Shown in pieces: positions 1 through 55,699 of a stretch of 55,699 bases of DNA; position 1 is the stretch's first letter, and the number at the start of each line of letters is the position of its first letter. The notes beneath the pieces are model-generated. The model had not been told where the DNA came from, ran no database searches, and saw only the letters and a program-made list of their open reading frames with translations. The translations under genes and the position numbers were made by a program. The DNA is from Gemmatimonadota bacterium. Its GTDB lineage: Bacteria; Gemmatimonadota; Gemmatimonadetes; Longimicrobiales; Gaopeijiaceae. The DNA lies in NCBI GenBank assembly GCA_002724575.1, contig PBPC01000001.1:22296-77994 (forward strand), given 5' to 3'.

Positions 1-1400
1 AGCTGTCGCTCATAATCCTCTGTAAGGAGAGACAAGTCTGCCGAACCCGATTCAATTTCTTCAGGCATCACTTGTGCTTTGGCGAAGATCGAATGCATCC
101 TAGCATGAGCGTACTGGATCTTATACATCGGGTTCTTGTCTGAGTAATCGAGAGCGGCATCCAGATCAAAAACCATTTGAGCATCCGGTTTTCTCATTTG
201 GAAGAAGTACCTGGTCACATCAGTGCTGACTTCTGTATAGAGCTCCCGAAGGGTGATGCTGGTGCCAGCCCGTTTCGAGAATTTTACTTCACTTCCGTCT
301 CTGACCACCCGAACCATCTGGTGCAATACGTATTCTGGATACCCTTTCGGCAATCCCAACGCTTGTAACCCACTTCTTACACGATCAACAGTACCATGGT
401 GATCCGACCCCTGAACATTGATCACACGTTCATATCCTCGTGTCCACTTATGCATGTGATATGCAACATCAGGAAGGAAGTATGTCGGGAGACCATTTTT
501 CCTGACCATCACTCGATCCTTTTGATCACTAAATGCCGTGGTCTTAAGCCAGGTCGCACCTTCATGTACGTACACAAACCCTGTTTGCCTTAAAGCTTCC
601 AACGTTGAATTCACACGCCCGTTGTCATGTAAGGAAGACTCGAGATAGTATTCGTCAAAGTGGACTCCAAAATCATCCAAGTCAGAGTCCTGTTCCTCCC
701 GAAGACATCGGACTGAGAAGCTACGTATTTTCTCTACAGCCTCCTTTGATTCATCAAGCACGAACTGATCCCCGAATTCCTCGGCTAGTGATTCGGCAAG
801 TTCATTGATGTATTCGCCATGATATCCTCCTTCGGGTATTTCCTCCTGCCTGCCAAACAGACCTAGATACCGAGCCCTTACACTCTCAGCGAGTTTATCT
901 ATTTGTGTTCCAGCATCGTTGTAGTAGAACTCTCGATGCACCTCCCATCCCGTCCACTCAAGCAAAGAAGCGATCGCATCTCCCAGGGCTGCTTGCCGAC
1001 CATGACCGAGATGCAGTGGTCCGGTGGGATTGGCTGATACAAACTCGACCATTACGCGCGCACCTTCGCGGGTGTCCTCTCTTCCGAAGGTTTTGTTCTT
1101 AGCCACGATCTCGTCTAGTATCGATGCAGCCGTAACCGCAGATAGCCTGAAATTCAGAAATCCAGGCCCAGCTACCTCGACGGACGCGATTCCTGCCGTG
1201 TCCCTCTGGAGAGAAGCAGCGATTTCTTCCGCAATGTCACGAGAAGGTCTATTGAGGCTTCCGGAGAGGATCAGAGCAATGTTGCATGTGATATCGCCGT
1301 GGGCAGGGTCACGTGGACGTTCCAGATGAATCTCTACCTCATCTACCCCCATTTCTTTGATCACCGCAGCAAGAGCGGCTTCTATGGGTTTATGGAGCAC
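1..1400 (-). CDS. argS: Arginyl-tRNA synthetase (3' end outside window)
   Basis: Class I aminoacyl-tRNA synthetase that charges tRNA-Arg in the cytoplasm. Reading the minus strand from a GTG at 1400 gives an open frame to the window edge. The N-terminal additive domain (about residues 1-105) is followed by the HIGH-type motif SANPTGPLHLGHG at about 950-1045, a long catalytic insert containing YHGEYINELA, and a KMSKS-type motif VKFSKRAG near 130-155. The C-terminal anticodon-binding domain is only begun when the window ends, so the gene is incomplete. The GTG lies 3 bp after the stop of the upstream zinc-ribbon gene and follows an in-frame TGA, so it is the first possible start. It is probably co-transcribed with that gene. 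Family assignment is very secure. Confidence 0.96.
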   Translation of the reverse strand, partial: MLHKPIEAALAAVIKEMGVDEVEIHLERPRDPAHGDITCNIALILSGSLNRPSRDIAEEIAASLQRDTAGIASVEVAGPGFLNFRLSAVTAASILDEIVAKNKTFGREDTREGARVMVEFVSANPTGPLHLGHGRQAALGDAIASLLEWTGWEVHREFYYNDAGTQIDKLAESVRARYLGLFGRQEEIPEGGYHGEYINELAESLAEEFGDQFVLDESKEAVEKIRSFSVRCLREEQDSDLDDFGVHFDEYYLESSLHDNGRVNSTLEALRQTGFVYVHEGATWLKTTAFSDQKDRVMVRKNGLPTYFLPDVAYHMHKWTRGYERVINVQGSDHHGTVDRVRSGLQALGLPKGYPEYVLHQMVRVVRDGSEVKFSKRAGTSITLRELYTEVSTDVTRYFFQMRKPDAQMVFDLDAALDYSDKNPMYKIQYAHARMHSIFAKAQVMPEEIESGSADLSLLTEDYERQ

Positions 1401-1403
1401 AGT

Positions 1404-1766
1404 TCAGTTATCGGATTTAGAGTCAGACGATGTTGAGCCAGAGCCCTTGGTTCCAGATTCAAGACTCTTTTGAGAGGTCTGTTTACTAGGGTCTAGACCT
1501 GAAGAGGATTCTTTGGACGCTCCCGAATCCGAGTCTGATTTACTGGTCACTCCCCCACTCTCTGATGAAGCTTTCTTCTTGTAGTCTTCGGACCGGTAAT
1601 CAGTGATGTAAAAACCCTCTCCCTTGAAAATAAGGCCTGCCCCACCCGAAATCATTCGTTCTGAATCTTCACCGCAATCTGGGCACTCGGCTCCGGGACC
1701 TGCAGAGATCCTCTGGAAAACCTCAAACTGATGTCCGTTTGGACAGCGGTAATCGTAGGTTGGCAT
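1404..1766 (-). CDS. FmdB/CxxC-CxxC-SSSS family zinc-ribbon protein
   Basis: A 120-residue small protein of the FmdB regulatory family. It opens with MPTYDYRCPNGHQFEVFQ and has the two zinc knuckles CPNGH and CPDCG (roughly residues 8-35), then the usual segment ending in KGEGFYITDY at about 50-57. The C-terminal half (from about residue 66) is a low-complexity tail of Ser, Lys, Gly and Asp, typical of this family and probably disordered. The family is named after a putative regulator of formamidase, but no general function is established, so no role is claimed. It sits between the methylmalonyl-CoA mutase gene (34 bp upstream) and argS (3 bp downstream), in the same orientation. Confidence 0.85.
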   Translation of the reverse strand: MPTYDYRCPNGHQFEVFQRISAGPGAECPDCGEDSERMISGGAGLIFKGEGFYITDYRSEDYKKKASSESGGVTSKSDSDSGASKESSSGLDPSKQTSQKSLESGTKGSGSTSSDSKSDN

Positions 1767-1800
1767 GGGTAACGAAGCTAACTATGAGGGACATGGGTGC

Positions 1801-3363
1801 CTACCCGTGGTAGACTCCCCATTCTGAACGAAGAACATCACTTAACTCACCTAAAGTCACCCCAGATTTCACAGACGAAATAAGTCGGGGCATGAGGTTA
1901 GCATTCCCACGGGCGGTTGAGCGTACACCTTCAAGTTCCTCTCTGATTGTCCCATCTATTCTTCGCTCCTTATGCGCCTTGAGACGAGCAATTTGTTCCT
2001 GTTCCAATACCTCGTAGGCGGGCTTTTCTATAGATAGAGCCTCGTCCTCTTCGGCATGCACGTTCACTCCTACGATTTCCCTCTGCCCAGATTCTACATC
2101 CAATTGAACCTTATATGCTGCAGTTCGGATCTCTTGCACCATGTACTCGATGGCTTTAGAGGCACCCCCTAGTTCTTCAATTGTATCCAGGTAGTTGACA
2201 GCCGCACTTTCGATTTGGTCAGTCAATGCCTCCACGTAATATGAACCGCCAAGGGGGTCTACCGTGCGGGTTATACCTGATTCAGAGGCAATAATCTGCT
2301 GTGTCCTGAGGGCTAATTTAGCTGCTTCCTTTGTCGGCAATGCGAGGGCTTCGTCATACCCGTTAGTGTGAAGGGATTGGCTACCACCGAGTGTTGCTGA
2401 AAGAGCTTGTATCGTTACACGGATGATATTATTGAGAGCTTGTTGAGCACTTAATGTTGAGCCACCCGTCTGAGCATGAAACCGGAGACGACACGAATTG
2501 TCAGATGCTTCATAATTTTTCCTGAGAAGTGTAGCCCAGAGGCGGCGAGCGGCTCGAAACTTTGCTACCTCCTCGAAAAGGTCGTTATGCGCTGCAAAAA
2601 AGAATGAAAGACGAGGAGCAAAAGCATTGATATCGAGCCCGGCTTCAACTGCACGTGCTATATATTCCAGACCATTAGCAAGTGTGAATGCAAGTTCTTG
2701 AGGGGCGGTAGCACCCGCTTCGCGAATATGGTAGCCAGAGATAGATATGGGGTTCCAATTCGGAAGTTCTTCTCTACAAAAAGAAATAATGTCAGTAGTT
2801 AAGCGAAGGCTCTCCTCTACTGGGTAGATATATGTTCCACGAGCTATGTATTCCTTGAGAATATCATTTTGGAGTGTGCCACCAAGGAGATTGCGATCAA
2901 CGCCTTGCTCGTCCGCAAGTGCAATGTAGAGGGCTAGTAAAATAGCCGCCGTAGAATTGATGGTCATTGAAGTGGATACTTCCCCCAGGGGTATCCCTTC
3001 AAACAGGACTCTCATGTCTTCAATAGAATCGATGGCTACTCCAACCCTGCCGACTTCACCTGCTGCGATGTTTGCATCGGAATCGTGTCCCATCTGGGTT
3101 GGCAGATCGAATGCAACGGAGAGTCCTGTTTGCCCCCGATCCAAGAGGTAGTGGAACCTCTTGTTCGTTTCCTGAGGAGTGCCGAAGCCCGCGTACTGAC
3201 GCATCGTCCACAGCCGCTCCCTATACATATCTGGGTGGATTCCTCTGGTGAAAGGAAAGGTCCCAGGAAGAGGGCTGTCTTCAACCCTCGCTGTGGTGTA
3301 AACAGGGTCTACTTCAATACCACTGTCGGTATAAATCGGACGAGGTTTCTCTCTCTCGTTCAT
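1801..3363 (-). CDS. mcmA: Methylmalonyl-CoA mutase, large catalytic chain without B12 domain
   Basis: Adenosylcobalamin-dependent isomerisation of methylmalonyl-CoA to succinyl-CoA. The 520-residue chain covers the TIM-barrel substrate domain: FTRGIHPDMYRERLWTMRQY near residue 40, YHIREAGATAPQELAF near 210, and the AQTGGSTLSAQQALNNI and GGSQSLHTNGYDEALALP segments near 300-345. It ends before the cobalamin-binding DXHXXG region, so it is the mcmA1-type chain of a split mutase. The B12-binding partner must be encoded elsewhere. An in-frame TTG at 3366 directly precedes the ATG at 3363 and touches the TGA of the biotin-carrier gene, implying translational coupling. It is the last step of the propionyl-CoA module encoded upstream on the same strand. 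Isobutyryl-CoA-type mutases are relatives, but context favours methylmalonyl-CoA. Confidence 0.9.
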   Translation of the reverse strand: MNEREKPRPIYTDSGIEVDPVYTTARVEDSPLPGTFPFTRGIHPDMYRERLWTMRQYAGFGTPQETNKRFHYLLDRGQTGLSVAFDLPTQMGHDSDANIAAGEVGRVGVAIDSIEDMRVLFEGIPLGEVSTSMTINSTAAILLALYIALADEQGVDRNLLGGTLQNDILKEYIARGTYIYPVEESLRLTTDIISFCREELPNWNPISISGYHIREAGATAPQELAFTLANGLEYIARAVEAGLDINAFAPRLSFFFAAHNDLFEEVAKFRAARRLWATLLRKNYEASDNSCRLRFHAQTGGSTLSAQQALNNIIRVTIQALSATLGGSQSLHTNGYDEALALPTKEAAKLALRTQQIIASESGITRTVDPLGGSYYVEALTDQIESAAVNYLDTIEELGGASKAIEYMVQEIRTAAYKVQLDVESGQREIVGVNVHAEEDEALSIEKPAYEVLEQEQIARLKAHKERRIDGTIREELEGVRSTARGNANLMPRLISSVKSGVTLGELSDVLRSEWGVYHG

Positions 3364-3366
3364 CAA

Positions 3367-3885
3367 TCAGCTCGTCCGCTCTCCGGGTGGCACAAGCTCC
3401 ACTAAGACCGTTCCTTTTTCTACTGCATCTCCACTCGCTACGTGGATTATCTGCACACACCCTCCTGCATCTGCTTTCACCTCGTTCTCCATCTTCATCG
3501 CTTCCACGATTACAAGCCCCTGTCCTGCCTCAACGGAATCCCCCTCTTCAACTTTTACATCGACTATCGTACCTGGCATGGGTGCAATGACTACCTCAGG
3601 GTGCTCGACCTGACTTTCTTGCTCTTCTGCTCCCCTGATAGCTCTACCGAGTCGGTCAAGAACATTGACATGGAAACTACGTTTGTTCGATAGAATGTCC
3701 CATGTCCCTCTGCCCTGTTTCGTTGCATGGATAGGCTGAGAACTCCCTTCTAGGATCAGGCTATATTCATTCGCTTTATCAAGTGCAGCCAGGTCCACAA
3801 AAACTACTTCTCCATCAATCCTCACTTGATCATCAGATATTTCGATTTCAAAAGTCAAGTCTTCTACGATGACCTGGTAAATCAT
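3367..3885 (-). CDS. Biotin carboxyl carrier protein of acyl-CoA carboxylase
   Basis: A 172-residue protein whose C-terminal 75 residues form a biotinyl domain. The biotinylated lysine is K131 in VEAMKMENEV, preceded by the PMPGTIVDV hairpin. The N-terminal about 90 residues (MIYQVIVEDLTFEIEI onwards) resemble the linker part of propionyl-CoA carboxylase alpha chains. This suggests the chain was split from, or never fused to, the biotin carboxylase encoded 1.3 kb upstream at 5168-6667. Its ATG at 3885 overlaps the TGA of rlmD (ATGA), and its own TGA abuts the mutase start. It should carry CO2 between the biotin carboxylase and the carboxyltransferase at 6817-8367. Glutaconyl- or oxaloacetate-decarboxylase carriers look similar, but no membrane beta subunit is present here. 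Confidence 0.9.
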   Translation of the reverse strand: MIYQVIVEDLTFEIEISDDQVRIDGEVVFVDLAALDKANEYSLILEGSSQPIHATKQGRGTWDILSNKRSFHVNVLDRLGRAIRGAEEQESQVEHPEVVIAPMPGTIVDVKVEEGDSVEAGQGLVIVEAMKMENEVKADAGGCVQIIHVASGDAVEKGTVLVELVPPGERTS

Positions 3886-5171
3886 TGATTTGTGGATCGC
3901 TTTAGGACCGCAACCGTTTCGATATGCGCAGTCTGAGGGAACAGGTCGAATGCCTGAGACTCTGCCAAGGAGTACGTGGGTACTAGGCGATTGAGGTCAC
4001 GAGCAAGGGTAGCTGGGTCACAGCTAACGTAGATTATCGTTTCTGGTGGAGCTTCTAGAATTTGGAGTGGAATTGTGCGCTCTAAGCCGCTGCGTGGAGG
4101 ATTAAGTATCAACAAATCTACAGGCAGGAAGTTCGCAAGGTGCTCTTCAACTGCACCCTCCACTGTCCGGTACTTAATGTCCTTATCCTCACAGGATGAA
4201 GTTAGAGCGGCTCCATTTACATCGATCCCTACAACCGTGGTGCCTGAATTCGCGAGATGTCGTCCGTAATTACCCACACCGCAATACGCGTCGATTGCGC
4301 TATCTGGTGTCCCAGCGATTGCTATCACGTGTTCCTGCAATAGGTGGGCAGAAGCACGGTTAACTTGGAGGAATACATCTCCAACCAAGAGAAGCTCTTT
4401 CTCAATCCAAATCTCTTCGTGGGCCTTGCCATAGACTAATTCTATAGCTCCCGCATCTGACGCCTCATGCCACACGGTGGATATTGGTGATACACGCGTC
4501 ATTAAAGGTTCAGGATTCCAGGTACCCTTACCACCCTCGATAAGTAGATCTACTCCTGACCTTGAGTTCCGAAGGGTTAGCCGCAAGCGTCCTCCAGATG
4601 GTAGTCGTCTGGCGCCTGTCCCCCAATTCTCTCTCAGGGACATCCAAGCAGAGGTAATTTCTGGCTCAGGTAGGACACACTCTCGCCTCACATCGACTAC
4701 ATGACCTGGCCTATGGAGGCCATGAAATCCCGCCACGACTCTCCCACCGCGCAGTCTTCTGAGAGTGAATGTCATCCTATTACGGTATTGTGACTTGTGC
4801 GGTGACGCCGTCACCGGAACCTCGTCTACCTCTAATCCTCCAATTCTTGACAAGGCTTCCAGCACAAAGTTTTCCTTCCATTTCAATTGCTCAGGGTAAG
4901 GAATGTGCTGGAGAGAGCATCCGCCACACTTGTCATAAATTGAACAAAGCGGACGGCTTCTCTCTTCAGTAGGATCAAGGATTTCCTTGAGCTGGCCCCT
5001 AGCCCATCGGCGTTTCAGTGTGGTTACCTTGACGCGTGCTATATCTCCGGGCGCACTACGGGGTATGAAAACAATACGCCCATCAGGGAGCTCACCCACC
5101 CCTGATCCATCGGAGGCCAAGCTTCGGATCGTGATATCAGCGAGTCCACTAGCAGGGACACTAACCATCAT
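3882..5171 (-). CDS. rlmD: 23S rRNA (uracil-1939-C5)-methyltransferase RlmD
   Basis: SAM-dependent RNA m5U methyltransferase of the RlmD/TrmA family. An N-terminal TRAM domain (about residues 1-60) is followed by the iron-sulfur cluster cysteines in CSIYDKCGGCSLQHI. Further on come the SAM motif AIDAYCGVGNYGRHLA, the substrate motif LILNPPRSGLER, and the nucleophile and general base region YVSCDPATLARDL. I chose the ATG at 5171 because it overlaps the TGA of the biotin carboxylase gene as ATGA and gives a protein (429 residues) starting just before the TRAM domain. The frame is open to 5210. An rRNA-modifying gene between two subunits of the same carboxylase is odd. RlmC, TrmA or RumA paralogues cannot be fully excluded by eye. 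Confidence 0.85.
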   Translation of the reverse strand: MMVSVPASGLADITIRSLASDGSGVGELPDGRIVFIPRSAPGDIARVKVTTLKRRWARGQLKEILDPTEERSRPLCSIYDKCGGCSLQHIPYPEQLKWKENFVLEALSRIGGLEVDEVPVTASPHKSQYRNRMTFTLRRLRGGRVVAGFHGLHRPGHVVDVRRECVLPEPEITSAWMSLRENWGTGARRLPSGGRLRLTLRNSRSGVDLLIEGGKGTWNPEPLMTRVSPISTVWHEASDAGAIELVYGKAHEEIWIEKELLLVGDVFLQVNRASAHLLQEHVIAIAGTPDSAIDAYCGVGNYGRHLANSGTTVVGIDVNGAALTSSCEDKDIKYRTVEGAVEEHLANFLPVDLLILNPPRSGLERTIPLQILEAPPETIIYVSCDPATLARDLNRLVPTYSLAESQAFDLFPQTAHIETVAVLKRSTNQ

Positions 5172-6667
5172 CTTCTGGGGGGCTCTGATGACATCCCATC
5201 CGACTGCCAACGTGACAATCTGGGGGTGGTTCGTGCCAAGCGAGTCCGTTGCTCATCCTTTGCCTCGAGAAGCGCTCCAGCAATCGCAATCGAGCGTATT
5301 GCTTCCGGATCTATTGGGGATTCGTTCAGTAATTCGGGGTGCTCTTGCAAATATCTAATTGAAAGGTGCCCTCTCTTAAAATCTGGTTCATCCATGATCC
5401 GTCGTTGAAGCGATGCACAATTTTCGACCCCAAGTATTACAAGTTCATCAAGTGCTCTGGCCATTCGTTGTATTGCGGCCTCTCGCGTATTCGCGTGCAC
5501 TATCAGTTTCCCAATCAAGGGGTCATAGTGCTGGGAGATATGAGAGCCCTCTCTAATCCCACCATCCCAACGAACTCCAGGTCCGGTTGGCACCTCGAGG
5601 TGGGTTACAGTTCCCGTAGAAGGTAGAAGTCCCATTCGTGGGTTTTCTGCTGTGATCCTGCACTCGATCGCGTGCCCTGATATCCGAACGTCCTCTTGTG
5701 TGAAGTCCAATGCTTCTCCGGAAGCAATCCGAATTTGCCAGTCCACAAGATCAACACCAGTTACTAGCTCAGTGACCGGATGTTCTACTTGGATTCGAGT
5801 ATTCATTTCCAGGAAGTAATAGTTCCCATCCTCATAGAGGAATTCGACAGTCCCTGCTCCGGTATATCCGATAGCTGTTGCTGCTTGGACTGCGGTGCTC
5901 CCGATGGACTCGCGTTCTGCAGTGGAGAGCGCGGTGGCAGGGGCTTCCTCAACAAGTTTCTGATGTCGGCGTTGGATCGAACATTCACGTTCTCCCAGAT
6001 GAAGAACTGAACCCTGAGTGTCTGCGAGTATCTGAACTTCGATATGTCTGGGTTGTTTAAGGGCTTGTTCTAGATAGAGGGTGCCGTCCCCAAAAGCCGA
6101 CAGTGCTTCTCTCTGGGCTGTCTCGAAGGCGGCTGTGAGTTCACCCGGCTCTTCCACCACCCGCATTCCCTTTCCACCCCCTCCAGCAGCAGCTTTGACT
6201 AACACAGGAAATCCGATCTCATGAGCGATTTCTAAGGCCGCTTCAGGGGTAGATACAGGTTCAGTAATACCGGGGATCACAGGGATTCCGGCATCCTGCA
6301 TATACCGCCTTGCCTGGATCTTATCACCCATCACCTCAATGACTTCAGAAGAAGGTCCAATGAAGATGATTCCCTCATCTTCCACCGCTTTTGCAAATGA
6401 AGAACGTTCAGAAAGGAAGCCGTAACCAGGATGTATCGCGTCTGCTCCGGTGGCCTTAGCCACCTCAATTAGGCCTTCCGTCCTAAGGTAGCTCTCCGAA
6501 GAGGGAGCTGGACCGATGTGATATGCTTCGTCGGCGGCTAGGACGTGTGGTGCTAATCGATCAGGCTCGGAGTAGACCGCTATAGCACGGATCCCACGTT
6601 CACGAGCAGATCTAATTATGCGGACAGCAATTTCACCACGGTTGGCCACTAAAATAGAGTGGATCAA
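5168..6667 (-). CDS. accC: Biotin carboxylase subunit of acetyl-/propionyl-CoA carboxylase
   Basis: ATP-grasp enzyme that carboxylates biotin on the carrier protein using bicarbonate and ATP. The 499-residue chain has the N-terminal fold (ILVANRGEIAVRIIRSARERG) and the glycine-rich ATP loop KAAAGGGGKGMRVV near residue 160. It also has ERECSIQRRHQKLVEEAP near 230 and the catalytic EMNTRIQVEHPVTE near 290. The last about 45 residues extend beyond a plain AccC, but no biotinyl domain is attached. The only start after the upstream in-frame TAA is the TTG at 6667; there is no ATG and no clear Shine-Dalgarno. A 149-bp gap separates it from the carboxyltransferase gene upstream. It may serve propionyl-CoA, acetyl-CoA or both; the adjoining mutase argues for propionyl-CoA. 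Confidence 0.93.
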   Translation of the reverse strand: MIHSILVANRGEIAVRIIRSARERGIRAIAVYSEPDRLAPHVLAADEAYHIGPAPSSESYLRTEGLIEVAKATGADAIHPGYGFLSERSSFAKAVEDEGIIFIGPSSEVIEVMGDKIQARRYMQDAGIPVIPGITEPVSTPEAALEIAHEIGFPVLVKAAAGGGGKGMRVVEEPGELTAAFETAQREALSAFGDGTLYLEQALKQPRHIEVQILADTQGSVLHLGERECSIQRRHQKLVEEAPATALSTAERESIGSTAVQAATAIGYTGAGTVEFLYEDGNYYFLEMNTRIQVEHPVTELVTGVDLVDWQIRIASGEALDFTQEDVRISGHAIECRITAENPRMGLLPSTGTVTHLEVPTGPGVRWDGGIREGSHISQHYDPLIGKLIVHANTREAAIQRMARALDELVILGVENCASLQRRIMDEPDFKRGHLSIRYLQEHPELLNESPIDPEAIRSIAIAGALLEAKDEQRTRLARTTPRLSRWQSDGMSSEPPRR

Positions 6668-6692
6668 GGAAATTACCGAATCAGAGGTAAGT

Positions 6693-6706
6693 AGGAGTTA
6701 ACTCCT
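6693..6706. promoter_or_regulatory. 14-bp perfect palindrome upstream of accC
   Basis: The sequence AGGAGTTAACTCCT is its own reverse complement. It lies in the 149-bp gap between pccB and accC, 26 bp before the TTG start. It could be an operator for a dimeric regulator, or simply an extended AGGAG-type ribosome-binding sequence whose complement follows by chance. No convincing promoter was seen next to it, so its role is open. Confidence 0.25.
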
Positions 6707-6816
6707 TTAGACGATTTATAAAAACTCGATAATGAAGTTTCCATAGGAGAGAACTCAATAAGATGAGATTAAAACTTACGCTATCTCAAGCCAAAATGTT
6801 TCAGGGTCTTGGTAGT

Positions 6817-8367
6817 CTATAATGGTATATTCCCATGTTTCTTGGGTGGATTCTTGTCACGCTTGTTCTGTAGCATGTCCAGGGCGCTGATCAGTCGCTC
6901 GCGTGTCTCCCTTGGGTCTATCACATCATCCACGTAGCCTCTAGCTGCTGCGATATAAGGATTCGCAAACTTTTCCCGATACTCTTCAATTTGTTCGGCT
7001 TCAGCAGCTTCTGCATCCTCAGCCTCATCCAATTCTCGCCGGAACAGAATTTCTACCGCTCCCTTTGGGCCCATTACGGCAATCTCAGCTTGAGGCCATG
7101 CTAGGTTGATATCACCACGAATGTGTTTCGAGTTCATCACGTCATAAGCTCCACCGTAGGCCTTACGAGTGATAACTGTCAGTTTGGGTACAGTTGCTTC
7201 CGCGAAGGCGTATAAGAGCTTCGCACCATGGCGAATAATGCCTCCATGTTCCTGTGCTATTCCAGGTAGAAAGCCAGGGACATCCTCGAAAACGACTAGC
7301 GGGATATTAAAAGCGTCACAAAACCGAACAAATCGAGCACCCTTGTCCGATGCATCAATGTCGAGTGCACCTGCGAGGGATTCAGGCTGGTTTGCTACAA
7401 CACCTATCGTCCTTCCACCCAAACGTGCGAAGCTCACGATGATGTTCTGGGCGAACTGAGCATGAATCTCATATAGCTCGCTCTCGTCGACCACGCACTT
7501 TATGACCTCTCGCATATCATAGGGTTGATTGGGGTTGTCAGGCACTATCGCTAAGAGTTGATCTTCCCTCCGGTTAAACGGATCTGAAACCTCTACGATC
7601 GGTGCCAACTCCGTATTGTTTTGAGGGAGATAACCCATCAGGTCACGCACAGATGCTAGACATTCGGGCTCACTGTTACATGCAAAGTGCGCAACTCCAG
7701 ACACGGAAGCGTGAACCTCAGCCCCACCAAGACCTTCCATGTCAACATCTTCATGCATCACCGTCTTCACAACATTGGGACCAGTAACAAACATGTAACT
7801 GGTCCCCTTAACCATGTAGACAAAATCAGTAATTGCGGGGGAATAGACCGCTCCCCACGCGCAGGGGCCAAGAATGACGCTGATTTGGGGGATTACCCCC
7901 GAGGCTAGTGTATTTCTTAGAAAGATGTCAGCATACCCCCCGAGGCTTACAACACCTTCTTGTATACGTGCGCCTCCGGAATCGTTTAATCCGATTACTG
8001 GAGCACCGTTTTTAAGAGCCAAGTCTTGAATCTTTACGATTTTTTCAGCATGAGTTTCGGACAGTGACCCACCAAGAACCGTAAAATCCTGGCTGAACAC
8101 ATATACCAATCGGCCATGGATTGTACCGTAACCAGTTACGACTCCATCTCCAAGAATTTTCTTCTCATCAAGCCCAAAATCTACAGACCGGTGCGTCACA
8201 AACCGATCTAACTCTGTAAATGAGCCTTCATCTACTAGGAGCTTCAGACGTTCCCGGGCAGAGAGTTTGCCTTTTGAATGTTGGGCAGAGAGCCTTTCTT
8301 CTCCGCCACCCTTTTTTGATTTACGTCGCAGTTCCTCGAGCCTTGCGAGCTTCTCATGAATTGACAT
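6817..8367 (-). CDS. pccB: Propionyl-CoA carboxylase carboxyltransferase (beta) subunit
   Basis: Carboxyltransferase that moves the carboxyl group from biotin to propionyl-CoA, giving methylmalonyl-CoA. Both crotonase-like halves are present in 516 residues. The N half has [18 protein letters not shown] and the oxyanion-hole segment [12 protein letters not shown] with LGGYADIF. The C half has [36 protein letters not shown] in pieces around 360-395, then [11 protein letters not shown] and the C-terminal DPRETRERL. The length matches PccB/MmdA, including methylmalonyl-CoA decarboxylase alpha. It starts 14 bp after the upstream lipoprotein gene and is followed by accC. With the separate biotin carrier and mutase downstream, it forms a propionate-to-succinate route for branched-chain and odd-chain catabolism. 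Substrate choice is inferred from context. Confidence 0.92.
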
Positions 8368-8381
8368 TAGATTCTTAGACT

Positions 8382-9734
8382 TTAGCCAACAGGTAAAAGG
8401 ATGCCTTCATCGATATAAACTACTTCAGTAAGTCGGAGAATTCGTCCATCCACGAGCGAGTATACACCAGCTGCACCCTCAATCTCACGTAATCCCTCGA
8501 TTGCTATTCTAATCTCTTCCGGAGATTCAGCGCCCCCCTTGAGGCCTTCAATAAGTAGAAGTGCGGTATCGTAACCGAGAGCCGGAACCCCACTGATGAG
8601 ACTTCTCTGGAAATGTCTCTCGTATGCTTCCCGAAATTGTATAGACGTATTTCTATCTTCCGCATGACCCACAGAGGCAGTAGCTACCACTCCGGTGGTG
8701 TGACGAAGGTCCACTGTTTCTAGAACCTGAGAGTCAGTCCATCCAGATGTCCCGAGTATATCAATAGCTAGCGTATCCAATCCGTAGTGAACCACTTGGG
8801 GTGCCACGAACTCAACATCCTCCGATGGGATAGGCACAAACAGCGCTACGGGCTCAAGTAGTTCCACATCTAGAGTATCATCTTCCTCGAGACCGAGCGC
8901 TGCAATTTCCGCAGCCCTCAAAGCATTCTGGGCTCCTATGATTTCTTCACCAAAGGATGTTGCTCCCACCTGATATGCGTAACGGCCAACAACAGGAAGC
9001 CCCAATGTTCGAGACATTTCTTCAAATGCGTTGGCCTCTTGAACCGATTCCGAACTTTGTGAATGCAATACTGCAATTCGCGTGTATCCATATTCGAAGG
9101 CATACCTGGCCATCTCCTCAGCAGCTACCGGATCTGGACCTTCCAAAGAATAGACTCCGGCCCCTGCACGTGAGGCGCTTCGGGCAGTGGGTGAAACCAA
9201 CGGCACTGCTGTCTGACGTGCGTTCCCGGCAATTTCGAGAGAGGAATCTTCTAGAAAGCCTATCACTCCTCGAATGCTTGAATCCTCGAGATCCCCAATC
9301 AAGATCCCGGTGAGTGCTGGGTCACCCTGATCATCCAGTGAGGTGATGCGAACGTCTAATAGCGGTTCGCTCAGTTCTACCGCTGCGATTTCAACACCTT
9401 CTGCAATTAGTTGAGCAAATTCTGCGAGCCCCGGTGGTCCACCAAATGGAAGAAGAGTAGCGATCTCAAGAACTTTTACCTCATCCGGAGAAGCTTCTGG
9501 AAGTAACTCTTCGGTGGCCGTGGAGTCTTCAGTCGAGGTAGAGGTATCTAGTCCTCCCACAATCTCTGACCCTATTACTTCATTCCCGCCAGAGATAGGT
9601 AGATTTTCAGCAGGAGGGCTAACCGAGACTTCACCAGCAATGCCAGCCAGACGGCAACCACTGATGATTGCGAGAGTAATGACTACTCCGATGGGCATTA
9701 TCGGGGTCTTATCGGACCAAAACCGCCTCTTCAT
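8382..9734 (-). CDS. Periplasmic-binding-fold lipoprotein (Peripla_BP_6 / LpoA-like)
   Basis: A 450-residue predicted lipoprotein. A charged N-terminus (MKRRFW) is followed by a hydrophobic stretch and the lipobox ISGC with Cys27. A low-complexity Glu/Ser/Thr linker runs to about residue 85. From there the chain reads as a type I periplasmic binding fold: [23 protein letters not shown] at the start, RIAVLHSQ in the middle, and [17 protein letters not shown] with a terminal region typical of branched-chain amino acid receptors. The same fold occurs in penicillin-binding-protein activators (LpoA). No ABC permease or ATPase genes are nearby, which makes a scaffold or sensor role as likely as transport. 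It lies between rpsA and pccB in one directon. Confidence 0.72.
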
Positions 9735-9795
9735 TCAAATGCAGCAGAAAGTGGGTGCAAGCCCCTATGATTCAGTTGCTGCAAACACCACATCG

Positions 9796-11862
9796 CTAGT
9801 CCTTTACGGTCTCCGTTTCAGCTTCGGGAGCGTCTTCGTCTTCTGACTCTTCCGTTTCAGCTTCGGGAGCGTCTTCGTCTTCTGACTCTTCCGTTTCAGC
9901 TTCGGGAGCGTCCGAATCAGAATCACCCTTCTTCTTATGCTCCTCTTTCAAGTCTCCATAACCGACCGGTTCGTCTTCAGGTCCACTTTCAGCCTCTGCC
10001 TTTTCTGCCTCTAAAGCAGCAGCTGCAACTCGAGCCTCCTCCACTTCTTCCGGAGCCTTCTTATCCGGGGTTTCAGTGATTTCAAGGTCGATCTTCCTAT
10101 CAGCGGAGTCTGAATGGGTTACCCGGACGCTTACCGAATCACCCGGTAAGTAGTACTCATCCAGGGCTTCGCCCTCCCCTATGCCAGCATTGCTTAGTGA
10201 GATGAGCCCTTCGACCTCATCCCCAAGATCAATCGTCAGCTCTTCCTCTTCTATTCGCACGACTACTCCGGATGATTCGACGTCTGGTGCGTATTGTTCA
10301 ACAAGAGTTGGCCAAGGGTCATCAGTGAGTTGCCTTAGTCCCAGGGAAATTCGTTTGTTTTCAGGATCGACATCTAGGACCATTACATCGATGTCCTGAC
10401 CCTTATCTACGATCTCAGAAGGATGTTGAACTTTTTTTGTCCAACTCATGTCTGATACATGGACAAGCCCATCGATCCCGTTTTCGATCTCTACGAATGC
10501 ACCAAATGAAGTGAGGTTTCTTACCATTCCACCGAGAGTTGTTCCGGTCGGATATTTTGCTGGTAATGCCAACCATGGATCTTCTTCGATCTGCTTCATC
10601 CCTAGGGAAATCTTCTCGTCCTCTGGGTCAACCCGAAGGACCACTCCTTCGATCTCTTCATTAATCTCAACTACCTTCGAAGGGTGTCTTATGTTTCGAG
10701 TCCATGACATCTCTGAGATATGGACCAGCCCTTCTACGCCACGCTCAAGCTCAATGAAGGCACCGTAATTCGTAATAGATACCACTTTACCATGTACACG
10801 AGCACCAACAGGGTATTTCTTGCCAATGTCCGTCCATGGATAGGGGAGTAATTGCTTAAGTCCTAGTGAGATTCGCTCTCGGTCCCAATCGATATCTAGG
10901 ACTTTCACATCGATCGCCTTCCCTATGTCGACAACCTCGGAAGGATGTCCAACACGGCCCCACGACATGTCAGTGATATGGAGAAGTCCATCGAGCCCTC
11001 CAAGATCAATGAATGCACCAAAATCAGTAATATTCTTGACCTGTCCTTCTCGGACCTGCCCGATGAGAAGCTCCTTGACCAGTGTCTCACGCTTCTTCTC
11101 ACGTTCACCCTCAAGTATCACTCTTCTTGAAACTACGATGTTTCGACGACGCTTATTGAGTTTGATGATCTTGAATTGATAGACCTCTCCTATGAGGTCT
11201 TCGATATTTGGAACCCTCCGTAGAGCGATCTGTGATCCCGGCAGGAATGCATCCACTCCCATGAGATCCACAGTGACACCACCTTTGATCTTTCGTACTA
11301 AAGTCCCCTTTACTGGGCGGTCTTCGTCATGCGCTTCGCGGATTTTCTCCCAGACCCTTAAGAAATCGGCCTTCTTTTTCGACAGGACAACAGCACCATC
11401 GTCATCTTCGAGACTTTCGAGTAAGACCTCAACATCTTCTCCTTCAGCTGGAAGGTCTTTGAACTCATCAATAGGAACTGCCCCTTCACTTTTAAAGCCG
11501 AACTCTAAGATCACCACTGCATCGGTCACCTTGAGAACAACCGCCTTGACAATTCCTCCTTCTTTGAACTCTTGGAAATCTGCGCTGAAGTGAGAAAGCA
11601 GAGCCTCAAAATCTTCTTTTGAAGTAGAGAGTTGCTCTTCTCCATATGGATCGTTGAAGAGCTCTGGTGAAATCCCATCGACAGGGTCGTGCACAGAACT
11701 CATAACCTGTGCTTCTTGGGCGGATAACGTCGTCACTTCTCCCGTCATGGCGTCGACCACCGTCTCTTCACCGGGCTCCAGGCTGTCGTCATCCGAACCT
11801 TGAGCTCCTGCTTCCAAGTCCTGCGGATCCGAGTCGTTTTCAGGCTCTAGGATATCACTCAT
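9796..11862 (-). CDS. rpsA: 30S ribosomal protein S1
   Basis: RNA-binding ribosomal protein that helps load mRNA on the 30S subunit. The 688-residue chain has six S1/OB domains between about residues 95 and 590. Repeated signatures include GAFIDLGGLDGLLHITDMSW, GAFIELERGVEGLVHISEMSW and GAFVEIENGIDGLVHVSDMSW, each followed by a KISLGMKQ-type ending. Both ends are extended: an acidic N-terminal about 75 residues, and a C-terminal tail of acidic 13-residue repeats (APEAETEESEDED) encoded by a 39-bp tandem repeat. The ATG at 11862 has GGAG five bases upstream. A GTG at 11865 is also in frame. The aroA-cmk-rpsA gene order is the one seen in many bacteria. Longer than the roughly 557 residues of Escherichia coli S1. 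Confidence 0.95.
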   Translation of the reverse strand: MSDILEPENDSDPQDLEAGAQGSDDDSLEPGEETVVDAMTGEVTTLSAQEAQVMSSVHDPVDGISPELFNDPYGEEQLSTSKEDFEALLSHFSADFQEFKEGGIVKAVVLKVTDAVVILEFGFKSEGAVPIDEFKDLPAEGEDVEVLLESLEDDDGAVVLSKKKADFLRVWEKIREAHDEDRPVKGTLVRKIKGGVTVDLMGVDAFLPGSQIALRRVPNIEDLIGEVYQFKIIKLNKRRRNIVVSRRVILEGEREKKRETLVKELLIGQVREGQVKNITDFGAFIDLGGLDGLLHITDMSWGRVGHPSEVVDIGKAIDVKVLDIDWDRERISLGLKQLLPYPWTDIGKKYPVGARVHGKVVSITNYGAFIELERGVEGLVHISEMSWTRNIRHPSKVVEINEEIEGVVLRVDPEDEKISLGMKQIEEDPWLALPAKYPTGTTLGGMVRNLTSFGAFVEIENGIDGLVHVSDMSWTKKVQHPSEIVDKGQDIDVMVLDVDPENKRISLGLRQLTDDPWPTLVEQYAPDVESSGVVVRIEEEELTIDLGDEVEGLISLSNAGIGEGEALDEYYLPGDSVSVRVTHSDSADRKIDLEITETPDKKAPEEVEEARVAAAALEAEKAEAESGPEDEPVGYGDLKEEHKKKGDSDSDAPEAETEESEDEDAPEAETEESEDEDAPEAETETVKD
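9812..9912. repeat. 39-bp tandem repeat in the 3' end of rpsA
   Basis: Two identical 39-bp units at 9813-9851 and 9852-9890 are followed by 22 identical bases of a third copy from 9891. The unit is 13 codons and keeps the rpsA frame, encoding acidic APEAETEESEDED blocks. Perfect identity at the DNA level points to recent slippage or unequal exchange. There are no spacers, so it is not a CRISPR array. Confidence 0.95.
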
Positions 11863-11865
11863 CAC

Positions 11866-11930
11866 AACTCCATTCGTTACCCGAACGGATGGAAGGGCAA
11901 CGGAACCGGTGCTTGGAGGACAAGCCCGGG
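11866..11930 (-). promoter_or_regulatory. Structured rpsA leader with two hairpins, one covering the Shine-Dalgarno
   Basis: In the 105-bp gap between cmk and rpsA, the RNA-sense strand can form two hairpins. The start-proximal one (11869-11889) pairs TCCGTTCG with CGAATGGA, including one G-U pair, around a GGTAA loop. Its 3' arm contains most of the GGAG that lies five bases before the rpsA ATG. The upstream one (11906-11929) pairs CCGG-GCTTG with CAAGC-(A)-CCGG around TCCTC, with a single-base bulge. S1 is known to control its own translation in some bacteria, so a leader of this kind could serve that purpose. The regulatory role here is inferred only from base pairing. Confidence 0.4.
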
Positions 11931-11967
11931 TTAAGGGTTATCTAGGAAAGGAGAAGCTAGATTCTGT

Positions 11968-12666
11968 CTAGAACAGGGTCAACCGATGTGCGAGATCTAC
12001 GACAGCTTGCACCTGTTCTTCGAACGCCAATCTCGTCGTATCAAGTTCGATAGCATCTTCTGCCATTTTTAGTGGAGAAATTGCCCGCTGACTATCCGAT
12101 TGATCCCTTGTATCTAGAGCTCTCGCTTGCTGTGCAAGCCTGAAACCATCAGGGGAATCCTCCCCTACTTCTCTTAAACGTCGAATTGCCCGTTCCTCCA
12201 AGTCAGCGATCAAGTAGATCTTGAGGGCAGCCTCAGGGAAAATCACGGTCCCCATGTCTCGGCCATCCGCAACTAACCGTCCATCCTTACCAGCTTTTCT
12301 TTGTAATCCCAAGATACTTTGTCGGCAAGCTGCTAAGCTGGACACAAAGGACACTCTATCCGTAACCATAGCAGTGCGAAGTTCACTATCTACAACTTCG
12401 CCTCCTATGAGGACCTGAAATCCAGTTTCGGTCGCTTGAAGGTCAATATCTAAGTTAGCGAATTCTTGCTCACTGAGAGCTTCCCAGTCCGACTCTACTA
12501 CACCTGACCGAAGAAGTCCGAGGGTTAACGCCCTGTATAATGCTCCTGAATCTAGATGGCGGAAGGCTAATCTTTTGGCTACAGCTTTAGCAGTACTCGA
12601 TTTTCCTGACCCGGCGGGCCCATCAAGTGTAATAATCAGTCCCTCTCGTCTAAAATCATCCATCAT
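11968..12666 (-). CDS. cmk: Cytidylate kinase
   Basis: Phosphorylates CMP and dCMP with ATP for nucleotide recycling in the cytoplasm. The P-loop ITLDGPAGSGKSSTAKAVAKRL lies at the N-terminus and is followed by HLDSGALYRALTL. Later motifs are VADGRDMGTVIFPEAALKIYL and the lid region ERAIRRLRE. About 232 residues, normal for Cmk. An in-frame TTG at 12672 overlaps the aroA stop (TTGA), with ATG codons at 12666 and 12663; I favour an ATG. It sits between aroA and rpsA, a widely conserved arrangement, and is probably translated together with aroA. Confidence 0.93.
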   Translation of the reverse strand: MMDDFRREGLIITLDGPAGSGKSSTAKAVAKRLAFRHLDSGALYRALTLGLLRSGVVESDWEALSEQEFANLDIDLQATETGFQVLIGGEVVDSELRTAMVTDRVSFVSSLAACRQSILGLQRKAGKDGRLVADGRDMGTVIFPEAALKIYLIADLEERAIRRLREVGEDSPDGFRLAQQARALDTRDQSDSQRAISPLKMAEDAIELDTTRLAFEEQVQAVVDLAHRLTLF

Positions 12667-12668
12667 AC

Positions 12669-14078
12669 TCAAGCGGCTTGGGTGAGCTTATTAAGAACTT
12701 CCCAGAATCCCGGAAAGCTAATATCAGAAAGTGTCGGGTCATCGATCTCTATATGCGCTCCCTCTAGCTTCGCGAGCACACCGAACGCCATAGCGATCCG
12801 ATGATCACCGAATGCTCGGACTTGTCCCTTCAACGGACGCCCTGCTCCCTCGATTTCAAGTCCGTCCTCATGTTCCATAACCCCCACCCCCAGTGCCTTA
12901 AGGTTTTGCACTAGCGAGTGAATCCGATCTGATTCTTTAAGTCTAAGCTCATCAGCACCACGAATGATCGTTCTTCCCTCCGAACAGGCACCCATCACCG
13001 CTATGAGCGGGAGTTCATCTATAACAGCCGGGACTTCTCTTATGTTCACTTCAGTACCGTGTAGCTTCGAAGGACTAGTTGCTATTGAGCCTTTTGGCTC
13101 ACAGGTGTCCTCTGAGGTCGCCTTCTCAATCGTCAAATCAGTTCCCATTCGGGAAAACACATCAAGAAATCCAGTGCGAGTAGGATTAAGGCTGACATTA
13201 TCTATGGTGACTGAGAGACCAGTTCCCCCGAGGGCGACGAAAGCGATGATGAATGCTGCTGATGACACATCCCCCGGAACTGAAAAATCGAGAGGATCGA
13301 TAATATCTGGGGGTAAACTGAGTTCTACTTGATGGCCACTTGGTATCTCTTGAATCGAAAGTGGAACCCCGATTTCAGCGAATAGACGCTCAGTGTGGTC
13401 GCGTGACTGTAGTGTCTCTGTAACCACTGCCTTGGCTCCACCTACAAGACCAGCGAAAAGAATCGCACTCTTTACCTGGGCACTAGGTACTGGGCTCAAC
13501 CAATCGATTGAGCGTAGTGGAGGAGCACTATCAACTCGGATAGGTATGCGCCCTTCTTCTCCCAAGTGTTCCAGACGCGCTCCCATCAGATGAAGAGGTT
13601 CGCAGACTCTCCGCATTGGGCGAGACTGGAGGGAAGCATCACCAACCAAAGTGGCTTCAATCTGACTACCGGCAAGGACTCCAAGAAGGAGCCGGGCGCC
13701 CGTTCCGCTATTACCTAAATCCAGATTCTTGGAGGGTGATCGCAGACCATTCAGCCCTACACCAGTAATGCGTATTTCACTCCCGTCTGTGGGGATGCTC
13801 GGAAGTCCTACGCCCAGTGAACGGAGGGCTTCAGCAGTAGATTCAACGTCACCCCCGTGTAGGAGTCCGCTCAAACGACTTTCACCCGAAGCAAGCGAAG
13901 CGAGAATCAGTACTCGTTGGGTGATCGATTTATCACCTGGGACGTTGACCTTCACGAAATCAGAATCCTCTTTCGGCCTATTCTCATCCTTAAGCCGCTC
14001 CCCTACCCCTAGCACATGCCCAGAATAACAAGTTGGCTTACCGGAGGTTTTAAGAATTCGCTCATGACTTTGTATCAC
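12669..14078 (-). CDS. aroA: 3-phosphoshikimate 1-carboxyvinyltransferase (EPSP synthase)
   Basis: Sixth step of the shikimate pathway, joining phosphoenolpyruvate to shikimate 3-phosphate. Diagnostic motifs are [10 protein letters not shown] near the N-terminus, [68 protein letters not shown] and [13 protein letters not shown]. The open frame begins with GTG at 14078, overlapping the rnz stop, and carries about 41 non-conserved residues before the first motif. An in-frame GTG at 13955 with AGGA ten bases upstream would give about 428 residues, close to the E. coli enzyme, and may be the true start. Followed by cmk with a TTGA overlap. Confidence 0.93.
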
Positions 14079-14997
14079 TTAGAGGGCCCTCGTCATAATC
14101 CACTTCGATAGTGAGGCCGTCGTGGGCGACCTTAGCTCCAGGGAAAATTGTGCTGGCCTCACCCTGTAATATCCCAGGATCCTCTGAATATCTTGCTGAT
14201 AAGTGAGTCAATACTAATGAGCGCACATCACATTCCTTGGCGACACGTGCTGCTTCGGCCGCAGTACTGTGGAATGTCTCTCGAGCCCTGTCTTGCTCCT
14301 CAGCACCGAAGGTAGCTTCGTGGATTAAGATATCTGCTCCTTTGGCAGACTCTATTGTACTCTCACATGGGCGGGTATCCCCGGTATATACGACTCTGCG
14401 GCCGGGCCTAGATTCTCCTACCAGATCTTCAGCGTGGATTACACGCCCATTGATCTCAACATCCTCTCCGCGGTGTAATTTTCCAAAAAGCGGACCCTCT
14501 GGGATATCGAGCTTTCTTGCCTTCTCTATATCAAAACGCCCAAGGCGTTGGTCCTCAACCAAGGACCAACCCACGGCGCTATTTCCATGATTCACCGGAA
14601 ATGCTAGTACTTGGTAGCCTTCACACTTCAGTCCTTTCCCTGGCTGTACTTCGTTAATTTCTACGGGGAATTTCTCACGCTCCACCCCTAGTCGAACTGC
14701 AGCCTGTAGAATTCGCTCCGAACCCGTTGGACCGAAAAGAGAGATTGGCTCAGTTCTACCTTGGAGTGCCATAGTACGTAGGAGGCCAGTTACCCCCAGG
14801 AAATGATCCGCATGGAGATGCGTAATGAATATCCATTTGACTGAAAAGCCCGTGGCAAAGCGCATCATTTGACGTTGCGTCCCCTCACCACAGTCAAAGA
14901 GGAATAAGTCCCCCTCACGCTGAACCGCTATTGAACTCACATTACGTCCGACAGTAGGCCGGGACGCTGCAGTTCCCAAAAAGGTAATCCGGATCAT
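14062..14997 (-). CDS. rnz: Ribonuclease Z (tRNA 3' processing endonuclease)
   Basis: Zinc-dependent metallo-beta-lactamase-fold nuclease that trims tRNA 3' ends. Visible motifs are [12 protein letters not shown] at the N-terminus, [11 protein letters not shown], and the metal-binding [10 protein letters not shown] (HxHxDH). Next come [35 protein letters not shown] and the C-terminal [11 protein letters not shown]. From the ATG at 14997 it is 311 residues, as expected for the short bacterial form. A TTG at 15012 is also in frame. The tRNA gene in this window does not encode CCA, in line with a need for 3' maturation, although RNase Z substrates depend on the species. It lies 18 bp after the TonB receptor gene on the same strand. 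Confidence 0.94.
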
Positions 14998-15030
14998 TGA
15001 ATCAGATTTCAAGCGTTCAAGGAATAGTAC

Positions 15031-17094
15031 CTACCACAAACGTATCTGAATCTGGAACGTACGGCCTGGCTGTGGGAGTCCACATTGGTCGTAAACAGAA
15101 GCGTCAGTAGCATTCCTCAAACCCACTCCTGCCTCAACGCGTGATAGGCCTGGGCCGGAATGAAGCCTAAAGAAACTACGTAATCGCAGGTCAACCATAC
15201 TGCTGCTCGACAAGTTCTGGAGGCCACCTATCTCTGGATTTTCGCACATCTGGCTACCCATAACACGGATATCCCCTGATGCACGAAAAATTGCCCCCAA
15301 GGGAGCTTCCAAGCCAAATCTGCCAGTAATGACAGGTTCATACTCCAGCTTTACGCGTCCTCCATTTTGATCGATACCAGTTACATCCTGGATCGTTAGA
15401 TCCCCGGTCAATGTCGCGACCCCCATCGTGCGAACTGTGAGAAACTCCAACCCGAGACTCTTCACTCGGTCGTGGTTAATACGCTTAAATCTAGGGATAT
15501 CATCGATTCCCACGACCGATGACCTCACTATTCCATTCTTTAGACGCTGATAAAATCCCACCACTTGAATGGACGAATCATCAGCTCCAAAAGTCAGCCC
15601 TGCCTCCGAGCCGAATAGCGTTTCTGGTCGAAGATCCGGATTTGGCAGGAATCGTCCTAATGCTCCTGAATAAAGTTCTCTGAGCGATGGGAAGCGGGAT
15701 CTACGACTAAGATTGGCATGGAAGACAAGCCCCTCTTTAACTAACGAGCTAATACCTGCACGAAAGCCAAGATCATTGAGTCCGTCCAGCGCTGGTTTGT
15801 CTCCACTCTCAGGAGTATCACTCCCGTCCAAGGCTGCCCCGAGGGAGAGTCGTGTCACATCGCGATTACCAATTCGCCACTCTGATTCTATTCCCAAACC
15901 CCAGAGACGCTGACGATATCTAGCAGCGCCGCCACCATTCAAGACCTCATCCCTCTGGACTTGGGAAAAAGTGAAGGCCGAGCGCACATCCCCCCGAGTA
16001 CCTAGTGACTGACCTCCTTTTGCCCGAAAGGTAATCGTCCGGTCATCAGCCTCCTCTCCCCCACCTACCGAGGTAAAAGCCTCCGATTCATATCTATCAA
16101 TTTGACTCGAACCCGCGTCGAACCCGAAGTTAAACTCGAAACTTCTGACTCCGGTCTCCGTTTCTAGCTCTCCACTTCCTCCTGAAACGGCAATCAAAGC
16201 ACGGTTTTGTTCAGGATATCTCCAGAATCTAGGATTATCCTGATGTGCTTCTGGCGGTACCCCCCGGTCAAGGGCATAAACCGAGGTAGTCAAAGCTGTC
16301 CATCCACCGTTCTCGTTCAGATAGCGAGCAGCTAGATAGCCATCCGCACGCCGCGAATCACTGTTCAGTCTCAGCCCTTCTCGATTCACCAAGTATTCAT
16401 CATGAAGTTGAGCATCTTCGGTAGCTGAGGAGGGCAGACGTATTCCTCTCTTCGCTCTGTGTCCGGCCCCTGCACGGATCACAAGGTTAGCATTCGGTAC
16501 CTCAATACTCCTTGCCGCAGTAGCTGACAGGCTCGTCCCGCCAGCTTCTTCCAGTGAAAGTCCGAGCGATACGGGTGCTTCTGGGATAGGTCGCGAGGGG
16601 CCACGCGCAATATCTACCTCTATCACTCCGCCAATCGTATTGGGCCCGTGCAAGACCGATGATAAACCCCTCACCACTCTGACACTTTGAGCCCCAGTCA
16701 TAGGGACAATCGACATGTCACTCCGATGGTCCCAGCCAATGGTAATGGGAATCCCATCTAGAAATATTCCTATCTGCCGTTCTTCAGATCCTCTGAGTGC
16801 TGGTTGGGATTCGCCCCGACTATTCTTCCGAATCACAAGCAGGGGCATCGCCCGGAGCACTTCTTCCATCGAAGGAGCTGGGAGGGCTCCCAAGGAATCG
16901 AGCTCGAGGACTACCGCACTTGCCCCTCCTGTTGTGAGCGCAGGGCGGGCAACACGCACAGTTATACCCGCGAGATCATACCCAGCCGAAACAACAGACG
17001 AATCTACTTGAATTGTGTCTCCGACATCTTGGGCTGACGCAGCTAATGGCAACCAAAAAAAGATGGCTAGAATGAGTCGATGACGAATTCGCAT
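15031..17094 (-). CDS. TonB-dependent outer-membrane receptor
   Basis: Outer-membrane beta-barrel for energised uptake of a scarce ligand. From the ATG at 17094 the protein is 687 residues and begins with a signal peptide (MRIRHRLILAIFFWLPLAASAQ). A plug domain follows at about residues 45-165: MEEVLRAMPLLVIRK, then LRGSEERQIGIFLDGIPI and VRVVRGLSSVLHGPNTIGGVIEV. The remainder alternates like a 22-strand barrel, with a Leu-Arg-Glu-Leu-Tyr box (FPSLRELYSG) typical of siderophore and cobalamin receptors. It ends in an aromatic residue (QIQIRLW). The frame is open to 17133, but the signal peptide fixes the likely start. The ligand cannot be told from sequence. A cobalamin role would suit the B12-dependent mutase downstream, but no B12 riboswitch was found. 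Confidence 0.9.
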   Translation of the reverse strand: MRIRHRLILAIFFWLPLAASAQDVGDTIQVDSSVVSAGYDLAGITVRVARPALTTGGASAVVLELDSLGALPAPSMEEVLRAMPLLVIRKNSRGESQPALRGSEERQIGIFLDGIPITIGWDHRSDMSIVPMTGAQSVRVVRGLSSVLHGPNTIGGVIEVDIARGPSRPIPEAPVSLGLSLEEAGGTSLSATAARSIEVPNANLVIRAGAGHRAKRGIRLPSSATEDAQLHDEYLVNREGLRLNSDSRRADGYLAARYLNENGGWTALTTSVYALDRGVPPEAHQDNPRFWRYPEQNRALIAVSGGSGELETETGVRSFEFNFGFDAGSSQIDRYESEAFTSVGGGEEADDRTITFRAKGGQSLGTRGDVRSAFTFSQVQRDEVLNGGGAARYRQRLWGLGIESEWRIGNRDVTRLSLGAALDGSDTPESGDKPALDGLNDLGFRAGISSLVKEGLVFHANLSRRSRFPSLRELYSGALGRFLPNPDLRPETLFGSEAGLTFGADDSSIQVVGFYQRLKNGIVRSSVVGIDDIPRFKRINHDRVKSLGLEFLTVRTMGVATLTGDLTIQDVTGIDQNGGRVKLEYEPVITGRFGLEAPLGAIFRASGDIRVMGSQMCENPEIGGLQNLSSSSMVDLRLRSFFRLHSGPGLSRVEAGVGLRNATDASVYDQCGLPQPGRTFQIQIRLW

Positions 17095-17303
17095 GAATAC
17101 TGGTTCAGAGAAATACTTCGTATCACGAACCATCAGTATGGCACATCGCCCTGATTGTTCCGGTTTAGTCCAATAAGTGTTAGGCCACTATCCGAGATGC
17201 ATCTCCAGATGAAGACCTGGTCCGCTATCGCAACAGAAAGTGTTGGACAGAGTCAGCCCCTCACAATATCGTGAACAAAACCGATCAAGTTCTCGGAGGA
17301 ACT

Positions 17304-18614
17304 ATGCAAAGCCGTCGGAGTTTCTTGGGCACAATCTCAGTCCCAACAGCAGCAGCAGCCATGGGCTTGTCAATTCGCCCAACAGAGCTACGTGCAACCG
17401 CCCATGACATAGCGGAGAATCTCCGCAAACATCCTGGGACTGCTTCGGCACTAGCAGCTGATGAGGACTTCTGGTTTGAGGTTGCTCAAGCTTTTACGGT
17501 GGACCGCAGCTTGGTCAACCTTAATAACGGTGGTGTGAGTCCTGCTCCAGCCTTGGTTCAAGATGCCATGAAGAGGCACTTAGATTTCTCTAATCTTGCG
17601 CCTACATATACGATGTGGCAGGTGCTAGAACCCCAGCGCGAAGGCGTACGCGACCGTATGGCACGCCAATGGGGGGTCAACGCAGAAGAAATCGCTTTCA
17701 CCAGAAACTCCTCTGAAAGTTTGCAAGCAGTCCAATTTGGAATCGACCTGCAACGTGGCGACGAAGTCCTAACCACAACGCAAGATTACGGCCGTATGAT
17801 CACGACCTTCAGGCAGCGTGTCCGACGGGAAGGAATCGTACTAAACCAGATCCAAATTCCAGTGCCAGCTGAGGACCCGAAGGAAATAGTGCGACTCTTT
17901 GCGGAAGCGATCACGCCCCGCACAAAGGCGATTCTAGCCTGTCATATGATCAATTTAACTGGTCAAATCTTGCCGGTCACCGAGTTGAACGCATTGGCTA
18001 GAGAGCATGGAATCCCGTTGATCATCGATGGTGCACACGCACTAGCTCACTTTGACTTTTCACTGGCTGAGTTAGATGTGGACAACTATTCAACAAGCCT
18101 TCATAAATGGCTCTTTGCACCACATGGGACCGGTTTGCTGTACGTACGCCGGGAGAAGATTCCGGAGATATGGCCGTTAATGGCAGCACCTGAACGGATG
18201 GATACCGACATCCGTAAGTTTGAAGAGATTGGCACCCATCCTGCCGCAAATTATCTGGCTATCGGAGAAGCGCTCACATTCCATCAGGGACTAGGACCAA
18301 AGCGGAAAGAAGAGCGATTGATCTATCTCAGGAACTATTGGGCTGAACAACTTCTTCAGAATGAGAATGTGCGACTTCATACGAGTCTCAAACCTGGATT
18401 CGCTTGTGGTATCGCTTGCGTACAGGTCGAGGGAATCGAAACGAATGATCTCCGAGATTATCTCTGGAATGATCACAGGATCATAAGTGTTGCGATCAAT
18501 CACTCTGAATTCGAAGGGCTCAGGGTCAGCCCAAGCGTCTATACGACACTCCCTGAGTTAGACCGATTCATCGACGCAGTCGACGGAGTCGCTAGAAAGG
18601 GCTTGCCCTCTTAG
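17304..18614 (+). CDS. Tat-exported class V aminotransferase (isopenicillin-N epimerase-like)
   Basis: PLP-dependent fold-type I enzyme of about 436 residues. The ATG at 17304 has a strong GGAGG five bases upstream; an in-frame GTG at 17271 has none. The N-terminus MQSRRSFLGTISVPTAAAAMG is a twin-arginine signal. The enzyme follows: FTRNSSESLQAVQFG, the PLP-aspartate region LIIDGAHALAHF, and the Schiff-base lysine in STSLHKWLFAPHGTG. GTHPAANYLAIGEAL is also typical of this family, which includes isopenicillin-N epimerases and cysteine desulfurase relatives. Export by Tat would fit a cofactor loaded in the cytoplasm. The substrate is unknown. msrPQ lie downstream on the same strand. Confidence 0.85.
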   Translation: MQSRRSFLGTISVPTAAAAMGLSIRPTELRATAHDIAENLRKHPGTASALAADEDFWFEVAQAFTVDRSLVNLNNGGVSPAPALVQDAMKRHLDFSNLAPTYTMWQVLEPQREGVRDRMARQWGVNAEEIAFTRNSSESLQAVQFGIDLQRGDEVLTTTQDYGRMITTFRQRVRREGIVLNQIQIPVPAEDPKEIVRLFAEAITPRTKAILACHMINLTGQILPVTELNALAREHGIPLIIDGAHALAHFDFSLAELDVDNYSTSLHKWLFAPHGTGLLYVRREKIPEIWPLMAAPERMDTDIRKFEEIGTHPAANYLAIGEALTFHQGLGPKRKEERLIYLRNYWAEQLLQNENVRLHTSLKPGFACGIACVQVEGIETNDLRDYLWNDHRIISVAINHSEFEGLRVSPSVYTTLPELDRFIDAVDGVARKGLPS

Positions 18615-18791
18615 GGATATAGGTAATTTGTACTAGTTCTGTTTTGGTTATGAGATTGGTCTACGGCAGGCCTTGTTCAGCCAGGGGTGCGAATTCTCTT
18701 AATCATTTTGGCTTTTCGTGAGCGTGCCCCATCTTTATTCTATCGACCAAGTGCGCTGTTTCGTTGGCTAGCTGCTACGTGGAGATCACTC

Positions 18792-19754
18792 ATGATCATT
18801 CGGTCCAAAAGAGCATCTGATATCTCATCCTCGGAGATCACACCCCCAGAGATTTATTTAGGGCGCAGACGGTTTATTCGAGATGCTGGCCTTGGCTTAG
18901 CAACACTGGCACTTGGTGGCACTGCCTTGCCAAATGACATAGGTGCTCAATCACAGGAAATTCCTCCACGCTTCCGGAACCTGAAATCAGAGCTTGGAGA
19001 GGAACTCAATTCTTATCGTGACATCACGACCTACAATAACTTCTACGAGTTTGGTACAGATAAAAGAGATCCTTCACGAAATTCCGGTGAATTTGAACCT
19101 CAGCCTTGGACGGTTTCGATTGAGGGGCATGTGAATAAGCCGGGCAATTATGAGCTCGATGATATCCTGGCCCCGGTTACGATGGAAGATCGGATCTACC
19201 GCCTTCGTTGCGTTGAAGCTTGGTCGATGGTCATTCCATGGTATGGCTTTCCTCTCGCTGAGTTGATCAAAAGAGTTGAGCCGACCGGTAACGCGAAATT
19301 TGTTCGCTTTGAGACAGTTTACCGACCAGAACAAATGCCCTATCAAAAAACGGGGGTGCTTCCCTGGCCTTATGTAGAAGGGCTTCGGATGGACGAGGCC
19401 ATGCACCCACTCACGACTCTGGTGACTGGAGTCTATGGCACTGAACTGCCTAATCAGAACGGAGCACCACTCCGGCTCATAATTCCCTGGAAATACGGTT
19501 TCAAAGGAATTAAGTCGATCGTCAAAATTGAATTTGTAGAAGAGATGCCAACGAACACATGGAAGATGGCGAACTCCGTTGAGTACGGCTTCTACTCAAA
19601 TGTGAATCCGGAAGTATCGCACCCGAGGTGGAGCCAGGCCCGAGAACGGAGACTGCCGTCACTATTCAAGAATCACGAAACCCTGATGTTCAATGGCTAT
19701 GCCGAGGAAGTCTCTCACCTTTACGCAGGCATGGACCTTCACCGCTGGAAGTAA
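18792..19754 (+). CDS. msrP: Protein-methionine-sulfoxide reductase catalytic subunit MsrP
   Basis: Periplasmic molybdenum-cofactor enzyme that reduces methionine sulfoxide in exported proteins. The N-terminus from ATG 18792 (SD GGAG) reads MIIRSKRASDISSSEITPPE, then the Tat motif GRRRFIRDAGLG, matching the start of E. coli YedY. The molybdenum-ligating cysteine is in YRLRCVEAWSMVIPWYGFPL. Later motifs are RFETVYRPEQMP, GVYGTELPNQNGAPLRLIIPWKYGFKG in parts, and WSQARERR. 320 residues. The frame is open back to GTG 18687, but that extension matches nothing typical. Its last codons overlap the open frame of msrQ, its membrane partner. Confidence 0.95.
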   Translation: MIIRSKRASDISSSEITPPEIYLGRRRFIRDAGLGLATLALGGTALPNDIGAQSQEIPPRFRNLKSELGEELNSYRDITTYNNFYEFGTDKRDPSRNSGEFEPQPWTVSIEGHVNKPGNYELDDILAPVTMEDRIYRLRCVEAWSMVIPWYGFPLAELIKRVEPTGNAKFVRFETVYRPEQMPYQKTGVLPWPYVEGLRMDEAMHPLTTLVTGVYGTELPNQNGAPLRLIIPWKYGFKGIKSIVKIEFVEEMPTNTWKMANSVEYGFYSNVNPEVSHPRWSQARERRLPSLFKNHETLMFNGYAEEVSHLYAGMDLHRWK

Positions 19755-19782
19755 GCTCCACTCTAGCATTGGTTCGAACATC

Positions 19783-20418
19783 GTGATCCAAAAACACCAG
19801 ATCTTGGTGTGCAAGGTAGGGATTTGGATTGCTGCCCTCAGTCCTGGCTCCTGGCTTGTAGCTGGACTATTTCTCGGTTGGTTAGGACCTAATCCGGTCG
19901 AGACGCTGACTCACATCACGGGCATGACCACGCTTGTCCTGCTCCTGGTGACACTTTCAATCACCCCCTTACGTCGTATAACCGGATGGAATGGAGCCAT
20001 CAGACTCCGACGCCCTCTGGGCCTATTTGCGTTCTTCTATGCTCTCGTCCATTTCAATATCTGGTTTGTTTTTGATCAGGTCTTCAATTGGAGGTGGATG
20101 GTCGAAGACATCATCGAAAGACCCTATATCACAGTTGGTTTCTCTGCTTTCGTGATACTTGTTCCATTGGCGCTCACTTCCACAAAAGGCTGGATGCGTC
20201 GCCTGGGGGTTCGTTGGACCAAGCTCCATCGGGGAATCTACCTTGCCGCCACCCTCGGCGTTGTGCACTTCTACTGGCTCGCGAACTCAAAAGCTGACGT
20301 GCGCCTCCCACTGCTTCTCGCGCTCTGCTTGAGCGTACTACTGCTCTATCGTGTGCCCGGGTGGCTGGAAAGGCGTCGGAGAATGATAGCCAGATCTCAG
20401 GGGAGGAATATCCGCTAA
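19783..20418 (+). CDS. msrQ: MsrQ haem-binding membrane subunit of the MsrPQ system
   Basis: Ferric-reductase-like inner-membrane b-type cytochrome that passes quinol electrons to MsrP. Six hydrophobic segments are visible. Histidines likely to bind haem occur in THITGMTTLVLLL, FYALVHFNIWF and RWTKLHRGIYLAATLGVVHFYW. The segment WIAALSPGSWLVAGLF followed by GPNPVETLTHITG aligns by eye with the start of E. coli YedZ. The GTG at 19783 therefore gives the expected 211 residues. An in-frame ATG at 19693 lies inside msrP and would add 30 unlikely residues. It is 28 bp downstream of msrP. Ends with a basic tail, 22 bp before the convergent DUF4159 gene. Confidence 0.93.
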   Translation: MIQKHQILVCKVGIWIAALSPGSWLVAGLFLGWLGPNPVETLTHITGMTTLVLLLVTLSITPLRRITGWNGAIRLRRPLGLFAFFYALVHFNIWFVFDQVFNWRWMVEDIIERPYITVGFSAFVILVPLALTSTKGWMRRLGVRWTKLHRGIYLAATLGVVHFYWLANSKADVRLPLLLALCLSVLLLYRVPGWLERRRRMIARSQGRNIR

Positions 20419-20440
20419 AGCCCTCTCATCCAATTTCCGT

Positions 20441-21298
20441 TCAGTGGCTCAACGAGTATAGGACAACATTGATCCCTAGGGCGTAAGCTTCTGGAGAAAA
20501 TTCGTAGAAGAAATCATAATCCTCCCCCTCACGCTCCCACCCGTCTGCGATGTCTGTGTTGTGAGTCATTACTACGAGCGGACGTCCTTCAGGATCGAAG
20601 ATGGCCCTAAGATGCGGAGTTTCGCTCTCTCGCCCTCGCTCTGAAGTGCCACGACGCCCATTTCTCCTCCACCATTGTATGGAAGGGATTTGAGGTATGT
20701 TCTCCACCTCATATAGGGCGTGCATCATCATATGGTCAGGATCGATGTCTACAATCGGATATTCTGGGAGTACTCGCGTAATTTCTCCTACCCAATGCTG
20801 CCATGCCCAGTCACCCCAAAAATCATCGACCCAAATAAATCCACCTTTGGTCAAATAATCCCGCAGACGTACAACCTCTAATTCGCTAAATCCGACCGTA
20901 CCTACATCCGACATGAACAGGAACGGGCATTCGTATAGCTCTTCCTGAGTAGCCCGTACTACAGCGAATCCTGGCTGACCGTCCTCCCATCGGGCAGGTT
21001 TCGCAGTCGTTAATTCTGCGAGCCTGGTAACAAAGTTGTAATCTGATCCTGGGTAGTCCGTGTTCCATCCATGCCCTTGGGCCTCTTGCCGCACACTTTG
21101 ATATAGGAGCCGACAGAACGTGAACCCCCGATCTCTCACCCCATTCTCTGCTGTAGGCAACCCCTCACGAATCGGATTTGGTCGCCACCCTCCTCCTCCC
21201 CACATCCTGACTTGAAAAGCCGTAAGCAGGAAGATAGAGGCCACAGGGACGATATAACGAAGCGCTAGCCGACCTCTATTTTTGAGGAACCTATTCAA
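20441..21298 (-). CDS. DUF4159 domain protein
   Basis: A 285-residue protein with one N-terminal hydrophobic segment (residues about 13-28, IVPVASIFLLTAF), acting as a signal or anchor. A DUF4159-type domain then fills the rest. Typical pieces are FTFCRLLYQSVR, the tyrosine-rich PGSDYNFVTRLAELT, FLFMSDVGTVGFS, LRDYLTKGGFIWVDDFWG and the terminal ALGINVVLYSLSH. The family is related to the glutamine-amidotransferase-like fold of ThuA-like proteins, but no enzymatic function is established. It starts inside the stop of the class I amidotransferase gene upstream (ATGA overlap at 21295-21298), so the two are almost certainly translated together. Confidence 0.82.
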   Translation of the reverse strand: MNRFLKNRGRLALRYIVPVASIFLLTAFQVRMWGGGGWRPNPIREGLPTAENGVRDRGFTFCRLLYQSVRQEAQGHGWNTDYPGSDYNFVTRLAELTTAKPARWEDGQPGFAVVRATQEELYECPFLFMSDVGTVGFSELEVVRLRDYLTKGGFIWVDDFWGDWAWQHWVGEITRVLPEYPIVDIDPDHMMMHALYEVENIPQIPSIQWWRRNGRRGTSERGRESETPHLRAIFDPEGRPLVVMTHNTDIADGWEREGEDYDFFYEFSPEAYALGINVVLYSLSH

Positions 21299-22020
21299 TC
21301 TCCCAAGACCTCTCGTAGAAAACGGGGCAGGATCGATTCGGATTCCGGAGTTTCTGGAGTATTGTCTTCAAATTCTTTTATAGAATTATGACCAGTAAGG
21401 GGAAGATATTCTGTATACTTGGTTAGTCGTGCAACCAGATCTGCCCTATTCAACTCTGGGTGGAATTGAGTGGCGTATATCGGCTTACCTGCAAAGACAA
21501 AGGCCTGATTCTCGACCAAGTCACTAGAAGCTAGCAACCGTGCGCCTTCTGGTATCTCTGTAACAACATCTTCATGCCCTATAGGAACACGAAATCTCTT
21601 TCCTAGTGGACCGAACACTGGGTCAGCCTCTCCTTCGTGAGTAAGCTCAACCCAGGCTGTACCTACTTCTGCTCGGCTTCGGTCAGTCACGACCGTGCCA
21701 CCCAAAGCCTTGGCCATGGCCTGGAACCCCCAGCAAGACGCGAAAGTTGGACGACCCTCTGCATACAAGTCGGCCATGGTACCGAGGGCCCCAGCGAGCC
21801 ATGGGCCACCCCTTACTACTGAATATTCCCCACTCCCACCAAGCAGTACCACATCAGCTCTCTTGAGGGCCGATTTTGAAGGCACTCCAGAAAGTAGGTC
21901 AAATACCTCAATACAAGAGGAGGTGCAAGGTAGGCTGCGAGCGAAACAACGTATCTCCTGAGCAGCCATGGGGTCCCCTGGATTACGGACCTGTAGTAGT
22001 AGGAAGCGTGGGTTGGTCAC
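21295..22020 (-). CDS. Class I glutamine amidotransferase
   Basis: A 241-residue stand-alone GATase of the type that hydrolyses glutamine to supply ammonia. It resembles GMP-synthase-like amidotransferases (GuaA N-domain, COG0518). The oxyanion strand VVLLGGSGEYSV is followed by the nucleophile Cys in TFASCWGFQAMA and the catalytic His-Glu in YATQFHPELN. No synthetase domain is attached, and none lies next to it. The only coupled neighbour is the DUF4159 gene, whose ATG overlaps its TGA. The acceptor of the amino group is therefore unknown. The tRNA-Leu gene lies 64 bp upstream. Confidence 0.87.
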   Translation of the reverse strand: MTNPRFLLLQVRNPGDPMAAQEIRCFARSLPCTSSCIEVFDLLSGVPSKSALKRADVVLLGGSGEYSVVRGGPWLAGALGTMADLYAEGRPTFASCWGFQAMAKALGGTVVTDRSRAEVGTAWVELTHEGEADPVFGPLGKRFRVPIGHEDVVTEIPEGARLLASSDLVENQAFVFAGKPIYATQFHPELNRADLVARLTKYTEYLPLTGHNSIKEFEDNTPETPESESILPRFLREVLGD

Positions 22021-22084
22021 GTATACTCTTTTATCGAGGTGGATGATTCAGATGGTCACTGACTCATCAATAGTCAGTCAGAAG

Positions 22085-22168
22085 TGCCGAGGCTGGGACT
22101 TGAACCCAGAAGGGCGTGAGCCCGGGGGATTTTAAGTCCCCTGTGTTTACCAATTTCACCACCCCGGC
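22085..22168 (-). tRNA. tRNA-Leu (anticodon UAA)
   Basis: An 84-nt class II tRNA on the minus strand. The acceptor stem pairs GCCGGGG with CCTCGGC (one G-U), followed by discriminator A. The anticodon loop is CTTAAAA between GGGGA and TCCCC, giving anticodon TAA. The long variable arm GGGC-TCAC-GCCC is the leucine type. The T arm is CTGGG-TTCAAGT-CCCAG. CCA is not encoded; the next bases are CTTC. It lies between the sulfite-oxidase-like gene and the amidotransferase gene. Confidence 0.96.
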
Positions 22169-22236
22169 AGCACAACTACTAACTGTAGAATTACTGGATG
22201 CGACCCAATCAGAGCAGATCGGGCTCTGGCCCACAT

Positions 22237-23388
22237 TCAGTCGATCAGAATACTCCTTGTGAACTGCCCATTACTCTCCCAATACGTCCTCTTAAGGGCT
22301 ATCTCCGGATCAGCAGGTGCTGGCTGAACGGTACCCTCCCTGTCAGTGGCCCTTGAGGTGATGGTGTGCTCTCCTGATTCAGCGTCCCAGTCTAGGTGCC
22401 AGAATGTCCAAGAGTAGGGGTCGTCGCGTCCTTCTCCCAAGGTAGCGGGCTGCCATGACCCATCATCTACCCGCACCTCTACTCGGTTGATATCAGCACC
22501 CCAAGCCGCGCCATGAATTCGATACCTACTACCATCGCTGGTCACCTTTGCAGCAATAGAGTTAACACGTCCATGGCTCACTGAATTCTGAGTCCAAACG
22601 GTCTCTCCTCCCTTCTCTTCCCCTCTTAAAGTCACGTAGTCCTGCGCCATGAATCGGCCCATGAATCTCGTATTACGTACTTCAATCCTTTTTAGCCATT
22701 TCACATTTGCGACGCCATACCACCCAGGTGCCACAAGCCGAAGAGGAAATCCGTGATCTGTCGGTAACGGTTCTCCATTGACCTCATAGCATAAAAGCAG
22801 CTTCGGATCCATAGCATCTTCTAGAGACATGCTCCTGGCAAAACTCTGGGTAACTTCATTTCCTCTGATTTCTTCTACACCCTCATCTGTACCGAAGAAG
22901 ACCACCTCTATTCCTTCATCTTGAATGCCTGCTTGAGAGAGCACCCTGCGAAGTGATGTTCCACCCCAACGGGCATTGTGGACTGCTCCGACAAAAGTTG
23001 GGAAACCCCTGTTACCACCGCATTCCAGTGCAAATGCTACCTCTTCTTTCGGGAGAGCCTTAATCTGCTCCAGCGAGAAAGTTCTTGGTCGATTGACTAA
23101 CCCTCCGATCTCTAAACTCCAATCATTCTCGTCGATCTCTGGGATGTTGTAATGCGATACACGAAATAGGTCCTCTGTCGGGGTAACCCACGATGTGAGT
23201 CCCTGCCAATCAAGTGTGTTTGCTCGACCGCCTGGTTGCGGACCATCTATCCACGGTATCACCGCCTCCTGAGAACTGACGCGCAGTATTCTGTCCGCTA
23301 TATCGGATGGGAAAAGAGCCAAGCCGGCCGCTGCGGTACCGCCCCGAATGAGTAGGTCTCGACGAGTCACATTCGAAATTTCGGGCAT
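22237..23388 (-). CDS. Tat-exported sulfite oxidase family molybdoenzyme
   Basis: A 383-residue periplasmic molybdopterin protein of the sulfite oxidase/SorA class. The N-terminus VTRRDLLIRGGTAAAGLALF is a twin-arginine signal. The molybdopterin domain has the metal-ligating Cys123 in ALECGGNRG, then HNARWGGTSLRRVL, DAMDPKLLLCYEVNGEPLP and DHGFPLRLVAPGWYG. From about residue 270 a Mo-co dimerisation domain follows (SIAAKVTSDGSRYRIHGAAWG and WTFWHLDWD). No cytochrome subunit gene is adjacent, so the electron acceptor is unknown. Sulfite is the usual substrate of the family, but many members are untested. Confidence 0.88.
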   Translation of the reverse strand: MPEISNVTRRDLLIRGGTAAAGLALFPSDIADRILRVSSQEAVIPWIDGPQPGGRANTLDWQGLTSWVTPTEDLFRVSHYNIPEIDENDWSLEIGGLVNRPRTFSLEQIKALPKEEVAFALECGGNRGFPTFVGAVHNARWGGTSLRRVLSQAGIQDEGIEVVFFGTDEGVEEIRGNEVTQSFARSMSLEDAMDPKLLLCYEVNGEPLPTDHGFPLRLVAPGWYGVANVKWLKRIEVRNTRFMGRFMAQDYVTLRGEEKGGETVWTQNSVSHGRVNSIAAKVTSDGSRYRIHGAAWGADINRVEVRVDDGSWQPATLGEGRDDPYSWTFWHLDWDAESGEHTITSRATDREGTVQPAPADPEIALKRTYWESNGQFTRSILID

Positions 23389-23542
23389 AGGTTGGGCACC
23401 TTTATGAGGAAGTGGATCTGTAGTCCTATTCGTACGACTAAACTCTAACCTTCAAGCCGATGCGGCTAGACCCGCCTACCCCCGATGTAATCGGGTCGAG
23501 CAGACGTCCATTTCTAATGATACTTCAACCATCTCCATCTCA

Positions 23543-23548
23543 TATAAT
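23543..23548 (+). promoter_or_regulatory. Candidate -10 element for trmH
   Basis: A perfect TATAAT at 23543-23548 lies about 58 bases before the trmH ATG, in the 218-bp gap between divergent genes. No good -35 hexamer is seen 16-18 bases upstream, so this rests on the -10 match and position only. The same gap holds a 6-bp hairpin, CCCGAT-GTA-ATCGGG, at 23481-23495, of unknown role. Confidence 0.3.
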
Positions 23549-23606
23549 TTTGATTTTCGCACCATGAGGGATGGATTGAACTGTCTGAAGCAGAGAATAT
23601 ATCTCT

Positions 23607-24263
23607 ATGCACCCAGAGCGATTCCATCGACTTCGAACAGTCCTAGAGCGTCGACAACCAGATCTGACCATCCTAATGGATCGGGTTAACAAGTCACATA
23701 ACTTTTCTGCAATCTTAAGGAACTGTGACGCAGTCGGTGTGCTGAGGGCTCACGTCGTTCCCCCGGAAGAGGGATTAGTGCTCCACCATGGAACATCAGC
23801 TGGGACCAGGAAATGGGTTCAAGTCCATCGTCACAAGAATGTTGAAGATGCAGCCAGAGTTCTGAAGCAAGAGGGATACAGCATCATTGCGGCTCACCCT
23901 TCAGAAAACGCAGTTGACTTCCGTGAAATCGACTACACAAGTCCAACAGCCATACTGGTTGGAGCTGAGTTGCATGGTGTTTCTGAGGCTGGATTAGAGA
24001 CAGCGGATCTGTGCGTAAGAATTCCCATAACAGGGATGGTGAAATCTCTGAATGTCTCAGTGGCAACATCACTCCTCTTATTCGAAGCATTCAGGCAAAG
24101 ACAGGCTGCGGGCATGTACGAAAAGAGCCGGCTGAGTCCTAGCGAGTTCGAACAACTCCTTTTCGAATGGTCCTGGCCTTCGGTTGCAGCTGCAAAACGC
24201 CGGGATGGAAAACCCTACCCCAGCCTCGGCGCGGATGGAGAGATCCTACCGGAATCCGATTAG
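23607..24263 (+). CDS. trmH: tRNA (guanosine-18-2'-O)-methyltransferase TrmH
   Basis: SPOUT-class methyltransferase that modifies G18 in the tRNA D loop. The 218-residue chain starts MHPERFHRLRTVLERRQPDLT, as in TrmH. Motif 1 is NKSHNFSAILRNCDAVGV with the catalytic arginine. Motif 2 is TAILVGAELHGVS and motif 3 is CVRIPITGMVKSLNVSVATSLLLFE, which form the trefoil-knot SAM site. A C-terminal extension matches SpoU/TrmH rather than the shorter TrmL. It stands alone on the plus strand between two minus-strand groups, so it must have its own promoter. Confidence 0.93.
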   Translation: MHPERFHRLRTVLERRQPDLTILMDRVNKSHNFSAILRNCDAVGVLRAHVVPPEEGLVLHHGTSAGTRKWVQVHRHKNVEDAARVLKQEGYSIIAAHPSENAVDFREIDYTSPTAILVGAELHGVSEAGLETADLCVRIPITGMVKSLNVSVATSLLLFEAFRQRQAAGMYEKSRLSPSEFEQLLFEWSWPSVAAAKRRDGKPYPSLGADGEILPESD

Positions 24264-24312
24264 TACTTATTCGAACAGCTACCAGGGCACCGTTCCTAGG
24301 AGATCTGTCGTC

Positions 24313-25695
24313 CTACTTTCTCATACGCCCAAGTTGAAACCTGAGTGAATGCTCTGGTTTCTCATAGAAAAAACGAAATCCTGATGCTGTGAGTTTCTGA
24401 GGGAACACGTGCTGCCCCTGAAGTAATGCTTCCCGTCCCATCTCCCCAAAAAGTGTGCTAATCGCATACTTAGGAATTGGGATCATGGTCGGTCTTCTCA
24501 ATACGGAGCCTAGGGCTGAAGTAAATGTCGAGTTCGTTACCGGGTATGGTGATGTCACATTGACCGGACCCTCTAAATCAGTGCTCATCAGAATGTGATG
24601 AATTGCCCCAACAACGTCATCAAGATCTATCCAACTTAGGAACTGTTCTCCATCTCCTAATCGCCCTCCTATGCCCATAAGGAATGGCAAAAGCATCCGT
24701 TGCAATGCGCCACCAGACCCCGACAAGACAACCCCCGTACGAATATGAGCGACCCTTATGCCCGCTCGTGCAGCAGGCTCAGTTGCTTGTTCCCAGGCGC
24801 CGCAAACGTCGGCGAGAAAGCCATTCCCTTGCCTTGTGCTTTCTTCGAGATCTAACTGGGAAGAGCTTCCATAGTAGCCGGTTGCTGAACCGGATATGAG
24901 CACCTTAGGACCATTTCTGAGCTTTCCAAGAGAGCGCGCTAACAGAGAAGTGCCCTGAATACGACTCTCATGTATTAAGTGTTTTCTAGCAGCATTCCAG
25001 CGACGATCTGCAATCGATACACCACCTAAATTTACAACCGCATCTGCCGTAGCTAACCCATCCAGATCAATCTCCCCCTCTCTGGGGTTCCAATAAATCT
25101 TTCCTTCACCCAGTGCGCTTCGATCTCTCACCAATCGGATAATCTTATGCCCACCTGTCGTTAGAAAATGGGCAAGGTTATTTCCAATGAGGCCTGAAGA
25201 ACCGGTAATAGCTACGGTCAGACGAGGATATTCCCTATATCGCTTGTGTCGTTCTAAATCGGTTAACAGTCGGCGATATCTGAAATCAAATAGACGGTTA
25301 AGTTCTCTCTCTATAAAACCCCTCCCCAGTGCAGTTCCTATGTGCCCGAACGGGAGCTTTAGCTCTATCTCATCTATAAGTCTGGTACCTTCTTTCCCGA
25401 GCGCCTCGAACTTATGGAGGTGCTTCCATGAGCTAAAGGGACCAGACCTTTGCTTATCGCAAAACTGAACATCTTTCACATAATCACTGTGCTTCAATAA
25501 CCATCGGTAGCTACACGGTCCTTTATGGATCCTTAGAGCAACCTCTCCTTCATTGTCTATGGCACCCTTTCGGTCAAGGAGATCCACTATTGCCCACGGG
25601 GGGGTTAAACGCTCAAGGGCACCTGTTCGACAATGCCATCCGAATACCGTTTCCGGATTTTGGTCTTCGAGGATACTGTGGTACCTGAGAATCAT
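24313..25695 (-). CDS. TIGR01777-type NAD(P)-dependent epimerase with N-terminal SRPBCC domain
   Basis: A two-domain fusion of 460 residues. The first about 150 residues form an SRPBCC/START-like ligand-binding domain (SILEDQNPETVFGWHCRTGALERL, GPFSSWKHLHKFE). From about residue 160 an extended SDR/YfcH (SulA-like) epimerase follows. It has the Rossmann loop VAITGSSGLIGNNLAHFL, VVNLGGVSIADRRW, the active-site region ISGSATGYYG, and RTGVVLSGSGGALQ. The C-terminal DUF1731 segment reads KYAISTLFGEMGREALLQGQHVFPQKL. Substrate unknown. The same fusion is known in other bacteria. It is 119 bp downstream of rpe and converges with trmH. Confidence 0.88.
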   Translation of the reverse strand: MILRYHSILEDQNPETVFGWHCRTGALERLTPPWAIVDLLDRKGAIDNEGEVALRIHKGPCSYRWLLKHSDYVKDVQFCDKQRSGPFSSWKHLHKFEALGKEGTRLIDEIELKLPFGHIGTALGRGFIERELNRLFDFRYRRLLTDLERHKRYREYPRLTVAITGSSGLIGNNLAHFLTTGGHKIIRLVRDRSALGEGKIYWNPREGEIDLDGLATADAVVNLGGVSIADRRWNAARKHLIHESRIQGTSLLARSLGKLRNGPKVLISGSATGYYGSSSQLDLEESTRQGNGFLADVCGAWEQATEPAARAGIRVAHIRTGVVLSGSGGALQRMLLPFLMGIGGRLGDGEQFLSWIDLDDVVGAIHHILMSTDLEGPVNVTSPYPVTNSTFTSALGSVLRRPTMIPIPKYAISTLFGEMGREALLQGQHVFPQKLTASGFRFFYEKPEHSLRFQLGRMRK

Positions 25696-25814
25696 AGATG
25701 AAGGATTCGGATTAAGATGAAGTGGCTAACCCTTTCGCGACCTTCACCTACCCCTTAATCACGACAGGATCCAATGTAGAAGTGAGGTGCCCATCACTAT
25801 GGCGACTCAAAACC

Positions 25815-26471
25815 TCAGGAAAGCAATGCCTCACGAATTGTTTTAACCCCTGTCTCCGGGCCGTCAGGATGACCGTAAATCGCAGAACCTGCTACAAGGA
25901 CGCTGGCTCCGGCAGCTTGAAGAGCAGCAGCATTAGTGTCGTCAACTCCACCATCGACCTCTAGCTCCGCTGAACTGCGGTATTGGTCTAGAAGTCCCCG
26001 AGCTTCAGCAACCTTTTCCGTGCTCCTCGGGATATACGCCTGACCCCCAAAACCAGGATTAACGGACATAATCACCAGAAGGTCCAACTCTCCTAAGACG
26101 CTGGCGATTGCCTCTAGGCCAGTTTCTGGATTAATAGCAACACCGGCCTTTACTCCTAGCGAATGTATCTGGTTGACCGTAGTAGCCAGGTCCGTACAGA
26201 CTTCGGCGTGAACGGTCATAAATGTCGCACCTGCTTCAGCGAATGACTGGAGATAGTCCTCAGGATTCTCGATCATTAGGTGCACATCTAAAGGTAAGTC
26301 TGTCGAGTGGCGAGCTCCTCTCGTAACCACAGGCCCAATCGTGATATTGGGGACGAAGTGCCCATCCATCACATCCACATGAATCCAATCAGCCCCACCC
26401 TCTTTCACTGCTACAATCTCTTCACCGAGACGGGAGAAGTCACAAGAAAGTATCGAGGGAGCAATTTTCAT
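25815..26471 (-). CDS. rpe: Ribulose-phosphate 3-epimerase
   Basis: Interconverts ribulose 5-phosphate and xylulose 5-phosphate in the pentose phosphate pathway. The 218-residue TIM barrel shows MKIAPSILSCDFSRLGEE, the metal-site segment HVDVMDGHFVPNITIGP, VHLMIENPEDYL, VMSVNPGFGGQ and EVDGGVDDTNA, then GASVLVAGSAIYG for phosphate binding. Its ATG overlaps the rpiA stop as ATGA. The pair therefore supplies both branches of pentose phosphate isomerisation from one transcript. Confidence 0.96.
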   Translation of the reverse strand: MKIAPSILSCDFSRLGEEIVAVKEGGADWIHVDVMDGHFVPNITIGPVVTRGARHSTDLPLDVHLMIENPEDYLQSFAEAGATFMTVHAEVCTDLATTVNQIHSLGVKAGVAINPETGLEAIASVLGELDLLVIMSVNPGFGGQAYIPRSTEKVAEARGLLDQYRSSAELEVDGGVDDTNAAALQAAGASVLVAGSAIYGHPDGPETGVKTIREALLS

Positions 26472-27172
26472 GACTTTCGATCAACCTTTTTTGGGCCTGT
26501 GTGCGTTCCTAGAATCGCAAGATCCGCAACATTTAGAAAAAGTCCGCTCTCAACTACGCCTGCTCTTGCCTGAAGCTCAGCCTCAAGTTGAGCTGGCTCA
26601 TTAATCCCATCTGAGAAACGACAGTCGAGCATCAGGTTCCCGTTATCGCTTTTAAAAGGCTCTCCGTCATTCCTCATGCGAACAGATGCCTCTCCCTCCC
26701 AATTCAGAATGAACTGTACATGCCCCCGAATTCCCCAATCAATAACCTCGATGGGAAGTGGAGATAGGGTACCTAGTCGGCTAACCGCCTTACTGTCATC
26801 TGCGATAATCAGAACCCGGTCCGAGGATTGGGCTACCATTTTTTCCCTGAGTAGCGCCCCTCCCATACCCTTTATCAAGTCCAGGTCTGGAGATATTTCA
26901 TCAGCACCATCAACTGTGAGATCAATCCGGCTACTATCACCTAACTCAATCAGATCTATTCCGGCCTGGCTGGCTTCACTCGTAGTCCTATTTGAGGTAG
27001 GTACCCCGACCACATTCTTCAGTTCACCGGTCCGTATCCGATCCCCAAGCAGGTCAAGAAAGTGTACAACGGTACTACCTGTTCCCAGCCCTAGTATCAT
27101 TCCGCTCTGAACATATTCCAGGGCACTGGCAGCTGCCTGGCGCTTCAGTTGTTCCGCTGTTGAAGCTTCCAT
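26468..27172 (-). CDS. rpiA: Ribose-5-phosphate isomerase A
   Basis: Interconverts ribose 5-phosphate and ribulose 5-phosphate. The 234-residue chain has the phosphate loop GLGTGSTVVHFLDLL, VPTSNRTTSEASQAGI, the catalytic TVDGADEISPDLDLIKGMGGALLREK in adjacent segments, and LDCRFSDGINEPAQLEAEL near the end. It starts with ATG at 27172 and is followed directly by rpe. A 154-bp gap precedes it and contains a 9-bp inverted repeat (27232-27240 with 27284-27292). Confidence 0.95.
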   Translation of the reverse strand: MEASTAEQLKRQAAASALEYVQSGMILGLGTGSTVVHFLDLLGDRIRTGELKNVVGVPTSNRTTSEASQAGIDLIELGDSSRIDLTVDGADEISPDLDLIKGMGGALLREKMVAQSSDRVLIIADDSKAVSRLGTLSPLPIEVIDWGIRGHVQFILNWEGEASVRMRNDGEPFKSDNGNLMLDCRFSDGINEPAQLEAELQARAGVVESGLFLNVADLAILGTHTGPKKVDRKS

Positions 27173-27231
27173 CCTGTCTGTATCTGTAGTGTGAACTGGG
27201 TGGAGCTCAAGCCTACGTTCAATGACGTTGG

Positions 27232-27292
27232 ACAGTCGAATCTACAGGAGCACACCAAAGCATTCCAGTTGGCCTGCGAAACGTTCGACTGT
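27232..27292. repeat. Inverted repeat upstream of rpiA
   Basis: ACAGTCGAA at 27232-27240 is the reverse complement of TTCGACTGT at 27284-27292, 43 bases apart. The right arm lies within GTTCGACTGTTCGAAC, which itself repeats GTTCGA eight bases apart. It sits in the gap between argH and rpiA. It could be an operator pair, but nothing in the sequence names a regulator. Confidence 0.25.
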
Positions 27293-27326
27293 TCGAACAG
27301 AATAAGCCTGAGAATTTGCCCGAATG

Positions 27327-28763
27327 CTATTCCGTTGATGCTTCCATTGCTGAAAACTGGGTGCTGACCTCTTCAAGCTGCTCCTGGACCGCTCTTAAGG
27401 ATGTTCCACCAATTGTGTCGCGAACCTCAGTCGATCTTTCCCAATCAAAAACCTCGACTACATCGTCGTCAAAAGCTTCATGTTCATTCTGCATAGCATG
27501 AACCGACAAGTCACTTAGCGGGATCCCCTCCCCTTCTGCTAGGCGGACCAACCGCCCAACGACTCCGTGCGTCTCACGAAATGGAACACCCTTTCTCACC
27601 AGATAATCTGCTAGATCTGTAGCAAAAAGCTGGGTATCGATAGCTCCCTCTAGGTTCTCCGGTACGAACTCGGCCGTTCTGATCCCACCAGCAAGTGCAG
27701 GTACGGTGATATCCAGAGTGGTGCATGTATCGAACAGAGCTTCTTTGTCCTCCTGCAGATCCCTGTTGTACCCAGTAGGCAGCCCTTTAAGCAAAGTCAG
27801 AAGGGTTACAAGATTTCCGTGAAGCCGTCCTGATTTACCACGAGCAAGTTCTGCAACATCGGGGTTTCGTTTCTGCGGCATCAGACTCGATCCGGTACTA
27901 AATTCATCGGATAGCCTCACAAATCCGAACCCTGAACTAGAAAACAGAACTAAGTCCTCAGAAAGTCTGGACATGTGAACTCCGATCATTGCACCCGCAT
28001 ATAGCAGGTCACAGATCCAATCCCTATCCGCCACGGCATCAACTGAATTAGAGCTTATTCGCTCAAACCCTAGTTCATCTTTTAGTGCTTTCCGATCAAT
28101 AGGAAATGGACAGCCTGCAATGGCACCGGAGCCGAGTGGCAGGACCGCAGCAGCACCTCGGGCTACCTCGATACGCTCAATATCCCGGAGGAAAGCAAAA
28201 ACATGGCTTAAGGCCCACTGTGCAGCACGGATCGGCTGAGCCTGCTGAAGGTGGGTGTATCCTGGCATAGGAAGATGCAATCCGCGACGTGCGAGTTCAT
28301 GTAATGCTCGACATAACCCGAGCAAGTGGTCTTGAACCTGATCGCAAGCACTCATACCAAAAAGCCTCACTCCCGTAGCTGATTGGTCATTACGCGATCG
28401 ACCAGTATGAAGCTTACCGCCTAGAGATCCCACTTCTTCCAAAAGCATGCGCTCCACTACGGAGTGGATATCTTCTTCCTGTGCCTGGTCGAATCCCTCT
28501 GTTTCTATGCGGAGTGCAACTCCCTGAAGCCCATCGATCACTGAGGCTAACTCGCTCTGAGTCAAAACCCCTGCACGTCCGAGTGCCTGAGCCCAAGCCT
28601 CACTGCCGCGGATATCTTCCCTCCACAAACAACTATCCACAGGCAAACTTTGATTTAGCTCAACCATCTCGGGTGCCATCGCGCTCTCGAACCTGGCACC
28701 CCATAGTGACCCAGGTGCCTCAGAGCTCATTTGAGGATCCGCCCCTTTGGTCTCGTCGATCAT
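27327..28763 (-). CDS. argH: Argininosuccinate lyase
   Basis: Last step of arginine synthesis, splitting argininosuccinate into arginine and fumarate. The 478-residue chain has the superfamily C1 region (DIHSVVERMLLEEVG, LHTGRSRNDQSATGVRLF), C2 (MPGYTHLQQAQPIRAAQW) and the signature C3 loop FSTGSSLMPQKRNPDVAEL with its mobile serine. The start at 28763 is preceded by GAGAGGA. It follows argG by 68 bp and is probably co-transcribed with it. A slightly longer C-terminus than the E. coli enzyme ends in a Gln/Glu-rich helix. Confidence 0.96.
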   Translation of the reverse strand: MIDETKGADPQMSSEAPGSLWGARFESAMAPEMVELNQSLPVDSCLWREDIRGSEAWAQALGRAGVLTQSELASVIDGLQGVALRIETEGFDQAQEEDIHSVVERMLLEEVGSLGGKLHTGRSRNDQSATGVRLFGMSACDQVQDHLLGLCRALHELARRGLHLPMPGYTHLQQAQPIRAAQWALSHVFAFLRDIERIEVARGAAAVLPLGSGAIAGCPFPIDRKALKDELGFERISSNSVDAVADRDWICDLLYAGAMIGVHMSRLSEDLVLFSSSGFGFVRLSDEFSTGSSLMPQKRNPDVAELARGKSGRLHGNLVTLLTLLKGLPTGYNRDLQEDKEALFDTCTTLDITVPALAGGIRTAEFVPENLEGAIDTQLFATDLADYLVRKGVPFRETHGVVGRLVRLAEGEGIPLSDLSVHAMQNEHEAFDDDVVEVFDWERSTEVRDTIGGTSLRAVQEQLEEVSTQFSAMEASTE

Positions 28764-28831
28764 TATCTAATCCTCTCAGAAAGGCGTTCAGCTCTATTGT
28801 CCAGCAGGACGTCAGGAGCCGTCTAACTTTC

Positions 28832-30088
28832 TCAGAGTCCTCCAACATCTGCAAACCCTGAGATCAACTGAGAAATCTCCTGGTCCACCTCGCTGGATCC
28901 TCTCTTCTGCCTTGCAGCGGCTTGGGTTGGCAATCCGAAGAGACGTATAAAGCCAGCTGCGTCTGCCTGGTCATACTTCCCAGACCCTCCAAAACTCGCC
29001 AGATCTTGATCGTAAAGGGAGACTGGACTTGTTCTGGCTACCACCGCGCATGACCCCTTGAAAAGCTTCAGCTTCACAGATCCGGTAACATTCCTCGACA
29101 ATACGTTAGACATAGCCTGAAGCGCTTCTCTCTCAGGCGTCCACCAACGCCCCTCATAAACAATATCCGCCCATCTATCAGCCATCTGATCCTTCAAGCT
29201 CTCGGCTTCACGATCGATGGTAATCGACTCAAGATCCTGAATGGCCTTGTAGAGTATCGTTCCTCCAGGAGTTTCATAAACCCCGCGAGATTTCATGCCG
29301 ACCAAACGATTCTCAACTAAATCAGCCCGTCCAACACCATGGCGGGCTGCTATTGCGTTACACTCTTCAAGAAGTTCGACAGGACCCATCGCATTTCCAT
29401 TTACCGCTACAGGTACGCCAGCCTCGAACGATACTTCGACCATCTCGGGCTTATCTGGAGCGAGTTCTGGAGTAACTGTCCAGAGAAACATGGATTCTTC
29501 CGGCTCGTATCCCGGATCTTCTAGCGGACCACCCTCATGGGATATGTGCCAGAGATTCTCATCCCTTGAGTAAAGTTTGTCCTCATCAATTCCCTCAAGC
29601 TCAATGTTCCGCTCTTGGGCGTATCGGACGGCATCTTCACGCGACCTTAGATCCCATTCACGCCAGGGGGCCACTACCCTGAGATCGGGAGCGAGTGCGG
29701 CATACGTAAGCTCGAATCGTACCTGGTCATTTCCCTTTCCGGTACAACCGTGTGCTAGTGCATCCGCCCCAACTGTCCTTGCGATCTCTACCTGTCGTTT
29801 AGCCAAGATTGGTCGGGCCATAGCTGTGCCCAACAAATATTTTCGACCGTACACAGCTCCGATCCTTAAAGTTGGCCACACGAAATCTTCTACAAATTCA
29901 TGCCTAAGATCCTCGCCATAGAATTCGACCGCGCCTCTCGCAAGCGCTTTTTCATCTAGCCCGCCTAAACCTTCACGTTGTCCCACATGGCCGCTCATGC
30001 ACACTACTTGCGCATTATAATTCTCTTTTAACCAGGGGACGATTACCGAGGTATCGAGGCCGCCGGAATAGCCTACCACAACCTTCAT
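28832..30088 (-). CDS. argG: Argininosuccinate synthase
   Basis: Joins citrulline and aspartate with ATP hydrolysis. The N-type ATP pyrophosphatase loop VGYSGGLDTSVIVPWL is at the very N-terminus. It is followed by RKYLLGTAMARPILAKRQVEIA, LAHGCTGKGNDQVRFELTY, WREWDLRSREDAVRYA and GVGRADLVENRLVGMKSRGVYETPGG in segments. 418 residues, close to the roughly 400 of the common bacterial form. Encoded downstream of argR, with a candidate ArgR operator at 30239-30263 in the 185-bp gap before it. Confidence 0.95.
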   Translation of the reverse strand: MKVVVGYSGGLDTSVIVPWLKENYNAQVVCMSGHVGQREGLGGLDEKALARGAVEFYGEDLRHEFVEDFVWPTLRIGAVYGRKYLLGTAMARPILAKRQVEIARTVGADALAHGCTGKGNDQVRFELTYAALAPDLRVVAPWREWDLRSREDAVRYAQERNIELEGIDEDKLYSRDENLWHISHEGGPLEDPGYEPEESMFLWTVTPELAPDKPEMVEVSFEAGVPVAVNGNAMGPVELLEECNAIAARHGVGRADLVENRLVGMKSRGVYETPGGTILYKAIQDLESITIDREAESLKDQMADRWADIVYEGRWWTPEREALQAMSNVLSRNVTGSVKLKLFKGSCAVVARTSPVSLYDQDLASFGGSGKYDQADAAGFIRLFGLPTQAAARQKRGSSEVDQEISQLISGFADVGGL

Positions 30089-30238
30089 AGCTTCTCAGCC
30101 TTTTAGAGACAGAGGGCCTTATCCCATGTACCAGAAGATGTTCTGGTGGAATGGGCGCGGGCCTCGAGCTCTAAGATATAACTCTAGTCTCAGCTCGTGA
30201 GTTGCCTGCTCAGAGTACAAGACAAGGGTGACATAATA

Positions 30239-30271
30239 GCATAAATATGCATTCGCTATGCATTAGGTCAA
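30239..30271 (-). promoter_or_regulatory. Candidate ArgR operator and promoter for argGH
   Basis: Between argR and argG lies an AT-rich dyad, GCATA-AA-TATGC (30239-30250), and TATGCAT repeated at 30246-30252 and 30257-30263, 11 bp apart, about one helical turn. ARG boxes in other bacteria are AT-rich palindromes in tandem of this kind. On the minus strand TTGACC (30266-30271) could be a -35, with a weak TATTTA 18 bases further on, so the repeats would fill the spacer where a repressor blocks polymerase. ArgR is encoded next door. Exact binding is inferred. Confidence 0.45.
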
Positions 30272-30273
30272 CC

Positions 30274-30723
30274 TTAATGGCCCGCCATTTCTTCGATTCG
30301 ACGCTGAACTGCAGATGTGGCGGATGGGTCTCTCACGACAACCAATATCGTATCGTCTCCTGCTAGCGTGCCCAAAACCTCGGGCCACTCTTCCCAATCA
30401 ATACCTGCTGCAACCGTCTGAGCGGCCCCTTTTAACGTCTTCACAACCAATAGATGCTCTACCCCTTCGGCTGATTGAAACAGAGTCGGAAGTAGAGAAG
30501 CTAGCGTCGGGGTGCTTTCCCACTCATCTGGGGAAGAGTAGTGAGGAACACCATCTGCTCCGGTCACTTTGACTAGTCTCAATTCTCGCATGTCCCTGGA
30601 CAATGTTGCTTGTGTTACATCGGTCCCGTCTGCATGGAGAAGGTCCTTGAGGGACTCTTGATTGGTAACACGATGTTGCTTTAGCACTTGCAAGATTTTT
30701 TGGTGCCGTATTCGCTTACTCAA
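30274..30723 (-). CDS. argR: Arginine repressor ArgR
   Basis: Arginine-sensing transcription factor, 149 residues. The N-terminal winged helix reads KRIRHQKILQVLKQHRVTNQESLKDLL, then VTQATLSRDMRELRLVKV with the diagnostic Ser-Arg-Asp. The C-terminal hexamerisation and arginine-binding part includes HLLVVKTLKGAAQTVAAGID and the ligand motif LAGDDTILVVV. It begins with TTG at 30723, which overlaps the stop of the thioredoxin gene as TTGA; no ATG is available nearby. Its position directly before argG and the dyad repeats in that gap support control of arginine genes. Confidence 0.94.
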   Translation of the reverse strand: MSKRIRHQKILQVLKQHRVTNQESLKDLLHADGTDVTQATLSRDMRELRLVKVTGADGVPHYSSPDEWESTPTLASLLPTLFQSAEGVEHLLVVKTLKGAAQTVAAGIDWEEWPEVLGTLAGDDTILVVVRDPSATSAVQRRIEEMAGH

Positions 30724-31199
30724 GCCACCGCCTCCTCTGCGAGAATCCGAACTCGTTCGGGCTCAAATCCCATACTTCGATCAATTTCTTCGCCTTCTTT
30801 GAAAAGGACTAAAGTTGGGATACTACGGATTGAATATTGTTCAGCGATCTTAGCGGCATGGTCTGTATCAATCTTCACGACCAGCATGCGGCCGCTGTGC
30901 TCCCGGGCAAGCTCGTCCACAAGCGGAGCGACCATCTTGCACGGCGCGCACCAATCCGCATAGAAGTCCACCAAGACTGGGATTGAAGATGCAAGCACAG
31001 TGTCGTCAAAATCATCCTGTGAGACATTGAGCGGCCTATCCAGCAAGATTGGCTTTGCGCAATTAAGACAAGGTGCCTGGTGCCCGTTACTGAACTGCTC
31101 AAGTTGATTCATTTCGTCACAGAACTGACATCGCACAGTTATGAATTGATCCGGGTCGGCGGGCACAGGGTTCCTCCGTGTTTTACCCAATGAGATCAA
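30720..31199 (-). CDS. trxC: Thioredoxin with N-terminal zinc ribbon (TrxC/Trx2 type)
   Basis: Cytoplasmic thiol-disulfide reductase of 159 residues. Residues about 20-50 carry a zinc-ribbon with Cys24, Cys27, Cys44 and Cys47 (CQFC and CLNC). The thioredoxin fold follows with the active site DFYADWCAPCKM (Cys84/Cys87), cis-proline loop RSIPTLVLFKEG and a C-terminal helix. The zinc module is the mark of the oxidative-stress thioredoxin 2 family. Start is a TTG at 31199; no ATG fits. It overlaps argR by 4 bp, an unusual partner, and is divergent from the threonine dehydratase gene. Confidence 0.9.
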   Translation of the reverse strand: MISLGKTRRNPVPADPDQFITVRCQFCDEMNQLEQFSNGHQAPCLNCAKPILLDRPLNVSQDDFDDTVLASSIPVLVDFYADWCAPCKMVAPLVDELAREHSGRMLVVKIDTDHAAKIAEQYSIRSIPTLVLFKEGEEIDRSMGFEPERVRILAEEAVA

Positions 31200-31277
31200 A
31201 ACGCGAAGCTAGAGCAGCAAAGACGTTTCATCAACGGGGTAGCCAGAGTGCAAAACTAACTACATGATCCGTCCATC

Positions 31278-32249
31278 ATGACCACCCAGCAATTCTCACT
31301 GGACCGTTTCCTAGAGGCGAGAGGCCGCATAAGGCACAATCTGCACAAGACACCTCTCATGGGATCCGAAACCCTATCGAAGTGGCTCGGCGTGCCAGTT
31401 TACTTTAAGTGTGAGAATTTACAGAAAACAGGCTCATTCAAAGTCCGTGGCGCACTCCATAAAGTATCGCAATTAAAGCCAGAAGAGCGGTCCAGGGGCG
31501 TTGCAACGATCTCGGCAGGCAACCACGCCCAGGCAGTAGCTTGGGCAGCAGCTAATCTTGAAGTCCCAAGCGTTGTCGTGATGCCAGAGAACGCCTCCCC
31601 GACCAAGATCTCCGCTAGCAAACACTATGGAGCGGAAGTCATACTCCATGGGGATGCTAAGGCAGCATTCAAAAAGGTCCTAGAGATCTCAAAAGATCGG
31701 GGACTGACGTTCCTGCACCCATTCGATGATGAGGAGGTCATTACAGGACATGCAAGCTGTGCCCTAGAGATCGCCGAGCAACTAAACGAGGTGAGGTCTG
31801 TAATTGTTCCAGTTGGTGGCGGTGGACTCTCCTCAGGCATCGCCGCTGCTATGGCGGCCCTGAAAACAGATATCGCAGTATGGGGTGTAGAGCCAGAGGG
31901 TGCACCGAGCATGAACAAGAGCCTAGAGAGTGGCAAACCTATCCAACTCGACTCGACAAATACCATCGCAGACGGTTTGGCTCCCCCAATGGCCGGAACT
32001 CTGAACTATGAGCTTTTGGCGGCGCACGCCCGAGGGGTAGTGCTAGTTAGTGATAACGAAATTGTTTATGCCATGAGGACACTGTTAGAACGAATGAAAC
32101 TTTTAGTTGAGCCCTCTGGGGCTGCTGGGCTTGCTGCACTCCTTGCTAATAAAATTCCACTAGAATCGGATACTCCCGTTGTGGTCATTCTCACAGGTGG
32201 AAATGCTGACCTCATCCAATTAGGCGATTTACTGTCGCGAGACTCTTAG
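31278..32249 (+). CDS. ilvA: Threonine ammonia-lyase (catabolic-type threonine/serine dehydratase)
   Basis: PLP enzyme that converts threonine to 2-oxobutyrate and ammonia. The 323-residue chain has the cofactor lysine in NLQKTGSFKVRGAL, the substrate loop ISAGNHAQAVAWAA, the phosphate-binding VPVGGGGLSSGIAAA and LTGGNADL near the C-terminus. There is no ACT or regulatory domain, so it is of the short TdcB/serine-racemase-like type rather than allosteric IlvA. 2-oxobutyrate would lead to propionyl-CoA, which the carboxylase module at 3.4-8.4 kb could use. Divergent from the thioredoxin gene across 78 bp. Confidence 0.92.
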   Translation: MTTQQFSLDRFLEARGRIRHNLHKTPLMGSETLSKWLGVPVYFKCENLQKTGSFKVRGALHKVSQLKPEERSRGVATISAGNHAQAVAWAAANLEVPSVVVMPENASPTKISASKHYGAEVILHGDAKAAFKKVLEISKDRGLTFLHPFDDEEVITGHASCALEIAEQLNEVRSVIVPVGGGGLSSGIAAAMAALKTDIAVWGVEPEGAPSMNKSLESGKPIQLDSTNTIADGLAPPMAGTLNYELLAAHARGVVLVSDNEIVYAMRTLLERMKLLVEPSGAAGLAALLANKIPLESDTPVVVILTGGNADLIQLGDLLSRDS

Positions 32250-32333
32250 GAAGTACTATTTCGTTCCTGACCCCTAAATGACTTGATTAAGGACAATTGC
32301 GGCCCACTCATCTCATGTCCTATCATCGCGTCT

Positions 32334-33419
32334 ATGAATAGATCAGTATTCCGTCGCTACCTGCTACCAGGCCTGATTTTCCAATCTATTGTGATTGGGG
32401 GAGGCTACGGCACTGGCAGAGAACTCGTTCAGTTTTTTCTTGTTGACGCTCAAGGCCCCATGGGCGGACTACTCGCAATCGGAGTGAGTACTGCAATCTT
32501 CAGTATTGTTTCAATGGTCACGTTTGAACTTGCTCGCTTATGGGGGGCCTTCGACTACAGGCACTTCTTTCAAAAACTTCTGGGCCCTGGATGGAGAATT
32601 TTTGAGGGATGCTACTTAGGGCTTCTACTGATCATCCTTGCGGTAGCAGCCGCGGCAGCAGGCTCGATAGCTCAAGAAACATTCGGGTTAGAGTACTGGG
32701 TTGGTGTAGGCATCGTAATGCTTGCGGTAGGCGGACTGGTTTTTGGTGGTAACGAGTCTATAGAACGTTTTTTCTCCGCTTGGTCGATCCTTTTGTACGG
32801 ACTTTACCTCGTATTCTTTCTATGGTGCCTTAGAAGCTTTGGCCCACTGATTTCGGAGAATCTCTCAGCAGAGCCGATAGGAACGAGTTGGTTGATAGCT
32901 GGAGTATCCTACGCAGGCTATAACCTGTCAGCTCCGTTCGTACTCGCCACCTTACGACTACACCAAACGAGAAGAGAGACTTTCATAGCCGGTGCCTTGG
33001 CCGGCCCACTAGTCATGACTCCAGCACTGTTGTTTTTCTTGGCGACCGTCGGTCAATATCCACAAATAACCACCGCTGTCGTCCCTGCAAACGACCTCTT
33101 GGAAATCCTGGGCTCCCGAAGCTTCCAAGTTGTCTTCCAGGTAATCTTATTTGGAACTCTTGTGGAAACCGGCGCTGGATTAATCCATGCATTTAATGAG
33201 AGAATTTCAGGACTTAGAGCTGACGAGAACAAAGAGTTAGCCTCTTGGGTTAGACCCGCTGTCGCAGTCAGCCTACTCGCAGTTGCCACTTTTGTAAGCC
33301 AGTTCGGACTCATTGACCTCATCGCTCGAGGTTACGGCACGCTGACTTGGGGCTTCATCATCGTGTATGTGATACCAGTCCTAACGGTAGGCGTCTGGAA
33401 GCTAAGAACTCACCGTTAA
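32334..33419 (+). CDS. YkvI-like polytopic membrane protein
   Basis: About 361 residues with roughly ten hydrophobic segments. The first reads FQSIVIGGGYGTGRELVQFF, with the glycine-rich unwound-helix pattern of LeuT-fold transporters; uncharacterised YkvI proteins (COG3949) start in the same way. A second recognisable piece is VSYAGYNLSAPFVLATLR near the middle. Substrate unknown. The frame is open to a TTG at 32283, but the ATG at 32334 begins right before the first transmembrane helix. It lies 84 bp after the threonine dehydratase on the same strand, so amino acid transport is a reasonable guess. Confidence 0.72.
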   Translation: MNRSVFRRYLLPGLIFQSIVIGGGYGTGRELVQFFLVDAQGPMGGLLAIGVSTAIFSIVSMVTFELARLWGAFDYRHFFQKLLGPGWRIFEGCYLGLLLIILAVAAAAAGSIAQETFGLEYWVGVGIVMLAVGGLVFGGNESIERFFSAWSILLYGLYLVFFLWCLRSFGPLISENLSAEPIGTSWLIAGVSYAGYNLSAPFVLATLRLHQTRRETFIAGALAGPLVMTPALLFFLATVGQYPQITTAVVPANDLLEILGSRSFQVVFQVILFGTLVETGAGLIHAFNERISGLRADENKELASWVRPAVAVSLLAVATFVSQFGLIDLIARGYGTLTWGFIIVYVIPVLTVGVWKLRTHR

Positions 33420-33466
33420 TCCGCACTCTTCCCCTTAACAGCCCCTACTATCGCTCTAGGATGTTT

Positions 33467-34690
33467 TCATCCTGGAGGTGTATCGATAGAACCTTCTACC
33501 CATTGATCAACGAGCGTAGCAGCGGTGACCTGACCCAAAAGGTTCGTCGTGCTCCGGAACATGTCAGGGATGCGATCAATCCCGAGCAGGATAGCCAGAC
33601 CAGAGAGTGGTATCCCCACTGCATCTAGTGCAGGTGCTAAAGTCATCACTCCCGAAGATGGCACGGGAGCCACGGTAAGTGCAGCTAGAAATGTAGCTAG
33701 TAGAGCACCACCAACAGCTGTTACCGGAAAGGGCACATTGTAGAGGTCGGCGAGAAAAACGATCGCAGCGCCCTGAAAAAGCGCACTCCCGGGTCGGTAC
33801 ATCGAGGCACCGAGAGGTACTACCAAATCAGCAACATGCTCCGACACATTAAGGTTCTTTTTCGATTCTTCTAGTGTTACCGGAAGAGCGGTGACGGTAC
33901 TTGTCGTTGAGAATACAATGGACGCACCACCAAACGTTCCTGAAAAAAATCTCTTCGGTCCAATACCAGCGATAACACTGAGTGGAGTTAGGTACATAAG
34001 GCCCATGTAGATCATGAGACCGAAAAGTACGCTTATGACAAACACAGCGAGATTCTGGATCAAACCCCAACCCAATTGTGCGGTAACCGGAGCGACAAGG
34101 CCAAACACACCGATTGGTGCTGTCCATAGAATCCACCAGACTAGCTTGATCAATGCGTCACTTACTGCATCAGAAAAGTCCAGAAGAGTTCTGCGAACAT
34201 CCTCTCGTAATGTCCCAGCAGCTGCACCAAATAGCGCCGTGAATACAATCAAGGGCAGGAGTTGCCCATTGCTGGCTGCTGCAAACGGGTTATCCGGAAT
34301 CAATCCTAGAATGAAATCAACAAGCCCAGGCAACTCGGGTGCCTCTTGGTCCGTAGCCAGCGGTGCTACCAAATCCGGAGTGAATTGAAGGCCCAGCCAA
34401 GAAACTGCCATCCCAAGCAAAATCGCTGGAACAATAGTCACCCACATAAATCCTACGCTAAGCCCCCCAAGACGCCCGAGTTTTCTAGGATCTCCAAGCT
34501 TAGCAACGCCACTGAAAATCACTGCCATAACAAGGGGGATTATGACCATCTTGATCGCACTCATGAATGCTGTCCCGAGTGGTGCTGATCCAACTGCGAC
34601 GATCATAAGGAGCTCTGATTCTGTAACAGCAGCGAGCAGGCCTAGACCAAGTCCAAGTACCAGGCCGATACCTATGGCTAAGTGCAGCAT
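33467..34690 (-). CDS. Dicarboxylate/glutamate:cation symporter (DAACS family)
   Basis: Secondary carrier of 407 residues with the glutamate transporter (GltP/DctA/SLC1) architecture of eight helices and two re-entrant loops. Visible motifs are FMSAIKMVIIPLVMAVIFSGVAKLGD, the serine-rich hairpin FGGASIVFSTTSTVTALPV, VVPLGASMYRPGSALFQGAAIVFLA and the second hairpin VAPVPSSGVMTLAPALDAVGIPL. AGGAG lies 11 bases before the ATG. The usual serine-rich hairpin sequence is altered here (SIVFSTTST), so substrate, whether glutamate, aspartate or succinate, cannot be assigned. It lies 15 bp after the copD-like gene. Confidence 0.9.
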   Translation of the reverse strand: MLHLAIGIGLVLGLGLGLLAAVTESELLMIVAVGSAPLGTAFMSAIKMVIIPLVMAVIFSGVAKLGDPRKLGRLGGLSVGFMWVTIVPAILLGMAVSWLGLQFTPDLVAPLATDQEAPELPGLVDFILGLIPDNPFAAASNGQLLPLIVFTALFGAAAGTLREDVRRTLLDFSDAVSDALIKLVWWILWTAPIGVFGLVAPVTAQLGWGLIQNLAVFVISVLFGLMIYMGLMYLTPLSVIAGIGPKRFFSGTFGGASIVFSTTSTVTALPVTLEESKKNLNVSEHVADLVVPLGASMYRPGSALFQGAAIVFLADLYNVPFPVTAVGGALLATFLAALTVAPVPSSGVMTLAPALDAVGIPLSGLAILLGIDRIPDMFRSTTNLLGQVTAATLVDQWVEGSIDTPPG

Positions 34691-34705
34691 CGTTAGCGGA
34701 ACTCC

Positions 34706-35623
34706 TTAATGATCCATTGGTGAAGTCCGGGTAAGCACAGCAGTCACCAAAAGCACTATGTGTGCGAAAAGCACTTCAAGTGCCGCACTCTTCCTCATCG
34801 CTAGGGGTCCATATACATCCGAAAGACGAGGTGTGATACGTCGCCAGTTCAGGAACCCAATCAATAACACAACAAACACAAGGCTAAGCTTCACCATCAA
34901 GGTCCTACCATATGAGGTGGCTATTAACGCACTGAGAGAAGAAAGATGCATCCACGCTGCCAATGTCCCTGTCAGCAATAAGACTATCACGGCAGGTAAT
35001 GCTATACGCGAGAACACCGGTACGAGCTCTGGCAATAATGTGTAGTCCGGTGATTGAGCCTGTTTTTTCCACGAGTGTTCTGAGAGGAGCACCAACGTGA
35101 GTCCGCCAATCCAAACCCCTGCAGCACTCACATGCAGGAGATCTCCGGGGATACTTATCCATCGGAGTCCCTCTGTTCCGTTTGCATGGCCAGTCAGTGC
35201 AGGAAATACACTCAAGGATACAGTTAACAGGGAGGCTATAACCCAGCCGGCCTGCTTAGTCCACTTCAGCGATAAGAAAGCCGCCATAAGCAGAACTGAG
35301 CCAGCAAATCCAACAATCCATATCGTTCCCCAATCAGTCCCGAATGCCAAAAGCTGGGCATCCTCCGCCCAGGAAGCGAAAGGATCTCGGAACTCTTGGA
35401 GTTGCCGTAAGAAGACTAGACCTAGTGCCACCGGCAACGTGAGACCACCTATGCGCCCAAGTCTCGCTGCCACACCCAGTGACACCTCAGCATGTACCCT
35501 GGATATCGATCTTCCTACATCATGCGGCGGGACAAGAAGCCAGCGGCCTGTAATCGCCCCCCAGCAGGTGACCAGCCCTCCAAAAAGGAGCCACCCGGTT
35601 AGGGGAGCCAAAAAGGGCGTCAC
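34706..35623 (-). CDS. copD: CopD-family copper import membrane protein
   Basis: Inner-membrane protein of 305 residues with about eight hydrophobic segments. The CopD signature appears as DLLHVSAAGVWIGGLTLVLL, followed by FSRIALPAVIVLLLTGTLAAWMHL and a helix pair near the end (GRTLMVKLSLVFVVLLIGFLNW begins it). The partner CopC is encoded 9 bp upstream, the standard copC-copD order. Proteins of this pair are linked to copper uptake or resistance. Start is the GTG at 35623, where AGGA runs into the start codon; a later start is possible. Confidence 0.82.
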   Translation of the reverse strand: MTPFLAPLTGWLLFGGLVTCWGAITGRWLLVPPHDVGRSISRVHAEVSLGVAARLGRIGGLTLPVALGLVFLRQLQEFRDPFASWAEDAQLLAFGTDWGTIWIVGFAGSVLLMAAFLSLKWTKQAGWVIASLLTVSLSVFPALTGHANGTEGLRWISIPGDLLHVSAAGVWIGGLTLVLLSEHSWKKQAQSPDYTLLPELVPVFSRIALPAVIVLLLTGTLAAWMHLSSLSALIATSYGRTLMVKLSLVFVVLLIGFLNWRRITPRLSDVYGPLAMRKSAALEVLFAHIVLLVTAVLTRTSPMDH

Positions 35624-35632
35624 TCCTGTAAC

Positions 35633-36019
35633 TTAGTGCGCGTCAATAGCGAATGAAAACTCACTTCTGACTACGTGCCCATCGTCACCAATCCCGCGCC
35701 ATGCCACCGTATATGTCCCAGATCCAAGTTCACCTTCTACTTGAATACTGTAGCTCTTTAGGTCCCCCCTATCCTGCATAGGTGGGCCAGTCTCCAGTAG
35801 ATCACCGGCTGAATTGATCAATCGGATTCCCACGGAATTGTCCTGAGGGACTTGCGTAAACCAAAGCTGGATCGCTCCCAGAGAAGACAAGCTTGAGTCA
35901 GCTTCGGGCACAGACTTGGCCAAACCAAAATGATGTGTGTCAATATTTGTTGCGCTACCCATCAGTACACCGGTGGCCACAACAGAAATGAGAGCTAGGG
36001 CGGCAAGTCTCTTACTCAT
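35633..36019 (-). CDS. copC: CopC-domain periplasmic copper-binding protein
   Basis: A 128-residue exported protein. A signal peptide (MSKRLAALALISVVATGVLMGSA) is followed by a CopC/YobA beta-sandwich: HHFGLAKSVPEADSSL (N-terminal His at the position of the Cu site), IQLWFTQVPQ, GTYTVAWRGIGDDGHVVRSEFSFAI. The last segment is the family's C-terminal signature, with a His that can bind Cu(II). The methionine-rich Cu(I) loop of plasmid CopC is not evident, so this is a single-site form. Directly upstream of copD. Confidence 0.87.
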   Translation of the reverse strand: MSKRLAALALISVVATGVLMGSATNIDTHHFGLAKSVPEADSSLSSLGAIQLWFTQVPQDNSVGIRLINSAGDLLETGPPMQDRGDLKSYSIQVEGELGSGTYTVAWRGIGDDGHVVRSEFSFAIDAH

Positions 36020-36064
36020 TTGGTCGTCCTGATAATCTGTACAATACTAAATCCAATATACAGC

Positions 36065-37282
36065 TTAGCTGCGCTCTAGGAGAAGGATGCTACAGATTCC
36101 GCATGCTGGCCCCAATGCCAGAAATGCAAATGCCCATTGCCAACCGAGCACACTCACTACTGCGGGCACCGCCTGGATCGTGACCATGGTGAGTAGAAAT
36201 CCAAGTGAGGTTTGCAACATTAAAGCAGTTCCTACTGAGTCCTGAGGAGCTACCTCGGTGACTAGTGCACTAAATTGCGCAGAGTCTGCAACCACAAAGA
36301 AGCCCCAGATCCAAGTAAGGATGACGAGAAAGCTAAAGGGGGCTTGAAACACCATGCCCGCCATCAAGCAGCATCCTCCACTTATGGCCATGGCTAGATT
36401 CACGACCCGATGCCTACCAATGCGATCCGCTGCAGCGCCACCCCAAACACAACCCAAGGCTCCCGCCCCGATGGTGCCAAATACGACCAGGTCTATAACT
36501 GTATCTGACACGACTCCCGCCGCCGCCGCAAACAGGAACGCAGAGATCCAGGTCCACATAGCGTAGAGCTCCCACATGTGCCCCAAATAACCTCCGGTCG
36601 CGAGCATCGTTTTTCTGTGTCCCAAAAGTTTCCCAACCCGACTCCATTCAAAGGGCCGGCTAGGAAAAGGATATGGCCCGTCTCGGTAGGCGCTAGCAAC
36701 CAGGATACTCGCCAAAAGTCCGGCGGTCGATCCGCCAATAATTACAATGGCCGTGTCGGTACCTCCAGCCGCCTTGAGCAAGTATGGTGTAGCCTTACCC
36801 ACCGTCAGCGCTCCCACCACTGTTCCGATAGCCAAGCCCCTAGCCGACTGAAACCAAGTCGAAACCATCTTCATGCCGGGAGGATATACTCCAGCAAGAA
36901 AGAATCCTGTGAAAAAGCGCGCTGGCAGAGCTTCGAGAAAATCATCCGTGGAAAGAAGCAGGGCATTCGACGCTGCCGCCAAGAGCGCGGATAGAGCAAA
37001 ATACCCTCTCGATGGAAGTATGTCGGCCAAGTTAAGGATCGCTCCCAAGGCTGTTCCTGCAACGAAACCGAGTTGAACGATCGTTGTGAGCCAACCCAGC
37101 TGGCTTGATGAAAGCGACCACCTGAGTTGTAGTTCTGGACCGATTGCGGTTGCAGTCATCCAAGATGTCAGCGACAGCAACATTGCGAGGGAGATGACGG
37201 CCAGCATAACCCACCGCCGAGGGTCGTTATCCACATGTCGGAGCATGGCCCCCGTTCCCGGCCCTTCTCCTTGGAGGTTCAC
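36065..37282 (-). CDS. Major facilitator superfamily transporter
   Basis: A 405-residue carrier with about twelve hydrophobic segments. It resembles the CynX/nitrate-sugar type, with SSSQLGWLTTIVQLGFVAGT in the first helices. The motif-A-like loop GGAAADRIGRHRVV lies between helices 8 and 9. Substrate unknown. The frame begins with GTG at 37282, whose G is shared with the proline dehydrogenase stop (TAGTG). An ATG at 37246 with GGGAACGGGG before it is an alternative. Lying between proline dehydrogenase and copC in one directon, it may move an amino or organic acid, but this is a guess. Confidence 0.85.
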   Translation of the reverse strand: MNLQGEGPGTGAMLRHVDNDPRRWVMLAVISLAMLLSLTSWMTATAIGPELQLRWSLSSSQLGWLTTIVQLGFVAGTALGAILNLADILPSRGYFALSALLAAASNALLLSTDDFLEALPARFFTGFFLAGVYPPGMKMVSTWFQSARGLAIGTVVGALTVGKATPYLLKAAGGTDTAIVIIGGSTAGLLASILVASAYRDGPYPFPSRPFEWSRVGKLLGHRKTMLATGGYLGHMWELYAMWTWISAFLFAAAAGVVSDTVIDLVVFGTIGAGALGCVWGGAAADRIGRHRVVNLAMAISGGCCLMAGMVFQAPFSFLVILTWIWGFFVVADSAQFSALVTEVAPQDSVGTALMLQTSLGFLLTMVTIQAVPAVVSVLGWQWAFAFLALGPACGICSILLLERS

Positions 37283-38193
37283 TAGCGGAATATTTGCTTA
37301 GCTACAAACCACACATTGGCAGGTCGCTCGGCTAAACGCCGCATATACCAGGGAAACCAAGATGAGCCATAACTAATTAGTACCCGAACCACATGGCCTG
37401 AGGATGCTAGTCGATTCTGCTCCTGGCGTTCAATACCGTAAAGCATTGCAAATTCGTAATCATCTTTGTCGGCACCTAATTCAACTGCCATACGATTCAC
37501 AGACTCAATCATACGAGTGTCGTGAGTAGCAATTACGGGCCTTGCCATACCACCATTAAGTCGAGCCTGTAGAAGAGTCCTGGAAAGTGTGAAGTAGTGC
37601 TCATCGACCTCACGCTTGTCAGGATAGGCAACTTCTTTAGTCTCGTTATAGGCTCCTTTTACCAGCCGAATGGACGGATCTAATGGAAGGAGGTTGTCGA
37701 GATCATTCTCGGTTCGGCGAAGGTATGATTGTAGGCATAAGCCCAGATTTCTGTTCGTACTCATCACGTTCCGAAAAACCTCCAGTGTCACATCGACATA
37801 GTCAGAACTCTCCATGTCGATCCACACAAGAGACTGAGTGGCTTCTGCCAGTCTGCTTAATCTTTCTTGAGCGACCTCAGGCCCGAAATCAAGACCGAGC
37901 TGAGTAAGCTTTACCGATATTTCAAGATCAACTCCAGCATCGCCAACATCCTGCAACACACCAAGATACTCATCCAGTACAGCGTCAGCTTCATCTATAG
38001 AGTTGAGATTTTCACCAAGCAAAGTAACAAGGGTTCCCATACCCTCTGTTGACAGTCTATCGGCCTCCGTAAGCGCCTCTTCCCAACTCTCACCAGGCAT
38101 AAACCTGCTGGTAGCTCGCTTGACGAAACGCATTCTCGGTAGGCGCTCGGCGAGAAAGGGATTCGTTGAAGCCCAGAGTAGGGCCTTACGCAT
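37282..38193 (-). CDS. Proline dehydrogenase (monofunctional)
   Basis: FAD-dependent oxidation of proline to pyrroline-5-carboxylate at the membrane. About 303 residues form the PRODH barrel. Key segments are ISVKLTQLGLDFG, WIDMESSDYVDVTLEVF, LGLCLQSYLRRTENDL, IRLVKGAYNETKEVAYP, VIATHDTRMIESV and EFAMLYGIERQEQNRL. The last region reads VRVLISYGSSWFPWYMRRLAERPANV with the substrate-binding arginines. It is monofunctional: the P5C dehydrogenase half found in PutA is absent, and none is adjacent. A GTG at 38196 precedes the ATG. It follows the M55 peptidase gene by about 28 bp, which suits peptide-derived proline use. Confidence 0.92.
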   Translation of the reverse strand: MRKALLWASTNPFLAERLPRMRFVKRATSRFMPGESWEEALTEADRLSTEGMGTLVTLLGENLNSIDEADAVLDEYLGVLQDVGDAGVDLEISVKLTQLGLDFGPEVAQERLSRLAEATQSLVWIDMESSDYVDVTLEVFRNVMSTNRNLGLCLQSYLRRTENDLDNLLPLDPSIRLVKGAYNETKEVAYPDKREVDEHYFTLSRTLLQARLNGGMARPVIATHDTRMIESVNRMAVELGADKDDYEFAMLYGIERQEQNRLASSGHVVRVLISYGSSWFPWYMRRLAERPANVWFVAKQIFR

Positions 38194-38221
38194 CACGTAG
38201 GTGTCCTATTCGGAGTCGTGT

Positions 38222-39130
38222 TCAAGCGCTCACAAACCGGTACATCAGCCTTATCAATCGGTATGCCTCATCCATACTACGAGCGATATATCTGACGGTG
38301 TACCCATCAATCTTTGACATTCCCGGAATCGATTGAAGCACATCCACATGAGTAGTTGAAGCGAAGCGCATTCTGATTTCAACAGGTGATCCAATTTCTA
38401 GTGGACTGAACCCATCGCTCCTAAGTCGATCAAGTGCGATTTCTGTTGTTTCGCGTAACATAGCTCTAACCACATCGGGATGTAGAAGGCGCGCTGAGGA
38501 AGGTGTTTCTGCTGTCTTTGTCGTCACCGTCTCAGATCCCAGAAGTTGGCCCAGCTCAGCTGCAGCCGCTGAATCCCCTGAGACGAGAATCACAGGCACT
38601 CCAAGACTGCCAGCAAACGCCGCGTTCATCCCACCTTCACCTACCTCTACATCATTGAGCCACAAACCTTTGACTGAGCCACTCCCAGTATGAGCAAGAA
38701 ACCCATCTGGATCACCCGCCTTAGCATGATATCCAATAAAGATTGCGCCATCGAAGGATGAATTGAGGCCCTGAACCATTCCAAGGGGCTTAATTGATCC
38801 CTGGATATAGCTAACCCTGGGATCAAGTTCTCCATGGAGCACATTTTGATGATCGCCGTGAGAATCATTCACAAGGATATCAGCACTTGGAATGTGCTCG
38901 AAAATTGCCGCCACTACCGAGTTGACTTCCTCGGTCAGGTATCGTCTAGAGGTCCCATAATCCTTACCACCACTACTCGTCATCAATGGGGAGCCAACCC
39001 CACCGATCCCCTCTAAGTCAACCGAGATAAAGAGCTTCACTGTCTCTTGTGAGCCAGCCGGCGGAGAGAGGACTAAGACACTACAGAGAGTGAGCAGACT
39101 AGCACTCAAGACAAGTGGATGAACCTTCAT
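38222..39130 (-). CDS. M55 family metallopeptidase (D-aminopeptidase DppA-like), exported
   Basis: A 302-residue protein with a signal peptide (residues about 1-27, ending PAGSQ), then the M55 zinc D-aminopeptidase fold. Metal-binding residues seen are Asp/Glu in ISVDLEGIGG, His in VNDSHGDHQN, His in FIGYHAKAGD and Glu in NDVEVGEGGMNAAFAG. VPVILVSGDSAAAAEL and KTAETPSSARLLHPD follow. DppA of Bacillus forms a decamer and cleaves D-Ala peptides, but here export points to extracellular or periplasmic peptide turnover. Its ATG overlaps the stop of the VPS10-like gene as ATGA, so the two are expressed together. Confidence 0.88.
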   Translation of the reverse strand: MKVHPLVLSASLLTLCSVLVLSPPAGSQETVKLFISVDLEGIGGVGSPLMTSSGGKDYGTSRRYLTEEVNSVVAAIFEHIPSADILVNDSHGDHQNVLHGELDPRVSYIQGSIKPLGMVQGLNSSFDGAIFIGYHAKAGDPDGFLAHTGSGSVKGLWLNDVEVGEGGMNAAFAGSLGVPVILVSGDSAAAAELGQLLGSETVTTKTAETPSSARLLHPDVVRAMLRETTEIALDRLRSDGFSPLEIGSPVEIRMRFASTTHVDVLQSIPGMSKIDGYTVRYIARSMDEAYRLIRLMYRFVSA

Positions 39131-42100
39131 AGTGTACCCCCGATAGGTGTATAGCCCGCTGAGATCAACGCTGCCCGATACGAAGACACCAATTCGTCAA
39201 TGATTCTGTCAATCTCTGATCTTATGGTGTCGGCTGCTGTTGCTGCTTGCTCCATCATCGTTCTGGTATTCTCAGATGGAGCACCGTCTTCACCTGTGAT
39301 CCTAGCAATTGGTTGATCGACCACACTAGCTACGACATCGCCACCGCATGATCCCTGACATTCAGGACCGGTAAATAGACGTTCATTGAGTATTCTCAAT
39401 TCGTCCCAAAGGCCCTGCCCCTCCTCTCTCAGACTCTCTTCGTCTTCATCAAGTGTCTCCAGCACACTCTCGACTCCAAGAATTAATCGCCCCAACTCTT
39501 CCCTGGCTTCATCTACCCTGCGGGTAATCTCAGCCATCCTGATCAAGGCTTCTCGCTTAGCAACCAGATCCTCCATATTTCTTGGGTTCCTCGGGTCTCC
39601 GCTTACCTCCAAGTTTGAAGAAGACGAGACATCATCAATCGATACCGTTACGGAATATGTGCCCGGAAAGACACTCATTTGATCAGGGAATCGCATCAAA
39701 TCAGCCTTTCCTCCCGGCCTGAGATCCCAAGAAAACCGAGTCACTCCTGGAGTAGCGGATAAAGTTTGGGAATAGACGGTATCCATTGATTCACTGGTCA
39801 CTGTTAACTGCCCCTCACCGCCCTCTGCTGACCAAAAACTGATCAAGGCGCCATTGGGTCGCGTCTCGGCCTGCTGCATAGCATGCCCAGTAGATCTGTA
39901 GCCTATCGCTTCAGCAATGTTCACGTCGTAGGCCGGTGGCGGGGAAAAGACATGCACCGTTGCATTTCGGATTGTCGGATCAGTAGCGAGTTCGCGCAGC
40001 GGACGGATGTCATCCAGGACGATCAACGCACGCCCATGTGTACCTAGAACAAGGTCACCATCCCGTGGATGCACAATTAGATCTCGAATTGGTACAGCCG
40101 GTACACCAGCTGTATATCTCGTCCAGCCATCACCACGGTCCAGACTGACCATTAGTCCAAATTCCGTGCCAAGGAAAAGTAGGTTGGGATTTTCTGGGTC
40201 TTCTTCAATCGCATGCACGAAACCGTCTATGTTCTGCGATGAAAGGGATCTCCACGTTTGCCCATAATCCTCAGTGACGTAAACATAGGACGTCCAGTCA
40301 CCTCGCCGATGATCTTCAGCAACAAGGTAAGCCCTGCCAGGTTGGTGTTTAGAGGCTTGTACATCTGGGATCCAGATGCCATACGGTAATCCGGTAATGC
40401 TGTCTCGCACGTTCTCCCAACTACTACCTCCATCTCGAGTGATTTGCACATTTCCATCGTCTGTACCAACCCAAATAAGCCCTTCCTCTAATGTGCTAGG
40501 ACCGATTGAGATGATTGTGGTGTGAGTTTCCGCACCCGATGCATCAATCGTTAATCCCCCGCTCTCGGAGTGCCGCTGCTTTGTGGGATCATCAGTTGTC
40601 AGGTCTGGAGATATGATCTCCCAACTTCTCCCCTGATCTGTGCTTTGATGGAGGTATTGGCTCCCAAGGTAGATTTTGTCCGTCTGGAAGGGATCGGAGG
40701 TCAATCCTGCATTCCAATTGAACCTGAGTTCATCCCCATCTGGATGGACTGGCCGAATACTACGCCGAGCTCCAGTCACTTTATTGAAGTGCTGGAGGTT
40801 TCCACCTTGGGACATGGAATAGCCAAAGTGATCAGGGTCCGATAAGTCAGGCATCACGCTGAAGCCGTCCCCCCCTCCAACACGGAACCAATGCGCATTC
40901 AGTATTCCCTTGTTCTCCCAAACGGTGCTGGGCCCATACCATGAACCGTTATCCTGCAGTCCACCGTAGATATTGAACGGGAAGGCGTTATCAACCGATA
41001 TGTGGTAGAACTGGGCTAAAGGAAGATTCTCTACGAAACGCCAGGTATCTCCGCGGTCTGCAGTGAACGCGATTCCTCCATCCTCACCAAGAATCATGTC
41101 TCGGGGATTGTCGGGGTCAATCCAAAGCTCATGAATATCACCATGAATGATCTGACTCGGGACAACAATCTCCCAATTCCGTCCTTGGTCCTGACTAACG
41201 TCGATGGATCCGTGTAAACGATAAATACGATTCTCATTCTTAGGGTCTATACGGATATCAGCATAGTAGAACGGGCGCGGGTTAATCCCAGGATTATCAG
41301 AAATCGTTGCCCAGGTTCTTCCACCATCCTCAGAACGCACCAGTGCGGATCTCTCTGCCTCGATTAGTGCATAAACGATGTTCGGATTGGACTCTGCTAT
41401 GGCTACTCCAATCCGGCCGAGCTGACCCTCCGGTAAACCATGTGCCGACGATAGCTGCTCCCATGAATCCCCTCCGTTATGCGTCACGAACAGACCTGAT
41501 CCTTGACCTCCGGAGGTAAGGAACCATGGCTCTCTTCGAAACTCCCACATCGCAGCGAAAAGTTTATCGGGATTAGAAGGATCCATGACCAAATCTGCGA
41601 TACCACTGCGAGGGTTTTGCCAGAGAATCCGATCCCAGGTTCTTCCACCATCAAACGTGCGGTAAAGGCCTCGTTCCTGCCCATCCGACCAGGCGGGACC
41701 CATTACTCCTACATAGACAATGTCTGGATCAGTGGGGTGTGTGATGATCCTATGGATCCGTTCAGATTGACGCAGTCCCATTAATCGCCAGGTATGTCCT
41801 CCGTCGATGGATTTGAATAGACCCCGACCAACTCCAGCACTATTTCTTGGGTTCCCCTCACCCGTGCCAACCCAAACGATATCGGGGTTTGGTTGGAATA
41901 CGGCGATAGCCCCAATACCGAGAGCGTCCTGATCATCGAAGATGGGAGACCAGCTGATCCCTCCGTTCTCAGATCGGAACACGCCACCTGTTGCCGCTCC
42001 TACGTAGATAATGTTCCGATCAGCTAAAGACACTTCCACGTCGGAGACGCGACCACTCATTCCAGCTGGGCCAATTTCTCGTGCTCGCATGCTCTCAAAT

Positions 42101-42180
42101 AAACTGGGACGCTCCTGCGCACCTAATGAGAGTCCTGTCAAAGCAATTCCAAGAAAACTCCACAGAAGACCTGGCTTCAT
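39127..42180 (-). CDS. VPS10/sortilin-like beta-propeller exported protein
   Basis: A 1017-residue protein with a signal peptide (MKPGLLWSFLGIALTGLSLG). About 700 residues of beta-propeller follow, packed with Asp-box/BNR motifs such as SENGGISWS, SIDGGHTWR, TFDGGRTWD, NGGDSWEQL, DRGDTWRFV, DQGRSWEI and DRGDGWTRY. This is the pattern of bacterial proteins annotated as VPS10 or sortilin-type glycosyl hydrolases. The C-terminal part has an Ig-like beta domain (about residues 770-860) and a long helical region. AGGAG lies six bases before the ATG. Divergent from the DUF5916 gene across 252 bp. The catalytic role of such proteins is unproven; ligand or protein binding is as likely. Confidence 0.85.
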   Translation of the reverse strand: MKPGLLWSFLGIALTGLSLGAQERPSLFESMRAREIGPAGMSGRVSDVEVSLADRNIIYVGAATGGVFRSENGGISWSPIFDDQDALGIGAIAVFQPNPDIVWVGTGEGNPRNSAGVGRGLFKSIDGGHTWRLMGLRQSERIHRIITHPTDPDIVYVGVMGPAWSDGQERGLYRTFDGGRTWDRILWQNPRSGIADLVMDPSNPDKLFAAMWEFRREPWFLTSGGQGSGLFVTHNGGDSWEQLSSAHGLPEGQLGRIGVAIAESNPNIVYALIEAERSALVRSEDGGRTWATISDNPGINPRPFYYADIRIDPKNENRIYRLHGSIDVSQDQGRNWEIVVPSQIIHGDIHELWIDPDNPRDMILGEDGGIAFTADRGDTWRFVENLPLAQFYHISVDNAFPFNIYGGLQDNGSWYGPSTVWENKGILNAHWFRVGGGDGFSVMPDLSDPDHFGYSMSQGGNLQHFNKVTGARRSIRPVHPDGDELRFNWNAGLTSDPFQTDKIYLGSQYLHQSTDQGRSWEIISPDLTTDDPTKQRHSESGGLTIDASGAETHTTIISIGPSTLEEGLIWVGTDDGNVQITRDGGSSWENVRDSITGLPYGIWIPDVQASKHQPGRAYLVAEDHRRGDWTSYVYVTEDYGQTWRSLSSQNIDGFVHAIEEDPENPNLLFLGTEFGLMVSLDRGDGWTRYTAGVPAVPIRDLIVHPRDGDLVLGTHGRALIVLDDIRPLRELATDPTIRNATVHVFSPPPAYDVNIAEAIGYRSTGHAMQQAETRPNGALISFWSAEGGEGQLTVTSESMDTVYSQTLSATPGVTRFSWDLRPGGKADLMRFPDQMSVFPGTYSVTVSIDDVSSSSNLEVSGDPRNPRNMEDLVAKREALIRMAEITRRVDEAREELGRLILGVESVLETLDEDEESLREEGQGLWDELRILNERLFTGPECQGSCGGDVVASVVDQPIARITGEDGAPSENTRTMMEQAATAADTIRSEIDRIIDELVSSYRAALISAGYTPIGGTL

Positions 42181-42432
42181 AAGATACTCCTACATCATGT
42201 CTTAAAATTGACAGTTTCCATACCTAGCGGGCTTCAGATTAGGCTCGGCTTTAGAACCCTGCCAGCGGGTCATGTGACTCCTTCTACAGAAAATCACGAA
42301 CGAACCCTTCATCTACCCAACTCCTTGTGCTAGCCTCCGCGCTGAATGCCCTACCCTTAATCCCTGAGCGAATGTTTAGATGTCCACTCAAATGCTCGAT
42401 TCAGGTGAGCTTCCTCCCAGGAAAAGTCTCAT

Positions 42433-44844
42433 ATGCTAAGTGAGCTTTTCCTAATGGCCACCCTGGGTACTGACCCCGACTCACTTCGCTACAATGGGAG
42501 TATGGGTGAACTAGAGGTGAGCCCGCCGAAGCTAGTCAATCCTGGAATTAACGTCGACGGGCTTTTGGATGAGCAGGCATGGACTACAGCTGCAATTCTT
42601 GGGGGCTTTACTCAATACGTTCCCGTAGAAGGGGTCGAGCCATCTGAAGCCACTGAGATTCGGGTATTCTACACCGATGAAGCGATATACTTCGGTATTC
42701 GTGCGTACGATAGTGATCCTGGTGAGATTTTGGCACGCTTTGGAGAACGTGACCGGGTAACTTATAACGATGATTGGGTCCGCATCATCCTGGATACTTT
42801 TGACGACCGCCGGCAAGCATACGCATTCGCAATTAATCCACTCGGGCTGCAATCCGACGGCTTAATAGTAGAGGGTGGTACTAGCGGATTCGGTGGGCGA
42901 TCTGGCGGTGGTGGAGGTGGTGGGCGATCTGGTGGTGGTGGAGGCGGAAGCTTTGGCGGGCGGGTGTTTCAGGTGGACTTCAATCCAGATTTTATTTGGG
43001 ATTCTGAAGGGATCGTCGATAGTGAGGGTTGGACTGGAGAAATTCGAATTCCATACGTATCCCTGCGCTTCCGTGAAATCCCAGAACAGGCTTGGGGCAT
43101 CCAGGTAACCAGAGAGGTCAAGCGCACCCGATTCCGCCAATCATGGGCGCCTCTTACAAAGGATATATCGAGTTCTCTCGGACAGAGCGGCCGACTCGTT
43201 GGCCTCCAAGAGATTCAGCCACGTCGTTTGATCGAACTAAACCCAGTCGCGACAGGAGTCCGGACTGGTACAAATACCACTGGAACTTTCCTCAAGAGTG
43301 AACCAGACGGTGAATTTGGCTTCAATACCCGAATAGGTGTCACACAGAATATGGTTCTGGATGGCACCTACAATCCCGATTTCTCACAAATTGAAGCTGA
43401 CGTTAGCCAGATCACAGTCAATGAGCGGTTTGCACTCTTTTTCCCTGAAAAGAGACCTTTTTTCCTTAACGGCACGGAAATTTTCAACACACCTCAACGG
43501 CTTGTGTACACTAGACAAATCGTTGACCCAGTCGGTGGCTTAAAGCTCACCGGGAAACTCGGCAACTTTAATATCGGTTACATCGGAGCACTGGATGACA
43601 GTCCTAGCTCCATCATGGCGGGCAGCGGCAGAGCGCGGTTCAATATGCTCCGCGCACGGGGGGATATCGGTACCGGATCGACAATCGGCGTGCTCTATAC
43701 CGGCCGGGACATGACAGACGGGTCAGGAGCATTCAATCGCGTGGTTTCGGGTGATATGCGCCTCCTGTTGGGTGGTCGCTACGCCTTAACTACTCAGGTA
43801 GCTGGGAGTGTCGACCGTTCAGATATGGATTCTCAATCAACCGAGTTCAGTCCACTTATCATGGCCTCTATTGATCGGTCAGGTCGCGAATTCACTTGGA
43901 ATGCAACGTTTACCGATATTCACCCTGATTTCAGGGCACGAAGTGGATTCATTACGCGAGCAGGTGACACCCAAGTTGATGCCAGAATGACCTTGAACCT
44001 ATTTGGTCCTGCTGGGGCCATCCTCGAGCGAACTTCGATCACTGCTTCTACTGAAAACTTCTTTGACCACAATGATTTTTGGAGTGGATCCGGCCCATTC
44101 GAACATGAACTACAGATCATGCCGAGTTTCACATTCCGAGGTGGAAGAACTCTCACTTTCATGATCAGGAACGGATATTTCCGTTTCCAACCTGAACGGT
44201 ATGCCAACTACGCGATCCTAGACGAAGATGGATCCCAAAGCCCTTTCCTGGCTCCGGAAGCACTGAAGAATCTGAAAGCGTTCATGGTTTTTCCAAGGCT
44301 CAGAATCACCAATACGTTTAGCCTTAACGGGATGTACATCGCCCGAGAAACACCCATCTTTTCAGAGGCTTCTCGTGGATTTGAGCTCCAAGCTCGACCT
44401 GAAATTCAGTGGAGCCCCACAGATCGACTCGAACTCTCTCTCGACCATACATTCTCAAGGATTTCTAGAAGCCCGAGTAAGAGCCAAGCTGTTATTCCAA
44501 ACGAAATCTATTCGACTGTGCATATAACGAATATTAAGACCCAGTACCTTTTCAGCAGGGCTTTAATGGCGAGGATGATCCTGCAATATGACCTCGATAA
44601 TCGCGAAGCACTTAAGGACCCCACCACTGGTCAGCAACTGGCAATCTTCGGCCAACCTCAAGGCCCTCGTTCAAATGGGGAATTTCAGGGTCAATTTTTG
44701 CTTCAGTACGAACCCTCTCCGGGAACTATTTTCTATATTGGGTTCAGTCGACTTATGCAGGGCGAGAGAAGCTATCGCATTTCAAGGATGAATCCGGTTG
44801 AGGAAGGGCTTTTCCTTAAACTTAGCTACCTCTTCCGGATCTGA
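42433..44844 (+). CDS. CBM9-like plus DUF5916 outer-membrane-type protein
   Basis: An 803-residue protein. Residues about 30-220 are a carbohydrate-binding family 9-like (DOMON-related) domain: INVDGLLDEQAWTTAAIL, IYFGIRAYDSDP, RVTYNDDWVRIILDTFDDRR and AYAFAINPLGLQSDGLI. A Gly-rich loop at about residues 153-177 is encoded by a 27-bp repeat. From about 230 on lies the DUF5916 region, which looks like a beta-barrel: FALFFPEKRPFFLNG is its signature, and the chain ends with LKLSYLFRI, an aromatic/hydrophobic end suited to outer-membrane assembly. No classical signal peptide follows the ATG, and an in-frame TGA lies 25 bp upstream, so export is uncertain. Function unknown. Confidence 0.8.
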   Translation: MLSELFLMATLGTDPDSLRYNGSMGELEVSPPKLVNPGINVDGLLDEQAWTTAAILGGFTQYVPVEGVEPSEATEIRVFYTDEAIYFGIRAYDSDPGEILARFGERDRVTYNDDWVRIILDTFDDRRQAYAFAINPLGLQSDGLIVEGGTSGFGGRSGGGGGGGRSGGGGGGSFGGRVFQVDFNPDFIWDSEGIVDSEGWTGEIRIPYVSLRFREIPEQAWGIQVTREVKRTRFRQSWAPLTKDISSSLGQSGRLVGLQEIQPRRLIELNPVATGVRTGTNTTGTFLKSEPDGEFGFNTRIGVTQNMVLDGTYNPDFSQIEADVSQITVNERFALFFPEKRPFFLNGTEIFNTPQRLVYTRQIVDPVGGLKLTGKLGNFNIGYIGALDDSPSSIMAGSGRARFNMLRARGDIGTGSTIGVLYTGRDMTDGSGAFNRVVSGDMRLLLGGRYALTTQVAGSVDRSDMDSQSTEFSPLIMASIDRSGREFTWNATFTDIHPDFRARSGFITRAGDTQVDARMTLNLFGPAGAILERTSITASTENFFDHNDFWSGSGPFEHELQIMPSFTFRGGRTLTFMIRNGYFRFQPERYANYAILDEDGSQSPFLAPEALKNLKAFMVFPRLRITNTFSLNGMYIARETPIFSEASRGFELQARPEIQWSPTDRLELSLDHTFSRISRSPSKSQAVIPNEIYSTVHITNIKTQYLFSRALMARMILQYDLDNREALKDPTTGQQLAIFGQPQGPRSNGEFQGQFLLQYEPSPGTIFYIGFSRLMQGERSYRISRMNPVEEGLFLKLSYLFRI
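42892..42945. repeat. 27-bp tandem repeat encoding a Gly-rich loop
   Basis: Two copies of a 27-bp unit (42892-42918 and 42919-42945) agree at 25 of 27 positions and encode GGRSGGGGG-type blocks in the frame of the DUF5916 gene. This is expansion within a flexible loop of the CBM9-like domain. Confidence 0.9.
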
Positions 44845-44963
44845 GGCAGTCCTGCTATATGACCCAACACGCTACTCGAAGTATGACTTAGAGCAGTAGT
44901 ATTAATTTGATCTTCGACACTACCGATCCTTCATCATCACCTCCCTACTTTACCAGAGCTAAG

Positions 44964-46145
44964 ATGGCTAATTCTCGAACGCGAACGGCCCGACGAACTC
45001 ATCTCTTTACAGAGTCCGTCATCCGTGAGATGACACGGGTAGCACAGGAGCATGATGCTATTAATCTCGCTCAAGGCTTCCCTGATTTCTCTGCACCAGA
45101 ACTCCTTAAGGAGGCCGCATGTGCCGCCATCCGTGCTGATATCAATCAGTATGCGATCACCTGGGGAACGGTAAATCTTCGACAAGCACTCGCGGAGAAA
45201 TACGCTGAACGCTACAGCATGGAAGTTGATACAGAGCAAGAGATCACGGTCACATGCGGAGCGACGGAAGCTATGGCTGCCGTGATGCTTTCTATCGTCG
45301 AACCTGGTGATGAGGTGATCGTTTTAGAACCTTTCTATGAAAATTATGGACCTGATGCAGTTCTCTCAGATGCGACACCAGTTTTTCTCACGTTAGAGGC
45401 TCCAGCTTACCGCCTTGAAAGAGATCACCTAGAGGCCCTCATTACCAATCGCACTCGGGCAATCGTGGTGAACACTCCTAATAATCCGACAGGCAGGGTC
45501 TTCGACCGCGAAGAACTGCAAATGATTGCTGACCTTTGTCTCAAGTATGACATCTTGGCGATCACGGATGAGATTTACGAACACATTTATTACGAAGGCG
45601 AGCATCACGTTCTGGCTACGTTCGATGGAATGCGAGATCGTACCATAATCATAAGTGGCCTCTCAAAGACCTTCAGCGTGACTGGATGGCGTATAGGTAC
45701 AATCATTGCTCCACCTGATCTGACTGACGCCATCCGCAAGGTTCACGATTTTCTAACGGTAGGTGCACCGGCGCCTTTGCAAGAAGCTTGCGCTGTAGGT
45801 ATCCGTGAACTCGGAGCAAGTTACTACGAGGGACTGACAGTCGATTATCAGGAGAGACGCGACGTCTTTCTCTCGGCACTCAAGGATTCCAGGTTCAAGT
45901 TTAGTACACCAGAAGGCGCTTATTATGTACTCGCTGACTTTAGTGCTCTCTCATCAGAGGACGATACGACATTCTCTAAGAGGCTAACTAAGGAGGGAGG
46001 CGTAGCTCCCGTACCAGGCTCCAGCTTCTTTAATATCCCGGAACGCGGACATTCAGTTGTGCGTTTCGCGTTCTGCAAGACAATCAAAACACTTGAAGCT
46101 GCGGGTGAGCGCCTCCGCGAATTCGCGTCGAATGAGTACAGCTGA
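44964..46145 (+). CDS. Class I/II aminotransferase (methionine/kynurenine aminotransferase-like)
   Basis: PLP enzyme of fold type I, about 393 residues from the ATG at 44964; a TTG at 44907 is also in frame. Motifs are AINLAQGFPDFSAPELLKEAA, the PLP-stacking VTCGATEAMAAVML, VNTPNNPTGRVF, AITDEIYEHIYYEG and the Schiff-base lysine in ISGLSKTFSVTGWRIG. It ends with VPGSSFF and a carboxylate-binding arginine in VRFAFCKT. The set is closest to YbdL/kynurenine aminotransferases that act on methionine, aromatic amino acids or glutamine keto-acids. Exact donor unknown. The downstream membrane protein frame begins 20 bp after the stop or later. Confidence 0.88.
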   Translation: MANSRTRTARRTHLFTESVIREMTRVAQEHDAINLAQGFPDFSAPELLKEAACAAIRADINQYAITWGTVNLRQALAEKYAERYSMEVDTEQEITVTCGATEAMAAVMLSIVEPGDEVIVLEPFYENYGPDAVLSDATPVFLTLEAPAYRLERDHLEALITNRTRAIVVNTPNNPTGRVFDREELQMIADLCLKYDILAITDEIYEHIYYEGEHHVLATFDGMRDRTIIISGLSKTFSVTGWRIGTIIAPPDLTDAIRKVHDFLTVGAPAPLQEACAVGIRELGASYYEGLTVDYQERRDVFLSALKDSRFKFSTPEGAYYVLADFSALSSEDDTTFSKRLTKEGGVAPVPGSSFFNIPERGHSVVRFAFCKTIKTLEAAGERLREFASNEYS

Positions 46146-46267
46146 AACCTAATCCCTGGCCTCTCTTGCCTCACCCCAAGGTCCATCCAAAAGGAACTAA
46201 GCCGAAAGAAGTAGCGAGTCTGATCAAGCTATTCGGATTCACTCCCACTGAATGCGTGGCTTCTATC

Positions 46268-46594
46268 ATGCCCAGGACGAGGGTATGGCGACTGAGCGGT
46301 GCTGTAAGAATTTTTGTTCTGTTCTTAGTTATAGCGAGCTTTGCCCTTTTCATCCCCCCCCACGGCGTATGGACAATCGGTGCTCTTACAGGGGGAGCCA
46401 TACTAGCACGCAGACGCTGGCTGGAACGATTTACGCTGTACTCCGTTCAGGGTAGCTGTCCTAAGTGCAAAGCCATGCTATCCGTGAAATCTGGACCCCT
46501 AAGAATCCCGCACCCCATCGCCTGTGACGGATGCCACCATATGGGCTCCCTAGAACTCCCGCATCTTGAGTTCAGCCCGGCCAATAGCGAATGA
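46268..46594 (+). CDS. Small membrane protein with C-terminal zinc ribbon
   Basis: Not recognised as a named family. From the ATG at 46268 it is 108 residues; the frame is open to a TTG at 46166, which would add 34. Two adjacent hydrophobic segments (about residues 12-28 and 33-44, VRIFVLFLVIASFALF and VWTIGALTGGAIL) are followed by basic residues and a cytoplasmic-looking zinc ribbon with CPKC and CDGC spaced by about 22 residues. Its stop overlaps the ATG of the SRPBCC gene (ATGA), which supports it being a real, translated gene and suggests the two products act together. Confidence 0.6.
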   Translation: MPRTRVWRLSGAVRIFVLFLVIASFALFIPPHGVWTIGALTGGAILARRRWLERFTLYSVQGSCPKCKAMLSVKSGPLRIPHPIACDGCHHMGSLELPHLEFSPANSE

Positions 46595-47151
46595 GAAGTC
46601 CTTTTGGTCCCGGAGTGACAATCTTAGGAAGTGGTGCAGTTATTCTGATCTCATTTCTATTTATTGGAATACTTCTACCCGGTACCTGGACTGCGGAAGC
46701 ATCAGCACGCTTACCAGCATCTCCCGAAGATGCGTTTCTACACCTGGACTCACCTACAGACTGGAGTCAATGGACGACCTGGCCGGATAGCGAGGTGCAG
46801 ATGATCGGACCACCAAGCGGAGCGGGATCGGGCTTTATTTGGGACGACCCAGAACTGGGAACCGGGGCCTTCACAATCGTAGAAGTACAAGAAGCAGAAA
46901 TAGTTCGATATCAAGTGGAAATGCAGGGTGGAACAATGCATATCGAGGGAGTGCTCGAACTGAGTCTCGAACAGGGAGATACTAGGATTCTATGGAGAGA
47001 AACAGGTGACCTCGGCGCAAACCCTTTAATGGGTTACTGGGCTCTCTCTATGGATCGAGTCCAAAGCGCAGAGCTAGAGAAGAGCTTGGATCGATTACTT
47101 CAGCTCTTGCAAGTGTCTAATGATTCTACTGATTCCGGGCCCAATCAATAA
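46591..47151 (+). CDS. Membrane-anchored SRPBCC (polyketide cyclase-like) protein
   Basis: A 186-residue protein with an N-terminal transmembrane segment (GAVILISFLFIGILLPG, residues about 15-31). A START/SRPBCC helix-grip domain follows: ARLPASPEDAFLHLDSPTDWSQWTTWPDSEVQ, then GSGFIWDDPELGTGAFTIVE and RILWRETGDLG. This matches the family often labelled polyketide cyclase/dehydrase and lipid transport. The ligand is unknown. It overlaps the small zinc-ribbon membrane protein by 4 bp at its start. Its last 26 bp overlap the 3' end of rho, which runs the other way. Confidence 0.78.
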   Translation: MRSPFGPGVTILGSGAVILISFLFIGILLPGTWTAEASARLPASPEDAFLHLDSPTDWSQWTTWPDSEVQMIGPPSGAGSGFIWDDPELGTGAFTIVEVQEAEIVRYQVEMQGGTMHIEGVLELSLEQGDTRILWRETGDLGANPLMGYWALSMDRVQSAELEKSLDRLLQLLQVSNDSTDSGPNQ

Positions 47152-48583
47152 GATCCCGATTACTTGAAGTCTTTCTCATCGCTCCAAGCAACTCCTGCAT
47201 CCCATCTGCTGATCCAGATCCAGAGAGCTGCCGTCTCATGGCATGCGACACCCAAAGCGCGTCAGCATCCAGAAGGAGTTCTTCTTTCCGCGTAGCTGAA
47301 GCCGGAATGTCGATCGCCGGATAGATCCTCCGATCCGCTAATTCTCGAGACAGCACCAGTTCACTATTTCCGGTGCCCTTGAACTCTTCAAAGATCACTT
47401 GGTCCATCCGAGAGCCGGTATCGACCAATGCGGTAGCAATGATCGTAAGAGAGCCACCGCCTTGAGTCTGGGCGATCTTTCGTGCACTCCCCAAGAAACG
47501 CTTCGGCTTCTCTAGCGAGTTCGAATCAAGGCCACCAGAGAGTGTCCGGCCACTGCCTGATTTGACCGAGTTATACGCACGCGCCATACGAGTAATCGAG
47601 TCTAGTATGATCACGACGTCCTCCCCCTGCTCTACACGTCGCCGTGCTCTCTCGAGTGTTATCTCAGCGACTTGGCAGTGTCGTTCGGCGGGGCGATCAA
47701 AAGTTGAAGCGATGACCTCACCAAATCCGCACTGCTCCATCTCCGTGACCTCCTCAGGTCTCTCGTCCACCAAAAGAATAAGGAGATGACACTCGGGGTT
47801 ATTCTTTACAATGCCCTCAGCCACTGCCTGAAGCACCATCGTTTTTCCAGCCTTCGCTGGAGCAACGATCATTGCACGCTGACCCTTACCAATCGGACAA
47901 ATCAGGTCAATAACACGATTTGTGTACTCTGGTTGTCCCAGAAACTCTCTCCCGCACTCTAGAACAAGTTGGTCCTCAGGATGCACCGCACTTAACTGCT
48001 GAAAGTCCGGTCGCCGTGTTGCTTCTTCAGCAGGATGGTCATTAACCCGAGCCAGGTGCGCTAACGGAGGACTCTTCCCAGGCCGGGCACTCCTACCCAC
48101 GATTCCCACCAATTCATCACCAGTGCGTAAACCGAACCGTTGGATAATTCGGGATCCTACGTAAATATCATCATTACCCGGAGTGTACCCAGATTCCCTC
48201 CGGCGCACGAAACCTGACCCACTACCGAGTACTTCGAGGATTCCTAAAGGACGTGATTCTGCTTCGAGTTGTTCGGGATCGTCTGGAAGTTGGGCCTTAA
48301 GTTCTTCTTCACTGTAATGGTGCTGACTTTGTCCGCGAGGCTTGCGACGCCTTCGCCCGCGGCGACGGCGACGGCGACGTGGGCGTCCTTGTCCACTATT
48401 ACCCTGTCGCCTCTGCGGTCTCTGATTTGCCTCTGGCTCAGCAGCGCCCTCGCTTTCGGCCGGTGACTTAGCTGGAGCATCAGAAGCCTCTGCCTGACCC
48501 TCCGGCGTAGCCGGAGCCTCTGGCTCAGTGAAGCCGTCTAACGTCGGTTGAATTTCTGGTGATTCTGACACGTCTGAATCCAT
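47126..48583 (-). CDS. rho: Transcription termination factor Rho
   Basis: RNA-dependent hexameric helicase that ends transcription, 485 residues. The cold-shock-like primary RNA site begins at about residue 105 ([29 protein letters not shown]). The ATPase core has Walker [13 protein letters not shown], Walker [18 protein letters not shown], the Q-loop [15 protein letters not shown] and the R-loop region [27 protein letters not shown]. The helical Rho_N domain that usually opens the protein is not recognisable. In its place is a 100-residue disordered stretch, acidic and Pro-rich, then Arg-rich ([18 protein letters not shown]). The gene is convergent with the SRPBCC gene, overlapping it by 26 bp. 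Confidence 0.95.
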
Positions 48584-49019
48584 TTATACTTTACCTGGCG
48601 TCCCATGAGAGCAATTTGCCTCACAAACGCCTTCGGTAGAAACCCCGAAATAATCAGGAGTTGTGGACCGGTCCTCTTCAGGTGGCCAGGAGGCCACACT
48701 GGTACCGACGCATACCGCATCGGTCGGACAGAACAAATCTTCTACGAATAATGCCTGGGATCAAGTGTTGTGCATGCAGTGACACCCTACCCCGCACTTT
48801 GGGCTAAGGACAGGTTAAGCTCTCTACATACCCTCTGCCCCCAGAGCAACGTCTGTCCTCTCAGCACCCCAAATGTCTAATATATCGGACATAACGTCAC
48901 GTGGCTTCCGGCACCATAGATTATCCATAAACCATTGTGCCACATTGTTTTATATAGACTATTGTAAGAGTGGTATAGGTCGTGCATTTTATGTTCACAG
49001 CATCAATCTTTCCAGGAGA
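48584..49019. other. 436-bp intergenic region between rho and the divergent secreted-protein gene
   Basis: The longest gene-free stretch in the window. On the rho side there is possible leader structure: GTGGCC-AGGA-GGCCAC at 48682-48697, the palindrome GGACCGGTCC at 48665-48674, and a CCGAC/GTCGG pair further upstream. Rho genes in some bacteria have attenuated leaders, so this may be the rho 5' untranslated region. On the plus side an AT-rich stretch around 48930-48970 precedes the secreted-protein gene, but no consensus promoter was found. I see no tRNA, no terminator with a U-tract and no convincing ORF. Confidence 0.5.
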
Positions 49020-50300
49020 ATGAAGGTGTCCACTAGAGCTCGGACCAGCACTGTTTTGGTCTTCTTAATCGGGCTATCTGTGGTCGCAGCGGAAGCTCAG
49101 AGAGGGTTGCTATTTACCGTCGCTAACACCCCGATGGTGAGTAATCCAGCCTTTAGCGGGTTTTCGTTGCAACTATTCCCCCAAGCGCCGCTTGGCTATC
49201 TACAGATGGGTTCAGCCTTCCACACGCCCTACGCTGAATTCAGGTACGACATCTATTCCGGGCGCATGGGCGTACACCAACCTCGGTATTTCCGCCCTAT
49301 ACATCACCCCTGCTGGAATTACTCATGGGATCCTTTCTTAGGCCTTTTCAATGACTGGATATGGGGTTGTGATCTTCTCCCTGGCCAGGCGTACGGATCG
49401 ACCTATCGACCCTGGAATCGTATTTTTGTATGGACATCCTTCCATTCACGAACTCCACCCCACGCATTCACATATTGGAGGGATCCGTTCGTACCTCCCT
49501 GGGGTCCCCGTTGGACACAAGACCCATGGGCACCATTCTGGGATGGGTACTGGGATGAGCCGGGCTTCGGAGGACACTACCCTGCCCCCTACCCGGCTAT
49601 GCCCGCAATTGCTGAAGCTGAAGCCCCAACTCGAACAGCTACACGTCGTCCATCCTCACGGATAGCCTCACCCCGGGGGTACGGAGAGGGTTCAGCCAGG
49701 GTTCCGGGCCGTTCTGCCGTTCCAAGGGCCTCAAATCCTCCCGGCAGATGGCAGGGGATCCCTGTTTTGGATTCCAGAGATCCTAAAGAACCAACAGCAA
49801 GGCCTACGGCTAAGGGGGCTGAGCCTCCGCCATCCGACTTCATATACCCCCCTTCAGCGCACCCCTCCGCAGATCCAAGAAGAGGAAGTAGAGCGGGATC
49901 AGGAAAAACTGCTAAGGCCCCCCGACCATCAGACCGTATCGGTCTAGGTACAATTTCAGGGACAAAAGCCGGACCGAGGTCGAAGCCTAAGAGCCGCGAC
50001 CGGTCCCCTTATCCAAGCTTCGACCGGAGCCCTGCACCTGGAAATGGAGCCTCCAATCATCCTTCAATCGGCAGAAGGCCTTCTCCAAGAACACAAGGCC
50101 AGCCTAAAGCCTATCCTCAATCTTCAGGACCCAAAGCTGAACCCAATCCTGCACCCAGGGCTAAGGTTGCCCCTCCCCCGTCCCGAGCACCAAAAGTTCG
50201 TGCAACCCCAAGAACGTCTCCAAAGATGAGTCCGAGACCATCTCGCCAGACATCCCGGTCCCCTTCTACCGCCCGGAGAGCACAACGCCCCGGAAACTGA
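49020..50300 (+). CDS. Unrecognised secreted protein, aromatic-rich then Pro/Ser/Arg-rich
   Basis: I do not recognise the family. The ATG at 49020 has AGGAG just upstream and gives 426 residues; the frame is open to 48873, but that extension looks non-coding. A signal peptide (STVLVFLIGLSVVAAEAQ) is followed by about 150 residues crowded with Trp, Tyr, Phe, His and Pro, in short blocks such as WDPFLGLFNDWIW and DPWAPFWDGYWDEPGFGGHY. From about residue 200 to the end the chain is low-complexity, rich in Pro, Ser, Arg, Lys and Gly, strongly basic and likely disordered. A role binding nucleic acid, polysaccharide or cell surface is possible, but nothing in the sequence proves it. It converges with hutI, leaving a 6-bp gap. 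Confidence 0.6.
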   Translation: MKVSTRARTSTVLVFLIGLSVVAAEAQRGLLFTVANTPMVSNPAFSGFSLQLFPQAPLGYLQMGSAFHTPYAEFRYDIYSGRMGVHQPRYFRPIHHPCWNYSWDPFLGLFNDWIWGCDLLPGQAYGSTYRPWNRIFVWTSFHSRTPPHAFTYWRDPFVPPWGPRWTQDPWAPFWDGYWDEPGFGGHYPAPYPAMPAIAEAEAPTRTATRRPSSRIASPRGYGEGSARVPGRSAVPRASNPPGRWQGIPVLDSRDPKEPTARPTAKGAEPPPSDFIYPPSAHPSADPRRGSRAGSGKTAKAPRPSDRIGLGTISGTKAGPRSKPKSRDRSPYPSFDRSPAPGNGASNHPSIGRRPSPRTQGQPKAYPQSSGPKAEPNPAPRAKVAPPPSRAPKVRATPRTSPKMSPRPSRQTSRSPSTARRAQRPGN

Positions 50301-50306
50301 AGAACG

Positions 50307-51545
50307 CTAAGACAGCCTAAGAACACCTGCCTGAACCACAGCTCCACAAGGATTCGGCCCGATCCAGTAGGAAAGTTCCGATGGGTGGTCAATATCCCAG
50401 AGCACCAAGTCCGCGCTGGATCCTTCTCTCAAAACCCCTCGATCGCCCTGCATCCCAAGAACCTTGGCAGCGTTGCGGGTCATCCCGCATAGTGCCTCTT
50501 CTGGGTTAAGTCCAAACAAGACACAAGCCATATTCATTGCTATAAGTGGTGAATTGATCGGAGACGACCCTGGATTCAAATCGGTAGCAATCGCGATTGA
50601 AATACCTTGAGAGCGTAACACATCGACTGGAGGCATCTGCTCTTCACCCAGGAAGTAAAAAGCACCCGGTAATAACACGGCACTTGTCCCCGATTTTGCC
50701 ATCGCCTGGATTCCAGCCTCCGAAGCATACTCGAGGTGATCTGCTGATACGGCTCCGACTCGTGCTGCCAGAGCTGCTCCACCGGAGTCCGATAGTTGAT
50801 CAGCATGGACTCTGATTGGCAGGCCGTACCGTCTACCGGCTGTGAATATTCTTTCACATTCCTCGGGAGTGAATGCGATTCCTTCACAAAACGCATCGAT
50901 CCCGTCAGCCAACCCCTCGTCTATCACCTTCGGTATCATCGTCTCACAAATAAGATCAATGTACCCTGAGCGATCAGCCACATACTCAGGAGCAAGGGCA
51001 TGGGCACCAAGAAATGTTGTCCGGACAGCCACCGGGTGTTCTGTGCCTAGACGCCTCGCTACGCGCAGCATGCGCAACTCTGTCTCAACATCAAGACCGT
51101 AGCCTGATTTTACTTCAACCGTTGTTACACCAAACGACTGTAACGTGCTAAGTCGTCTTGAGGCACCTGAGAACAGTTCTTCGTCTGTCGCTCTGCGCGT
51201 GGCTTTAACAGTTGAGGCTATACCTCCCCCTCCTCGTGCGATTTCCTCGTAACTGGCACCTTGGAGTCTCATTTCGAACTCTCGAGCTCGATCGCCAGCA
51301 AATACCAAATGAGTGTGGCAGTCAATCAGACCAGGAGTAACCCAACGACCTTTGGCATCCAGAATGCTGGCCGCGTCTTCTCTAAATCTTGAAGAGAGAG
51401 CGGACATAGCTCCGACCCACTCGATTCGATCACCTGAAATCGCTACTCCACCATTGGCAATCTCGCCATACGGCAAAGGATTAGGCGCGCTTTCATTCAT
51501 CGTAGCGAGCATAGCATTTTCTATTAATAGATCGCAGGACACCAC
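50307..51545 (-). CDS. hutI: Imidazolonepropionase
   Basis: Third step of histidine degradation: hydrolyses 4-imidazolone-5-propionate to N-formimidoyl-glutamate. The 412-residue amidohydrolase has the metal motif GLIDCHTHLVFAGDRAREFEMRLQG in adjoining segments, the loop GGGGIASTVKATR, VEVKSGYGLDVETELRML, FLGAHALAPEY and the metal His in RVHADQLSDSGGAALA. The catalytic end reads IATDLNPGSSPINSPLIAMNMAC. Start is a GTG at 51545. It is divergent from hutF across about 45 bp, so the two probably share a control region. hutH and hutU are not in the window. Confidence 0.95.
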   Translation of the reverse strand: MVSCDLLIENAMLATMNESAPNPLPYGEIANGGVAISGDRIEWVGAMSALSSRFREDAASILDAKGRWVTPGLIDCHTHLVFAGDRAREFEMRLQGASYEEIARGGGGIASTVKATRRATDEELFSGASRRLSTLQSFGVTTVEVKSGYGLDVETELRMLRVARRLGTEHPVAVRTTFLGAHALAPEYVADRSGYIDLICETMIPKVIDEGLADGIDAFCEGIAFTPEECERIFTAGRRYGLPIRVHADQLSDSGGAALAARVGAVSADHLEYASEAGIQAMAKSGTSAVLLPGAFYFLGEEQMPPVDVLRSQGISIAIATDLNPGSSPINSPLIAMNMACVLFGLNPEEALCGMTRNAAKVLGMQGDRGVLREGSSADLVLWDIDHPSELSYWIGPNPCGAVVQAGVLRLS

Positions 51546-51590
51546 ATGAACCCCTGATTGTCGCTAACTTGCGATGTCAATCTACACTCG

Positions 51591-52970
51591 ATGGCCATGA
51601 CCGACCTCTTTTTCAAATCTGCACTCCTTCCCTCAGGCTGGGAATCCTCAGTCAGGATCTCCGTCTCAGAGGATGGTTGGATCCAGCAAATCATGTCTGG
51701 AACATCTTCTGATAGGTGTAAGCACGTGCCCGGCATGGCTGTGCCAGGAGTACCTAATCTTCACTCACATGCATTTCAGCGAGCGATGGCTGGCCTAGCG
51801 GAGCGGGGCACTTCTAGCACAGACACGTTTTGGTCTTGGCGCGAACGCATGTACTCATTCCTGGAACGTTTGTCTCCGGAAGACGTGGAAGCGATCGCAA
51901 CCCAGTTGTATGTGGAACTACTGCGCCATGGCTTCACCTCAGTGACTGAATTTCATTATCTCCGGAATGATATCGATGGCAGCGCCTACCAAGATCCAGT
52001 GGCGATGGGCCAACGAATTCTGAGTGCCGCTGATCAAGCAGGTATCGGTGCCACACTCCTACCTGTGCTCTATCGAGCTTCGGATTTTGGCAATAAGCCA
52101 CCCGCTCCAGAACAAAAACGCTTCGTAGCTGATGTTGATGACCTCATCAGTGACATAGTTGCACTGAAAGACTCTACAGCGAACAAACCGCAATATCGTA
52201 TCGGCTTAGCTGTCCATTCACTGCGCGCGGTTGCACCCGAAGATCTTGCCTACGCTGTCAGCTCTTTCAGAGATATTGATAATGAGGGCCCAATTCACAT
52301 CCACATAGCTGAGCAAGCAAGAGAAGTGACCGACTGCCTGGCATGGTCAGGAGCACGCCCGGTAGAGTGGCTCCTTACTAATGCGCCAGTCGATGAATAT
52401 TGGTGCACGATCCATGCAACCCACATGACGGCTGAAGAGGCAACCCGTCTCGCAGCTTCAGGGGCTGTGGTAGGGCTCTGTCCGACTACCGAGGCGAATC
52501 TAGGTGACGGTCTATTTCGATTTGAGGATTTCTCCAACGCAGAGGGCAACTGGGGTGTGGGTACCGACTCCCATGTCAGCGTAAGCCCCATCGCGGAACT
52601 CCGGTTACTTGAATATGGACAGCGAATCGCTCGGCAAGAGCGGAACATTGCGGCTGGCGCCCAAGATCGATCTACCGGAAAAGCACTCCTTCAACATGCT
52701 TGGACCGGGGGATCACAGGCTTCTGGGAGATCGACAGGAGCACTCGAAGTAGGCCAGCGTGCTGACATTCTTAGTCTCAATGAAAATCACCCTACCCTAG
52801 TGGGACGAGCGGGTGATGAGATCCTCGATTCATGGATCTTCTCGGGTGAACACACACCTGTTCAGAATGTCATAGTCGGCGGAAAATGGGTCATTCGTAA
52901 TGGACATCACGAACGTGAGGAAGAAATCCTCAATAACTATGCGACTGTGCTGAGACGGCTTAGTAGCTAG
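51591..52970 (+). CDS. hutF: Formimidoylglutamate deiminase
   Basis: Deiminates N-formimidoyl-glutamate to N-formyl-glutamate and ammonia, the fourth step of the five-step histidine pathway. The ATG at 51591 gives 459 residues; the frame is open to a TTG at 51558. Motifs are the metal site GVPNLHSHAFQRAMAGLAE, FWSWRERMYSFLERLSPED, TSVTEFHYLRND, HIHIAEQAREVTDCL, WCTIHATHMTAEEA and the aspartate region WGVGTDSHVSVSPIAELRLLEYGQR. These fit HutF rather than a guanine deaminase. The formylglutamate deformylase (HutG) needed next was not found here. Confidence 0.93.
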   Translation: MAMTDLFFKSALLPSGWESSVRISVSEDGWIQQIMSGTSSDRCKHVPGMAVPGVPNLHSHAFQRAMAGLAERGTSSTDTFWSWRERMYSFLERLSPEDVEAIATQLYVELLRHGFTSVTEFHYLRNDIDGSAYQDPVAMGQRILSAADQAGIGATLLPVLYRASDFGNKPPAPEQKRFVADVDDLISDIVALKDSTANKPQYRIGLAVHSLRAVAPEDLAYAVSSFRDIDNEGPIHIHIAEQAREVTDCLAWSGARPVEWLLTNAPVDEYWCTIHATHMTAEEATRLAASGAVVGLCPTTEANLGDGLFRFEDFSNAEGNWGVGTDSHVSVSPIAELRLLEYGQRIARQERNIAAGAQDRSTGKALLQHAWTGGSQASGRSTGALEVGQRADILSLNENHPTLVGRAGDEILDSWIFSGEHTPVQNVIVGGKWVIRNGHHEREEEILNNYATVLRRLSS

Positions 52971-52997
52971 TTCCATCACTCTAGAATCGAAATACAT

Positions 52998-53945
52998 ATG
53001 ACGAGCTTACAATTCCATCCAGTAACCAAGCGGCCGACCTTGCTTGCTATCTGGACAATTCTAGCGATGTCAGTCCCTGCCCTAGTCTCCGCTCAAGAGA
53101 TCATGCTCAAATGGGGTTTTGTAGAAGGGAATGAGCAGGTTCTGCAGTTGACCAATCGCATGGAAATATCGATGCCTATTGGCTTCGCCTCTCAGGTGAT
53201 GGATCAATCCATACGAATGCGTCAAACCGTACAGAGTGTTGAGTCGAACGGAGATGCAACGGTCACGGTTACCACCGAACACATCCGTATGGAAGGGGTC
53301 GGCCCTGGCGGAGACCAACTTTACGATTCTGACTCAGGTGATACTCCGACCGATCCAGCGATCCTGGGTGCTGCTGCTATGGTGGGGCAGGATTATTCTA
53401 TGGTTGTCGGAGCAGATGGCACGGTAAAGTCGATCCAAGGAATTGAAGAATTGATCGAGAGTATGCGAAGCTCAGTCCCACCTGACGTTGCTCCAATGTT
53501 GGGTGAAATGTTCAATGCACAGACCCTCACTGAAATTGCACAACAGGGCGTGCAAATCCTTCCCACTGACCCAATCAGTCCGGGAGGTTCATGGCAGATA
53601 TCTTTCACCATGCCTAACCCACTGTTAGGGGAAGTGATTAATACTCTCACCTTCATTCTTGATGGGATAGAAGAACGAGACGGACGAACGGTAGCCCTCC
53701 TCTCGAGCACCGGAGAGATAGTCGCTGATACTCCGGAGGACCTAGCAGGACTGCCGATGGAGATGGACGTGGATGCGGAGATGACTGGCTTTTTGATCTT
53801 TGATGTGGATCGCGGCCTAGTGCTCTCATCGTCCACCACGACTGAGATGACGATGACAATGTCTGGACCAGATGGTTCATCGATGACAATGCCCATGACG
53901 ACTACCAGCAGCTTGGAACTGCTCGAGTACATCCCTAGGAGTTAA
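52998..53945 (+). CDS. DUF6263-like secreted protein
   Basis: A 315-residue exported protein. The signal peptide spans about residues 13-32 (LLAIWTILAMSVPALVSAQ). The mature part reads as a beta-rich domain with repeated strands, for example LQLTNRMEISMP, IRMRQTVQSVESNGDATVTVTTEHIRM in parts, SPGGSWQISFTMP and DGRTVALLSSTGEI. The C-terminal strands are rich in Thr, Met and Ser (TTTEMTMTMSGPDG). The arrangement recalls DUF6263 proteins, with a hydrophobic cavity-like fold, but no function is established. It follows hutF by 27 bp on the same strand, which may be chance. Confidence 0.55.
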   Translation: MTSLQFHPVTKRPTLLAIWTILAMSVPALVSAQEIMLKWGFVEGNEQVLQLTNRMEISMPIGFASQVMDQSIRMRQTVQSVESNGDATVTVTTEHIRMEGVGPGGDQLYDSDSGDTPTDPAILGAAAMVGQDYSMVVGADGTVKSIQGIEELIESMRSSVPPDVAPMLGEMFNAQTLTEIAQQGVQILPTDPISPGGSWQISFTMPNPLLGEVINTLTFILDGIEERDGRTVALLSSTGEIVADTPEDLAGLPMEMDVDAEMTGFLIFDVDRGLVLSSSTTTEMTMTMSGPDGSSMTMPMTTTSSLELLEYIPRS

Positions 53946-54026
53946 GAGTTGGCATATCATGGGATCACAACTCATCCTAGATTCTGCCCCCTCATCCCTG
54001 AAGAACGGTATTAAAGGAGAGAACAT

Positions 54027-54326
54027 ATGACTCTGGTCATCTTTGAACTCGAAGCAAAAGAAGGCTGCATGGATGAACTGAAAGCTATGCTCAGAGAAGC
54101 CTTGCCTGACACCCGAGCATACCCAGGATGCTACGATCTTTCCGTATTCGCTGATCCAGATGGGAAAACCCTCTTGCTCGTCGAAGCCTGGGATTCCCAG
54201 GAGGCTTATGAGCGGTACTTCGCCTGGAGAGCGAATCCTGGTCCTGGCTTTGCATCGCTAGAAGATCTAGGACCACTGGTCGAGGGTGAACCGGCACCCC
54301 GATTCTTGGAGCCAGCCGGGCTGTAA
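54027..54326 (+). CDS. ABM-fold small protein, copy 1 (putative quinol monooxygenase type)
   Basis: A 99-residue ferredoxin-like dimeric alpha/beta barrel (ABM) protein. Typical features are MTLVIFELEAKEGCMDELKAML at the start, DTRAYPGCYDLSVFADPDGKTLLLVEAWDSQEAYERY in the middle and a C-terminal helix region. Family members bind quinones or act as small monooxygenases or decarboxylases without cofactors; the substrate is unknown. GGAGA lies seven bases before the ATG. A second copy follows at 54387, identical at 69 of 99 residues. Confidence 0.8.
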   Translation: MTLVIFELEAKEGCMDELKAMLREALPDTRAYPGCYDLSVFADPDGKTLLLVEAWDSQEAYERYFAWRANPGPGFASLEDLGPLVEGEPAPRFLEPAGL

Positions 54327-54386
54327 CTGAGACGTTTCAGCTGAACGCATCCCATTTAGCAGAACCGAAGAAAGAGGGAGAACGAT

Positions 54387-54686
54387 ATGACTCTGGTGAT
54401 CTTTGAATGCGAAGCAAAAGAAGGCTGCATGGATGAACTGAAGTCTACACTAAAAGGACTCTTGCCTGATACCCGCGCCTGGCCAGGCTGCTACGAGGTT
54501 GCGGGCTTTGCTGATCCAGATGGAAAGACTTTATTGTTTGTCACCAAATGGGAATCTAAAGAAGTCCATCAAGCATATCTGGGTTGGAGAGCGAATCCTG
54601 GTCCTGGGTTTACATCGCTAGAGGATCTAGCTGCGCTAGTTGCCGGTGAACCCACTTTCCGATACCTGGACCCAGCTGGGCTGTAA
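54387..54686 (+). CDS. ABM-fold small protein, copy 2
   Basis: Tandem paralogue of the preceding gene, also 99 residues, with 69 identical positions by direct comparison. Most conserved are the first 19 residues, ADPDGKTLL, WRANPGPGF and the end PAGL. The middle has diverged (KWESKEVHQAYLGW against AWDSQEAYERYFAW), hinting at a changed ligand or at heterodimer formation. The ribosome-binding region (GGGAGAACG) also resembles that of copy 1. The gene converges with the serine hydrolase gene after 24 bp. Confidence 0.8.
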   Translation: MTLVIFECEAKEGCMDELKSTLKGLLPDTRAWPGCYEVAGFADPDGKTLLFVTKWESKEVHQAYLGWRANPGPGFTSLEDLAALVAGEPTFRYLDPAGL

Positions 54687-54710
54687 CTCAGAGTTTTTGC
54701 GGTAATCGAT

Positions 54711-55699
54711 TCAGTTAAGCCGCCTGAAACGGAGATGTACGACCCGTCCTGCGTCTAACTCGAATCCGGTAACCCCACCTCTTTCACGAGAAAATCTGAA
54801 GGTCCGACTACCTGCAGCGAGTGTGTCTCCTGAAATCCGCTGTAGTTCGCTTTCAGCATTCGACCCTATGTGAACAACCAGGGACCCGTCTGTATTCACG
54901 AACTCGTAATTCGCATCTAGCTCCGGGCTGTAATACGTTCCGAGGTAAGGGCTGGGATCATTGATTTCGCTTGGCTCCGTTCTTTCACGTCTGCCTTCAG
55001 TCTCAAGACTTACCTCAGCGTCGCTGGCTTCCGCTTCAGCAATCAACTCTTGTAAGACAGTGACTGGATCTTTGCCACGAAGCTCTGCAATCTCGGCCAG
55101 TGACATCCCTACATAAGAAGGATTAGGCCCAAATGCTGCGATAAACATCCCCTCCGAGCGCACGCCTTCATCAAGTTCGGAGATCGCACCCAGGTGCTCG
55201 GCGAGCACGATATCAGCGACCTGAATGGCACGACCAGAAGGGCTGGCATCTGACCGATTACAGAGTGTGACGATACTGGTACTCTGAGAAGGAAAACGAA
55301 GCACGTCGGCCCGGAATCCCACCCAACTTCCGCCATGTCCAATTGTCGCCAGGCCGCGGTGTTCGCCGTGACTCTGGCCAAGTGCATAAGAGATTTCCTC
55401 GCCTGAGTTGAGGACTCCTCTCGTTTCAAGTATTGGGGTAAGCCCAGGCCGGATCCCATCCTGTTCAAGAGCTGTGACCCAATGAACCATATCATCGATC
55501 GAGGTATATACACCGCCATCCCCAATCATATCGAGCGTTGTCATATTTGTTCGAAAACCATCTCCTCGAGGCGAATACCCGTCTGCCCTGAGTGGGACGA
55601 TATGGTTATGGTCATCGTGGAAGTGTGAATGGCTCATCTGCAGTGGCTTGAACAGAACCTCCTCTGCGTAATCCGTGAATGGCTTGCCCACTGCTCGTG
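54711..55699 (-). CDS. Serine beta-lactamase-family hydrolase, C-terminal part (5' end outside window)
   Basis: Penicillin-binding-protein-like or class C beta-lactamase-fold hydrolase. About 330 residues of the C-terminal portion are present, and the frame runs off the right edge. Visible parts are the segment KPFTDYAEEVLFKPLQMSHSHF, the loop around GDGGVYTSIDDMVHWVTALEQ, and the third active-site element HGGSWVGFRADVLRFP (HxG type). A trailing beta domain (residues about 245-326, YLGTYYSPELDANYEF) is the common DUF3471-like C-terminus. The SxxK nucleophile motif lies in the missing N-terminal part, so activity cannot be judged. A GTG at 55691 is an internal codon, not a believable start. 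Confidence 0.88.
   Translation of the reverse strand, partial: RAVGKPFTDYAEEVLFKPLQMSHSHFHDDHNHIVPLRADGYSPRGDGFRTNMTTLDMIGDGGVYTSIDDMVHWVTALEQDGIRPGLTPILETRGVLNSGEEISYALGQSHGEHRGLATIGHGGSWVGFRADVLRFPSQSTSIVTLCNRSDASPSGRAIQVADIVLAEHLGAISELDEGVRSEGMFIAAFGPNPSYVGMSLAEIAELRGKDPVTVLQELIAEAEASDAEVSLETEGRRERTEPSEINDPSPYLGTYYSPELDANYEFVNTDGSLVVHIGSNAESELQRISGDTLAAGSRTFRFSRERGGVTGFELDAGRVVHLRFRRLN

Follow-up and report, generated by a model that had tools for sequence, protein, structure and literature searches.

The closest described match to the control region analysed here is the QseF (GlrR) regulon of Enterobacteriaceae. The QseF consensus is reported as TGTCN10GACA (PMC8745638), and QseF is described as binding three upstream sites and as activating glmY and rpoE from sigma-54 promoters, the products of both genes regulating cell-envelope homeostasis (PMC6075780). 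A second comparison is offered by the PEP-CTERM/exosortase system under PrsK–PrsR. PEP-CTERM proteins are described as being encoded mostly by genes that form units of their own and are preceded by long intergenic regions. These regions carry an enhancer and a −24/−12 box, for which the same report gives the sigma-54 GG/GC pattern; for many PEP-CTERM genes of Proteobacteria, the enhancer motif lies on average 62.8 nt upstream of that box (PMC1569441). At the level of the protein, extracellular, aromatic-driven phase separation of the N-terminal domain of galectin-3 is reported to aggregate LPS micelles (PMC7060198).

Here we analyse a gene in a 55,699-nucleotide stretch of DNA from a Gemmatimonadota bacterium (positions 22,296–77,994 of contig PBPC01000001.1; hereafter, the window), the control region and product of which resemble each of these systems in part. 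The likeness to the QseF regulon consists of a TGTC-N10-GACA palindrome, more than one upstream site and a sigma-54 promoter, whereas the Gemmatimonadota targets encode mainly exported proteins and belong to another phylum. As in the PEP-CTERM system, the proteins are exported and an enhancer plus a −24/−12 box lies upstream of their genes; however, the PEP-CTERM enhancer motif reportedly ends in TTTACA, in place of which the family gene has TGTC-N10-GACA. The comparison with the N-terminal domain of galectin-3, an animal lectin, is only one of how the proteins may work, condensation of the family protein being suggested by that analogy. FUS-type proteins, which are intracellular RNA-binding proteins of animals, have aromatics and arginines in separate blocks; the family protein shares this separation but has a signal peptide.

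This analysis assigns an unannotated low-complexity ORF to a defined family, the switch of which can be tested, and exposes an apparent envelope regulon of the sigma-54 type in Gemmatimonadota, a phylum for which six cultured species are reported (PMC8779627). The protein family is without counterpart in the libraries searched, whereas the way in which it is controlled varies on a type already known.

Gene model and protein architecture

The first-pass annotation had placed an ORF at 49020–50300 (+) and had read it as an unrecognised secreted protein. The frame, which translates to 426 aa with zero internal stops, stands as a real coding sequence, and what changes is its start. Five same-genus genomes retain a GTG at the position that corresponds to 49026, which in the window lies 7 nt past AGGAG; by contrast, the ATG at 49020 lies only 1 nt past AGGAG and is ATA or TTG in two of those five genomes. 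Because it is both conserved and well spaced from AGGAG, GTG 49026 is probably the start, in preference to ATG 49020. The features referred to below are as follows; the patterns used as references throughout (the sigma-54 consensus letters, the IHF consensus, the GAFTGA motif, AGGAGG and Uversky's line) are general knowledge.

48854–48858 (+): extra upstream half-site TGTCC
48874–48891 (+): enhancer-like palindrome TGTCTAATATATCGGACA (TGTC-N10-GACA), 9/10 in the window
48971–48986 (+): sigma-54 type −24/−12 box TGGTATAGGTCGTGCA, the TGGTAT variant of the genus, 8/11 consensus positions
49014–49018 (+): Shine-Dalgarno AGGAG
49026–50300 (+): coding sequence, 424 aa plus stop, conserved GTG start (first-pass ATG at 49020)
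49026–49103 (+): signal peptide VLVFLIGLSVVAAEAQ, read by eye from a hydrophobic core followed by AEA-Q; cleavage site approximate
49104–49622 (+): neutral aromatic-rich domain, 173 residues, 22.5% W/Y/F, 13.9% P, net charge −3
49311–49370 (+): two-Cys aromatic loop CWNYSWDPFLGLFNDWIWGC, Cys 96 and 115 in the 424-aa numbering
49479–49541 (+): signature RDPFVPPWGPRWTQDPWAPFW
49623–50297 (+): basic Pro/Ser/Arg/Lys-rich tail, 225 residues, net charge +34, 20% P, 3.1% W/Y/F, ending in RRAQRPGN

These values bear out the layout proposed at first pass, namely a signal peptide, an aromatic-rich domain and a basic, disordered tail; on the Uversky charge–hydropathy line, the window tail falls on the disordered side and the domain on the ordered side. 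The architecture is more than a chance feature of one frame, because same-genus homologues are found at 67% and 51% identity to the window protein and the same plan recurs in 30 compared members: a signal peptide, a neutral domain with about 25% Trp/Tyr/Phe and a long Pro/Ser/Arg tail. We therefore consider it almost certain that this is a real, conserved family of exported proteins.

Composition was computed for 29 members, with G100, which was left out, being read separately and following the same plan. In all 29, the aromatics lie in the domain and the charge in the tail, with median W/Y/F contents of 25% versus 0% and median charges of 0 versus +47, and the tails are 203–361 residues long. 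In L011, a contig end cuts the frame before the tail. Of the 30 members, 29 have exactly two Cys within their first 230 residues and one has a single Cys there; the pair flanks an aromatic loop (for example, CWDYYWDSYWDPYSDWFYDC). A loose YKExP-like motif near the domain end was found in 22 of the 24 computed members outside the genus and in none of the five within it, and a basic Gly-rich C-terminal word such as RRPGG is present in many members, although not in all.

The frame of the tail is conserved, and dN/dS in ten same-genus pairs is 0.22–0.62 for the tail, 0.20–0.49 for the domain and 0.55–1.88 for the short signal peptide. These sequence comparisons indicate that the tail is under in-frame purifying selection, and the concern raised at first pass that it might not be a real coding region is thereby removed. 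Within the genus of the window, the arginine bias of the tail is close to that of neighbouring genes (0.73 versus 0.79 in the window); across the family, 16 of the 19 comparable tails lie above their neighbour genes, some barely (G100 left out).

The family also remains unrecognised, as it had been at first pass, after profile searches of Pfam, NCBIfam, PHROGs and PDB with single members and with alignments. No usable match was obtained, the best stray matches having E values of 0.053, 0.17, 0.084 and 0.079, respectively. AlphaFold2 gave no confident fold (mean pLDDT of 33.9 for the window domain and 31.8 for one relative), a result for which the input alignments of only 16 rows may partly account. 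Among the top-ranked results of a literature search, which did not cover most subscription journals, neither the protein nor a Gemmatimonadota sigma-54 regulon was described.

Distribution and genomic neighbourhood

When the window protein was used as a single query, matches were found in 11 of the 58 genomes of the host's family, its own genome included. A profile of those relatives (A1) matched 26 of the 154 genomes that represent the order and 21 of the 395 that represent the phylum, and a profile to which nine diverged members had been added (A4) matched 42 of the 395 phylum genomes, with one match in each, all of them in family f1. The family is fast-diverging and single-copy, was found by whole-genome searches only in one Gemmatimonadota family and usually lies beside rho; in a clustering of 21 neighbourhoods, rho was present in 18 and hutI in 15. 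The host's own genome contained no tail paralogue at E up to 1 apart from the protein itself. Outside the phylum, the family was sought by DNA signature pattern only. The pattern for WGPxWxxDPWxx[YF]W matched 15 contigs among 84,980 species, all of them labelled as Gemmatimonadota-group MAGs, and had no match in a viral contig collection.

Sequence searches undercount the members of this family. Fifteen rho-side regions from genomes without a single-protein match comprised 11 with a diverged member, 2 without one and 2 that were contig ends. The 11 diverged rho-side proteins follow the same general plan, although one of them, in G034, is short and degenerate-looking. In L077 and L078, which come from one genus with genomes of about 2 Mb, the hutI–rho gap is about 0.4 kb and holds no family-like frame, an apparent loss of the family gene at the rho–hutI place. 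In G034, a genome of 1.8 Mb, the member beside rho (L087:2–853, −) is a 284-codon frame of decayed look, and hutI was not found at E up to 1e-40.

The fast divergence between genera could be expected of an exported cationic protein that acts on other cells in an antimicrobial-like manner, and not on the producer's own envelope; export, the charged tail and the richness in Trp would suit such a role. However, each genome yields a single match to the family, in a syntenic position, a small conserved partner adjoining the family gene was not noticed, and the promoter type described below is common to the cell's own outer-membrane genes. An antimicrobial-like action therefore seems to us quite improbable.

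In the window, rho diverges from the family gene and hutI converges on it, and the family gene therefore constitutes its own transcription unit. A role in histidine degradation, suggested by the adjoining hutI, was considered and dropped: with rho divergent and hutI convergent, the window genes share no operon, and in G022 the member adjoins rho while hutI sits about 1.16 Mb off.

Some features of the neighbouring genes are recorded here in their own right. The window rho (47126–48583, −) has an Arg/Pro-rich N-terminal insertion, and a search with the window Rho gave a second Rho-like match, at about 50–55% identity, in 38 of 42 family genomes. In L044, L045, L048, L052, L053, L057, L075, L076 and L080, rho is separated from the family gene by a further gene, which we take to be class V aminotransferase-like.

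A sigma-54-type promoter box and an enhancer-like palindrome upstream of the gene

The strongest clue to function lies outside the coordinates of the first-pass annotation, in an upstream promoter–enhancer pair that is common to other envelope genes. The palindrome was first seen by aligning the intergenic region between rho and the family gene, and it is kept within the genus. Scored as TGTCC-N8-GGACA in 30 upstream regions, it reaches 10/10 in 18 and 9/10 in 7, whereas dinucleotide shuffles reach 10/10 in 0.05% of cases and at least 9 in 1.5%. The −24/−12 box, scored as TGGCACG-N5-TGCA, reaches 11/11 in 13 of the regions, 10 in 6 and 9 in 5; a score of at least 9 of 11 is thus found in 24 of the 30 regions (including L051, in which the box is differently placed) versus 6% of shuffles. 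The window box scores 8/11, a level that is reached by 46% of shuffles and that alone is not significant, and the case for this candidate box rests on its position and on the relatives. In 25 of the 30 regions, the box lies 73–88 bp downstream of the palindrome, and the window pair is at this conserved spacing. Five regions fall outside it: L042 has masked bases, L054 reaches a contig end, the spacing in L056 is 142 bp, and in L049 and L051 the best box lies elsewhere.

In the host's own genome, the palindrome alone, allowing two mismatches, was found at two places versus one for the control. Given that the palindrome is unspecific by itself, it is the pair of palindrome and box that constitutes the evidence. 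This composite pattern occurs 15 times in the 285,380 bases of 20 neighbourhoods, and all 15 occurrences lie just upstream of the family gene; five of the 20 neighbourhoods lack it, and for two of these the cause is masked bases or a contig end. Moreover, 27 of 55 composite sites have an extra TGTCC within the 40 nt that precede the palindrome, versus 2.25 expected from shuffles. On the strength of these patterns in the DNA, control of the gene by sigma-54 and TGTC-N10-GACA is very probable.

Other elements of the upstream region were also considered. A CAAN4TTAG core, 26–28 nt before the −24 element, shows no mismatch at 7 of 34 family sites, versus 0.4% of shuffles and none of 21 other sites, and the similar box in the window (48943–48953) matches at 5 of 7 positions. 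This box is perhaps an IHF-type core; the full IHF consensus was not enriched in 27 upstream regions. A sigma-70 scan of 48500–50500 gave 4 promoter-like sites (shuffle mean of 1.3, sd of 1.3), and Rfam gave no match at E up to 1 in 47000–50500.

An apparent envelope regulon across the order

A scan of 150 genomes from the order gave 57 composite sites, spread over 49 of those genomes, versus 2 occurrences for a reversed control. By downstream gene, 36 of these sites precede a family gene, 20 precede other exported/envelope or ECF genes and 1 runs off its contig. The sites were sorted by eye, with 9 of the 36 family sites assigned via coordinates and 27 via the downstream frame, some of these frames ending before the tail; the 20 non-family downstream proteins were also scanned with Pfam. 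Predicted outer-membrane barrels follow 10 of the sites. Five of these proteins matched Pfam OMP_b-brl with E values up to 0.01, two of them above the cut-off, and the other 5, with no match, were called by eye. ECF sigma factors follow three sites (L115, L122 and L179, of which two belong to different families within the order), lipoproteins follow three, and other signal-peptide proteins follow four. One of the lipoproteins is an LpoB-type peptidoglycan-synthase activator (L121:1678–2298; Pfam E of 2.8e-33) in one genome of another family. In the host's own genome, the composite site was found only at the family gene. The kinds of genes behind the site point to an apparent sigma-54 envelope regulon in Gemmatimonadota.

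Three sigma-54 activator domains were found in the host's own genome, which is 89% complete. The best of the three scores 366.6 bits against the NCBIfam GlrR model, which has a cut-off of 763, and the best score against PrsR is 401.8 bits versus a cut-off of 502.6; none passes in either case, and the best activator score overall is to NtrX, at 463 of 600. QseF controls rpoE, and the Gemmatimonadota relatives carry the same kind of site before ECF sigma factors. The Gemmatimonadota regulon works like that of QseF, but it is not filed as QseF's, because no activator passes the GlrR cut-off.

The main rival to an envelope-homeostasis role is that the family protein is a structural biofilm-matrix protein or adhesin, placed under sigma-54 control in response to the mode of growth or to life on surfaces and not to envelope damage, as with the PEP-CTERM matrix proteins under PrsK/PrsR. 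Such a role would agree with the enhancer and −24/−12 box reported for many proteobacterial PEP-CTERM genes (PMC1569441) and with the reported involvement of an RpoN-dependent PEP-CTERM gene in floc formation (PMC9850573); the reported link of sigma-54 to bacterial-exterior genes generally (PMC3162934) suits it too, and suits an envelope coat as well. However, the window protein has no match to a PEP-CTERM sorting domain (NCBIfam yielded no family with E values up to 10), the enhancer motif differs from the one with the TTTACA end, and the PrsR cut-off is not reached by any of the three activators found. Furthermore, the ECF sigma factors and LpoB among the regulon genes of the relatives point to homeostasis. 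Such a biofilm-matrix or adhesin role is possible, although we regard it as unlikely.

The regulon also bears on a further alternative, that the protein serves outer-membrane biogenesis from the periplasm, as a scaffold or chaperone; here the Cys loop would be the working part and the tail a tether to peptidoglycan or LPS. The same promoter type stands before predicted outer-membrane barrels and one LpoB lipoprotein, and the Cys pair is conserved, both as a scaffold or chaperone would lead one to expect. By contrast, a domain that is loosely conserved and for which AlphaFold2 gave no fold would be unusual for a chaperone, and this alternative appears improbable.

A model for the family protein

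The explanation that best accounts for the whole is a sigma-54-controlled, self-associating coat or matrix protein of the envelope, to which we give about an even chance of being correct. In this model, envelope trouble would bring an NtrC-type activator into play at TGTC-N10-GACA, and sigma-54 RNA polymerase would then transcribe the family gene. The gene would belong to a small envelope regulon whose other genes encode lipoproteins and predicted outer-membrane barrels and also, in relatives, sigma factors of the ECF type. We infer this use of the sites by sigma-54 and an NtrC-type activator from the promoter–enhancer architecture. Once exported, the protein would close its Cys loop by a disulfide. 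Anionic polymers exposed at the envelope (LPS phosphates, acidic polysaccharide or released DNA) would be the ligands of the Arg-rich tail, a role that fits the charge of the tail, and aromatic–aromatic and aromatic–arginine contacts would hold the molecules together, giving a self-associating coat. The first-pass annotation had likewise proposed binding to anionic polymers, with the aromatic part as a putative adhesive or ligand-binding module.

The steps of this model carry different weights. Envelope stress or envelope homeostasis is the somewhat favoured trigger, as suggested by analogy with E. coli and by the kinds of genes found behind the site. The formation of a self-associating coat or matrix, which is suggested by composition and by the galectin-3/LPS analogy, is plausible, at slightly less than an even chance. 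More speculative, and in our view rather unlikely, is a stronger form of the model, in which the two-block protein would be exported upon envelope damage as an extracellular, stress-induced condensate or cement that seals or coats the surface by aromatic–arginine phase separation, under a QseF-like sigma-54 regulon of such age that Gemmatimonadota and Enterobacteriaceae share it. If such condensation outside the cell were true, bacteria would have in this family a counterpart of the adhesives that animals secrete, and the site of its trigger would be known.

Elsewhere in the window, two adjacent 99-aa ORFs at 54027–54326 and 54387–54686 (+) are clear duplicates of each other, and we take the pair to resemble small antibiotic-biosynthesis type monooxygenases.
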